Shown one piece after another: positions 1-64,000 of a stretch of DNA of 64,000 nucleotides. The notes beneath the pieces are model-generated. The model made no database searches. It was given only the letters and a program-made list of their open reading frames with translations, and was not told the DNA's origin. How positions within the stretch are numbered: the first letter of the stretch is position 1; each line of letters begins with the position of its first letter. The position numbers and the translations under genes were made by a program. Origin of the DNA: Akanthomyces muscarius (lineage: Eukaryota; Ascomycota; Sordariomycetes; Hypocreales; Cordycipitaceae); the NCBI RefSeq assembly GCF_028009165.1, contig NC_079242.1, forward strand, positions 3,782,001 through 3,846,000, in the 5' to 3' direction.

Positions 1-2123
1 TTTTACCAGGGCGCGCCCAGCTCCTCCAGCTCCGACCAGGGCCACCGCTTCGCATCACAGTCCTGTTTCTGCATTTGCCGAGCCCCGTCTAATAACCCGC
101 CCTGGCGAGCTGGAGCTGAAGCAGGACTAGCACTCATCACACTTTGCTACTCCGTCGTGGTGTGTGGCCCGGCAGATGTAGGCCCTAGTTTCCGGGCGAT
201 GCAGCACGCACCTGGGTGCGGTAGTTGACACGCCCGGAACTGGCCAGGATTCATGTGTCCCATATAATAAAACAGTGAGGAAAGCCATCGGCAAGCACCG
301 AGCAAACTGCACATCGCGGCTTGACACCTTTTCTCTGGAACCTCCCCTGCCTGGCGGTCAAGTGAGCGACTGTATACCCAATGCCGCAGCCATTCCTGCA
401 ATCTTTTTCTTGTCGCAGCGTGCTGGATCCGAGCTTCAAGACCCGAGAGTGCGAGCGGCCATGTCTGTTTGCGGCCATCACGGACTGGAGCTCGAGCTAC
501 CAGTTGCGAACGCCATAATGTAACCATTCATCGCCGAGGCGCTGAGCCGGCAATACGAATGGGGGAAGGGCGCAGAGCCCAGATCTTGAAGAGGGTGTGT
601 GTGGAGTTCATTATAGGTCCACAGCGAGAGCAAGGGTTTTTGTGCTCAGCCACCACCAACAAAGATCTCGGGGTTTGCTTCCAACAGGACAGCCCAGCCT
701 TGGGGCAGCTGTTGCCATCGATCCAACTTGACCTTTTGTCCATGTGCAAAGTGGGCTGGGCCAAGATGTGGTTTTGGGTTGGGATAACCGATGCCGACGG
801 CCGACCGAGAGCTCAAAGTGCCCTGAGTTGCCTTTCTTTTCCGAAACTAGCAAGCGTTGCGGCAGGGTACGGCACGACATTGCAGTACTGGGTAGGCTTC
901 GAATCTACTCCATCACACGGTGAACCACATTGGGGTTTATGCATTAGTAATGGCGAGAAGACATTGATAGCAGCGGCAACCTCGAGGCCAAGGCTATCTG
1001 TATAGGTGGCGACCGACTCCAAGACATTCACGCCTCCTGACGTGCATGTGCTTTGCTTGACAGCCACGCCGGATAGATGCTCAACGTCGGCAGCGAGATG
1101 TGCCGCTCTCTGGCCTACGCCTCTCAGAGTTGGGTGCCCCGCCAGCTGCGTTCTTGCTCAGCGCCAAAGGGGCCACACCGAACGAGAGTTTGTGTGTGAG
1201 TGTGTGTGCTCCAGGAAATAGCCTATTATCCTTTATTGGCCACATTAGGGTTAGTCTCCGGAGTAATTTTAAACGACAACCATACGCCAAACTCACGGTT
1301 CGCCGTCCGCGCGCGCATCATAAGCCCTCGCCTAGCGAGATTTGGCGGCGTAAAAGGGCAAGGGAAGAAAAGCCGCAACATACGAGCGACCCGAATCCGG
1401 TACACAGACATGAGCAGCTGAACATGCAGTGTCGCCGTCTCGAAAACTTCAGCAGGTGTGAAGCTCGGCGTCACACTTCAGCAGCTAGTTGGACAAGAAA
1501 GACCCGAAAATAGAACAAGGCTCTGCCTTCACTCAGCCAGCCAGCCACCCTAACCGCGCGCCTTGCTCCTCTTTCCAGTGGATCGCATCTTTCACACCGC
1601 AGATTTTTACCAAAAGCTCTCGCCTCTCTGGCCCCTCCCTCTTCGCTTTGACGTTTGGGAAGACTTGGGTTGCATTGTCAGTCAGCAATTAGTACGAGGC
1701 AACGACTAGCAGACGAAGTCCTGTGGAGAAACAAGCGACAGTTTGTAGAAGCGTTTTATCGCGTCCCTCAGTGAGCCGCTACCAGGTCGCCAACCAACGG
1801 CAAAGGAAGAGGAACACAAGCCAGAACGTAACATGGCAAGCCCTACAGGCTAGCTGCCAAGCTCGTGGTGCATGGCGCCAGATCGTTTTCGGCAATATGC
1901 AGCGCTTCAAGGTTGTGATTGGCCTAGTCGTTTATCAAGAGCGGCACTCACTCGGCAGTCCACAGAGACAGCATCTCGTCCCAGAAGCCACCCCCCTCTC
2001 TCTTCCCTCCCATCCCGCCTCGCTTCCAGGGCTCGGGAGTCGCAGAAGAGAGCTACACACCGGTCTGTTACAGTCGTCACTTGTTTGGCGGTCATTAAAA
2101 TTTCGCATCCCCACTGACTTGGG

Positions 2124-2140
2124 CCCCCCCCCCCCCCCCC
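2124..2140. repeat. Poly-C tract (17 bp)
   Basis: An uninterrupted run of C. Similar G/C homopolymers occur near 6927, 24120 and 52087 in this window. Confidence 0.9.
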
Positions 2141-5100
2141 GCCCGTTGCAAGTCCCGACGTGAGACATTCCCCGCAGCGCATGCCGCCGAGTATCGCGGA
2201 CACGCTGTAACGGTTTCCACTCGCCTTATTATAGCGCACCCGTTGCTTGTCGTTGGTGGTGCGGAACGTTGCCGCCGTTCCAGGGGAGAGGGCGATTTGC
2301 TCCGAGAGAGAGCGTAACACTCGGCCGTAGGAAAGTAAAAAAGGGTCATGGGCAAAAAGGAAAACCTTGGAGAAACAAGGCTCATGAGCGATTGCGCTAG
2401 TCGCAAGATTCACAAGCTCGAGTAGAGCGGCAGCGAGCTAACGTGTTGCGTGATGACAGCAATCACCTGCAGGACTAGGGCCAACTGAGGAGATTGGCAC
2501 GCGCTGATTGCGGTGGGCTTTTTTAAGGGCAAACTACTGGTAGATGATTCATCGGCCCGGTACACTCTTTATCTTGTGACTGGCGTCCCCTCTCCTGCGA
2601 TTCGGGCGTCTACTATCCGGCGGTCAGGCAGAAGCAGCCGAGCGCAAAGGAGGCGACCCAAGCACCATCAAGGCGAGCAATCGGTCCTTTTTCCAACGGG
2701 CACCACAAGTCTACGTTGCCGTTATGCTGCCCCTCCCCTTCTTCAACTGCTGAATGGCAGTCGAAAAGTGGCTGTCTATTCAAGCCTCTGTGTGTCGCCG
2801 CTACGTCCGACACAATCGGAGCTTGACTGTCGGCCGTCTTTTTCAGCGTCGGGTAACGATTGGATAGCATGTAGGTGGGGTTTGACCTGGGGGTCCTGCG
2901 CATCTGCTGCTGGTGGGACACAGCCAGCATTTGAGAAGGCAACTACGGCTCATGTCGGCCAAAGAGCCACCTGGGTCTGATGTCCAGTGCCGGTGCAAGT
3001 TGGCCGGGCCGGGGACAGCTACAAGTCATTGTGTGCCCAGTAATGTCGGGTGCCTGATAAAGTCCGACACACGTCATGTTACACGCAGCGGGAGAGGCTG
3101 AGCCAGAATCTCTGCCACCCGAGAACGGGAAAGGGGCGGGAATCTTGTATACCCTCGGTTCGTGCACCGTGGCCGAAGGTGACACGAGAATCAAGAGGAC
3201 ATCAGGCAGCACGACTCTGGTCCCGACAGCGTGGGTTTCCGACGGCAACGTCTGCAATCCATCAAGAGGCGTCACCAAGTCCTGCAACAGGCGAGCGACC
3301 TGGTTTGGAATCGGCGGCGGTCGGAGCAAAGGGAGGGTGGGCAACGGGGAGTGTCTGAGAGAATGGAGTTTCCCTGGGGGTCGACATGGCAAGGGCTTGC
3401 GCAAAAGGCCCTTATGTATGCCCCCGCTCATCGCTGGTGCTGGCATGAGTCCATTGCTGATAGTTTCGTGTCATGAACCAAACTGTCGGGATGATGGAGG
3501 GTAGCCTCGTACTTGTAGTTTTTCGCTCAGTGGCCAGCCGGCGGGCAAAGGCGCTACGTTGCAGCCCATGACTGGGGGTTCGGAAGACGCAAGTGGTCCG
3601 TTTATGGGCCTGGCTGGACAGCCACAACGGAGCAGTGATCCAGCTTATATTAGTCCCGCTTGCTGATGATGCAGGCAGGTGTTTGTGTCTCGGGTTAGTG
3701 CCAATGTAACCCTGTGTTGGCCGCTCGAGACAGAAAGCCTGAGCAGAAACCGCCTCTCCCCCAACTAAAAAAAAAAGAAAAGAAAAAAAGGCGCGCGTCT
3801 TTGGCCTGTGATGGCGGCAGCCTAGGCGTTGACTAGAGCCCAGCTTATTAGCCCGTGATTAGCATCAAGTCGTTTGAAAGGCGTCATCCTGCCCCAGGAG
3901 GGAGGAAAATGGCCATTGTTGTCACACTCATTTATGCTGATCACAGTCGAGCAACGGGCCAGAAGAAAGGCCCAGCGACCGCCAATTGTCACCCGCGACC
4001 GCGAGAGAAGCGGGGAGCGACAAGAGCGAATATCGGTACATACAGGTAGGGTTGCAACAGGCGGTTTACTTTGAGGCAAGATTGGCCGCAGCCCGCTTTG
4101 TGGTTGGGTTGTTCGTCTGTCACTTGTCGTACGGGCCCGGCACTTGCCTCTGTGCTACTCGAGGCTGATTTGACTACAAGAGCCGAGTCCGCGATGAGCC
4201 AGCGGCAAAGCAACGCCAGAAGCATGTCCTTGGCGGCGCATGGTTGGTGACAGCAGGCGGTGGCGTGCTGAGGGCTTGCCTGGCTGCAGGGCTCGACAGG
4301 GCTCGACAGGGCTTGGGGGCTTAGGAAGGGTGTGCGGAGGAGTTCCGTGGTTTGTAGTCCGATGGTGTACCGAGTAGAGAAAGGCACGGGCGTGGAATAG
4401 GATAAAGGCAAGACATCGAGATGGGCAAAGTACCAGTACAGCAAGTCGATGCAAGCCCGCCGCCTTTGCCTCTTTTCTCCTATAACTATTATTTCTTACT
4501 TTTGATACTTTTGTCTCGTAGTCCGGCTCACCTGAAAGCCATGTTAGCTTATGAGAGGATTTCAGTAGGGGTCTTAAGTATGGGTATGGGGGGCGTGTGA
4601 TGTTGGTTGAGTCTTGAATCTCAAAAAGACCTCGCTCCTCTTCATCTTGTCTGTAACATGTGGAGTGCGTCTGCGAGCGGATGCATGCCAGCATGGTGAA
4701 TATCAGGCTGGACGGTCTGGGGCCATAATGAACGTGTTGCCGCTGTACGAAGAGTACGAAGCACTTTTCCTCGCTGCGCGCTGCGGTTTCTGATTTTCTC
4801 CTGCCTCTTATGGCATGACGTAGCGCCGGCTTGATATGCCCGGTACCCGCGGGTAAACTTGAACGAGAAATTCAAGCTCTTACGTATTCGGGAAGTGGTG
4901 CTAGTAAACAGCTAGCCCACTACGGCGTCGCTACTGCGGTTGAAGATGGATCTGGCAGGTCAGTTGCCCAGGCCCCATCCGTCCTGTTCCAGGAGGCTTG
5001 GCGGATGACATCCGGCAGGCCGACGATGAGCGCCGTCGCCTTACTAGTCCGTGGCAGAACATTAATAAAGAAAACAGCAAGGACGTGAGACGAGATGGTG

Positions 5101-6926
5101 AGGCCTCAAGACGCCCCCAGGATGGTACCATTGATTGCAATATCTCATTGCCAGTGTTAGTATCAGAGTACTTTTTCATTGTAAGCTTCAATCGTTCCAT
5201 GCAGATGGCGAAAGAAGGACGCTCAGCTAGGCAACGGATCGTCGGGTGGTCTGCTAGATTGCCTATAGCGGGCGCCGTTAAAGAAGGTTGGAGGGGAGGG
5301 CTCTTGCTCCGGCGCTCGCCAGGCGGCGGCCGGGGTTGGTACGTGACAGGCCGGGACAAAGTCGCGATTGGAGTAATAGCTTGCCTCTTTTATTATTATC
5401 GATTTTTTTTATTGTATTTAATTTCCCTGCATTGGTGCATCAAGGGGGGCCATCCTTGCCGATATGGACTTAGATTGACACTGAGGCGTGCAGATGGGTT
5501 CCGCCCCTGCGCCAATATCGGGCAACGTGTGATGATAAAGCAGGCACATAATGGTTCGCTGCAGGGATGGAGGGTATGAGTAAGTACCAAGAGCATCAAG
5601 GGCGACGACAAAGCAAAGTGGAAAAATTTACTCAGTGCTTACCTTGTCTGCGCCCGGAAGGGCAGGTCGAAGAACAGGTCGGGAAGGAGCTGGGACGATG
5701 AGATGCATGACCAGATTTGACTTGCCGTTTGGGAGTATGCTTCTCCCAGTTGGTTCGAATTGCGCAGTAGGTTGGTTCGGTTGGACACTAGCATGGCGAT
5801 TCTAGAGGCCAAATTACCCTGTTTGCGGGGGTGGTCTCCAGTGACTCCAGCTAGACACGTAACTCGGTATGCCAGAGTACCAGTAGCATTCTGGCCCCAT
5901 TGCGAGTATGGAGTTGCTCGTTTACTAATGTGCTATACTAGGCCCAGCGACAGGCGCTATCGGACTTCTGGAGCGACGGGAGAATAGTGCGTAGAGATCC
6001 AGAAGTCTGTTCAGCGTTCTTGGGCCGACTAACAGGAGGACGTGGACAAAGGCCCTCTCGAAGACAGGGGTGGGAAGACGAAAAGGCACACAAGGCGATC
6101 CTTGGATGCAATATGCAGCCGCAGCTGCTCGTGTACAGCAACAAAAGTACGTTTTCATCGTCAGCCCAAAACCAGTTCTCGGTATGTGCCCGTGCCGGCC
6201 GGCCCAGCATGCACACTCCAAGTCAGAGACACATGTGAGGCGCAAGATGAACCCCTCCCTGGCAATCGAGGCTACAGAGGCTCAGAGGGCTGCCTTGTTT
6301 GTGCGTGCATAAGACGGCAAGCGGGCGAGATGCTTGCTACCAGAGCAGGGCCGGGCCTTTGTTATCTTGGAGATGCAGCTGCAAGTGTGCATACAGCAGG
6401 CAGCCAGCCATGCAGGCCACAAACTATCTGAGGCGTGCATCTGTCACCAGCGGCATGGAAGATGTCAGCCCCCAACAGCGATGCTTGTGTAGGCCTTTTT
6501 TTAGCACATCATCTGCATTAATATCTGAGTCGACGGTGGGCAGTCACATTATCAATCATGTGTGAGGCTATTTCGGCCACCTCCCGTCTCGCCCCCATCA
6601 TTCTGCCTTGCATGCCTGGGCCAAGGCATATTTTCCATGCCGGAATCAGAGCATCTGAATCTTTCACCGGTTGTCTTTGCATTCACAAGGCATGTTAGGT
6701 TGGGGTGTCCCCAAGTATCTGTTGTCTGTGGCGTGCTTGTCCCGCTCTTCGCATCGCACAAGACCCACGACAGATGTCTGCATCCGGAAGTATCTCCTTT
6801 GGTTGGTTCAGAGCCGATAGAAATAACAGAATATAGATTCCAATAGATGTCTTTTGGCGGGCCATGTGGCGTATCCTCTGAAGGCTTCCTCGCGGTGTAT
6901 CTCATTCTGCTTGTCTCTGTCTTGGA

Positions 6927-6943
6927 GGGGGGGGGGGGGGGGG
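6927..6943. repeat. Poly-G tract (17 bp)
   Basis: An uninterrupted run of G in non-coding DNA. Confidence 0.9.
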
Positions 6944-9900
6944 TTGCTCGCGAAGGATGAGTCGCGGAAGTTTGCTACCTATCCCGTAGCTCGCTAGCCC
7001 CAACAAGGGAGGGGGTAAGGAGTGGGACGCGGACAAGTCGAATGTCCGCTCAAAAATTACATTATGCTCCTTTGGGGGTCTTGCGCAGGCATTTTGGCAG
7101 AAACGAGGTTACATCCACTAACCCCGTCGCCTGGAAGGAAGATGGCGCATAACAAGGTAGAAGCTCCGTCGTGCCTAGACTCGCCTGAATCGGGTAAATA
7201 GATACCAAAGTGGTTTTAAGAAATGGGCGTGTGTGCTACACACCCGGACAGAAGCCGTGCTAGCAAGGTAGTAATAAAGTTCTTGTGTTTGCTTTCTGGG
7301 GCGTGATTCCTGACAGCCATCTCTCAGCAACTGTCTTGGGCGCTTTAGTGTATCTGCAGCAGGATGGATCTGGAAGTGCCTCTGCATCACATGGGAAGGA
7401 GTATGACCGAATCCCAGACGATTGGTACAATATTGTCCAGCGGCCAGATTGCCTCGATTAAGGAGCCTTGCATTATGAGCATGGTCACGGCAGCCCGGAC
7501 GTGGGTTGATGGCGCTCCTGCATCGGGTGGACTTCCATGTCGTCAGCCTCTCTGCACATGGTTTTGCCCCCCGCCCCCGGGAAAAGCTTGAAGATTGCGA
7601 GGGATCACAAAGATTGTTTGCCATGCTGAGCACTAGCTGCGGCACTGGGTCAACATACGCCAGGACAGTTCCAGCCAGTCCAGCAAGGTCATGCGTGAGA
7701 AGCCGGAGTTGATCTTGCCCGGCGCTCCAATTCATGGCGGACGAGTACTCCGCAGTAACTACTAACTAACTACTAACGTTAGACGGCGCAGGCACGCACG
7801 CACGAGGGTGACAAAAAAAGACGCCAGTCGCCAGGCTATTAGTTAATATAAAGAGAGAGAAATTCAAGGAAGCTGGAGAAGATGACTAGGGTAAATAAGA
7901 TGAATAAAGGAGATAAAAAAGGATAAGGGGAGTAAAAATAAGAAGAAATAGAGAATAGCAGTAAAATGAATAAAATATTAAAGATGCAATAAGCCGCTGC
8001 TTCTACTCGAGCGGCGTGTTTTTATGTCACCCCCGTGGCAAGCACTCGAGCACACCATTTCAAGCCACTCACTGTGTCGAGTCTCGTGGCGTTGCGCTTC
8101 CCAACCAGAGGAGCGCCCTAGGGAACTAGGGAGTTCATCAACCAACAAGAATGCTCAATAGACGCTCATCTCCGCCCCTTGTTCCCACCGCCGCACTAAC
8201 AAGTGGCGTGAGGACTTGGTCTGTCCAAGTATCGAGGTTCGGTCTACGACCAGCTTGGGCAACGGACCGAACGAGCACCTGGAGAACAATCACACAAGCA
8301 CACAGGCAAAGGCTCCAAAAAAAGGCGCCGTCGCCGCCGCCACACCATGTGGAGGGAAGGGTTGTACCAGTAGGAGGGGGGGCCTGAGGGTCCTTGCTCT
8401 TCTCCCGCGCGCGGGCGGCGGATGGACCTTGCTGAAGCAAGATTTGGGGACTCCATTTCTGCTCCTCCTGCTCCCACCTCCCGCTCCTCTCTCGCTCTCT
8501 CTCTCTCTGTCGGACATTTATGGCGGAGCGCGAAGGTGTAAAGCAGCTCAGGTCAAGTGTGGCTTGACGCAAACCATTGATTGGGCGTCTACGCGGTGGA
8601 AATTGCGCTCGACCCCTTACCACATCCGCACACTATTGGCACCAGTAACTCAAAGGCGAAAAGAGAGAAAAATAACAAGAGGAAAAACCTGTTCGCAAAT
8701 CAGGCTGCCGGGGTTGGCAACAGGAGGGGGGGTGGTGGTGGCAGGCAAGCCCGTTCTTGGCCACATTTACCGCGTCACACAACGCTATTCTGAGAGAGAG
8801 ACGGGGGGGGGCTGCTTGTCTTTTTTTGGAGTCTTCAAGGCAAGACACACTAATCGGATGTATTGCTGCACGCCCCCGGCATTTGATGTTGGGGGACTTT
8901 TTTACATGTTTTTCTCACCGTGGATAGGTAGGCTCCCAGCGAGGAAAAGAGCACGCGCTATTGACTGTGATGGTGGGTTACACAAAAAGTTGCCAGGCGG
9001 AAAATAGTACTGAGTCAACTTTTCAGCCTTTATTGGTAGGCAATCAACCCAGGCTTAAAGTAAGAAAAAAGAAAGCAGACACGGCAGAGCAGGCAGCTGT
9101 GCTGCTCCTTCAGGCGACAGTACAGAGTTGAAAGGGCATGTCTTTGGTATGTTGATCAGGCGCCGGCAGCACAGGCTTGCATCGCTTTCTAATCGCTAGG
9201 CGTATTCCCGGCCTCCGGGGGGGCGCTTTTCCCCTGGTCCTCCGCGCCGCGTGAGATCGGCAGAGCGGCCAATCTTGCACTTTTTTCACGTTCTGGTCCG
9301 AAGAAGCAGAAAACCTCTGGCCCCGGTCAGATGAGGGCTGGTTTTTGCAGTACATGACCTCCTTTCTTTTTTTTTCTTTTTTTTTTAAAAAAAAAAAACT
9401 CGTCTCGTCCTTGTGTATGGTACTTGTGACTAGGAAAGAATCTTGTTGGGCGGACGCGGATGGACAGCGGCTAGCGGCGCTCTTCGCGTGCCTGGAACAG
9501 GCTGCGGATTGGTCATAAAACATGTGCGGCTCATTCTGCTGAGATAAACGAGCCTCGGCAGTTGGGCTACCAGGCAGCAGTCCGTTGTGCTATGCTCTTG
9601 GAATGTGATTGTGGTGGCGAATGTGACTGCACGCCGAAAGACAGCAAAAAGCTGAAGCAGACTTGATATGCTGTGAGAGTTTGCGTATCCGGACATCACT
9701 CTGAGCCAGTTGTTCAATACTTATGACACACGTGGAGGCTGGGCGATGCAACGTCTGCTCTTGTAGTTCTGTCATTTATCTTGCGAGTTCGAAGGGTGGC
9801 ATATGGAGAGGTGCCTCGAGAGTGTTGGTAGGCATCAGTCTTTAACAAAGACTGGTTGTAGAGTCTCAGCCAATGAAGGGCTCGAGATAATCATTCGCTG

Positions 9901-12637
9901 AAGTTGGACTTGATTTCAAAGACGCCAATTCATTCCTTTATGGAGCTAATAGAGAGTGCCGTGAAATATGCAGCAGCAACCAACGATTAGCAGACGAGAT
10001 TTTTAAGCCATGTTAGGTCAATGGTGGGAGGTAATTCATGATTTGCGAATTTTCTTTTCTGTAACTTAGCCTTTCAAATCGTTTTTGTTTCTTCCCAAAG
10101 CATCTTCCTGTCGCGCATGTGCATGTTGTCCTGCTGTCCTGCTGTCCTGCTGTCATGCTGCGCTGCAGTCGCGTAGGTATAGGTTAGCACTCTGCCGTTT
10201 ACCAAGTTTGGGTATCTTGGCAGAATTTTGCCAGGCATGGACTTACTGTGACTGCATGTATCAAAGTAAGACTGTTAAAACTTGCAACTTCAGGGTTTCA
10301 GATATTTCTCCTTGTTTGTAAATGCTTCCGCTTCATGCAGTAACCACAAGCGCATTGAAGCCTTGCATCTGCCCTTTCGCAATATAGCAGTTGATTTATT
10401 CACTAAATCTCGACACGAGGGCTGTGGCATCGCAGACCCCTTTCCTAAAACTTCAAGAAAGCCTCTGCAAATCCAAAATTGACGCTGAGAGCTCCATTTA
10501 TTGAAACGTTACTGATCTTTGCATATCGAAGAGTAGCGTTGCTGTCAACAAGGTGGTGCTCTGGTTCCGGTTTCCAGGTACTGATGATACGGCACGAGGT
10601 TGACTTGATTGTGCGCCAATCTTATGGAACCATTCGATTAATGGGGAAAAACTCTCCGAGGCGAGCGCCAGCGCGAAATGCTACTTGCAAGTTTCCCGGT
10701 GCCGATTCTGGGTTTCGTGCTTTCCTTCCTGCTCAAAGTTTTACTTTTACAAAGTCAAAGCCTGTTACATCACGACGGCGCCTGGCGTGCAGACTGCAGG
10801 CATTGAATTTTCTTGAAAGAGCTACGACCGGGACGAATTGGCCAAACTCAAAGTCGGAGGAAGTTTTTGGCCAGGTTGATTGACTTGTCCAGGGGTCTTG
10901 TTGAGCGAGAGTTCATGTGAGGTAATCTTGAGCAGAGAGAAAGGAGCCACGCGCACACCTTAAGCCCAATCGCAGCTTCAGATTCGGCTCTCATGAGATT
11001 GGAGTCCAAAACAGGTGCTGAGGAGCGGTAGCAAATGTGCTCTGCGTGCGTTGACTTGCTCTCATGATCAAACATTGCATCAAATCCGTCGCATAGCGTG
11101 TATCGCAAAAGAAACCAGCAATGTATTCTGTGGAATAGAATACTAAGCCGATCTCTGATATCAAAGGATCTGCCAGTCCCCGGAGCGGCCGGTAGAGCTA
11201 CAATTCCCTACGCATGCGACGATGGCGAGCGGGAGCAAGACCCTTCGAGAGCCAAGTCACTCATGCAGTTGTCATTTGACAGGTCTATATATATCAGAGA
11301 GATGAGAATGCTCTATCCTTCTTGTTTATAAAGCTTCTTGCTTATAAAGCTAATTGTTGTCGAGGCGACCTTCAGACTATGGACGAGGCGAGTCCGAAGC
11401 CAAACCGTCGCCCTGTCCAGCTTCGAGGCGTGCTCATTGATCGAAATGGGTAAAACCCCGTTGGCTTTTTTGCTAGGAAACAAGCCACTTGTTGGCGGCA
11501 CAGAACCAAAAAAACTGCACAGTGTCCGATCGTTGTTTTTATGGCATGCAGAACAGCAATTATGGCGATAAGCCACGTAGTGGGATCTTTTCTCGGACGA
11601 GACCTTCAGAACTCTTCAGCAGAGCGCAGGAATTATGTGGGTTGCAAAACAGAGCGACGGCTCAGTCAAATAAAGTCAAGACAATCGATGCTGCCAGCGA
11701 TTACGGGGCTACCAGCGCTTCAGCCATGATGTCGTAGTTTGTTGTAATGAACGATTGCTATTACAGTGCGGCTGTCTTTTCTTGTCGGAATAAAGGAGAC
11801 AGTGTCGACAGAGTTGGTGAAATGAGATATTGTCACGTTGGTGGTGTCGATTCATGGAATGCAAGCTGTTATCAAACACCAATAAATAACAGCCCAAGAC
11901 AGTGTCTGCAGTCTTGACCAGTTAGCTCCAGATTCCATCGACATGGGAGCTCCAGGGTGTCGAGGTGGTCACGCGACAGTCGGGGATGCAGATGAGAGTC
12001 GATTTGCCGGCCAAAAGGTCCTCACGATTCTATTCTTACCCGGCAGCAGGTCACAGCTTATTGTCCAGCCCAAATCCGAATAATCTAACATCTTTTGCCA
12101 TTTCTTCAATGCCATAATCGGCGCCAAACTGAGTCGCTGGACGAGGCAAAAAGGGGCAAGCTGTGGAATGGGTGTCGATGATGTGGAGTCGGCAAAGCGG
12201 TAGTTGGGCGGCCCCTGACGTCCAAATATAGCACGCTTTAGTGGGCAGACGCCCTGTACGATGCTTCATGACCCTCTGTACTGTGACGGAATACAGCGGT
12301 CATTGCCCTAAAGGCCCCCTAGAAGCGCCCTAAAAACGCCTCTGTACGCCAAAACACCACTGACATTAGCGCGTCGTCCCAAGTATCCGGCCTCGCTAGT
12401 CCCTTTTTTATTTTTTGCTTGCCCAATTTTATCTTCGTCGTCGATCAATCCCCCCTTGGCTTCGAAGAGACAACTTGCGCTGACAGTCTTTGTCTCTCCA
12501 TCGTCGTCGTTTCTGTCTTTTTCTAGCCATTGGCCGCTCTCTCTTCCACCATTTTCGCATCGGCGCCTTTTCTTTTCCTTCGTTTCTTCGCTTATCGACC
12601 CTCGTTCCACGTCGTTACACAGGCGCAAAAGCCCATC

Positions 12638-13815
12638 ATGAGCTTCTTCACAGCCATCATCGGCTTCTTGGCCCCCCTCATGATCGCGTTGTCACCGGTG
12701 CTGTCCTACGGCGACCAGGCCCTCGCGATGCACCGCAACAAGTCGAGCGCCGGCTTCTCGCTCGACATCCCGCTGATTATGCTCATCGCGTCCTTTCTTC
12801 GGTACGTCATCTCGCGACTGGCTGCGCGCGCACCCCTCTCTCCTTGCCTTCCCCCACCACGTCGCAACGGCATCGCGGAGAGCCGCCTTCTTTTTTCTTT
12901 CTTGCTGTGTTTCCAGCCGCTTACTTGTCTTCACCTGCAGCATCTTTTACTGGCCCGGCGCGCGATACGATACGAGTCTACTTGTCCAGTCCGTCATCAT
13001 GGTCGGCATGCAGCTTGCCCTACTCAAAATCGCCCTCGACAACCGCCCGAGCCCCTCCTCCAAGGGAGGCGAGTCCAGCCAGCCCTTTAACGGCATGCAG
13101 GCCAACGAAAAGGGCTTCGTCGAGTCCATCATGAACTTTGAGCGCCCTTACAACTTTTGGCAGTGGAAGGCGGATAAGCCGTACGTTTCTCGCACCCAAC
13201 GGGCGGCACCTCTCCATGCGCTCCGGCAAGCTAACGTGACACCACAGGTACTGGCACTTTCTCATGTACTTTGCACTCGCCCTCTGCGTCCTCCAGCTCC
13301 TTTTCGCCCCGATCCACTCCTTCTATGGCTTCTACTCCGAAATGATCGGCGTTATCGGCCTCTCAGTCGAGGCCACCCTGCCGCTGCCGCAAATCGTCGC
13401 CAACATTCAAACCCGCGCCTGCAAGGGCTTCCGCCTCTCCATTCTCGCCAGCTGGCTCATCGGTGACGCCATGAAGATGATTTGGTTCTTCACCTCGGCG
13501 TCTGAAATCCCGTGGGCCTTCAAGGTCTGCGGCATCTTCCAAGCCAGCTGCGACTCCCTCCTCGGCCTGCAATACTTCTTCTTCGAGACCCAGGCTGGCG
13601 CGCAGCTGCTCCAGTCGACCCCGTTCGGCGCCAGCATCACCGGCCACCACGGTGGCCAATATCACCAGATGCAGCCGATGCAGGAGAACAGCTGGGAACA
13701 CAACGACCACCACAACGACCACCAGCCCGAGTACAAGCCCTCCATGCACGCCCCCACGAGAAGCCTCACCCCTACGAGACGGCCTGCGCCCTTTAGCGAC
13801 GACGATGCGGAATAG
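12638..13815 (+). CDS. ANY1: PQ-loop membrane protein, Any1/PQLC1 (SLC66A2) type
   Basis: Three exons (12638-12801, 12941-13180, 13248-13815) join in phase to give 323 residues. Both introns have GTACGT donors and CAG acceptors. The product has about seven hydrophobic segments, two PQ-loop regions (the second contains LPLPQ) and the FWQW motif between the bundles. It resembles human PQLC1 closely: an LR-IFYW segment after the first loop, and GDAMKMIWF in the second half. Yeast Any1/Cfs1 proteins of this group act in endosome and Golgi membranes and counteract loss of phospholipid flippases. The C-terminal tail of about 75 residues is hydrophilic, rich in His, Asn and Gln, and probably cytosolic. 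The start is the first ATG after a pyrimidine-rich leader and opens directly into the first membrane segment. The family is near certain; the exact orthologue is inferred. Confidence 0.88.
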
Positions 13816-15334
13816 AAGTCCCACGCGGCCTGTCGACTGGTCCAGGCAAGCTGGCATCTCGCTGCAGCTCCCCTGTTTTCATCTGCATCTTTATGCGCTG
13901 TTTGAGTTCCTATTGTAAAAGATAAAAGGTCATGGAAAAAACTACTTGTCATCAATTCAGCTGGCGTCTTTGGAGACTGGGCATTGTGGGTTAATTTCGG
14001 GGCCCTTTTTGCATTATTATCGGTCGTTTGAGAGTCGCTTTGGTTAGACTTGTGCACTGGCGTTCTCAGTCGGCGCAAGCTGAGCGTTAGCACTTGTTAC
14101 GCAGAGACTCTGGAAGACTAGAGATAGACTACACGATACACCGGCGTTCTTTGGGAAATTTGTATTCAATAAAAGTCGAATAAACACGCATGACGAAACA
14201 TTTCCAAGAATTTCTTTAATTCATGCTTTACCATTCCATTGTCGTGTAATTTCGCACATGCGGCTCACTTTGCTTGTAGTCGTCTATCTCAGCTGCACCA
14301 AACTGCACCTGGACCCAGAGGCCCCAGCCACCTCACTTTCACATCGACACTCCTGGACGACTTCCTCATTACACTGCTACGGCGATTGCTTCAGCCTTGC
14401 AAGCCCATTCTTTAATTGTGATTATTGGAGGACCGCCTTATTCGACACGACGCCATTTACATACTCCAGCGCTTATTACTGTGGGCACCAAAGAAGCCAT
14501 CGCCGTTGATCCCGTCGCGGGACGAGCCGATGCTAGCCTCCTGCTCTTGGCCTACCTATTGGTGCTCGATCATAGGTCAGCGACTCGAGCCTCAATCTAC
14601 GGAGTCACGGATACTTGGATGCTTGCGAGGGTCGTCGCATTGTTTTCCTTCGATGATCCTGGTTAGCAAATTCTAGGCTGAGCAAGGAGCAAACACCTGC
14701 TCTGGATACCCTCAGTGTCAACCTGTCTGATAATCCTGTACAACGCCCGTTTGCGAATACTGCCTTTATTGCACCTTGCCTGTTTGGAATCTCCGAATAT
14801 TTCTACAACTTTATTTTGTCGAGCTTTGTTCCATATTTCCTGGTAGGTATCTCCTCTCGTTGCTGTTGGTAATCGCTTCGCTTCCAGCAGCCACCATCAC
14901 ATCGTCCTGCTGCAAAAGCATTCTAAATATCCGGCAAGTGCTGGTTTATATAATCTACTACCGCGGGTGGCACTTCCATGTTCGCTCTTCTGGCGGTCAG
15001 TTACTGCAGCGTACCGTTGGTAAACAGCTGCCAGCTGCCACGTGCAGACACATATCACACACCTCCCAGCACCTCCCTCTTCTCTCCCACCTCTCTCCTC
15101 TACACCGCATCAGCACAGCTGCTACGAACCAACTATTTTCTTATCCAATCAACCCAATCCGATCTTTTTCATCCTTCTCTTAAATCTTTCCCTTCATCGC
15201 CTAACGTTCTCTTACCTGCAGCTCCAATTCAACCCGCATCACCCAACTTTCGTCCATTGCCCTGCACCAACTTCAAGTACCGATTCCTTCATGGTTCAGT
15301 CTCTCTTGATTTATTAACAGCTATTTACAGAATC
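13816..15334. other. Intergenic, 3' flank of PQ-loop gene and leader of next gene
   Basis: No supported gene. The last 280 bp before 15335 are C/T-rich with few G residues, which is typical of a fungal promoter and 5' UTR. Short open frames around 14258-14670 begin with a hydrophobic stretch but match nothing I know. Confidence 0.6.
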
Positions 15335-16718
15335 ATGGCACCTTCAGCTGCCAAAGCCAACTACAAGTCCTACGAGGCACAAGCTCGTCTGGTTCGCGCC
15401 ATCGTCGCAGCCCATCCTACCACCAAATGGAACTACAAAGGTAATACATCTACTTTTTGCACTCTACTCTCTTTACATCTTTGCATGAACTAGCTTCTTG
15501 TCTGTGTCGATTGCGTCTTGAACGAAAAACGAGGTGGATAGTGATTGACTGTTGCTCGGCAGAGATTGCTGCCTGCTACGGCTCAGACATGACCGAGCAT
15601 GCCCTCAACCACCGCTTCAGGTACATCCGGGCGCACAGCGAGGTCATCATTGAAGGACGCAAAGCCAATCTCGACGTCAAGAACCTGACGACGGACGAGT
15701 CCTCTTTGCCCAAGACTGTCGGTGGTGTCGACAAGAACAGTACGCGGCAACACTTTCTTACTCTCAACTGCGACCGCTCCTCGAGCCGCCATCTCAACAT
15801 ACATTTCAACTCAACATTTCAAAGATCCAAAGGCTAATATGAAGTTTCACAGACATTGCAAAGTACTTTGGCCAGTCGACGGCCGATGGCATTCAGTTCC
15901 AGTTCCGAGCCATCAAGCAGGACGCCAACAAGATGCGCGCCACGGCCGACAGCGGCGGCGACCCGTCCACCTGTCTCGATCTAGGCGCCGGCAGCAACGC
16001 CCCTTCCTTTACGCCCAACACAACACCCAAGACGCCTCGCTCACGCAACTTTGCCACACCAACCACCGGCGGCGGCACCACCGGCGCTCCCAGCACCAAG
16101 CGAGGCCGCGCCCCGACCACCGTCGTCAAGATAGAATCGGACGACGACGACGACTCGGAGTCGACGCACAACTGGAGTGAGATGGAAGCCACCCCCTCCA
16201 AGCGTCCTCGCAAGCTCGCCGGCGCTGGTGCCGCAGCGACCCCGGGCCAGAAGAACAGGACGCCGTCGCGCCTCGCCGCCGCCAGAGCCAGCGCTACCAT
16301 CGCTGACACCTCGGCCCAGCTCCAGACGAGCGAGTCTGAAGCCGAGGCACCCCAGAGCTCCTTTGGGATCAAGAGCGAGTTTCCCACTCATACTCGCAAC
16401 GGCATGAGCAACGGTGCTCGACCATCGTCTGCCTTTGCCATCGCGTCCGTCCCGGCCCGCCCTCTGATGCAGCCGCAGCAGCCGCAGCAGCGTGCCGCCC
16501 CTTCGCTCTTTGGCAGCGTCCCTACCTTTGAGCAGCCCGCGCCTGAGTCGCAGCCCTCGCCTTCGCCTTCGCCATCCCTGTTTGCTGGAAGCGACGCTTT
16601 TAGAAAGACGGGCAGAGATGCGTTTGTTGGCAGCAACGGTGACGATGTCGGCTTTGACACCCCGGCGGCTGACAGCGCGTACTGGGACGACGACGACCCC
16701 GTCGAAGGTGAGATCTAG
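15335..16718 (+). CDS. Hypothetical nuclear protein with N-terminal helix-turn-helix-like region
   Basis: Three exons (15335-15440, 15563-15739, 15853-16718) join in phase to give 382 residues. Residues 1 to about 100 look folded: Lys/Arg-rich helices with Trp, Tyr and Phe at regular spacing, a pattern seen in the short Myb- or winged-helix-like heads of many Pezizomycotina proteins. The remaining 280 residues are disordered, rich in Ser, Thr, Pro and Ala, with basic clusters (SKRPRK near residue 185), an acidic run of six aspartates and Pro/Gln repeats. This composition suggests a nuclear, chromatin- or transcription-related protein. I do not recognise a named family, and the function is unknown. 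The leader is strongly pyrimidine-rich. Confidence 0.8.
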
Positions 16719-17406
16719 ACTGTCACCGAGTTTTGCCTCCCCCAAGAAAAAGAAACCAGGAACTTGGTAGACTTTTGTTCTTTTACTATTCTGCATCCTT
16801 TGTGTTGCATTTTATACCCCATACTATTTGCGTTTCTTGAGATCTCGCTTCTCATTGTCTGTCCTTTTCTTTTCTGTTCTTGCTCATGTTGATTTCTCTT
16901 CTTCTTTGCTATATATACCGGGCTCAGATATTCGGGCATTATTTCTCTTGCTTTTTCTCTCCTGTCGATTCAGAATTTCTTTTTCTTTTGCAACAGACGA
17001 TGAATTTGGTTCCTTTTTATTCGGAAATGAAGGCGGGAACAAACGCCAGGGATTGGATTATTCATAACGAAACACGGAAAATGGATACGGTTTAGATAGT
17101 TTCTTAAGAGAGCAATGAGGCCAGACAAGGTATGGCACAAGGAAAATAAAGCAAATTTGGTTGTTTTAAAGACAAGACACGTCTGCTTCAGACAGTATAC
17201 TTCCGCGTGATGAATGTTGTATTGCATTCGTAAAAATACTTGTTAAATATATGCCTCCTCAAACGGGAGCGGCCTCTTGTGCCCCTTTACTCAGCCTTTG
17301 TACAGGTTCTTTTGGTATCTCTTATCATTGCTCAATCCATGCATCATCGTCAACATCATATTCTCTCAACACCCCCATTCCATGACTATCAAGGCAGGAT
17401 GGAAAT
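16719..17406. other. Convergent 3' flanks
   Basis: The two neighbouring genes end toward each other here. The DNA is T-rich on the + strand, as expected of 3' UTRs, and no gene is seen. Confidence 0.6.
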
Positions 17407-19434
17407 CTACGCAAGCAAGAGATCCCACAGAGCCTGCTGGTCCACAAAGTCGTGGTGAATGACATTGACCAGCCAGTAGTCGTCGCGGATGCCGCCGAGC
17501 AGCGTTGCGCTGGGCGAGCCCTTGCCGTAGACGCGCGACCACTCGTCCCAGATGCCAAAGGCCTCCTCGCACCACGCGCGGAACGAGACCTCTTCGATAA
17601 TCGTCGGCGTCACAATCTCCTTGCCGGGAAAGACGCCCCACGTCACGGCGTTTGTGCTGCTGGTCGTCGTCGTGGCTGCTGCTGTTGCGCTACTTGCATT
17701 GTCGGAGCTGACAAAGTCGCCCTTGGCGTTGGCGGCGTAGAAGCACACTACCTCGCGGACGCCAGGCCGCTGCAGCTTCTCCTTGAGCGCCGCCCAGTCG
17801 GCCGAGGACAGGAAGAACTCGAGAAAGGCCTTTTGGAAGACGAAGCCGTTGGCGGGGCCCCAGCCAAAGGTGGCGTCGCTGGAGCGCGTGCTGTTGACGG
17901 CGGGCTGCGAGGCGACGGTCCACCAGCCCTTTGCGTTGAGGGCGGCGAGGTGCGGCGTGATGGTGCTCGACTCGGCGAGCAGCTCCTCCTCGCTCCACGG
18001 CAGAGCGGCGAGCTCGCCGCGGACGTGGCGCACAAACATGTCGTCAATGTCCTGCTTGGTGGCCGGGTGGCCCCAGAGGCGGACGGCCTGCGTGACCGAC
18101 ATGTGCAGGCTGACGCCGTAGCCGTCAATCTCGCCGTACGCGGGCGAGCGCGAGTCGCCGAAGCGGCCGTTGGGAAAGTCGTCCCACGTGGCCTCACGGC
18201 CGAGCGCGCCCTCGCCCTCAGAGATGGCAAGCGTGTTGGCGCGGGAGTTGAGCGGCTCGGCGAGCGCACCGGCCTCGGCGCCGGTGGCTTCCCACTCCGG
18301 GTTGGTGCGCCGCCCGCTGCTGGCGATGACGCGATTATGCGGGTCGGAGCCAACGGAGGAGTGGCGCCGCGAGGAGCGCGAGTGGCTGCGCGGACGCGGA
18401 ATGGCGTGGCCGTTGACCTGCAAGAAGGGCGCCGAGGTCGGGCCGCCATCGACAATGGCCTCCTCGGCGGCGGGCTCGTCGGGGATGAGGTTGGTGCGCT
18501 CGAGGATAAAGGTGACAGCTTTCTCAAGGTTGAGGGTGTAGAAATGGAAACCCTTGGGGCCGGAGGTCTTGCTCTTGACGGTGCGAACCTGCTCGACGAG
18601 CTCGCTGAGGATGTCGACGCCGATGGCCTTGACACGCTCGTCGTCTCCCTTGACGGCAGTCAGGCGTTCGAGGATGGCGGGCGGCATGGCTGCGTGGCTT
18701 AGCTTGGCCGTGCGCTTGATCATGGCGAAGCTCTGGATGGGCATCAGGCCGGGCATGATGGGGATGGTCTTGAAGGCACCGCTCGGGTGCTGTCGCAGCG
18801 TCGCCTCAAACTTTTCGTACGCGTCGATATCGAAGAAGAGTTGAGTCATGATGAAGTCGGCGCCCGCCTGCACCTTGTCGACGAGGTACGGCAGATCGTG
18901 CTCCAAAGACTGTCCCAGCGGGTGACTCTCGTCGGCGTGGCCCTCGGGATACGCAGCGACGCCAACGCAAAAGTAGTCGCCGTGCTTTTTGCGAATGTAC
19001 TTGACCAAGTCAATGGCCCAGACGAAGTCCTCCCCGGCCTCATTGTCCTCCTCCTCGTCCTCGGCGGTGCGGTACTCTTCCTTGCGCGGGGGATCGCCGC
19101 GCAGGGCCAGAATGTTGCGGATGCCGAGGGCTTTGGCGTCGTCGAGGGCCTTGTCGATGAGCTTGCGGCTCATGTTGGTGCAGGTGAGGTGCAGGCACGT
19201 CGTCATGCCGAGCTCGCGCTGACACAGCTCGGCTAGCTCGAGCGACTTGTCGGCCGTCGAGCCGCCGGCGCCCCAGGTGACGTTGACAAAGAGCGGGCGC
19301 AGTCCTTGCTCCATGCGATGCAACCGGTCGCGCAGGTTGGAGAAGCCCATGGCGGTCTTGGGCGGGAAGAACTCGAGCGAAAAGTACTCCCCGTCGGCCG
19401 GCAGAGCGGCAATCTTGTCGGTAATCTTTTCCAT
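17407..19434 (-). CDS. MET12: Methylenetetrahydrofolate reductase, Met12 type
   Basis: An intronless frame of 675 residues. The enzyme reduces 5,10-methylene-THF to 5-methyl-THF, the methyl donor for methionine synthesis, in the cytosol. Residues 1 to about 310 form the FAD-binding catalytic barrel: the active-site Glu lies in LEFFPPKT (21-27), followed by FVNVTWGAGG, LALRGDPP and FIMTQLFFD. After a Ser/Arg-rich linker (about 340-400) comes the C-terminal regulatory domain with ATWDDFPNGRFGDSRSPAYG and the closing WGVFPG and HHDFVDQ motifs. Yeast has two paralogues, Met12 and Met13; the FFPPKT start and the WGAGGSTA run match Met12 (S. pombe Met11) better. The gene is head-to-head with the mitochondrial leucyl-tRNA synthetase, about 820 bp apart. 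Confidence 0.95.
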   Translation of the reverse strand: MEKITDKIAALPADGEYFSLEFFPPKTAMGFSNLRDRLHRMEQGLRPLFVNVTWGAGGSTADKSLELAELCQRELGMTTCLHLTCTNMSRKLIDKALDDAKALGIRNILALRGDPPRKEEYRTAEDEEEDNEAGEDFVWAIDLVKYIRKKHGDYFCVGVAAYPEGHADESHPLGQSLEHDLPYLVDKVQAGADFIMTQLFFDIDAYEKFEATLRQHPSGAFKTIPIMPGLMPIQSFAMIKRTAKLSHAAMPPAILERLTAVKGDDERVKAIGVDILSELVEQVRTVKSKTSGPKGFHFYTLNLEKAVTFILERTNLIPDEPAAEEAIVDGGPTSAPFLQVNGHAIPRPRSHSRSSRRHSSVGSDPHNRVIASSGRRTNPEWEATGAEAGALAEPLNSRANTLAISEGEGALGREATWDDFPNGRFGDSRSPAYGEIDGYGVSLHMSVTQAVRLWGHPATKQDIDDMFVRHVRGELAALPWSEEELLAESSTITPHLAALNAKGWWTVASQPAVNSTRSSDATFGWGPANGFVFQKAFLEFFLSSADWAALKEKLQRPGVREVVCFYAANAKGDFVSSDNASSATAAATTTTSSTNAVTWGVFPGKEIVTPTIIEEVSFRAWCEEAFGIWDEWSRVYGKGSPSATLLGGIRDDYWLVNVIHHDFVDQQALWDLLLA

Positions 19435-20258
19435 GTCGATTCGATCGAGTTACTCGATGAGTCGGGCTTATAGAAAGGAAAGTTGGTGACGATGTGCTGT
19501 CGTCGACGGGCGTGTCGTCGTTTGCCGTCGATGGTGGGGTTGATCGCAGCGACCGAAAGCGGAAGGCGACAGCAGCGCTAGAAGCTTCGGGTCGGGTCGT
19601 CGGCTTCACGCGCGTGCGTTGTTCGAAGAGATGGAAGTGCACTGTAGGAATGAGAGAGGAAATAGGAGACCAAGGGGTATAATCTGAACGAATTGAATGC
19701 GGAACCCCTCAATCGGCAGGCCAGAGGGAAAGCCGAAGGTAAGCCAAAAGGGCCGCCTGAACTTTTTTGAGCCCCACGCGGGGACAGTTTTTGGCGGGGT
19801 TGGAGGAAAATGTTGATAATAATTAGCGGCCTCGTTGGTTGGATTAGGGGAGCACGGGGAGCACGGGGAGCTTGGGAAGCAAAAGGCCATGGCTAGATTA
19901 TTGCGCAATACCTTGCCTCTCGCCTGAGTTGTCACAGCGCTACAGTACCTACAGAGTACTTTGCCACACGGCGGGGACGTGGTAGCGGTCTTGAGCGCTG
20001 TCGCGAGTCACCTGAGCGGTGCCGGAGCGCGGAACAGCGGCGCTCTTTAGCGATCACGCGTTTCCTTTCAAGCTGTGCCACAGCGCCACCAGCCGCTGTA
20101 GCTCCAGCCACACCACACCAAGCCCTGTCAGGAACGCCAACATTTGCTTGAGCTCTGATTCCCATTACCCATCGGCATCGCATTCGTTTAGCTGCCATCT
20201 GTCTTCGTGTTCCACAGACAAGCGCTTCCCTATCGCCGATGCGCATCATGGTAACATC
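19435..20258. promoter_or_regulatory. Shared upstream region of MET12 and mitochondrial LeuRS genes
   Basis: 824 bp separates the start codons of two divergent genes, so both promoters must lie here. I see no clear TATA box or palindromic operator. The frame of the LeuRS gene is open upstream of its ATG but reads as low-complexity leader. Confidence 0.6.
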
Positions 20259-23196
20259 ATGATAGAGACTTTCTACACAAGGCAGCTCCCTGCGCGGGCA
20301 GCTCTCCGGCTTCGGTCGCGCATTGCCTGCTCTCACCAGTCACTACTAGTCAGCACCCAATCGAGCATCACCAAGACGTCCGACATTCGCGCATTCCCCC
20401 AACTGCGGCGATGGTATAGCCTCGACCTCAAGTCAATCGATTCGAAGTGGCGCAAGAAGTGGCAAGATATTGCCGCCAAGGAGCCAACCCAGAAAGAGCG
20501 CGTCCAGCGCTCGAACAATGCCAAATACGTCCTTTCCATGTTCCCTTATCCCTCTGGGAACCTGCATCTCGGCCACTTGCGCGTATACGCAATTGCGGAT
20601 GTCGTTGCAAGATACCACGGGTTAAAAGGCCACGATGTGCTGCTTCCCATGGGGTGGGATGCTTTTGGCCTCCCAGCCGAAAACGCAGCTCTCGAGCGTG
20701 GCGTCCCTCCAGCTGGCTGGACACAAAGCAACATTGCCAAAATGAAGGAACAACTTGGCGTTATGAATGGCAGCTGGGACTGGAGCAATGTGAGTACTGT
20801 TGTCAACGCTGTAGACCTCTCCTGACAGTACATAGGAACTTGCCTCGTGTGACCCCGAATTCTACAAACATACCCAAAAGCTCTTCCTCATGCTCTACGA
20901 AAAGGGCCTTGCCTATCAAGCCGAAGCTGAGGTCAACTACGACCCCGTCGATAAAACAGTCTTGGCCAACGAGCAAGTTGACGCCAACGGCTTCTCCTGG
21001 CGCTCGGGTGCCAAGGTGGAGAAGAAGCTCCTCAAGCAGTGGTTTCTGCGAATTTCAGACTATCGCGAAGATCTGCTGCGCGAGCTAGATACGCTTGCCA
21101 AAGACGATGCATGGCCGGAGCATGTCCTCGCGCAGCAGCGCAATTGGCTTGGTAAATCTACCGGAGCTCTCATCAAGTTCCCGATCATGGCCATGGGTCA
21201 AGATATAGGTTCTGCTATTGAAGTCTTCACCACACGCCCGGACACTCTCTTTGGCGTGCAATACATTGCGCTTGCAGCCTCTCACCCGGTAGTCAACCAA
21301 CTTGCCGAGGCAGACCCCGAGCTGCGCGCATTCCTGGATACCCTTCCCGGCCTGCCAGCCGACTCCAAAGTGGGTTACGTCTTACCACAGCTTCGCGCTA
21401 TTAATCCTCTTGCCTACAACGACGATACCCCTGATGCCACCAAAGCGTCTCTGCCAGTCTTTGTCGCACCATATGTTCTTGGCGATTACGGCGAGGGCGC
21501 AGTCATGGGCGTTCCAGGCCACGATGTCCGAGACCACGCCTTTTGGAAGACGCACAACACCGAACAGCCTGTTAGGTATGTAATCGCAGAATCGCCCGAT
21601 GAGTCTACCGCCGTCATCCCGGCCGAGCCTTATGTGGAGCACGGCTTCATGACGGAGCACAGCGGACCTTTCAAGGGCAAATCCTCCAGAGATGCTGCTG
21701 AAGTCATGGTCAAGATGCTTAAAGCGGCCGACTTGGCCAGCACTGTGGAGAAATGGCGTCTTCGTGACTGGCTCATTAGCCGGCAGCGATACTGGGGAGC
21801 ACCAATTCCCATCATTCACTGCGACAGCTGTGGAAGTGTGCCTGTCCCAGAGGCAGATCTCCCTGTGAAACTTCCAGATGTGGAAAAACACTGGCAGACT
21901 GGCAAAGCCGGCAATGCGCTGGAGTCCTCTCCGGGTTTTGTCAACACCGAATGCCCAAAGTGCAAGGGACCGGCACATCGTGACACCGACACCATGGATA
22001 CGTTTGTGGACTCGAGTTGGTACTTTGCACGCTTTGTCGATCCTCACAACAGCAAAGACCTCTTCTCCCCCGAATCGACCAAGGCTCTGCCCGTTGACAT
22101 TTACATTGGAGGTGTCGAGCATGCAATTCTGCATCTCCTATACTCACGTTTCATCTTTAAATTCTTGGCAGGTACATCACTGATGCCTCAATACACCGAG
22201 GAAACAGCCGGTACCGCGGAGCCATTCAAACGCTTGATTACTCAGGGCATGGTCCATGGCAAGACGTTCATCGACCCGGCCAATGGCAAATTTTTGAAGC
22301 CAAACGAGATTGATCTACGCGACGCAGATCAGCCCAAGGTCGCAGCTACGGGCGGCCCCGTTGAGGTGCGCTACGAAAAAATGTCCAAATCCAAGCACAA
22401 CGGCGTGGACCCGACCGAGTTTACCGCCAAATATGGTGCTGATGCCACGCGAGCACATATGCTATTTCAGGCCCCCGTCGCCGATGAGCTAAAGTGGGAT
22501 GAGTCGAAGATTTCGGGCGTGACGCGCTGGTTGCAACGGCTGCACGACACTGTCGTCAAGATTGGAGCTGCTACGACCGCGCCGACGGAGACTGCCTTGG
22601 ACTATCTGCAGGCTATGCAGGCCAATATCGGCCAGGGGAAAGAAAGGGCCAAACAGCTCAACGCTGATATTCTTCTGTGGCGTGAGACGCAACGCATCAT
22701 TCAAAACACTACACGGGCATTCGATCAGGTGTACGCATTGAATGTCATTGTTTCGGACCTGATGACGCTCACAAACGCCCTCGCGGCATCTAAGGACGCC
22801 AGCACCACAATCAGGTGGCACGTGGCCGAGACCATGACGAGACTCATGGCGCCCGTCGTTCCGGCCGTCGCGGAAGAATGCTGGAGCGTGCTTCGTCCAT
22901 CGGCCGGGTCGCTGTTCCGGTCGGCGAGCTTTCCCAACGTCGACGGCACGCTGGAGCTTCTGAAGCCGCAGTCGCAGAAGAGCGTGATCCAGATCAACGG
23001 CAAGGTGCGCGGCAACCTGGAGCTGCCAGCGCCCGAGGGTGGTCTCGCTGGTGATGCGCTCAGGGACTGGATGGTGGAGCAGATCTTGGCGACGGAGGAA
23101 GGGCAGACGAAGTTTGGTCAGGGCCAGTACGATATCAGAAGGGCAAAGCGGGCGATTGCTGTGCAAAACGGCGCGCTGATTAACTTTGTCATGTAA
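20259..23196 (+). CDS. NAM2: Leucyl-tRNA synthetase, mitochondrial
   Basis: Two exons (20259-20789 and 20836-23196) are joined by a 46-bp intron with a GTGAGT donor and TAG acceptor, giving 963 residues. The enzyme charges mitochondrial tRNA-Leu; in some fungi the orthologue also helps splice mitochondrial group I introns. The first 50 residues are rich in Arg, Leu and Ala with almost no acidic residues, a typical mitochondrial presequence. Class I signatures are present: HLGH in the nucleotide site (103-106) and KMSKS (about 692-696). The editing domain and [12 protein letters not shown] lie between them, and the C-terminal anticodon-binding and NGKVRG segments follow. The bacterial-like domain order separates it from the cytosolic enzyme. 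The start was chosen as the first ATG that yields a presequence. Confidence 0.94.
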
Positions 23197-23416
23197 TAAC
23201 ATGTAGCATTTGTGTATTATTAGTCCGATGGGATGTGGTATTGGGCGCATGTCAGCATTATGTATTATAGAAACAAGAACTGGCACCGGAAGGGTCAGTC
23301 AAGACTACACGTCAACTCATTCATCATATATACAAGTTTGGTAGCTCGTGAAAGCACCTATTAATGGTGTTTGTATTTACAGTCCTGTATCACATATGTA
23401 CCACTTCAAGCACCAC

Positions 23417-24332
23417 TTAGTCCAGACGTCTCTCTTCGCCTGGTGGCAGCAAGCGTTCCGTCTCGTCCCCATGTCGCCCATTCCCGCTCTTCTTGCGGTA
23501 AATCACATAGTGCTGCAAGATGAACAGCACGTCGAAGAATATGCTAATCTGGCCGAGGCCAAACTTGACCGGGTTACTCGTGATGCCGCTCCAGTCGTGC
23601 TGGAGCCAGCTGTCGATCCCTTGCTGCGCGATGCTCAGCACGCCGCCCGTCAGGTCCAGCAGGATCTGCCAGATGCTCCAGCCCTCGGTGCTCTGGTTGC
23701 GGATGTTGGCGCGCAGCTGCGGCGCGTACTTGACGAGCGTCACGACGAGCTTGACGTAGCCGAGGGCGTAGACGACGTCGAGGTCGCACCAGTCGGCGGC
23801 GGGGTCGACGGCGTGACGGCCGCGCGCGACACCCACGATGAGGTAGGTGATGGAGACGCCGACGAGGGAGCCCGCGGTCAGGCCGACGGCGAAGCGGCTC
23901 GGGCGGGAGGCGGGGTTGCGGACGGGGAAGCGCCAGAGGGAGGTACCGACGAGGTACTGCGACACGGTGATGAGGGAGAGGACGAGACCGTGCAGCGCAA
24001 AGACGACGTCGTTGAACTGCACCGTCGGCGTGAGGCCGTTGTTGCGCGCGGCGTACTGGCGGCGCACGCCGGCGGAGTAGTACAGCGCGAGGTTGGAGGC
24101 AAAATAGGAGGAGAAGCCTGGGGGGGGGGGGGGGGTTAGCATCGAGAGAGACAAGAAGTAGAAGGGGGGTGTTGTTACCTAGGACGTTGAGAAAGGAAAA
24201 GTCGACGGTGGTGCCGGTCGTGGACCGCCGGCGGAAGTTGAGCAGCGCTTGCGGGTAAAACGACAAGCTCCAGAGGAGGAAATAGATCCAGCCAAAGACG
24301 GCGGACACGATATATAGGAAACCGTTGGCCAT
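23417..24332 (-). CDS. ERS1: Cystinosin-like PQ-loop transporter (Ers1 type)
   Basis: Two exons (24332-24179 and 24117-23417) join in phase to give 284 residues, close to the usual fungal length. Cystinosins export L-cystine from the lysosome or vacuole with protons; yeast Ers1 is in endosome and vacuole membranes. Visible are seven hydrophobic segments, the first PQ motif in [15 protein letters not shown] (26-28), which is the cystinosin hallmark, and a second PQ (about 184-185) in a KYAPQ context followed by NQSTEGWSI. The tail has an acidic/dileucine-like ETERLL, a possible vacuolar sorting signal. The intron contains a 15-bp G run on the + strand next to its acceptor. The upstream ATG 14 codons earlier is possible but gives no better N-terminus. 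Confidence 0.93.
24120..24134. repeat. Poly-G tract inside an intron
   Basis: A 15-bp G run (poly-C on the coding strand) forms the polypyrimidine part of the acceptor in the cystinosin-like gene. Confidence 0.85.
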
Positions 24333-25141
24333 GATGAGGGTTTTCTCGCTCAAAAAAATTGAAATCGTTGCCAAGGATCGGGTCGTACTGCAGGGCTGCA
24401 GGGCTGTGGGGAGGATGGAGGTTGTGTTTCTGATAGTACAATATTCCAGGAAAATTCAGCAATCTACCAAAAGAGTGCGAATGCGACGGGGGAGAGATTA
24501 TGCCGCGAGGAACAAAACAAAGAGAGCGCAGTGGCTTGAGGGGAGGAAAGCCTGATGTTTGAAGGCGAAGGAGTGTTTTGGAGGAGAGACATGCGGGCGC
24601 CGAAAAGGTGTCGCGATCCGGTGACGAAATGACGGGAGCGATTCCGTCTCGTGTAGCGTACCCCGGTGACCGGCGCTCGGGTTGGGCTAATTAATAAGCC
24701 CACTACGCCGAGCGCCGGGCCGTATTCTGGGGTGGCTGCTTGTTAATATTAGTCTTCAACACATTTTATCTAGATACTTGGGTTCTTGCATTTAAATCGA
24801 GTCGGCATGGTGCTGAGTCGTCGAGATGTCGAGTTAAACACGTGTTGAGACAGCTATTGTGCCAGGGAACGAATGATGACGTGCGCCTACTTACAACTTC
24901 ACAGGAGAAGAAGAAATGAAAAACGGTTACACAGGATAGCAGGATACAATTATTCGCTGTTGCTCTACTTTTTGGTCCTGTGTTCGTTACTCTGTGGTGC
25001 GTAAGCAGATGCATGTGCCACACCCAGCCACCACAGTTCATCAGTTCCGTCTCGATTTATTTCTCTTATACAGATCGCAAATGACAAAAGGATGAAACTA
25101 AAGGAAATAAAAATGCAACAAAAACGAAAAAAAATGAAGAC

Positions 25142-25164
25142 AGCAGAGTGGGAACCGTTCGAGT
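25142..25164 (-). other. Possible relic of a tRNA-Ser 5'-half trailer
   Basis: The minus strand reads ACTCGAA, then TTCCC, then CTCTGCT, then a T run. This matches 19 of 23 positions of 33645-33667, the end of the 5' half and the trailer of the tRNA-Ser locus. The upstream D-arm is not well conserved, and no T-arm lies nearby, so at best this is a relic. Confidence 0.3.
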
Positions 25165-25605
25165 CTCACCCGTTTTCGGCCTGATTGCTGGTCTGTACGA
25201 AAAGGGTCTTTTACCTGGAGAGCGCTGTAGCAATGCACTGAAGAGCGCTGCAACAAGGCACTAAAGAGCACTATAACTAGTGCCTAAGAGAGTTCGCACT
25301 CGCACTGTAAGTAGGGCACCTACTCTAGTAGGGTTGCGATGCGGGCTGCCAACAAAACCAACTTGTAGGATAAAGGTATTACGAGCTTCAAAGGCGATAG
25401 ATACACAAAGGGGAAGATGATTAAATTAATGGCATCTATGGGTAATATATAAGCCTAACTACATCTACATTTGATGCGTCTCTGCGTTGGCTTCTAAATA
25501 GAATTACCAGGCAACACCACGAGGAGGTGCAGAGTCCGACTTCGTCACCCAAAAAAAAAAAAAAATCTTGACGCATCGCAAATGGAACAGCCGTCGCTTC
25601 AGCGG

Positions 25606-25743
25606 CCTCCACGAGGGAGCTGCTGGTCTCAGTGTACCTCCACGAAGGAGCTGCTGTTTCAGCGTGCCTCCACGAGGGAGCTACTGAGCTGGCCTTACCT
25701 CTGTGAAGAGCTGCCATGTTGATCTGCCTCCCGAAGGAGCTGC
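25606..25743. repeat. Tandem repeat, about 30 bp x 5
   Basis: Five units begin at 25606, 25637, 25667, 25698 and 25727, each opening with CCTCC or CCTCT and containing GAAGGAGCTGC or a close variant; the last two are more diverged. The array lies just past the stop codon of the 605-residue gene, in its likely 3' UTR. Confidence 0.7.
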
Positions 25744-25755
25744 CAACGTGTATCA

Positions 25756-27680
25756 CTAAGAAGCTTCATCTTCAATCTCTTCGACCTTCCTGGCCAAAGG
25801 TTTATTATGGGTGTTTCCCAAGGCCTTGTTTAGAACGTAGACCAAGGGGCTCTCCTCGTTGGGCCAACGAGTGTCTTCCACGGCAAACTCTAAACCGTCA
25901 GGGTACGCCTTGCTCTTCCAATTCGCAACTTGGGTGAGGGCAGTGCTGAACGCTCTCGTGGGAGCCTCAATATACTGATCTCGAATCTTTGTCAATCTGT
26001 CCAGCCGACGTATTCCAAGCGCAATGCGGTGCTTCTTATCTGGACTATGCCTCTGGGCCAGAGCTGTCTTTGCCTCGTAGGTGTTCATTATGGCGTTGTA
26101 TTTGGATATAAGTTGTTTATAACTTCCGTTCGCCGACCGGTCGGCGAACACTCGCTTCTTGTAGCGAGATCCACTGGGCGCTCCAACCTCACCATCTTCG
26201 GCGGCTTCGGTAGCGGCCTCTTTCGCCTTTCTCTGATTAGCATTAGCCGCCTTAGTTTGGTTTTTTTTGACAAAGTAGTCGCTGAGGGCCGCGATCGGTG
26301 GATGCCCACGCTCCTCGCAGGCTAGGATTTCTCTCTCCAATTCTGGGAGACTCTTCACAATGTGCGCAAACGCCGTAATAACTACTTGCGCTGGTATAAT
26401 ATTCCCAGATTCGTAACTTATTGCCATGATCCGGTCGACACGCCATGATTGCCAGGGATTGTCGCGATCCTGAAGTATCGACTTGAGTGGATCGCGTTTC
26501 GACATCCGCGTAAACAGTCCAGGATTGACAACGGGTATATCTGCGAGCTCGCAGCCGGCGTTGTAGATCAAGTCCCACTGGGCACCAACCTTCTCTCGGA
26601 AGTTATTGAAGGCGAATTGGCCATGGTATACCGGTATGATCAACTGCACGATGTTGCTATCCGAGTCCTTGACAAGGCACAGTTTTGGCTTAGTGTGGAA
26701 CATTTCGGCTGGCAGTGAAAGTGCGACGTCCTCGATTGTTTTGCCAGTACTTGTCCAGAGTTTCTTTAACGCAACATGCGCCCACTTTCCGACAGTGAAA
26801 ATGAAGCGGTCGTTTTGCGACAAGCCATGCAGTAAGCTATGGCACAATTTCTCGAGCTCAGGCCAATTTTTGACGTGTTGTGACCAATCTAGACCATTGC
26901 TTTTCTCTTTCTCATTTGTGAAATTGGGCTTTAGGCGAAAAGGAATCAAGTTTTGGGTCCTGACATTGTTCGGCAATCCGATCTTACTCTACTCAGGGTC
27001 AGTTGCAGCTCGATTGTGGAAAGTTGGAGTTCATATACCCGTTGTGTCATGATTGTATTGCTACCTGGATCCAACACGTGGGACCAGGAGCCAGAAACTG
27101 ACGTTGTCGTCGGATAATGCCACAAGAATGTTGCCTTAGACCTCAAAGGGCCAGACGGCGCGGACATGGCATCAATCCTCACGCTGCCGTCCGCTGTATC
27201 TTCGACGCCTTTGACAAAGTCTCTCCAGGCAGAATCGATTTCGGGACAATGCACATCCCAGTCCGCTCGATTTTCCTTGCCGTGCCACTCGGTGACAGGT
27301 ACCTGGCTCTCGGCGACGTTGAGAGCTGGCAAACTGGCAAACTTAATGACTTCATCCCTCTTATCATCGCTTTTAATGACCGAAAAAAGCAGTTCCTTGA
27401 AGGAACGCGCCGAAGGAAGCTCGAGGAGATTGGACGTGTTGCTCAGAGCTTGAGCATAAGACCAAGTAGGCTCTTCATCTAGGGCGAGATTGAAGTTAGC
27501 AATAAAACTAACAAAGACGTGAAACATTTACGTACCTTCTGAATGGCTACTTTCATCAGGAACCAATGTTCCTAATTCAACAGCTTCATCCTCATCTTGC
27601 AGCAGCCTTCGTCGCTTGGCTGGAGGCTCACTCTCCACCTGGGTGGGAGACACAGCACGGATGGACGAATTTGTCGACAT
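25756..27680 (-). CDS. Orphan protein of 605 residues, function unknown
   Basis: Three exons (27680-27536, 27478-27039, 26988-25756) join in phase, with donors GTACGT and GTATAT and TAG acceptors. I do not recognise a family. Residues 1-50 are hydrophilic with a basic AKRRRLL run, a possible nuclear signal. Residues about 50-550 look globular, with regularly spaced Trp and Leu. A Lys/Ala/Glu-rich coiled-coil-like stretch (about residues 420-450) precedes the basic segment SRYKKRVF, and the C-terminus ends in an acidic VEEIEDEAS. No signal peptide or membrane segment is seen. It neighbours repeats and an AT-rich island, so a lineage-specific gene is likely. The short second intron (50 bp) is the least certain part of the model; without it the frame stops about 100 bp later. 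Confidence 0.65.
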
Positions 27681-29537
27681 TGTGACACAAGTAAAGTAAA
27701 GTAATTGAAAATTCAATTAAACGAGAGACAGTCACAACGAGAATCGTAAAAATTCGATATCAATCCGTATTGGAGGAGAGAAAGAAGGAAAAAGCTACGT
27801 TCTCTGCGCGCGCCCCAAAGCTACACACCAGCGGCCGTCGGACATGGCGCCTGCCCGTCCACGAGCACGCCCCAACAGTCTATACCTATGACCCTTCGTT
27901 TTGAGCAAGTATTCTACAGTTCTAGATGATTCTTTACCAGTTAGAAAGCCTCATTAGCGACAGTTGTGCCACTTCGAGAGGGGCTCGCAGCTGCCGGGCC
28001 GTCAACCACAAAACGTCGGTTGCGATGCCACACATTTGCGCACTCAACGCTTGGAAGATCGGTTCTGCTCTAGCGAATGGAAAAAATATTCAATCGTGTG
28101 AAACGGTGTTTGCGCTTCATTTTGATACCCATAGAGACCTAGTTTTACCACAAGAGGCCTGAGCTCTGGTGCTCGTTGCTCCAAGTCCCAGATGCAAACG
28201 GGCTCGACCTCGACGACGATTGTACATGGATGGATGCCGAAGATGACGCCGAAGTGGCGAAATTGCTGTCCTAACATTTGGGTAATGTAAATGTGCAGAA
28301 TATATTTAAAAGCCCCGTCCCTCCCGTATTTCTCTCCTTTTCCCTTTCTTCTTTAGCCTCACTTTCGTGTAAGTCGTCCCATTTCATGGCCGATCTTTTC
28401 GTTATTTTCGTTTCCCTTCGATATTCAACTCTTGATAACGGCTTCATTCTGCATTCCCTCTGCCTCATCCTCTCAATTGCCCCCTGTCCTCTACCCCGAG
28501 TCGAAGACAAGTGTCTCCAGCTACATCGTTTGAGATTTTACTTGCACTTTTTTGAGATCATTTACTAACATATTTCTTAGCTAATGCTACCATCCTCTGT
28601 GAGTACTCACTAATACTGGAATTCGTCTTTCTGTTACAAGCTAACCGAGATTTAGACTATCATACCGATCCGCACCGTACGTTCGCATTTTCCACATTCT
28701 CATACAACACCAAGCTCCTTTCTTTTTCTCTTCGTCTCGGCCGATTGTGAATACTTTTTGCTTCCACGTTCCCTTTACCACTTCTATAATGCCGCGAAGT
28801 CACTGGCCGACCTAATCCAATCCCTGGTTAGGGGTTCATCTTCCTCTAATCGCACTCTTCGTCCCGCTGAACCACCTCGAAGTCCCCTCTAGTCCAATTC
28901 ACTCCCATATTGCCTCTTATCTTCTCTTAAGCCGCCGCGAAGTCGCTAGTGGGCTGCATGCAGTCCCCTACATCTCTCATACGCTCTCGCCGTCTTATCA
29001 AACTGGCAGCAGGCCACTCGCTGCTTAATTGACTCCTCTGCCGCTCCCGTCTCCTTTCCTTTCCCACCGAACTACACATATTACCCATTCCCCCTGTCAT
29101 CCTCTGCTCTCCACCAGCTAAATGCGGATGCTCACTCGTTCTACATTCCACGCTGCCAGCCTTTTACGGCGCTTAACGGGAACTACTATCCCCTTCCCAA
29201 TTTCCCTCCGACCTCTTTGCCAAAGGTGCCACCTTGCTCTGCCCGCTCCAGCACAGCAACTCCGCGACAATACCCAGCCTCGTCCCATACGTCTCGTGGT
29301 ACTCGGCTTCACTTGTCCCCTAATGCGTCGTCGCTCAAGTGCGCGTCCCCTAGCTATCCCCCTTGCCTTTGTACATCTCTTCCGCATTTTTACTGCCTGC
29401 CACACCATATCTCTATATTTTGCGCTTTCAAAGCTAACTGTCTGCTCCTAGAAGTCACCATCCACAATGGTCAGTCGAGAACTAGATCCACGACCAGGTA
29501 CTTAGCTTCCAAGTCTCAATGCTGACACACCCTCTAG
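27681..29537. other. Intergenic, pyrimidine-rich leader region
   Basis: From about 28300 onward the + strand is markedly C/T-rich, as in a long fungal promoter or 5' UTR of the zinc-knuckle gene that follows. At 28600-28641 there is an intron-like run (GTGAGT donor, CTAAT, ACAAG), so the leader may be spliced. A motif close to CCGCGAAGTC appears twice (about 28790 and 28930) with a third weaker copy. No protein gene is supported. Confidence 0.5.
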
Positions 29538-30172
29538 ATGTCCTACGCCGGCGTCGCCGCCTCCCCACGCGCCTCCCCCCGCGCCTCCCCCCGCGCCGGT
29601 GCCCCTGCCGGTGCCCCTGCCGCCGGTGCCCCTGCCGCCACCCCCCGCGCCACCCCCCGCGCCGCCCCTCTCGCCGGTGCCCCTGCCGGTGGCCCTGCCG
29701 CCGGTGCCCCTGCCGCCGCCGCCGCCGCCGAGCAGCAGCAGCAGCAGCAACAGGCTGGCCCGGCCCCCTTTCGGGGCCGGTGCCACAACTGTGGCATTCG
29801 TGGCCACAAATCGGCCGACTGTCGCCGCCCTCGCCGCCCTCGCCACCCTCGCCGCGCCGCGGCCGCCGCCACCGGCCCAGGTGAGTAATCCAATACGTCT
29901 CGTCGTTTATATCAAGCCTAGCTAATAATACTCGCAGTTATGAACATGAAAAATGTTCAGGTATATTATATAACTCTGCGATAATCTCATCCCTTGCTGA
30001 CGAAGTAAAATAGATGTTTTGCCAGACCCCTGGCCTGCAAGTCCCGGGGTTTTGGCAGCCGCAAGGTCGCCCCCGTCGCCCGGCCCGCGCCCTGCCCCCT
30101 GCCGCCGCCGCCAAGCCTGCCGCTGCCGCTGCCCCGGCCGCGGCCCCTGACGCCATGGACGTCAGTAAATAG
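29538..30172 (+). CDS. Small Ala/Pro-rich zinc-knuckle (CCHC) protein
   Basis: Three exons (29538-29880, 29938-29960, 30014-30172) join in phase to give 174 residues; the middle exon is only 23 bp. The first 75 residues are Ala-Pro-Gly-Arg repeats and a Gln run. Then comes one CCHC knuckle, CHNCGIRGHKSADC, fitting C-x2-C-x4-H-x4-C, in an Arg-rich setting. The tail is Pro/Ala-rich and ends in DAMDVSK. Such knuckles bind single-stranded nucleic acid; they occur in retroelement Gag proteins and in cellular RNA-binding proteins. No Gag, protease or reverse transcriptase sequence is near. The ATG at 29538 directly follows a likely acceptor (CTCTAG), so an upstream leader exon or an extra start codon near 29467 is possible. 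Confidence 0.55.
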
Positions 30173-30717
30173 ACGTTTTGAAAATAAATTTCGCTTTGTC
30201 TTGCCCCTTTTCCCCCTTGAAAGTGATTGCTGTAGCTAAATACCTAAGAGGACATTCGCGATGAACGGCTTCCGTGTTTCAAGCACCCTGACAGCCACTA
30301 GAAAGAGAACGGCAGCCGTAAACATCTCGCCACTGTCCCAGGGTACGACACTGATCCTATCCTCATTGGTGTTGATGGCACAGGCGTCGAACTCCTCAAC
30401 AACGGCACAGATGCAGCTCAGTGAGATTATGACCAGGGCATGCGATAACGTCGAAGGCGCCCCAGCCGGGTAGGATTGGGAAACGACGAGCCTAAAGGCA
30501 TATGTAGAAAAGTGTCACGTTATATGTGGCCCTTACGATCAGCGATAGCAATGCACAGTGTGCGCAGATTGGGCAGCCGAAGAGATGGGGGAAAGGCAAC
30601 CTAGATTACTGCATGTTATGGGCAATTTGGCTGCTCCTTTGTGCTGGAAATGACGCCAAAGCGAGCGCCTCGCAGTGGTCAATAGGCGCCATTGCGAGCC
30701 ACAATGGGTGAAAGTGA
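30173..30717. other. Intergenic between two low-complexity genes
   Basis: 545 bp with no supported gene. Short open frames begin without ATG or match nothing. Confidence 0.5.
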
Positions 30718-31667
30718 ATGGCTCTGAGAAGTGGCCACTACGCGCTCAAAGAGAGCTCTGTTGAGCGCGCCTTTCGCGATTCCTGTGATTCTTTCTTTCT
30801 TTCCTCATACAACACCAATTTGAAGCTGGCTCGCTGCGCCGCCTACAACGATCGTCTGTACAACCGCGCCCTCGCGGCCGTCAACGATGCGCGCCTGGCC
30901 CTCACGCAGGGCCAGGCAACTCCTGCTACCCCAGCCGCTGTGCGTATCTTCCGTCATTGTTCTGCTCATTGAGGCATCACTAACCTTTTGGAATAGGTTT
31001 TGCAGCGCATGACCGCCCTTGTCGCCTCTGCGGAGGCTCATCTTGCGTCTCTGCCGCCTCCTCGCGCTTCGCGCCGCCGCCGCGTCGCCGCCTCTGCTCC
31101 GGTGTCGCGTGCCCGCACCCGGGCTGCTGCAGCTGCTGCTGCTGTCGCTGCCTCCGGCTCCGTCCCGCCCGTCCCTGCCTCCCCCGCCGCCACCGCCGCC
31201 AGCTCCGCCGACGACGACGACGAAGACGATGAGAACGATGAGGACGATGAGGACGATGAGGACGATGACGATGACGACACCGTCGTCATGCTCATCCGTG
31301 CCGCCGCGCCCGTTGCCGCTGCCGCACCTGCTGCCGCCGCCCCTGCTGCTGCTACCCAGGGAGCGCGCCGGGCCGAGCCTTGCGAGGCTTGCGCCAGGCA
31401 AGCCATGGCTGGAAAGGGCCCCGGCGCGTGTTTTGACACCGCCAACGGTGACTCGGCGCGGTGCTGGCACTGCTTCAACACGCACAAGTGTGCTGCTTTG
31501 TATGCTCACTTGTTCACTTGCCCTACCAATTGTAAGCTTACTAACATCCTTCTAGGGACCCTTGGGTCTTGCCGGCCGCTCGCGGCTTCATTGCCTCCAT
31601 CGAGGCAGATTCCTCTGCCCGGGTAAGTTGCTTGGTGCTTGGTATAGCTATTCGTGTGCTCGGCTGA
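30718..31667 (+). CDS. Cys-rich, Ala/Asp-rich orphan protein, 3' end uncertain
   Basis: Exons 30718-30939, 30997-31487 and 31556-31622 join in phase for 260 residues. Order: a helical head (1-95), Arg- and Ala-rich linkers, an acidic run of about 20 Asp/Glu (145-168), Ala/Pro repeats, then a compact module with Cys203, 206, 219, 230, 233 and His237, likely zinc-binding. After the third intron the head resumes as DPWVLPAARGFIASIEADSS. A clear GTAAGT donor follows at 31623, but the nearest in-phase acceptor (TATAG, 31643-31647) would make a 25-bp intron. Without splicing the frame stops at 31667. Coding-like sequence (DIDNARHTLRGMFGLV) continues to about 31750, where the AT-rich island begins, so the 3' end may be damaged or truncated. 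Family unknown. Confidence 0.5.
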
Positions 31668-31897
31668 TCATATATACGACATTGATAACGCCCGCCACAC
31701 TCTTCGTGGCATGTTCGGTCTGGTGGCTGCCCGCGAGCTGGCCCGGTTGCTAAATAACAACTCTGTTGCTGTGCTCTCCCCCGTTTTATGTGTTCATAGT
31801 TGTTCACCTTCCAAATTAATACTTTATATATATAGCTATACTTTAAACTATTTAAATAGTTATTTAGATAGGTTCTTTATAAGCCTATCTACTAGTA

Positions 31898-31899
<2 letters not shown>

Positions 31900-31947
<48 letters not shown>
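31900..31947. repeat. (TTA)n microsatellite
   Basis: About 16 tandem TTA triplets at the left part of the AT-rich island. Confidence 0.95.
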
Positions 31948-32097
31948 GTATTAACTACTCTAAGGTAGGTATTAAACTATCTAGTACTATAGAGTTTATA
32001 TAAAGAAGGAAAAACTAGAGTGCCTAGGGGAAAACCTCTTCTACTATAGTAGAGTTAGTATAGTATTATACTAGTATATAGGTAGTTAGGAGCTATA

Positions 32098-32492
32098 TGT
32101 TACGAACCAAGGGTGAACAGGAGCGGGCGTAAGAGCGGCCCAAGGCAGTGGCCTGCGGGCGCCTGCAGGTCGCTCGATTAGGATGTTAGGTCACGTGACT
32201 GGATCACCGTGGATCACGGTGAGCCAGCAGTGATCCAAGGTAGCATCTGCAACGATAGATCACTCGGGATCACTGGCGATCCAAGTGATCCAAGGAAAGC
32301 AATAGAGGACCGCAGCTAGTCTAGATAGTTTAGATCTCTATTGATCAATCTAAGCAATAGTTTCACTATTGAGAGTTTTACTCTTAATGACGGACTTACG
32401 ATACTGCTCAAACGTGCTACTCTGTAGCTTCAAGCCTGACTTACTTCCTAAGAAGCAGACCTACTGTGACTTAGATTTAAGCCATCGTTACA
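32098..32492. mobile_element. Solo LTR of a retrotransposon, 395 bp
   Basis: The element begins TGTTACG and ends CGTTACA, giving the TG...CA ends and short imperfect terminal inverted repeats of LTRs. It is flanked on both sides by CTATA, a 5-bp target-site duplication. The inside has much higher GC than its surroundings and repeated GGATCAC/GATCCAAG motifs. No primer-binding site, gag or pol follows, so it is a solo LTR left by LTR-LTR recombination. Being unmutated inside a RIP-like island, it inserted later than the decay of its host DNA. Orientation and superfamily (gypsy or copia) are not decided. Confidence 0.78.
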
Positions 32493-33631
32493 CTATAGAG
32501 CTCCTTCTCTTAATATAGTATAAAGAGTAAAGTTTAAGGGGAAGATTAGTAGGTAGGCCTAGTAGTAGAGAATAAAGGTTAGGTCTTTATACTTATACCT
32601 ATAGGGACTACTTTAGGCCTAATATATAGGGGCTAGGCTAGAAGGGGGCTAGGTGTAAGTAAATATAATCTAAGTACTATAATATCTTTGTTTTTAGTAA
32701 GGCTCTAAAAGGGATAGTATAAGTAAGTTATAAGTAAGGGAAGGCTAGGGGCGCCCTAAATCTATAGTAATAGCGCTTATAAGCTTAATAGTACTAGCCT
32801 ATAAATAGTATAGTAGTATACTAAGTCTAGTATTATAATACTAGATAATGCGCTTAAAAGTATATATATTATAGCACCCTTATATTATAGCTATAAACGC
32901 CTTGTACCTTATAGTAGGTAGTAGAAATGTAACCTTTTTTTTTTCTCAATATAATATATTTTTTAAAATATTATAATTAATTAATTATAAAGCCCTATGT
33001 CTATAAGTAGGAATTAGCCTTTTAGGTATTCTTCTTTAATCTATAATAATAACTTAATATTAAGGCCCCTTATTATAACTTATAAGATATAAAATTAACC
33101 TATATAAAGTAATTTAACTTAAAATAACTTATTTTTAAAGATTATTATTAATTATTTAAAGGCATACTCTATTATACTAATACTTAGTATACTACCCTTA
33201 TAGGAGTGATACCTTAATATTAAAGTATATAGAGTATTTTATAAGTAGGCGTGTTGCTTTTCTTTAGTGTTTATATTCCTAAAATTACACTATTAATATT
33301 TAAGAACCTTTAAGATTATTTAGTAATTAAAGTTCTTTACTAATAGTACTTTATAAATATATAGTCTTTTATAATTATAATTACGAGTATATACTAGAAA
33401 GAAATTATAAAGGTATTTATATAATATATTAATAAAATATAATTCCCTAATATAGTAATCCTTTTACGTTATTATTTTTTTTTTAGATATACTTAGATTA
33501 TACTACTCCCTTTATATACCTAGATATATACGCCACACTATACTATATCACACTACACATCTAGCCTGCCAGTTTTCCTACTCTTACACAGACACAGATA
33601 GTAAAACAATACAAATAACCCAAACAGCGGC

Positions 33632-33643
33632 AAAAAAAGAAAA
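33632..33643 (-). terminator. Pol III terminator of the tRNA-Ser locus
   Basis: On the minus strand TTTT-C-TTTTTTT begins 18 bases after the last base of the tRNA 5' half. Runs of four or more T end Pol III transcription, so the transcript would contain the 3' half, the spacer and the 5' half in that order. Confidence 0.65.
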
Positions 33644-33660
33644 GAGCAGAGCGGGAAAGA

Positions 33661-33746
33661 TTCGAGTGCAACTCCTTAGGCCACTCGGACACTCCGCCTA
33701 CACGACGGAGACAGGATTCGAACCTGCGCGGTCGAAACCATTGCAT
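33661..33746 (-). tRNA. tRNA-Ser(CGA), circularly permuted gene (3' half before 5' half)
   Basis: On the minus strand the 3' half (33746-33703) comes first, then spacer TGTA (33702-33699), then the 5' half (33698-33661). Rejoined, they give a complete class II serine tRNA: acceptor GGCGGAG/CTCCGTC (one G-U pair) with discriminator G; D stem TCC/GGA; anticodon stem TTGCA/TGCAA with loop CTCGAAA (anticodon CGA); variable stem GGT/ACC closed by TTCG; T stem GCAGG/CCTGT with loop TTCGAAT. The break is exactly at 37/38, where eukaryotic tRNA introns sit. The leader's third-last base (G) can pair with C32, the anticodon-intron pair needed by the splicing endonuclease. B box GGTTCGAATCC is perfect. 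Neither missing half is found outside. A pseudogene pair left from a tandem duplication is the main alternative. Confidence 0.72.
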
Positions 33747-34104
33747 ATCGGGCTGTATCCCATGCCACTGGGGCACTCTACCTGATTGGGAAGCGGCCTA
33801 TTTAAGTTTATAGTCAGAGTTGACGTCTAGTTAGTTGGCTAATGTGGGTCGAGCTAGAAAGCTGCTTTGAAAGTTGAGAAGAAGCCTCGACGCTCAGCAA
33901 CTCTCAGTCATGGCATGCGCAAGATACGATGGACAGCTGAGAGATGCCAAACGTGAGACTCGTATGAAGCAAGATAGACCTACGAGAGAAGGAAAATAAT
34001 ATGAAGTTAAAGGAGTGGGCGAAACAAGCTAAACAGAAGAAACAGGCAAGACTGGAAAATCGGAAGAAATGTAGGAACAAGTCCGAGCGACAAGTCTAAT
34101 TCAG
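33747..34104. other. Short spacer, tRNA leader and 3' flank of F-box-like gene
   Basis: 358 bp holding the tRNA leader with its A-box-like motif; the rest is unremarkable and is the 3' flank of the F-box-like gene. Confidence 0.5.
33759..33775 (-). promoter_or_regulatory. Candidate upstream A box of the permuted tRNA
   Basis: The minus strand reads TGCCCCAGTGGC within this interval, matching about 10 of 12 positions of the Pol III A-box consensus. It lies about 34 bp before the B box in the 3' half, a normal A-B distance. The native A box in the 5' half (TGTCCGAGTGG) lies downstream of the B box and could not work in the usual order. Confidence 0.45.
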
Positions 34105-35646
34105 TTACAATCCGATCCGGACCGGGCCCTCCAAAGTAGACCAATGTATCACCGAAGCATCCTGCCCATGTCCCGCTCTCCTGCCCGCACTGCGAAACTC
34201 CTGCACCAGGTCGTCCGCTGGCCAGCACCGTCCCGTCACGAACCAGATCCTCGGCCTCTCAATGTCCAACTCGCTGCCGCAGACCCAGTCATTGCTCGTG
34301 CGGCCCGGCGCGAAATAGCACACCGCCCACGGCAGCCTCGTGCCCGGCAGCGGCTCGCGCCGGGCCAGCAGCTGCGCGCCTTGCAGCGCGGGCAGCCGCT
34401 CCAGCAACTCGGCAAAGGCGCGCAGCAGCGGCGTCATCGTGGCCGCGTTGGGCTCTGCGCGAAACCAAAGCGCGTGCTGTGACGGCAGCGGCACAGATTC
34501 GGCGTGGCGCCAGTCGAGCGGCGTGTCCAGCTCGCCGCCGGCATTGATGCCAACGTCGCGGTCAAAGTAGAATTGTCCCGTGGGCGTGAGCATGGCCATG
34601 CCAATGGTCAGGTTGCGCAGCGCCCGCCACTGCATGCCGCCGCCGCCGTCTGAGTCTTGAAAAAAGGATGGGCCGACGACACCAGCGTAGCGCAGGTCCG
34701 TGACGTGCGCCGTGGCTACACGCAGCTTGGCGTACAGGTTCTCGTAGCTGTCGGCGCCTACGCTGCTCGGCGCGCAGATTCGAGCGCCGAGCGGCCCGAC
34801 ACTCAGCGTCAGGCTGACCTGTGTGATCTGGCGTCTCAGAGGTAGATGTGCGGCGATGTGGTTGGCGAACCCCTCGCGCGCGGCGTCGCGCTCCGCTTGG
34901 GACTCGGACTCTGCGCAGTGCCACGCCACGCTCTGCAGGCTGGGGAAATGCGCAATGAGGCGCGCCTGATCCGTGAGATGCAGCTGTAGGACATTGCGTC
35001 GGTCCCTTTCGGCTTTCGGCACCGGCAGCGTGAAATCCAACCTCCGGACGCAGACGGCAACCCCGAGTGGATTGCTGCGGTTGCGAACCAGCACAATGCC
35101 ATGGCGCGCGCGGTGACGCAGATCGGGATGACCAGCTTCAAAACGCAGTGTCAAGTCCACCGCTGCTCTTTGGGTATCGCTGCCGAGAACGGAAAAGAGG
35201 GGAGCCAGAAAGTCGTCCTTGACGCCGAGTTCTGTCCAGTGGTGATGGTCGGTGGTGAGGGCGAGGACCACCGTCAGCGACCGCAGATAGGCGCGTCGCT
35301 CAGGGCGGCTTTCGAGCGCCGACTTTAACTTTTCGAGGCCGAGATATCCTAGATGCAAGCGTGAGTAGACGACGGGCTCGACCGCACGCTGCCATCTATG
35401 CGATACGGCAGCAGCCGACGCCCTGGTCCAGTACGTTGGCTTGGGCTCGGATGGCGCATTCCCTTGCTTATGCCGTTTCGGATCGGCGCTTTCACGACGG
35501 ACCTTGGATACGAGCTTTTCCATCATGCTCGGATTTTTGCGTGGTATATATGGGCCGGGCGTGGGAGGCTGCGCCGTCATCACCAGCTTCACGTCGGGAA
35601 GCAGCGCCGCGATGCGGTCAATGACTTCCTGAGGTAGTCGGTCCAT
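34105..35646 (-). CDS. F-box-like protein, 513 residues
   Basis: A single open frame. The N-terminus MDRLPQEVIDRIAALLPDV fits the first helix pair of an F-box (LP-E-I--I---L); it is followed by a Lys/Arg-rich insert and by AAAVSHRWQRAVEPVVYSRL, which fits the second half. The rest is Leu-, Arg- and Ala-rich without clear leucine-rich repeats, as in many fungal F-box/2EXR proteins of unknown substrate. Such proteins bind Skp1 and recruit targets to an SCF ubiquitin ligase. The frame opens earlier, but only with non-ATG codons, so the first ATG was taken. It lies next to the tRNA-Ser locus. The F-box itself is stretched by about 60 residues, which lowers certainty about function. Confidence 0.75.
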   Translation of the reverse strand: MDRLPQEVIDRIAALLPDVKLVMTAQPPTPGPYIPRKNPSMMEKLVSKVRRESADPKRHKQGNAPSEPKPTYWTRASAAAVSHRWQRAVEPVVYSRLHLGYLGLEKLKSALESRPERRAYLRSLTVVLALTTDHHHWTELGVKDDFLAPLFSVLGSDTQRAAVDLTLRFEAGHPDLRHRARHGIVLVRNRSNPLGVAVCVRRLDFTLPVPKAERDRRNVLQLHLTDQARLIAHFPSLQSVAWHCAESESQAERDAAREGFANHIAAHLPLRRQITQVSLTLSVGPLGARICAPSSVGADSYENLYAKLRVATAHVTDLRYAGVVGPSFFQDSDGGGGMQWRALRNLTIGMAMLTPTGQFYFDRDVGINAGGELDTPLDWRHAESVPLPSQHALWFRAEPNAATMTPLLRAFAELLERLPALQGAQLLARREPLPGTRLPWAVCYFAPGRTSNDWVCGSELDIERPRIWFVTGRCWPADDLVQEFRSAGRRAGHGQDASVIHWSTLEGPVRIGL

Positions 35647-36448
35647 ACTGGGCAACAATTCAATCCCATTCCTATATTCCACCGTGAGAAGTGTTGCCCG
35701 AGGGGCATCTCCATTTCATGTCGAAATGCTTACTTTTTCTCCCGGCAGCTCGCTTTTGCAGAGTTGAGGTCGGGCCGCGGAAATGAGGCGTCGCTGTTCG
35801 CTTGGCGCAGCGGAGCCAGGCCATCAGCCTCACTTTAGATGATGCACAAACGGTCCAGCATCATATTACTAATATTTGATGCAAGAAGCACTTGACTATT
35901 TTCCGCTTGTAGTTGCTTTCTGGGGTAAATTAGCCTCTATAATTCAATACGTCTACACTAAATAATAGTGACACACCCGATTGATTTAGCCTAAATAGTA
36001 GACGAAGCACTTGCACAGTAGGAAATGGCTGGACAGAGAGAAAAGTCTGAAAAGCAATCTCCATCCCGCTGTCTCCTATAAATTTTCGAAGCCACAGACT
36101 CCAACTATCCCTACCGTGTCTCGATGATCGTAGCCGGCGTCTGCCACAGCGCCCAGTATTCCGTGTAAGTCGAAACGGTGGCAGATGGCTCAAGGCATGT
36201 GCGCTCAGAAATTCGGTCCTGACTGAAAACAGCCTGCTTGGAGAGAGTAACGAGACAGTTTTCTTATACGACTTGCCGTAAGTGGCGGAATAAAACGAGC
36301 TGACAGCCACGGTGCGACATCACCGTAGCGTTCCACTCAGTCTTCAACAGCTCTGCGCCAGCCTCTATTACCTGCAATGTACTAAAGAGCAGACGTGAGA
36401 AGCATCCAAAAGAAAAAGGAAACTTAAAGTCCTAAAAAGTGATCAGAA
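35647..36448. other. Intergenic between divergent genes
   Basis: Upstream DNA of both the F-box-like gene and the broken hydrolase. No gene or clear regulatory motif is seen. Confidence 0.5.
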
Positions 36449-37429
36449 ATGGGTATTGACAAGCTAACGCCGCACGATCCCCGCGTCAGATACTTGACGG
36501 CTCCAGCACGTGGCAAGACCTATGGATACTTGCTGGCTGAGCCCGCCGACGCTCCCATCGACACTATCCTGCTTTTGCATGGCTTTCCGGACTTGAGCTT
36601 TGGATGGAGATACCAGATTCCTCATCTCGTCTCCCTCGGCTACCGAGTCGTGGCACCCGATGCGGTTGGATACGCCTCGACCGATGCACCGCAGGAGCTT
36701 GAAGCCTACACCACCGCCAGCCCGGCAGACGACTGCCGTGATAGTCGGCGGCCACGACATGGGCGGCGAGACGTGCTGGCAAGTCGCGGCCCGCCACCCG
36801 CAGCTCGTCAAGGCCGTCTTCAGCGTCTGCACGCCGGTCCTCGAGGTGGGCGACACGCACACGCCGCTCGAGGACCTGATTGCGGCCGGCAAGTGGACGC
36901 ACTTTGGCTACTAAAGTTAGCTGCAGCTCATGGGCCCCGCGGTCGATCAGCGCATCCAGGGCCCCGACAAGATTCGACAGCTTCTCAACGCCATGTGCGG
37001 CGGCACCACCGCCCACGGCGAGCACGGCATCAGTCTCTCCACGGGGTCAAGTTTGACATTCTTCCGCATCTGGGACCGACGCCGCTGATCTCCGCGTCGG
37101 AGCTCGACTACTACACGGAGCAGTACATGCGCCGCGCCGCGCCCCAGATGCGCGGGCCGCTCAACTACTACCGCCTGCAGGCGCTCAACTGGGCGGACGG
37201 CGCGGCGCAAAAGGACAAGGCCGTCAGGATCAGGATGCCGGCACTGTTCATCGCGGCGGCGGAGGAGGATGGTGCCGTGCCGCCGTCGCTCGCGGAAGGC
37301 ATGGGCAAGATTGTGCTTGACTTGACGTCGGAGCTGGTTCAGGCCGGACACTGGGCGCTGTGGCAGGCGCCGGCCGCGATCAATGAGACTCTGAAGGGTT
37401 GGTTGAATTCTGTGGCTCAGAAGACTTGA
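36449..37429 (+). pseudogene. Decayed alpha/beta hydrolase (epoxide-hydrolase-like)
   Basis: The frame is open for 326 codons, yet only its two ends are homologous to the family. Residues 1-90 carry LLLHGFPDLSFGWRYQI (oxyanion HGFPD) and GYRVVAPD. The last 125 carry the cap and the catalytic-His context QAGHWALWQAP. Between about 36730 and 37040 the family sequence continues in the +1 frame, where VGGHDMGGE (nucleophile Asp) and KAVFSVCTP are found, but there TAA and TAG stops occur near 36912-36920. About 15 residues before the nucleophile are also missing. No GT-AG introns repair this. The main frame stays open, so an automatic annotation would call an intact gene, but the product would lack its nucleophile. 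Epoxide hydrolases open epoxides to diols in detoxification or secondary metabolism. Confidence 0.8.
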
Positions 37430-38370
37430 TATTGTTTCTAAAGAATCTTGAACTTCCGTGTTGATTCTTTTGTCAGGCTCCAGTGTTCCAGAAAGACAAC
37501 TGGTTTTGACCGAGTTGAATTGCAACGATGGACAGCCGTAGTGCTTCATGCAAACATGGCCAAGCACGAAGGTCCAAGAAGTTCTAAAAGCCTTCGCGTA
37601 GGCGCAATCACACTTTGCTGCTGCAAGTAGCGGCCTTGTATCTGGTTCGCTAGGCTGTGCTCGTCGTCGCAGTCGTTTAGGGCAATGCCCGGTCCACCAT
37701 AACTGCATATAGTTACTATCAAGCAGACAAGAGATCATGCACAAGCGCTTGTGAGCACGTTCTTCTTTTCAGCGTAACAGTTATCTCCGGCTAGTAGCTG
37801 CAAGGACTGCCGAAAGCTAGGGGCTGCATGACGGCTACAAGGACTGCCGGAACTCGGAAGACATCACCCCTACAGGTTCCGCTCTTCTCCTTCCTGACAG
37901 TCACAAACATACCCGCAAACGTGTATAGACCCGTAACCATGTATTTGACTCATTTGGTAAACTTTCTCCCACGGATTTCAAATCCCGTCCTGCGTAACGA
38001 GGCACTCTTTATAAGCACCGGCTGTTTCCCTTTTCGCGCTGGTGAAGTACCTCGCCCCAGCGATGATGCGTTCTGTTTCGAACAATGCCCCAGTAGTGGA
38101 GGGGCGTGGCACGGGTACTACCCGAAGCTAACTGTAACCTTCTTAGCCTTCATAAGTCAGGCTCCGGTCCGAACAGCCGGGTGCGCTCTGCACGCAAATC
38201 TCGGCAGTTGATCATGCTGTATGGGAGATTAGCATGATGGGAGGTAGCATGAGAAAGCTGTGAACTCGCCGTGATCATGATATATTTATAGTCGAGTAGC
38301 CCTCTGTTCCAAAAAATGTACAGCAATACTCACAACCCATATCTTATGACTGCGCGCATCTTCTTTCACC
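37430..38370. other. Intergenic, upstream of cutinase
   Basis: 941 bp. Probable cutinase promoter; a TATATTTATA run lies at about 38280-38289, about 80 bp before the ATG. No gene is seen. Confidence 0.5.
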
Positions 38371-39384
38371 ATGCACAACTTTCTTGCTCTGACAAGCGTC
38401 CTGGCTCTAAGTATCGCCGCACAGGTTTCATCTTCACCACTCGCTTGTCGCCCATCCGACGATGTTGCCAATGACTGGGACAAGTCCAGCTGCGCAGAGC
38501 TTGCTGTCATCTTTGCACGTGGCACCTTTGACTCTGGGTGAGTAGAGAGGTCCTGCGTCTCTACAACGCCTTACCGCTAACCCTGATAGAAACATTGGAC
38601 CTTGGGTAGGACCGGCATTCCGCAAAGCCCTATACTCCGAGGTTGGCGATAAGCTGGCCTTTCAAGGCGTCAGCCCACAAGACTACCCTGCCAATCTAGA
38701 AGGCATCATGGAAGAGGGTGGGTCTGAAAGCTGCGCTGTTAGTCTTGGTAAAGCGGTCGAGCGTTACTCGGCTCGCTGCCCTGACGCCAAGATTATTATA
38801 TCTGGATGGAGGTGAGACGGAGCAAAAGCCAGCAGTGCATCAACAAAGACCATTACTAACACAATATATGTAGCCAAGGAGCTCTGTGCGCCCACAAGAG
38901 TTTCAATGCTTCCAAAGCTCTTGTCAACGAACAGGCACGAAAGCAAGTGATTGCTCTCACCACTTTTGGCGACCCTGTCCCGGTGTGGTCCGACTCCATC
39001 AAGTTGCCCACCTTGCCTCGGAATGTGCAGCTTCTCACGTACTGCGCGACCAGCAACCCAGATCCATTCTGCACTGACAAGCCGCTCCAAGACTGGCCGC
39101 ACGACCCCACGGCCTTTGGCGAGAAGCTCGAGGCCGTCTGGCACGACTACGACTTTGGCGCCGCCGGGCTTAGCGACATGCAGAAAAAGGCCGCCAACGA
39201 CTTGATCATGGCCCTGCCGAGCCTGATTGAGAGCAAGATTGGACAGCTGGGCAAGGACATCGCGGCAGGCCATATCCGTCGCTGGATGCTCACGCCTCAG
39301 CACTTCATGTACGGTTCTGGCCCGCATCCCATGACGGAGCAGGCTGCGAGGGATGTTGCTCGCCTTTTCCAGCAATCAAAGTAA
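38371..39384 (+). CDS. Secreted cutinase-family esterase
   Basis: Three exons (38371-38537, 38590-38811, 38874-39384) join in phase to give 299 residues. The first 18-22 residues form a signal peptide. The oxyanion segment IFARGTFDSGNIGPWVG (47-63) is typical of the family. The nucleophile is Ser130 in GWSQGA, whose codon is split by the second intron. The likely acid is Asp193 in NPDPFC and the base His273 in PQHFMYG. Paired cysteines (26/41, 104/119, 187/196) fit disulfides. Cutinases hydrolyse plant cutin or insect and other surface lipids outside the cell. The C-terminal half is longer than in classical cutinases of about 220 residues, with an insert of about 70 residues between Asp and His. 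All catalytic positions are intact. Confidence 0.9.
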
Positions 39385-39701
39385 GCAAACTCTAAAAAGG
39401 TTTGCCCTTCCATGATGCGAAGTTGTGACCACGAGGGACCCACTCCCACCATAGGTAGCGGCCGCCCAATTAGATCTAGATAGCCTCTTCTTCCCTCTTT
39501 CATAAGCAGTCGATACCACAAGAAATTAGGCCGTCAATCCCGGCGATACGTATCGTGTGATCCCTTTCCAACAGTAATGCAAAATACTACTTTCTTTATT
39601 TCCATCACTTCTTGTTCGTAGACGCGAGTCTACTCGTAGCTAGTCCTGTTCTAGTCCGCATCAACCTGTATTTACTGCCTCCGCCCGCCCGGCCGCCCGC
39701 C
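39385..39701. other. Short intergenic spacer
   Basis: 317 bp, 3' flank of the cutinase gene and promoter of the next gene. Nothing recognised. Confidence 0.5.
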
Positions 39702-40349
39702 ATGACCGACATCGCAACACCCATCATCCCCTTGGCCGCATCACCGCCTCCTCGCCCGCTCAGCTTCATGGTCCTCCCCGTCGAGGTGCGCCTCCAGATC
39801 TACGGCTACCTGCTACAACTACCCCCCATCGGCACCGCGCACCCGCACGACGAGTCGCGCGTGTCCGGCGCCATCCTGCGCGCGAGCCGGCAGATCCACG
39901 CCGAGGCCGCGGCCGTGCTCTACAGCGCCAACACGTTTGTCGCGCACCCCTCGCTGCTCGCCGACTTTCCGCGCCTGCGCCGCTGGTACGCGCCCGTCTG
40001 CGCCGCCGCGCTGCTGCCGCGCATCCGACGCTTCCACCTGACGCTGCGCCTCGACTGCGAGGTGCCGTTTGACCGCCGGCGCGCCGCCGCCGCGTTCTCC
40101 GGCGCCGAGGCGCTGCACGTCCAGGTCACCCAGTCCGTCTTCCTCGGCGCCGGGCGCGACAACCTGCGCAAGCTCGAGGACGTGCGCGGCGTGCAGCGGC
40201 TGACGATTCGCGGCAGCACGACGGGTTTCGAGGGCTACGTGGCGTGGCTGGAGCGCCTGATGCAGAGCCCTCTGGGAGCCGAGGCGATGGAGCTGACGCC
40301 GTGGGAGGAGGAATCTGTCGCGGTACTCGGTGCGAGTATAGTGACATGA
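39702..40349 (+). CDS. Small fungal protein with 2EXR/F-box-like domain
   Basis: An intronless frame of 215 residues. After a Pro-rich start, FMVLPVEVRLQIYGYLL (about 23-39) and ILRASRQIHAEAAAVLYSANTF (about 59-80) are the two hallmarks of the fungal 2EXR/F-box-like domain, where the text 'LP-E-R--IY--LL' is followed by 'L---R-I--EA--VLY--N-F'. The family is very large in Pezizomycotina and its role is mostly unknown; links to SCF-type ubiquitin ligases are inferred. The remainder is Arg/Ala-rich and globular. The upstream frame is open, but only from a TTG, so the ATG at 39702 was taken. Confidence 0.82.
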   Translation: MTDIATPIIPLAASPPPRPLSFMVLPVEVRLQIYGYLLQLPPIGTAHPHDESRVSGAILRASRQIHAEAAAVLYSANTFVAHPSLLADFPRLRRWYAPVCAAALLPRIRRFHLTLRLDCEVPFDRRRAAAAFSGAEALHVQVTQSVFLGAGRDNLRKLEDVRGVQRLTIRGSTTGFEGYVAWLERLMQSPLGAEAMELTPWEEESVAVLGASIVT

Positions 40350-40528
40350 GAGGCTAGCCAATGCCAGCTATGACCGATGGATCTGACATGTCGGCGCCTC
40401 AGGTTAACTTTGGCCATTGAAACCACGCGCTGGATGGATATTCCATTACGGTATAGTTTATGCGCTTTATGATGCAAGCCAGCGTCCCCATCATTCTCCA
40501 GCCATGATCCCGCAGATGTCGCGCTCTC

Positions 40529-42363
40529 CTACCACGGCAAAATCATTCTCAGGTACGGACACTCCTCAAACGGCTTACACGCCGGCTCGCACTCGGTCCC
40601 CTCCTCCGGCATCTCCCCCGTCGCCATGTACCGTCCGACGATATCCCTGACACACGCGCTCGGCCCGCTCAGTGTCGCGCAGTGCCCGTGCTCATTCAGC
40701 ACCACCACCCTGGCTCCTTTGTGCTTCCGTGCCGCCGTTTCCGAGTTCCGCAGCGGCGTCGCCGGGTCATACCGACTTCCTAGGAACAGCACCGGCGCCG
40801 ACGGCCGGTCCTCGCTCCGCCCGCTCGGGTCCGCCGCCGGAGAGCCAAACGGCCCGGCGAAGCGCCAGTGCGGCCGCGCCGGCCACTCGCGGCACTGCAG
40901 CTGCGCGCCCATCCAGAAGTCCACCCACCAGTCGGGCGCCGACCCCTGCACTGCGTCGAGCGTCGCGCGCCACTCGTCGTTTGTCGTGTTGCGCACGTCG
41001 CCGCCGTCGCCGCAGCGCACCACCGTGCCGGCCTCGGGCTGCCAGGTGTACTTGGCCGGATGCGAGGCCGCGTCTGCACACAAGCCTGCGGCAGGGATCT
41101 GCAGCGCAATGGCCAGCGGCGTGTAGTTGCCGGCTATGGCGGCGGCAAGCGTCGAAGCAAGCATGGGGAATGTTGGGCCTAGGGGCGCGTAGAGGGGTCC
41201 GAGGAAGAGAGACCGCACGCTGGAGCCCTTGAGGATGGAGGGCACAGCGCCAGTGCTGCTGATGATGGCGGGCTTCGCGGTGAGGTTGGCGGCGAGGGCG
41301 TCGACTTTGGCGCGGATGCTGCCCGGGGAGGTGTCGACTTCCGCGTCGTACAGCGCGCAAGCGGATTGGGCGGCGAAGCAGACGTTGTAAAAGTTGTCAA
41401 CGACTTTGCCGATGTCGACCATGTTGCCAGACCAGTCCTGAAATGACGTCTCGTTAGATCGGGGAGGGGGAAATGGACATGCTATGTGGCATGACTTACC
41501 GCAGCGGTATAGTCCTCCGGGACGACGTTGCCATCCAGGACCATGCGCTTCACCCTCCCAGGGAACATGGACACGAACGTATTCCCCAGCATCGTGCCGT
41601 ACGACGTGCCAAAGTACTGCAGCCTCGGCCGCTCTTCCACCTCGGCCTCTGTCTCCTCCCTCGCGCGCAGCCTCTCCAGCTCGTCCACCACGCGCAGCAC
41701 ATCCCTCGCCACCGACGTCGTGCCCACGTACCGCGCCACCGCATACCCATCCTCCCCCGCGGCATCGCACTTGCTCCCATACGCATTCAGCAGCGCCCTT
41801 TTCGGCGTCAGCACCTCGTCTCTGTTGTCGCCGCTCACGCTCGCCGCATCCACGCCCGCCGTCTCGGCGGCAAACAGCGCGCGCCCGGCGGCGTCGCTCC
41901 CCGCGAAGCAGTCCATCGCGGGCGTGCTAAACGCCATCCCGCGGGGGTCAAACGAGAGCACGTCGAAGCGCGTCGCGTCGGTGGCGACCAGGTCCCGCAG
42001 GTAGTGCCCGTTGACGAGCATGTCGACGACGCCCGAGTCGCCGGGCCCGCCGGGGTTGACAATGACGGTGCCGCCGTGCGCGGCCTCCTCGGACCCCGTC
42101 GTGTCGGCGCGCAGGCGGGTCAGCGCAATCGCCATGGTGCGCGTGCTGTTGTTGTGCTCGGCGTCGGCGCCCGTCCAGTCGACCGGGACGAGGAGCCGCG
42201 CGCACTCGTACTCGTCGTAGCACGGGGAAAAGTGCAACGACCACGAGGGCGTCAGCGTCGCCCAGTCAAAGTCGGCGGGCGAGCGGCGGACGGGCTCGTA
42301 GGTCGAGAGAGAGGCGGTAGCCGTGGCGGCTAGCGCCGCCGCGGATGCTGCTCGGAACAACAT
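40529..42363 (-). CDS. Secreted tripeptidyl aminopeptidase (S33 alpha/beta hydrolase)
   Basis: Two exons (42363-41500 and 41437-40529) join in phase to give 590 residues. A signal peptide covers about the first 18 residues. The Gly-rich NPGGPGDSG (103-111) and SFDPRG (137-142) precede the nucleophile Ser254 in FGTSYG. The acid is Asp512 in GSRYDPATP, and the base is His540 in NEHGHC. This order matches the Streptomyces-type tripeptidyl aminopeptidases and their fungal secreted relatives, which remove N-terminal peptides from proteins outside the cell. Four Asn-X-Ser/Thr sites are visible. It is transcribed toward the small 2EXR gene, leaving 179 bp between stop codons. With the nearby cutinase it forms a group of secreted hydrolases. 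Confidence 0.92.
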
Positions 42364-43233
42364 TCTTTGTTCTTGTCCTCTTCAATGAAGGTGATGTTGT
42401 CCCCTTGTTATCACATCTTCTGTATATCGGCGGCTGAAGGCAATTTATAAAGACCAAAAAATCAGACTTTTATGAATTGCAGAGCACCCATAATTCAGAC
42501 CGCAGCATCCCAATAGTCTCCGAGAGCCTGATCTAAATATGTTTTTTCCTGCGCACCCGCCCATGTCTTGGCCGTTGCTGAATGGGCAAGAGCGCTGTTT
42601 TTGCGCGTTCTAGTTTTAGCCACGCGTTTATGCCTTTTCAAATTACAAGGATGTAATATGATCGTGCTCACTGTGCCAGATATTTGAGTCAAGGCGGCAA
42701 CCGAGCTTGCATAACTTGTAATACCAACTTCATCGCCTTATTCTGTAATTTTGTGTCTATCCATCTCTAATTGTTCTTTCCTCTCGCCTTTCTACCAATC
42801 TATCAATTCCAAAAGCTCTTGTCGCTTTATTTCTTCTCTTGTTATACAGGACTCGGGTGGGGGGGCATAGCAAAGAAGACGCGCAAAAACAGGTCAAAAA
42901 GGCAATAATAACCAGTAGAAATCTAGCAGGAAAGGAAAAAAACAACAAAGGGGACTGGGAGTAAAACTATAAACATCGGTTGCGCCGCAATGCCTTCTTT
43001 GTGTCCGAGTAAAACGCCGTTGTAAAATCATATATGATGCAAGAATAAACATGGGGGAAAAAAGCCATACTTCGCATCATTAATGCCCAAACAAAGGAAA
43101 ACAGGAATTTCCGCTCCAGCTTCTTTTTTCACCCAATCGTCTATCCCAGATTGCTTTTTATGCGGTTGCAGAAAAGTGCCAGCTCGTTGCTCGTAGGTAG
43201 AGCGAAAGGCTCTCACTTGGGAAAGAAACGGGT
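42364..43233. other. Intergenic, TAP promoter and AGC1 3' flank
   Basis: 870 bp, T/A-rich, no gene seen. Confidence 0.5.
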
Positions 43234-45585
43234 TTATTGAGCCGCACCACCGCCACCAATAGAGCGAGGCAGAGTCTTCCAGCCCTGCTCGTTGGGGAGC
43301 TTGGCGCGGCCAAAGTCCTCGTCCAGATCAAGGATGATCTTGAGAGCGTTGCGGCTGCGGCCGAAAGGAGTCGTGTCCTGAGTAGCGGTCGCTTCCGAGG
43401 GCCCGCTGGTGATCTTGGGAAGCTCGGCCTTCTTGCCGCCGGGCATGGGCAGAACGTTCTGGAGGACTTCGTAGGCGGCAAGGGTGAAGCCAAACTGAGG
43501 AGACGAGCGGAAGATACGAGCGGGGCCGCCCTTGAAGAAGGCCCTGAAGCCCTCCTCCTTCCAGATGGTGCTGGCGGCGTGGCGCAGACCAGTGTACGTA
43601 GCCTCACCCTTGCGGGCCTCGACCTGGAGACGGGTCTTGATAACATCGCACGGGGTCGTCAGGTAGGCGGCGGGCATACCCGCAATGGCACCAGCGGTGA
43701 GGAGCTGCAGGATGCTCAGCTTGTGGGTCTGGGTCTCGCCGAAAAAGTCTCTCTTCAGGTGGCTGTAGGTCGGGAAATAGATGGCGGAGAAGGGCACGTC
43801 ACGGAGCAGACAGGCAGAGGCGCCCTTGTAGAGGCCGACGAGACCGAGATTGCGAACAATCCACATGGCAGAGCGCTTGGGGGCGCCACCAACAGTCTTG
43901 GCAACCTCACCCTGGACCTGGAGACGAATCTTGACGATTTCGAGGGGGTTCGTGAAGACCTAAACGCGTTAGCTAGAATTTGACGAGGGCCAACGGCCGT
44001 CACTTACGACTTGGCAACCACCGGCACTGGCACCGGACAAGATCTCAGCCCAAAGTTTGATGTCGCCCTGCTTGTCAGTAAAATGGCGACGGACGAGGTC
44101 ATTGACAGTCAGCTTGATGGCCTTTTCGGGGGCGACACCGACAAGCTGAGGGAGAACACCAGAGTAGAGACCACGGAAACCCTCATTCTTGATGACTTTT
44201 TGGAAGCAGTCGATCGAGTTCTTGTACAAGCGCTGGCCGGGCTGCGCACCGCGCTGGTTCTGCAGACGGGTCTTGACCAGATCAATGGGGTAGACCATAA
44301 AGGCACCGAAGGCACCAGCCAAACTGCCGAGGCCAAAGTTGTAGGCGGACTCGAGGACGCTGTGCAGGATGCTGCCGCCGGCGGGCTTGGCGGCCAAGGC
44401 CGCGGCGAGGAGGGCCGACTCGTCGAGCGACTCGGCCGGGTTTCTCCACGAGGGGTCGAGGACCTTGGCAAAGTCGCGCAGGCCAAGACGGCCCGAGGGC
44501 TCGTCGAGGCTGGCAAAGTGGAAGAGAATGTCGGCCTCCATAGGGGTGAAGAGGGAGAAGCGGGTGACCTTGGCGGCCTCGTGGAGGAACTCGGTGCGGG
44601 TAATCTTGCCGTCGGTGCTCCGGTGGACGGCGCGGCGGACAATCTGCTCGACCAGATCCATCTCCTTAATCATGTTCTGGAAGGCGCGGACGTTGGCGTA
44701 GGAGATCTTGGAGCCCTTGGAGATGTTGCAGAGGGTGTGGAGGTTGTCGAGGAGGTGGTCGGAGAGCTTGTGCTTGGAGGTCTCGAGGATGATGCGCTCA
44801 AACTCGTCGGGCTCAATGTAGCCGTCGCCGTCCTTGTCAAAGAGCTGAAAGGCCTGGCGGATGCGCTCGCCCTGGAGGCCGCGCAGCATCTGGGAGAACT
44901 GGGGGTAGTCGAGGTTGTGGCGCCTGGAGCGGCTGCCAATGTAGAGCTTGGCCCATTCGCAGTCCCAGTCAAAGGGAATGTTCTCGGGGCCCTTGTTGAG
45001 CTCGTAGAGGCGGCGGAAGTCGTCATACTTGACGTTGCCGGTGCGCTCCACGTCAAAGAGGCGGAAGGCGATTTCGTACTCGGCGTCGGGCTTGGCGAGG
45101 ATGTTTTCAAAGACGTGCCAGTCGCTGAGGGAGACCCTGCCCTGGCCGCGGCGGTCGGCGACGCGGAACAGGATCATGTACTGCTCGCGGCGGATCTTGT
45201 GCTACAACGGTTGGATGGCGAGTTAGCGACGACGTGTTTACTGTTATTCTCGTCCGTCTTGTTTCCTCCTCGTCCGCGCAGACTCTTCTTCGGTAGTACC
45301 ACGCAGGCACGCGACCCCATTGCGCAGCAGCAAACGGGCGCAATCTGGTCCGCCATCACGAGGGCAAGCAAGGGGATAAGCAAAAGAGAGGCTTACAAAA
45401 TCTTCGTTCTCGGGAGCCACCGCGTTGATGAACTCGTCCGGACCCATGATGAGCTCGCCCGTCTCATCCTTGACGGCTCGTTTCGTGAAGCGCGCCTTGC
45501 TCTGGGAAGACGGCCCTGCGGCGTCGTCGGAGCCGAGGACCGTCTCCTTGACAGCCTCCTTGACTGCGGATGCGCTGGTCGCCAT
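43234..45585 (-). CDS. AGC1: Mitochondrial aspartate/glutamate carrier with EF-hands
   Basis: Three exons (45585-45397, 45201-44008, 43959-43234) join in phase to give 702 residues. The N-terminal half carries EF-hand modules; the clearest loop is [12 protein letters not shown] (185-196), while others are degenerate. The C-terminal half has the three mitochondrial-carrier repeats with signatures PIDLVK (368-373), PLEIVK (466-471) and PCDVIK (564-569), each followed by a basic TRLQ or IRLQ. This layout matches the animal aralar/citrin group, which exchanges matrix aspartate for cytosolic glutamate and a proton in the inner membrane, feeding the malate-aspartate shuttle and nitrogen metabolism. 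Animal forms respond to calcium; here one canonical loop suggests calcium binding is possible. Yeast Agc1 lacks the EF-hands, so this is the longer filamentous type. Confidence 0.94.
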
Positions 45586-47493
45586 GACTGTGCGCCGACT
45601 CAATTCCAGATAACTTAGGGATGCAGAGAGAGAAAAAAGTACTTCGCGATCCAAGGAGGGAATCCGGGGTACGGACGCGAGGGAGGGTAGCGGGAGGAGG
45701 AAGGGAGATCGGAAGGGGGGGTGCAAGATCTGGCTGCGAAAAAAAAAAAGCTTGGGGAAGAGTCAATTGGGGGAGAGGAAGCAACCATCAAACGGCGTTT
45801 GGGGACAGAAATTCAGAGGGCCAAAGTCGGGGACAAGTCGGAGCGCGCGGCGGACCGGTAATGGCTCGGGAAGGCCTCCTGGGGGGGGGGCAGAGGCTGG
45901 GCTGGCTGAGAGGTACCACGGAGGTAACGTTCGACGTTCCGTCTGAATACAAGCGTGGAGAAGCAATCCAGGTACCTGGCCCTACCCTTAATTAATTTTT
46001 AGTTGAGCGCCCTAGGCCGCTCCGTGTAGCCGTGGGTTTTGCTAGTGGCTCTGCGGCCCCTGAAAAGGCTCGGCAAGCATGTGCTTACACCTGTCCAGGT
46101 CCGCCAAGAGGTACCTCACATGTACCTGCGGCATCACAAGACAAAGAGCGAGCCCGCTATTACTACAGGCGCTGGAGCACCACGACACGACGAGGCCCAG
46201 CGACGAGGCCGTGGCTTACGAGAGAATGTCAGATGGGGCGAGATAAGCCTGCGTAAGTCGCGCGTTTAACCTTGTCTGCAGGGTCTCTGGGGAGGAAAGG
46301 GACAGACTCCGTGACACATTTTGTATCTAAAGATGAAGAAAAAAACCTCACTGTGAGACGAAGGGAGAACATGAGAGGACCGACAGGCACCTCGGTGTGA
46401 CCACCAGTGGCTTTGCGCAACTACTCCGCCCCGTGTCCGTGGAGCGGAACCACAGGAACCTATTTATTAGGTAGCCACAAACAAGTCCACGCGACAAGCA
46501 GAGAAAATTAAAACAAATACCCTTCTTGCCCGCTCATTTGTCCACCAAGGTTCCCCCCGAGAATCACCAAAACGGACAGTTCCGGTGCGAGGGGGGGGCC
46601 GCCGTGTCGGCGTACAGACAGTAATTTCGACGAAATACAAGAAGCTAGCCTTGTTTATTCTCCAACATGCGCACGCAACGCACACGACCACAACGAACGT
46701 CGCAGCGGTCCTGGGGATACACATACACTAGGAAAATACCGGGCAGGGGGTGAGGGGACCCGGCTATAAGAGGCACGCTTATTCCCCCGCGCGCGCGCCG
46801 CTCGGCAGACTACCTAAGCAGCGACGATGGCACAGCAAAAAAGTGCAAACAGACATCAAACTCGACGAGAAGAAAAATTCAGTAGAGACGAAATGTAAAG
46901 ATTGGATGGCCGGCGCATGAACAATTTGGCGCGTTTCGTGCAACGGCGCCGGTGTCGTGCAGCCGCATCTGCATGCGAGTTCGGAGCAGCATGCAGCCAG
47001 CACAACGTCACACTGGCAAGCGGCTAGTGCAGTAGGGCTGCATCCCCAGTTACCTGGCACGTACTTTGTAATGGCAGGGCAAACAGCGATTGCCTCGTTT
47101 CCCGCGCTTCGGTCATGCAAATCGTGAAAACTCCATGCAGCACCAGCCAGGATGTGCGCTTGGTGTGCTACCATCTGGTCTGTCATGCGAGGCCATGTGA
47201 TGAACGCTGTCGCTTGTCACCGGTGAAACAGTGTGCCACCGCCACTTGTATACCGACTCTAGGCATACCAATCATGAATCACGGTAGATTTAAAGCAACA
47301 TAATGCAATAGCAATTTGCCGTTTGTATCTATTTTCATAAGACATTCTCGTCGAATTAAGTATTTTGAGCCATTATAGAAATTTCCATCCCGCAAGCCAG
47401 CTCATGCAAGTCATGATACACAAACTACACGATAAAATGTCAAAGACGAAACAAGAAAAAAACAGTTCCTAAACACCGTGACCGTAACAACCT
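45586..47493. other. Intergenic, AGC1 promoter and cyclin 3' flank
   Basis: 1.9 kb without a supported gene. The AGC1-proximal 200 bp are purine-rich on the + strand (a pyrimidine-rich leader on the coding strand), and short purine runs and G runs occur elsewhere. Confidence 0.5.
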
Positions 47494-49796
47494 TTATCCC
47501 TCAACTGGCGGTAAAAGCCCGCTTGTATACTGTAAATGTTCCAAAGTGTCGTGCGGTTGCACTGGGTGAGATTTCGACGCCCGAATCGGCGCCGTGTGAT
47601 GTGGTAGTGTGAATCCGCTGTCCAGAGCGTGCTGCACCATCGTTGCAGCCTCCTTGAACCTCTTCTCGCGGTATTTCTCATAGACCGCTGCATGGTGCAA
47701 CCGAGGATGCTCGCAGCATTCGATCAGCATCGTTACGAGCGGCTTGAGCTGGCTCCAGGTATAGCCAGAAAAGTAGACGTGGGCCTTGGTCTACCAAGAC
47801 GTGTTAGTCAATCATGCCAAAAAAAAATCACATTTCGCGCCTGCACATACCCAGTCACCCTTGTTAAGTATTAGCCTTGACAGGCAGTGCGCACCAGCTG
47901 CGAGGAAGCTGGGCGGTGAGGCCACGAATCTCTCGTCCATAATAGTGAGCTCGAGAAAGTACTTGGCCAGCGTACGCGTATCCAGATCATAGTCATCAGC
48001 CTTGCTGACTCTGCGCAGGAAACTCATTGGGCCCGGCCAGCCGAGCTCAAAGTTGAGCATGCTAAGCATGAAGCGCTCAGCCTTGAGAATCTCTTCCGGA
48101 GAGTAGCCATTGTCGACCATGAAGACGATTTCATCCATCGACGGGCAGTTGATTTCCTCGTACTTGGACGCAACGAGCAAGGCCGTGGCGCCGACGAGCT
48201 GCAGTTTGGTTACCGAGATGATCTTGTAGGACAGGAAGCGGTCGATGTAATTGACAGTGAGATATAGCGTCTCTGGCAGCAGAGCAAACCGGCTGTGGAC
48301 TTGCACCAGCCAGTCCATCAGGACCGAGCGCATGGACCATTGAATCTCTGTTTGCATCTCCATGTAGTGGGGGTTGGGAAGCAATTTGATCTGCTAAGCG
48401 GTTAGCCACAGTTGTCTGCATACAGCTCAAAGTGGTAGCGTCTACTTGCCTCAAGCTCGCGCAGATAGTCAAAGATTTCGTCACCATACTCGGCCACCAT
48501 GCTGACATCCCAGGCCTCTTCCTCAAAATCGTCTGCAAATCTTGAGTTCTCCACTTCGAATCTAGCCTCCTCCAGCTCACGCTGGATGCGGGCCGTCACG
48601 CGAGGAGCAAGTAAGGTTGTGGCACCAACAGTGTTGTAGTCTCTTGATCGGAAACTATGCGCAGTCGTGTAGGCTTGATCCTGGTCGTCGTATTCCTCGT
48701 CTTCTTCTTCGTCCCACTCTTCAGGTTCTGAAAGAGCAGGGTATGATGATTCTTTATATGAATGGCCGGTGGTGGGCCGAGTCTCTGCAACAGCAGAGCC
48801 GTTAGCCAGAAGTGGCATCGCGTCAGCCGCAAGCGCTGGTAGCTGTGATTCAGAGTCGATATGGTATGGGCCCGTGTCGAAATAAACGGTGTGGCCGCTC
48901 GCCTGCTCGAGAGCAGGAACGTGCAGCTCGTCAAGCTCAGGCTCTTCCGGAATGTCGAGATGTGATGACTCGTAGTCAATCTTTTCGAAAAACTTGCTCT
49001 GCGTTCTACGCAGGGAGGGTTGCTGCAGTTTAAGTTGAGGCTGGCTCCTGTAGTGTCGAGGTTGCTTTGCAGCGTGTGATGTGTTGGTCTCAAGAAGGGC
49101 AGAGACCTGGTCGTGCTTCTCCTTGGAGAATCGTGTAAGAGGCAGGTTTACAGAGACCTCGATGTCATGGTGAGCAAGAGGTTGCTGCTGGTGAGCAGGA
49201 GGCTTGGGCGCTTGGATTGATTGGCTCTCAGAAAGAGGCTTGATGATTTTGTTGCCAAGAGCACCGGAGCGAAGAGCTGCGCGAGACAGAGAATCCTTGC
49301 TGTAGGCAGCATTCTCCTTGTTCAGATTCGAACCGATGGGGCCATGCGTCGAGATAGCGGCAGACTGGGCTTTGAGGCCAGCTTTGGCACCTTCATGAGC
49401 AGCAGAGTGCCTGGACGTATTGGTCACATCGCCAAAGGCAGCACGCTTGGCTGGGCCGCGGAAGCCCGCGGTGGCGGCGGACACCATGCCGGCGAGGCTT
49501 CCGGTAGACTTGTGACGGTGGTGCAGGCTGGGTGCAATGTTGTTCTCGGAGGCAAGGGGTCGGAAACGCTGCTGCAACCCGGGGAGGGAATGTTATTAGT
49601 ACTTGCAAGCAAGATATTCGCAAAGGGGGGAATAAACGAAGAAACAGGGCAGACAGAAGTCGACGGGGAAGAACGAGTCGAAATAAAGTGAAATAAGTAG
49701 AGACGGTAACAATTGCCGTCAATGGCCAGGCGAGAGGAAAAATTCGCAAGGTGCGAGAGGGATGCACGTTTGGAGCAAACTCACCCGAGTGTCCAT
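47494..49796 (-). CDS. nimE: B-type mitotic cyclin
   Basis: Four exons (49796-49785, 49571-48450, 48390-47851, 47790-47494) join in phase to give 656 residues. It is the regulatory partner of Cdk1 for entry into mitosis. The destruction box RAAFGDVTN (47-55) and a KEN box (89-91) mark it for APC/C degradation. A long disordered region (about 90-300) includes an acidic run. The cyclin fold starts near 379 with the signature MRSVLMDWLVQVH, continues with LLVASKYEEI, and the second cyclin box runs to the C-terminus. The first coding exon is only 12 bp (Met-Asp-Thr-Arg). The second intron uses a GC donor (GAG|GCAAGT), a known rare but valid class. The gene is longer than A. nidulans NimE by inference, mainly in the disordered head. 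Confidence 0.93.
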
Positions 49797-52700
49797 GTTG
49801 TTTGGCAGCTGCCAGGCAGTGTGATTTCGGCTGTAGAACAACGAAGTCGGGGGCGGAGCGTAGTAGTTGGACGCTCCAGGAGGATGCGGAGAGTCCCGAC
49901 GATCTCGTGGAAATGACGGACCGTGAACGCGATTCTAATTCATTTGCGTCCTTTTCTTTCTTTCTCTTGGTTTCTCGTGGTTCTCTTTTTTGTTGTGTTG
50001 CGGCGTTGACGCGAAAACGGGCTGGCGCAAGGTTTCAGAGACAACAGCGTAGGTGCCGGCGACAAAACAAAAGAGGGCCGGGCCTGATAACAAACAGCCA
50101 AAAAATGTCGTTTCCGCCAAGCAGATGATGGCTGCGATTGCAAGCAGAAAAAAAAAAGTATGCAAGGCCAAAAAAAGAAGCGAATCGAATAAGAAAAGTT
50201 GGATGCTGATGCAAAAAGTATCAAATGGTAAAGACGCGCAAATGTCGAATTCGTTAGCTTGGGGGCAAGGAGATTACGCTGGCAACACCAGAGATGAGTA
50301 TGTACCAGGGAATGCTCCAGGACGACAAGGCAGAAAGAGAGAAAAAATGGCAACAACACTGCAGACGTTTGCGGCCGGAAAAAAATAGACCGGACAGCAA
50401 GCTAAATGTTCCAAAGCAAGGGGAAGGAAAAAAGGGAGAGCGAGCAGTGGCCTGTGTTGCTATAATACGAAAGAAGTACCAAATTACGAGATGACAGGTT
50501 CATGGCCCTTGTAAAGTACATGCGCAGCTCCGGCTGCAATGTTGTTTATTTGTTTACGGCCAGTCACTAGTCGCAACAGCAGGTACCCATGGCAGCAAAC
50601 TACAGTGTGGAGGGTACGAGCGGGCCGGACACTACGATTGAGCCTGGGGCGGCCAGTACTTTGCAGAGAGCCCCGTCATCTCATCCAATCGAGGCTCGCC
50701 TGCAAACACTCTCTCCTTCTTGCTGCAAGGAATTCTGGCCTGCGCTGGTCGTTTGGCATGCGGTGCACGGATCACGCCGCGGCCCCAACGCGCCCGAGCC
50801 AGAACAAGGGCGGTCGTCACGGCGATGACGATTTTCCGGGGCTGGCTGACTAAGGGGTTACCGGCCGGCCGTTCGATTGTGTGGTGGCGCCAGACAGGAA
50901 AGACAAAAAAACGTTGCAGCGGAAAGGCGGTGGCGGCCAGCATAATGCCAGGCTAGTACAGATCGGGAGTCGTGCTGCGGCCTGTCGCGTCTCACCAGCG
51001 TCCAGCAATTCGAAACTTTCTGCTCCCAACGAGCGCCGCAGCACAATCCCCGCCGGATTAAACTGCAACGCATGCTCATTTAGTTGCATTCTTGTCCCGT
51101 GATACCAGCGCAAAAATTTCCGGGGCCTTCACCCGCGCGCAAGGGTCGTTTTGTGGCGTTGCCGGCCGGCGTGGCGCACCCGCGTCGTGGCGTGCCTGGT
51201 GGTAACGCCAGATGTCCGCGGTTGCACGTGATCGCGATCGAAGATCTGGGCGCGCACTTCGCACTGTGAAACGCCCCAACGTCGGTCGGGTCGGCCAGTC
51301 GGCCGCGGCAGCTGATTGATGGCCAAGGAAGAAAAAAGCATATGCGAAAAGCATGTGCCGGCGTACGCGCGCATTGCCTCGTAGACGGATGGGCCGGTTT
51401 GGTCTTTTCTCATATTAATTCGTATGGGACGAATATGCGCCAATCGATGCAGTCGGAAGCTGACGCAAGAAACACTCGCATCCCGTTAGCCGCCGAGGGG
51501 CAGAAAAAGGGCTCGTTTCGACGACTCGGCAAGTGGAGTTGGTTTATTTTTTGTCCTCTTGCGCATCCCGTCATGGAATGCTCATTTGCGGTTGCTTGCA
51601 TGGGGAAAGGCGATCTTTATCGGGCTTTCATCTGTCTTGGGTCTTTTCTCTTTTCCTTATTTAGTTTCCGAGCGAAAACGTGTCTTGTACCCGTGTAGCT
51701 GCTTGACAGGGCCGCCGGTGTCGCATGGACACAGCTTGCGCATCGTCTCATCTTGCGCCTACCCTACGCTCACATTTTGCGCCAACATGGGATAAGCTGT
51801 TGAAACGTAATACACACAAGCCCACAAGTATGCAAGCGGCGATTTTTTTTTTCACCTCTTCGCATTTCTTCATTGGTTTACCTCGCTGCCCTAGCTACCA
51901 AGTCTGGCAGCCGTCGTCGAGGAGGGGTTGCAGCCACCAACATGTTCTTATTTTGGTACTCCGCCACGCCGTCCTTCCCACGGCATCCGATAGGGCGTTT
52001 CCGCGACGGAGGAATCAAGACCAATGGTTTCGCTCTCGAGCGACAGCGCGGCGCAAAAGATAGATACTGCCAAATTACCCGTAACCCCCCCCCCCCCCCC
52101 CCCATTTCACGCCATCTGTGACTCGGCATGGTCCACACACACCGTACACACACAGCCAGCCTCGCGCAATCTCACAACCGAGAACCTCTGTGAACCAATT
52201 GCGACAACATAGCCCGTGATAGGTTCGTCCAAGATTAGAAACTACACCATCCCCGGTCTTGCACGACGAATGCGCGCCACGTTGACGAGCCATTCCGTAA
52301 CACAGCAGTGCTCAAAACCCCGTCGTCCAGTGACCTCTGGCCGTTTGCGCATGTCCCTTGATGGGGTGACTGGTTCCCCTCCTTGCCCTCTCGGGCGGCT
52401 ACGATTTTTGCGCAACGTTGCGCTGCGTCGCATTTGACCTCTTCACTGGTCCAAGACCATCGCAGTAGAGTCGTGAGAATTTTTGCTGTCCCTAGACTAG
52501 TTTGCGCTCTTTGTGAAAAGTGTGCGCGCGATGCGCAGCGCGACACGAATGGTCAGCCCTCGAGGCCGCGCCAAACGCCCAATGCCGCGTCGCAATGACC
52601 GAGACAGATCCGCGCTGGCTCGAGGCAAGCTGCCCGGCTGATCGCATCGCGTCGCAAGCGATCGCAATCCGGCCAATTGTAAATTCACAGGTCCAATTGT

Positions 52701-55700
52701 CGTGTCTGCACCCATTTGCGCCGTGCGCACCGACAGCTTTGGGCGGCGCAGGTTTCGTCGCACCTCGGTGCAATAGCGCAAGCTGCCCGTTGGCCCAGCC
52801 ATGATGGCCCTCCACTCCCCCGGTGGCGTGGCATGACACGGTCGTGCGGCGAGCCTCGAAAACCTTAAAGAGGGACCATGGCCCAAAGTTTACATAGATA
52901 GGGTGTGTGTGTGCCTTGCTGGTCTCGTCGCGGGCTTGCTTCAGACAGGCGCAATCGGGCTGGTCATCGGCGACTGTGGGCTGGGGTAGCTAGCAAACGA
53001 CGTCGGCCATCACCCACGTCAGTTTGCGCAGATACCCGCGGGAGCTTGGGCGCGCGCGCGCGATGATAGAAATGATTGCATATCGCGACATGGGAAGAAG
53101 GGATGCAAAACGAGCGACGGCGGCGATTGGCGACGGCGGCGCAAAGACTTCAGCTCATCGCAGGACTGTCAAGCTCCATTGTCCGAGCCCAGCAAGATTC
53201 ACTTATGCGCGCGCCGGTCGGTCATGGCTTCATGACACGGGGGCTCTTTTCGTCTTGTTTACTCTTGTTTATATTTGAGGTGGCAATTGTGTTTAATTTG
53301 CATCCACTGGGTGGCGAAAAAAACTATTTTTCCTTTTCCGTGTCCTGGATTCTCATTTCCGGCGGATATTAACTTACCTGGTAGCTTATTTTTCTGCCTG
53401 GTTATCCGCCCCTCGACCGAAAAGGCACCAACGCCCAGAGCACAGGCACAATGATGAAAATAAAAGTAAAATGGAAAACAGCGCTCCTCCACTTTGAAGC
53501 ACAAGCATGAGCCGTGGAATGATGGGCCTATTCATGCAATTACCGGTAAGTAGTGCGGGCATGCGCTGCAGCAGTGTTTCGATGTGAGCAGCGCGGGGTT
53601 CGACGAGAGCGGTGACGGGCCAAGATGCAGTCAAGCCCCCCCCGGGCGCTCGAGTGTGAACCCCAGCACGTTTGTTGGGCGGAAGAAGCATCCCCGGAGC
53701 CCTTGTGTGACTTTGGGGGCGCGCGGGCGGCAGACAAACTACAGAGGACGGCGACGGGTAACTATCATTATGCAGATGGGACGGGCTACTGCAGCTCTTG
53801 TTCTCACGTTGTCAGCTTCTGCGTAATCTGGGCAGCAATAACAACAACATCGGGTAGCGAGAAGAACAGGGTCACGAGCTGAGCATGTGTGCGTGTGTGT
53901 GCAGCAGGTACGGTACTGGGCGCCGCCGAGGCGACTCGTCGCAAAGAGAGGTGCAGCCAGCCCTGTCGCAAAAGTGGTCTTTATACAGATCACGGTCAAG
54001 GGTGAGGGGAAAGCAGCGCACCATGCAAGGGTCCGCAGCGGTTCGTTGGCCAAACCATACTGGGGTGTGTCAGTACCTCCAAAACTGTCAATTCGACGGT
54101 AGTATTTGCTGGTGAGCGAGGGCGGGTTATCCTTCGAGGAGGCTATGCAAGCTTTAAATGGATGGACCGGGCGGAAGAGGCAAGAATCGACCAGGAAAAG
54201 TCTGAGGTGAAATGTCGGGTCCAGAACCGCCAAAAACACGCCCCAAAGGGGAACTAGACCAGAGACATTGGTATCCGATGACAATCCATGACGGAACGCC
54301 TTGCCGTGGTACAAGAAAGGAGAGGAGGAAGAAAAAAAGGAGCAGAATCTAGCAAAGCGACTGCTTGCGTACATGTTACAGAATGAGAGCGGGCAAGCGC
54401 ATAGTGAAGCTGCCGAATTGACTGGCAGAGAGGATGAGCAGCTTGAAACGCAATTATGCCCAAAGAGGAAAGCAAAATAACACTTGAGCAAATGCACAAA
54501 GCCATTGGTGCCGTACTCGAGGCCTGACCTTGGCCTGCCAGCAAAGGATTGCTCTGCGCTGGCACGTTTATTTATTTACCGCCACAACTGGGCAGAGTCA
54601 CGCCAATGTGGTCCCCATGTCGCAAAAGAAGGGTCATCTGGGCAAAGGCGACTTTATCTTGCGTTCTACTTGCCGGCATCATGGTCCTCGCTGTAGACCT
54701 GGGACAGCAAGGTCACTAACTTTACTATCTAAAATACATCACTTTGACCATCACGGTGGCTGGTTGACTGAGCAAAAGACCGTTCTTGTCAGCCCAAAAA
54801 GACCTTGTAATTGGTCCAAACTAATACGCAGATTGTGTGTCATTATTTACTAGCGGATTGGCGGGCTGGGCGCAAGACCACCAGTTTTTTTTTTTTCAAC
54901 ATGTGTGCGTGATATCGAGCCTAATACATGATGAATGCCGAGCGAGGGCCGTCCATGGGCGGCAGGCCAAAGACTGCGGACTGCAGAAGCTGTTCTGTCC
55001 AAGTCACACAAATGCACACAAACAGACAGAGCCGCTTCGTGCATTTCTTTTGTGTTGTTGATGATGACTCTTGTGCTACACACCACTCCACATTCTCGAG
55101 CGACATATGGTTCCGGGCCTTGTCTCGTGCACACGGTCTGTTGCGCCGTGTCTTGGGTGTTTTTAGCCCGGAACGCGCTAACGAAGCGGTATTATTTATG
55201 AAGATGGATTGTGAATTACAAGAGACCATTGCTGGTATACAGTATGTCGTACAGTGTGCATGTCTTGTGCCGGCGGAAAAAAAAAACAAGTGTCAAGGTG
55301 AGCACAGGCTGTCGAACACCTGTTTGAGGCATACACCACGAACCCGAATCCGGCCATCTGTGAGGGGGAAGCTTTCCGCGCAGCCAGTTAGATTACTGCA
55401 AAGTGAGCGAAACCACGGATTCGTACAGATGATGATAATGACGAGGTGTCAGCTGAAAAAGCGAAGTAGCTAGTTGGAGCGTATCACTCGCAGTTTGTCT
55501 TGCCGCCCGCCATCAGAGCAAGGCTATACCTAATTAACTACCTAACCAACTAGTTCAACCGCCAAAGATAGCAGCTCCTCCCCACCAACCGAGGGTGTGG
55601 GACGGGCTGGGTGGCAGACTCGCTGGCTTTGCTTGGGTGCGCTCTCAAATACCTGCATAGGCATTGCGCTCAGCAGGCTATTGATGTGGGAGCGCAGCTC

Positions 55701-58700
55701 AACATCATACAAAGAGGCGAAAGTGAGAATACCGCAGATCGATCGCCCGGGTTGTGGTGGTACTGGTACAACATGCATGCATGGGCGAATCCGAGGTGGG
55801 AGTTGGCAGTGCTGGCAAACAGAACAACGGGGTGAGAGCACGCGCTGTTCTGGCGGCGCAACGGACGACTCTGCGCTCATAAAATCCATAGCCAAGAAAG
55901 TCATGAATCAAAGTTTCCAAGGAGGGACATACGATTTGTTTGATCCCCTTGCTGAAGAGCGCGAGCGGTAACGTATAGACTGCAACGGATACATATCACG
56001 GCCCTGTAACCTCTGCGGGCGTACGGTCAATGCTGTGTGCCCGCCAAAACAAGAGCAGACCAGACCCTGTGGCAGCTGAGCGCTGCGCACGCCACCATCT
56101 AGGGAAATACAGCGCCGCTTGCCAATGAGATGCCTGCTTCTCTGCCTTAAGAATCCGGTTTAGCCGCCGAGGGAGCTCTTTGAGGAACAGGGCAAACGAA
56201 GCTCCTTGTTTCGGCTTCTACCGATTGCGCATTCCTCTCTCTCTATTTTGACGGGATTTGTGCTACAGATTGGCCTGTCTGGCATCGAGTCGTCGGCAGC
56301 GAATGAATCGTACCTTGCCTTAACTTATGCGCTGGCGGAAATGGGTGCGAAAGCGGGCCAAGGTTGGAGCCAGAACGGACATATGACACCCTCTGTGCAC
56401 GAGTACGGCTAACGTTAGTTTGCCCTTCTACCGCCCATGTTGCTTGGTCTATTTACAGTCTATTTTAATTCATCATCTCATCATTCTAGGCCGTTTGTTT
56501 TGCAGCTCCCACCCGCTGCCAGGCCCCCCAAGGCACCGCCAAACGGGCATTGCAGGCTGCAGATGGCCATCACCGCTACTATCCGCTAAGCACTTCGCAG
56601 TGGCTACAGCGCCGATGCGGCCGATGGACTGGAACCCGCTGATGATGCAGCCATCACCGCTACCTTCAAGCCGCCTCGAAGCCACCGATACCATGGTGGC
56701 CAAGTCGACCAGGCATAACGACAAGGCACTATAGCACCGCAACACTGAAATTGCAGCTTCCGGAGCGGCTTCCTCTCTCGCCGCGTCCAGCACGACCCAA
56801 TCTGCTCTGTCGGCCACGGCCAAAATGAACACGTTCGTCACACCATCTCGTCTCGTAACCCTCACGCCATCGAAGCCCGCCCGAGCCGTTTGTTCGCCGT
56901 CCGGTGCAATGACTGACTGCCGTCATGGGTCCCAACCTTGAGCAGCGCTAGTAGCTTGTCCATCCCACTCACACCACGACAATCCATGTAGTCTTGCATG
57001 CAGGCAATACGTGATGTACATTGGCATGCTTCTGGTCGATTGGGCGGGAACCCTGTGCGAAGAGGTACCCTTGAGAGCTCAATTGTGCCTGTCTTGTCGT
57101 CGTCTTGTGCAAAACTAATAAATGTCTATCGGCCTGTCCACCTACCTACCTGCCTACCTATGCGGCTTGACCAGTTAGCGCCGGTGGGGACTCGCTCGAG
57201 GCGAAATGGCGGAGGAGGTGTGTGGATGGAGACGAGACCCAAGGCGAAAGCGGAAGAGGAAGAAAAAAAAGAGGCACACGCGGGGCAATGGTTATGGAAG
57301 GAAAATTCCAAAGATGGAGAGAGAGGAAGAAACCTCACCATGTAGATATAGGTTCGCCAGAGAGGTACGAGAAGGTGTCGCTGAACATGGCGCCGCCCGC
57401 GAATGCCTCCATCCCAACGGATACCCGTCTCGATCCATCGGCTTGCGAAACCTTGGGCACGTTTTAGGCAGTTCCATACCTGAGCCCAGGCTGGCCCGGC
57501 ACAGTGCCACACACACACCATCTGCTCGCTCTGGCGGCTTTCAGGTGACTCTGGGCCGGCCTCTCAGTGGATGGTGAGTGGTCGACCTGGAAGAACGGTG
57601 AGAGAGAGAGCGAGAGAGGCGCTGCGCGGTATCATGTATGAGGTAGCGCCTCCGATGCCTGCCCGCACTGTACTGGCGCAGCACGGCACGGGCAGTGCCT
57701 GGCGCAAACAGAAAGCTGCGGCATTGGAGCTGTCGCGAGCGGCCTCTGCAGCATCTACGCGGAGCATCACCCAATGGTCAACACAGATTCACCCTCGTAA
57801 TAAATAAAAATCGAATAGTTGCGCCATGCTGCTGCATGCTCTGATGCGCTTCCTCCTGCCAAGGGAGAACGGGGAGGCGTGCCATGGCCTCGGACGATCC
57901 GCCCATCGTAGCACAGCAGGGTCAGAGGGCACGAGGTGCCTCCTTAGGGTGGTAGCGCTGGCTCCAGGGTTACAGCGCATCCCAGGCACCTGCTGGCTGC
58001 TGGACGCCCGCTGCCAGCGGGCCGGCTGCAGCGGCCTTGGGCGACCGTCTCTGGCGACCTACAGCGCTCTTAGGGCATCTTCGATCGCTGCGATCCTCCT
58101 GTGGCTGGTCCTCCAGGGCACTGTTTAGCGAGTTCCTCCCACTGTACCAGCAGATGAAGCTGCTGTGCTCCCGTCCCAGCCAGCCAGGTCCCAGGCGTTG
58201 GATAAAATCGTTTTGGCCTCGTACTGCCTGCTCCTCTTTTCCCCATGCACACCAAGTTCCGTCGACCACTTCTGCCTCAAAACCACCTCTATCCAGCAAC
58301 CTGTATAAATCTCTGGTAAGTCCTGATGCATCGATTTGCTATCGCGATCCTCCATTCGCACTTCCTTGCCCGTATACATAGCCTTCCCGGCGTCGCATTC
58401 CCCGGCGCCTCCATACATCCGCCTTGCCCATACACTCTGCGACGTTCGACCGCCAGACTCTGCGTCGAGTCCCCTTCCTCCTCTTGCCATCATCGCACCA
58501 CTCTCTGCTTCGCATCAAAAGCCATTCCCATCGCTAATTGCGACAGACTCTGTCCCAGATTTTCCCGCTGGCTGCTTCCGCACGGCCAAAAGCGTACTCT
58601 CGTTTTCTCGCCTTCTGCGCCAGCCCGGTGCTGACGACTCGGCGCTAGCCCGCCCTCTCCCAAGCACTCCACGGCGGTGATGCAGGCTTGAACTGCATCT

Positions 58701-58974
58701 CACCAATCTCACGCCGCTCCTTCGAACCCATCGATCGCTACAATCAAAGCATACTCTGCTGCCCTGATCGCCTGCTGGATTCTGTCCGCTCGCTGGTCTT
58801 TGCGGTCGCTCGTTTACTCCTGTGTGCCTTGTGCCCTTGACCCGAGCCTCTTGGCACCTGCGTCCGCAAAAACCGCATCACCGCAGACGGTACGCTGGCC
58901 TTTTTCCGGCACCCACAGCCTCATCTCTGCATCGCTTGGTGTCGATCGATCTTTATACCACATATACGGGCACC
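49797..58974. other. 9.2-kb gene-free region between two divergent regulators
   Basis: The start codons of the cyclin gene and of the Zn2Cys6 gene face away from this interval, so it contains both promoters. No open frame of convincing length or composition occurs. It holds a 17-bp C run at 52087, an alternating CG run near 53052, many A or T runs, and a C/T-rich 600-bp leader before 58975. Long leaders with upstream frames or non-coding RNA are possible. Confidence 0.5.
52087..52103. repeat. Poly-C tract (about 17 bp)
   Basis: An uninterrupted run of C in non-coding DNA. Confidence 0.85.
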
Positions 58975-60922
58975 ATGACTTCCATGTCGCCCATCAATAC
59001 TGCTGCCGCCATGTCCGGCACCCCCTCCCACAACGGCAGCGTCTCGCCCAGACAGCCAGCGCCGCCCAAGAATGTCGCATTTGAGTTGTTGTTCCTCGAC
59101 TCTCCTCAACATCGTGCGCGGCTTCCCATGCGGGTGCAGATTTACCCTCATGACACAACTGACTCGATTGTCACGACGGTCAAGAATTTTTATGGCCTCT
59201 ACTCCGGTCGGGCTGGCTCCAAGGGCGTCAGCTTCGAGGATGACCACGGCAATACTCTGATCGCGCGGTACGAAAACTTTAGCAACAACATGATTGTCTA
59301 CGTCCGTGTCATCGAGGAGTCACCCGCTGCCTCTACTGGCCTCCCCCAACAAAATCCACAAAATTTCCAGTCTCCCACAACTGTCGATGCTTACTATGAG
59401 GGCGACCGGTATGCCAGAAATCCCCAACAGGGTGAGGAAGCGCCCATTGGCAGATTACCGCGCCAGAGAAGCCAGTCTCCTCGGGTCGATGGCGCCAGTC
59501 GCAGCGGCTCTGTAAGCAGCAAAAAGAGCCGCTCTCGCTCTGTCAAGAGCTACGCCTCCAATGCCCTCCTCGGCGACTCGTACAGCGCGAGCGTTGATGG
59601 CTATAGCAGTGGCGACGGAGAGCACGGTAGCGTTTCTAGCCGGAGCAAGGAGCAGCTCGGCACTACTGATATCAGTGTCGAAAACATTGTTGAGGGTGGT
59701 CGGCGCAAACGAGCCAAGTTTGAGAGCTCGGTAAGGAGAGACTTTCCGCATCACCGAGATGCCACCAACCACTGTTTGATTCTAATCCATTCTTTTCTTT
59801 GATTTATAGGAACTTCCTCTTTTTGCGCCGCCGCAGATGCCGGCAGCCACGTCCAACCCGTCCGTGTCGCCGGCTCGCCGAATTGATGCCCGCGCACCCC
59901 TGTCCTACGTGCCACACGGGACCAACCCATTCACGAACCCCCGACCATTACATGCTTCCTCAAACTATGGGAGCAGCTTCCACGCGGGTGGTTATGCAAC
60001 TCCCAGCGCTGAAGACCGCCGCCACCACCGTGGCAGCATCAGCTATGGCAGCAGTGGCGCTATGGGTATTCTTCCCACTCCAGACCCCACTGTCGGCAGC
60101 TGCATGTCTGAAGAGGACAAGGATGTTGCCATTCAGCTGATGCGCCTTGGTGAAATGTCAAATATCTCGCACGGTCGCACCTCTGCCTCCACGCTGGACG
60201 ACACCTTCAGTGGCAGAGCGGACAATGCTTCGTCCACTGGAGCCACTAGTGACGGGGACAGTGAGAGCGAGGACGAGCTTCCCGCCGCCCGTCGCCAGAA
60301 GCTTGACATGTCGGGCGCCTCCAAGCTCATCTACCCAACAACAGAGAGCAGCTTGACGCACGCGCAAGCCGAGTACAGCAGCGACGAGGGTAACCAGGAA
60401 GATGGCAAGCCTGGACAGGCCAAACCCAAGCCTATCATGAAGCACAAGACCACCTCTTCCATGTCCAAGCCGCCGACCAAGCCGAAGACGCACAAGCCAT
60501 CCAACAGCTTGAAGATGAAGAAGCCCCCCGTGCTCACCAATGTGCCCATGTCGCCCGCGTCTGCTCCGCACTCGCGCAAGCCCTCGGTCGCTTCTATCAG
60601 CAGCCTGCCCACTGGTGATCCGGACGGTCATCCCGATCTGTCCACCAAGCCCCGCTGCCAGAGGTGCCGCAAGAGCAAAAAGGGGTGTGATCGCCAGCGT
60701 CCCTGCGGCCGTTGCCGTGACGCAGGCCTGTCCGCCGACCAGTGCATCAGCGAAGATGAAGGCAATGGCCGCAAGGGCCGCTACGGGCGCCACATGGGCG
60801 TGCCCCTCCAGAAAGATGATGCACCTGTCGCGGTTCAGCCGACTCTGCTTCCGGCAGCCCCGATCGCTCCGACTATGGCGCCCCCGTTAGCCATCGACAA
60901 GAACAAGAAGCGGAAGAGGTAA
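58975..60922 (+). CDS. Zn2Cys6 protein with C-terminal zinc cluster
   Basis: Two exons (58975-59730 and 59810-60922) join in phase to give 622 residues. Residues about 35-115 look folded and resemble a PB1/ubiquitin-like beta-grasp: FELLFLDSPQH, RVQIYPHDTTDSIV, NFYGLY, FEDDHGNTLIARYENF, IVYVRVIE. A long disordered middle is rich in Ser, Arg and Pro, with an RKRAK basic run near 245. The zinc cluster is near the C-terminus, Cys535, 538, 545, 551, 554 and 564 (C-x2-C-x6-C-x5-C-x2-C-x9-C), followed by a basic tail KNKKRKR. Zn2Cys6 domains bind DNA, usually at the N-terminus, and no fungal-specific transcription factor domain is seen here. A transcription regulator is likely; targets unknown. The C/T-rich leader is long. 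Confidence 0.88.
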
Positions 60923-63900
60923 ACACCAGAGGCGCTGGTGTTGATGCCATGGCAGCTAATGGCACGCGCATATGCCTGCCTTGATACAGCGACACGCTCG
61001 GCGTGCTCGGCATCACTGTCTTGACACCGCAGTCGCTCACGCGATTTGTGGTACGAAGCTACGTCTATTCTTTGCAGTTTTGATTTCTTCGGTCGCCCTT
61101 TTGAGGTTTCGCGGCGCGTTTTATATATGGCGCTGGAAGGATGTAATTACGACGGCCTTTGGACAAGGCCATACTACGCTCCCTAGATTGGCGTTAGGCT
61201 CATTGTAGGAGTTGTCTCTATTCTGACCACTTTTTTTATTCTACTGCTTTTGGTTTTGTGTTTTATTGTCTGTTTTTGCAAATGTGTTTTTCTTCTTTCC
61301 GAGTCTTTATGCTACAAGGGCATGTTAGCCCTGTCGAGACGGAAGATAAAGGAAGAAGAATGGCAGGGATAAAGATGGAAGGAGGGGAAAACTTACCAGG
61401 CACCGAGCGTGCCATGATGTGGAGAGAAATGGCAACTGGAAAGAGATGGCGCGAAAGAATGAGGGATAGTGTTCTGGTACTTGGACAGTTGTGCGCTCTG
61501 GAAAGCGCACGATATCTTGTCGGAAAGCACGCGCGCTGGCAATGCGCGCGGGACGAAAAAGAGAGAAGAAAAGTAGGACGCTGGGATCGCAAATGTTTTT
61601 GTGTTTTTTTTTTCTATCATCTTTCAGGTCTTTTTTATATCTGTGCGAAATTGTCTCGAAGGAAGAGGTTCTTCCATCTGCGGCTTCGGGTTGGCGGTTC
61701 CTGCAATATCTTGGTTTCTGACTTTTTGTCGTTTATCTTCTTTTTTGCTTCTTTTTGTTTCCATCTTTCTGTGGTTTTTTCCAATCGATGTTGATTGCGT
61801 ACGCTTATTTTAGTTGCTCTTTTTGTCGCTATCTGCTTTTAACTCACTCTTCTATTATCAAAACGTGCGGTTTCCTTGTGCGACTTTTTTTTTTTTTATC
61901 TCGGAGTGCTGGAACTGAGGTGTGAGGGCGGAGATTGCGCGCCTTCTCTTTCCTACATTAGCAGCGCTATTTAATGACTGATTCTCTTTATTCAGCGCCT
62001 CGCAGTCTTTAATTTGAAGAAATGTGGCTTTTTGCGCAAGGTGAAGTCGTCAACGGTGCACAACAACGGGCACTGCGATCGTGGCTGAGGTGCAGCAGCT
62101 ACTTTCACTCATGCGCGCTCGAGATAGAAATTTCAAAATTGTACTGCGCGATCCCACCAATCAACGCGACACCAAATTTTCTTCCAAAATGCATGCGCCG
62201 ACGCGGCGTGGCGATGTTGTTCCTCGCGGCGCAAGTCAATTCCCGACCACGGACGTGTCGCAAATCGGCGAGAGGTTTAACCCGGCACTTGCGTGGTGCA
62301 CAAAGCGGGGTGAAAGTCTCACTGCGGGGCTGCGCACCTCTACTGGACAAAAAGACGATAAACCTACCCTGGAACCTTTTTTCCCTTTCTCGGCGGATTG
62401 ATCCGGGCGTTATCGTTATCGACAACAGTGGGGACAAAGATTACCAAATCGGGTAATCACGTGGAATGTCACGCTGTTTTATCGTGTGGCGGTGTGTTTG
62501 GTGTTTGTGTTTACGTCATTTGTACGCGGTGTGCCCCGCTAACCGCCCACCTGCCCCGTTTGGGAAAAAAAAGTTGGAGAAATGTCTAGGGTAGGGGGAT
62601 TTTTTTGGGGTAATCTGGATCTTGGAGAAGAAAATGAAAGCTGTAGCAGATTTGGGCAGAGTGCTTGGCTTGTCTTTTAAGGTAGGTGAGGTGGTGCTTT
62701 TAAGAAAAGTAAGTTTGTACGTTTCATTAGTTGCTGATGTGCTCTGTGGTGCGTAATAATAGATAGGGGTATCTTGCAGCACAGTTGAGCTGATATCAAC
62801 CATCTCCGGCCACGGTTGAAGAGTCTAGACTGAACCAAAATTTTCCTTTGACAAAATGAATACCCCCAGACTGCGCGTCATTTCACGCGAAATGACTCCA
62901 GTAATTGCTAGTTGTCGACCATTCAAAGCGTAACTGGTCTGTTCAGGCTGCTGGCTCACCTGGACACCCCCGGCTCGGTCGCAGACGCCCCTTCAACTGA
63001 GCGGCCAGATACATCCCCAAGTCCGATTTCATCGAAAACTAGAGCAGGAGTCAAAGTCTCGAATCCAGCACAAGATAAAGATAGAGGAAGCAACGCGCAA
63101 TTATGCCACATGGGGTCTTTTTGGGGCAAGTCGACCTGCCCGCTGGCAGGCACAGGATTTGACCGAGCGAGCAGGACACGCGGATAGGTCCGGACCAACT
63201 ACGACACCGCCGCCGCCGACGTAAAACTTGCCAAAATGGTGAAAGACGATGTCACTGACGGGCGGGAGCCTCCATGACGCGCGAATTTCTCAACGACGGC
63301 GCGCTTGTTTGCAAAGAAAAGGACATTTTACGGCGGCGCGTTCCCGCAGCTCCCGCAACATGGCCCATGCTGGGAAAACATCAAGGGCTCGACGTGGCTG
63401 AGCAGCGGTGGCCGGAGGGTGCCAAAAGGGGTGTCACTCCAAGGGATATTTCGTTTGAATGTGCATGGGAGCTTTGTGTCGAGAGAATGGAGGTCAGCAG
63501 GGTAGGTGGTCTGTAGTGGCCCGGTAGAGGCGCGCTGCGGGATGGGCAGTGACTGGCAGAGCTGGCCGAGAAGACGTCGCGACCCGGTGACGTTTCTCAA
63601 GAAGTAGTAGAAGACGGAGACTGGGAGCGAAATGTGGCCAGCGAACATGGAACGATGATCTGCTCTGCGATATTGGTGACTCCAGGTGAGCGAGCCTCCA
63701 GCTACTATGGATGATGATGAGGCAGCACAGGGTGATTGCATGCATAGGTGTAAGTCATGTGGCTGGGACGTCCTCCCTCGATGTGGTATTCTTATCAACG
63801 TCCCACGGTAGAGTCATCGCCATGAATACAAGTCTTGGTATTTGGCGAGACAACGTAGTCTTGTTACTAAAATGTCCGCAGACTGTCGAGATCTCTGTGG

Positions 63901-64000
63901 GGGGTTGCCCATATCTGTGGATTGGATGTTATAAATAGCCAATACTAGAACTTTGGGCTATAGCCATGACAATAAATGGAGGCGACAAGTATGACGACGT
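60923..64000. other. Gene-free right end of window
   Basis: 3.1 kb. The first part is probably the 3' UTR of the Zn2Cys6 gene, with T-rich DNA near 61220-61900. Short frames here have no convincing start or composition. A gene beginning beyond 64000 cannot be excluded. Confidence 0.5.

Follow-up and report, generated by a model that had tools for sequence, protein, structure and literature searches.

A putative circularly permuted tRNA-Ser(CGA) gene with a retained outer 5' half in a fungal genome

The permuted locus and its flanks

The window, by which we mean the whole 64,000-nucleotide stretch of DNA that was analysed, carries on its minus strand a serine tRNA whose two halves stand in reversed order. 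Read from 33746 to 33661, a 44-nt 3' half (33703..33746; tRNA positions 38-73, comprising the variable arm, the T arm with the B box at 33724-33714, the 3' acceptor strand and G73) comes first; it is followed by a 4-bp intervening sequence, TGTA (33699..33702), which links the tRNA 3' end to the 5' end and is itself devoid of terminator or promoter, and then by a 38-nt 5' half (33661..33698; positions 1-37) which closes with CTCGAA and contains the anticodon CGA. The 3' half opens with ATGCAA, and the two halves meet at the 37/38 junction. When they are joined in tRNA order, the resulting 82 nt form standard pairs at all 23 assigned places (acceptor 7, D 3, anticodon 5, variable arm 3, T 5), keep U33, G73 and a long variable arm, and are reported by ARAGORN as a class II tRNA-Ser(cga). 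Neither a stem pair nor a conserved base, the loss of which would mark a pseudogene, is missing from the tRNA body. An earlier sequence-only reading had claimed intact halves in permuted order around TGTA, a break at 37/38 and a Ser(CGA) identity, and all of these claims held; the reversed arrangement is far beyond chance. The fungal host proposed by that reading was also supported, since the methylenetetrahydrofolate reductase of the window (17407-19449) is 90% identical to the proteins of Cordyceps javanica and C. militaris, its closest match being an unnamed protein at 98%. The host is a hypocrealean, very probably of the Cordycipitaceae, related to insect-killing fungi.

In native order the window yielded no tRNA gene with the tRNA finder and nothing above the cut-offs of Rfam. 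A covariance model of the permuted order (R1) was made from 11 class I tRNAs of the genome rewritten as 3' half-TGTA-5' half (alignment A2), with Ser, Leu and His left out of A2; an earlier alignment of 14 sequences had misaligned the class II variable arms. R1 found one match in the window, the permuted locus (47.8 bits, E 3e-16). By itself this is no proof of permutation, since the model scored higher, 53.9 bits, on a control of tandem ordinary tRNA-Arg genes (L008), whose first gene supplies the 3' half and whose second gene the 5' half of the match. The permuted locus differs from such a pair in that the outer halves which would complete ordinary genes there have decayed or are absent. Applied to 94 of the 121 loci (all except L001 and L032-L057), the model returned 96 rows, the three strongest of which were tandem ordinary genes, namely the overlapping loci L008 and L009 with the same Arg pair and L085 (His, 26.6 bits). 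The remaining 93 rows reached at most 22.5 bits, the top ones having their start or end midway within an ordinary tRNA gene. No match came from viral, bacterial or archaeal contigs when these were scanned with exact patterns, as expected for a fungal gene. Tandem pairs of one isoacceptor were recorded at L008 (Arg ACG), L074 (Gly GCC) and L085 (His GUG), about 157-271 bp from start to start, and pairs of this kind are raw material for further permutations.

A degenerate outer 5' half (33747..33782, minus strand, last bases CCCGAT), the relic of an upstream tandem copy, directly abuts the 3' half. Its 36 bases share 25 identities with the intact 5' half, with 10 mismatches in the 35 aligned columns and 4 gap columns, and the score of this global alignment was equalled by none of 2000 shuffles. 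The relic was aligned to the 5' halves of the other serine tRNAs as well (shuffles doing as well, out of 2000: CGA 1, UGA 0, AGA 17, GCU 155), and more than one serine tRNA gene could be its source; over the first 18 bases it agrees at 14 positions with the intact half and likewise at 14 with an ordinary-order tRNA-Ser(CGA) gene of the same genome (L110, described below). It may thus stem from a different serine tRNA gene, and this uncertainty weakens any argument from differential decay. In a BLAST-type search the joined tRNA aligned at 86% with 33778-33703. The sequence-only reading had derived the locus from the tandem duplication of an intron-containing gene followed by loss of the outer halves. 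The relic speaks directly for the duplication, while a simple loss of the outer 5' half has to be given up, as a decayed copy still adjoins the 3' half; no canonical intron is left at the boundary between the two.

An A-box-like sequence, TGCCCCAGTGG, is located in the relic at 33775-33765 and precedes the B box of the 3' half by 51 bp. In L110 the two boxes are 114 bp apart, which becomes 52 bp after its introns (52 and 10 nt) are subtracted. A TATAAA element (33807..33812, minus strand) starts 30 bp upstream of the 5' end of the relic, at -66 from the 3' half, and AAATAG comes next at 33803-33798. In the same genome a TATA at -50 to -22 was present in 23 of 52 stretches upstream of ARAGORN-called tRNA genes, against 6.2% of 20000 random window positions. 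On the other side, the 5' half is followed by a trailer (33644..33660, minus strand) and by a Pol III-type terminator (33632..33643, minus strand) made of T4 (33643-33640), C and T7 (33638-33632), the runs starting 17 and 22 nt past position 37; the terminator noted by the earlier reading downstream of the 5' half is accordingly present.

Directly downstream of the permuted gene there is an AT-rich tract at 32650-33550, with GC contents down to 19%. To its right the GC content is 48% and then 70%, to its left 36-49% with a dip to 25% at 31750-32049. The tract is possibly a mutated transposon beside the tRNA gene.

Ordinary serine tRNA genes of the same genome

An ordinary-order tRNA-Ser(CGA) gene is present in the genome (L110, C11:925400-925720, starting from about 925495), so the permuted unit is ruled out as the sole gene of this kind. 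The sequence-only reading had named an expressed normal tRNA-Ser(CGA), together with a silent permuted locus, as the mark of a rearranged pseudogene, and the search for such a gene has thus supplied one half of this pair. L110 had been missed by a first pattern and by a BLAST-type search because neither can recognise a gene that an intron interrupts in the D loop; the first pattern gave 23 matches, and ARAGORN found no tRNA in any of the 23 loci. It was a B-box pattern, GGTTCRAAYCCNG, that led to L110: its 26 matches all fell within the window or the examined loci, and a Ser(CGA) gene with another B box could be missed by it. The tRNA census is a partial one, the Rfam tRNA search having scored 63 of 781 candidates.

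L110 and the permuted gene have the same anticodon, a class II body and an interruption at 37/38, but L110 keeps the normal order and carries a 10-nt canonical intron and a 52-nt GT-AG intron in the D loop, unlike the permuted gene. The alignment of the joined permuted tRNA to L110 has 60 identical, 21 mismatched and 1 gap column; the identical columns of the 82-nt tRNA number 57 with the UGA, 62 with the AGA and 54 with the GCU serine tRNAs. With identities of only 54-62 columns, the permuted unit is no fresh fragment of any gene compared. A near-identical parent gene in ordinary order was not seen in a search which scored one candidate place and is blind to relatives of about 70%.

The intron in the D loop of L110 belongs to a wider pattern. 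All seven ordinary-order serine tRNA genes found (GCU 3, AGA 2, CGA 1, UGA 1) and one tRNA-Trp gene contain GT-AG stretches of 51-56 nt inside the tRNA body (L110; L113, C1:4173860-4174060; L105 and L106 on C1; L090 and L091 on C2; L092 on C6; L088 on C3). These begin with GTAAGT, GTGAGT or GTACGT, have CTAAC or CTAAT near the 3' end and finish with AG; they are located in the D loop, in the anticodon loop at 35/36 or, in Trp, in the variable region. After their removal ARAGORN accepts 8 of 8 as tRNAs, the Trp one with an anticodon-stem mismatch and an irregular variable arm. With start, branch and end sequences like those of the spliceosomal consensus, the 51-56-nt introns look spliceosomal, in genes expected to be transcribed by Pol III. 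No report of spliceosomal-type introns in tRNA genes was among the literature matches listed, and these introns are possibly stranger than the permuted gene itself. L110 and L113 (Ser UGA) have an additional 10-nt canonical intron at 37/38 and would therefore need both splicing machineries. With its anticodon-loop intron option the tRNA finder reported nothing in L105 and L106 and called L110 a tRNA-Gly, so genes of this type are easily missed. Within the partial census, every serine tRNA gene found except the permuted one has a 51-56-nt intron.

Another set of tRNA-like places was recorded as well. A common B-box end, GGTTCGAATCCTGGCTGTG, occurs at C1:2025732, C1:3514421, C2:5086661 and C6:3837000; two of the four places (L104 and L121) have a tRNA-like A box, GGCCGAGTGG, and are alike over the stretches compared, and in L104 ARAGORN finds no tRNA. 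These places are possibly a tRNA-derived mobile element.

Working gene or remnant

We consider it probable that the locus is a real type II (junction 37/38) circularly permuted tRNA-Ser(CGA) gene, functional, in a fungus. The most serious objection is that it could be a rearranged, non-functional pseudogene, the middle of a tandem tRNA-Ser duplication that is untranscribed or unspliced, UCG being read by L110 on C11 and perhaps by Ser(UGA) through wobble. The existence of L110 fits this explanation, since it may make the permuted gene dispensable and its loss perhaps tolerable; the decay of the outer 5' half fits it as well, and the adjoining strongly AT-rich stretch (19-22% GC at about 32800-33550) may mark a damaged neighbourhood. 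Against these points, the inner halves are without defect beside a relic with 10 mismatches in its 35 aligned columns. In a simulation of random substitution all 23 pairs and 12 conserved bases were spared in 7 of 200000 runs at 20% divergence and in 0 of 200000 at 30%. Furthermore, the limited search for a parent gene showed no close one that could have given rise to a fresh fragment, and the terminator and promoter-like elements are in place. On this balance a pseudogene appears unlikely.

Two further explanations are given far less weight. The locus might be an artefact of assembly or collapse, in which an ordinary tandem tRNA-Ser pair was mis-joined: tandem repeats are classic sites of mis-assembly, and the genome does contain tandem same-isoacceptor genes for Arg (L008), Gly (L074) and His (L085). 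However, the contig is 5.4 Mb long in a genome of 36.2 Mb and 12 contigs, the 201-bp stretch around the locus had no other match in the genome search, and a simple collapse would not be expected to leave the 3' half adjoined by a decayed 5' half, which makes an artefact very improbable. Equally improbable is that the permuted unit is transcribed for another use, as a stable circular or half-tRNA regulatory RNA that does not decode. A circular intermediate is expected from the architecture and the redundancy with L110 would free the gene for such a role, but features of a decoding tRNA-Ser, among them G73, U33 and the long variable arm, are preserved in the body.

Finally, that the relic and the 3' half (33782-33703) form a functional tRNA in ordinary order, with the downstream 5' half as a stray duplicate, is hardly credible and largely refuted, for although the Rfam tRNA model matches this stretch with 22.4 bits, the gathering score, 29, is not reached, ARAGORN reports no tRNA there, and inspection by eye shows 2 of 5 anticodon-stem pairs, C at position 33 and one broken acceptor pair.

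Expression, origin and known permuted genes

In a type II permuted gene, leader and trailer are expected to make a bulge-helix-bulge-like splice substrate at the junction. With the cloverleaf imposed, 12 pairs are possible between the trailer and the relic as leader (33656-33645 with 33782-33775 and 33761-33758). The energy of the constrained precursor was equalled by 60-66 of 1000 two-arm shuffles and 22-24 of 1000 trailer shuffles, and the number of leader-trailer pairs is ordinary: of 1000 shuffles each, 243 and 428 of the two-arm kind and 78 and 266 of the trailer kind had at least as many; the pairing is no proof and only suggestive. Left free, the precursor folds into another structure (-48.7 kcal/mol, versus -44.3 kcal/mol with the cloverleaf imposed), and the joined tRNA on its own, folded freely, does not adopt the cloverleaf. 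The rule for the 3' splice site of eukaryotic tRNAs is a 3-nt bulge. As judged by eye, C32 can pair with G(-3) of the leader, so that AUA would bulge out as three nucleotides where the 3' cut is made; the constrained fold of lowest energy has the leader paired with U33-G35 instead. Base -3 of the predicted 3' splice site is G in the relic and in the L110 intron and A in the L113 intron, these being the two ordinary 37/38 introns checked by eye. As for the processing enzymes, the genome has two matches to the tRNA splicing endonuclease domain PF01974 (Sen54 and Sen15 lie outside this search) and one match to the Trl1-type ligase domain PF09511; a ligase of this type is reported as the fungal one (PMC4090602).

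The order of the halves, the cloverleaf, the relic, the boxes, the terminator and the endonuclease-family and ligase domains are established at the level of sequence, and from them transcription, a circular intermediate and function may be predicted as follows. Pol III would start upstream of the relic, guided by the TATA and by two boxes whose order and distance are normal, the A box of the relic and the B box of the 3' half; it would stop at the T run, giving a transcript of leader, 3' half, TGTA, 5' half and trailer. The halves would fold to the tRNA body, from whose anticodon arm leader and trailer would extend in the place of an intron. The Sen endonuclease could then cut after position 37 and before position 38, and the Trl1 ligase could join 37 to 38. 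The product would be a circle in which TGTA links the two tRNA ends, and removal of TGTA by RNase P and tRNase Z would release mature tRNA-Ser(CGA). As to its origin, a tRNA-Ser gene would have been duplicated in tandem, the upstream 5' half having decayed except for its promoter part and most of the downstream 3' half having been lost.

The predicted route resembles that of Cyanidioschyzon merolae (Soma et al. 2007, as cited in PMC3978253 and PMC4033280), in which splicing at the halves produces a circle from which the intervening sequence is removed; the circle is opened there by RNase P and tRNase Z (PMC4033280), and the review PMC3978253 treats the processing of permuted precursors as known for algae. 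In C. merolae expression was analysed and a circular intermediate was reported (PMC3978253, PMC4033280), whereas the fungal gene is known from sequence alone. The junctions of the alga vary (20/21, 37/38, 50/51 and 59/60; PMC3978253, PMC4033280), and its permuted genes are reported to carry a run of T behind the 5' half (PMC3978253), likewise found here. The promoters compare differently. According to the same review, the A and B boxes of known permuted genes are inverted and in a position unsuitable for TFIIIC, an upstream TATA-like element being the probable promoter; in C. merolae this element is within 50 bp of the 3' half (PMC3978253). In contrast, the relic described here offers an A box before the B box, in the normal order, and the TATA is farther out, at -66. 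The A-box-like sequence of the relic and the TATA could together solve the promoter problem of permuted genes.

Permuted tRNA genes are recorded in that review (PMC3978253) from unicellular algae, a nucleomorph and a crenarchaeon, and most eukaryotes are described as being without them although 37/38 introns make them plausible. Its Table 1 gives type II permuted Ser(CGA) genes for four prasinophyte green algae and for the nucleomorph of Bigelowiella natans, and a second, atypical permuted Ser(CGA) entry of another type for O. tauri (PMC3978253); a permuted Ser(CGA) is also reported from the Amorphochlora nucleomorph (PMC4494063), and permuted tRNA genes from Auxenochlorella (PMC12633428). The gene described here agrees with the type II genes of the algae and B. 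natans in the amino acid, the anticodon, the 37/38 junction and the leading 3' half (PMC3978253). Its spacer is 4 bp, against 5-28 bp in the type II Ser(CGA) genes of Table 1 and 1-74 bp among the intervening sequences of known permuted genes (PMC3978253), and its host is a fungal nuclear genome instead of a prasinophyte or a nucleomorph (PMC3978253). An origin independent of the algal and nucleomorph genes is likely. A trace of tandem duplication beside a permuted gene is also described for the permuted tRNA-Cys of O. lucimarinus, where, however, the extra 5' half is downstream of the 5' half (PMC3978253); here it is upstream and fused to the 3' half, and could serve as promoter.

The earlier reading knew of no fungal case, and none was among the literature matches listed, which were judged mostly on titles and the openings of abstracts. 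As far as seen in the literature searched, this is the first fungal permuted tRNA gene and brings a new kingdom to the known kind; its retained outer 5' half, placed as a promoter, may make it a variant. It is a tentative proposal, which may well need revision, that the gene functions, as the first permuted one of a fungus to do so, and that its decayed outer 5' half has been kept for two purposes: to supply an A box ahead of the B box at the normal distance, and to act as a leader strand whose pairing with the trailer presents the splice sites.

If true, the fungal case means that permuted tRNA genes can arise outside algae and with a Trl1-type ligase. If the gene is functional, it shows a permutation surviving alongside the ordinary internal promoters of Pol III, and the surviving outer 5' half makes the promoter problem of permuted genes testable.
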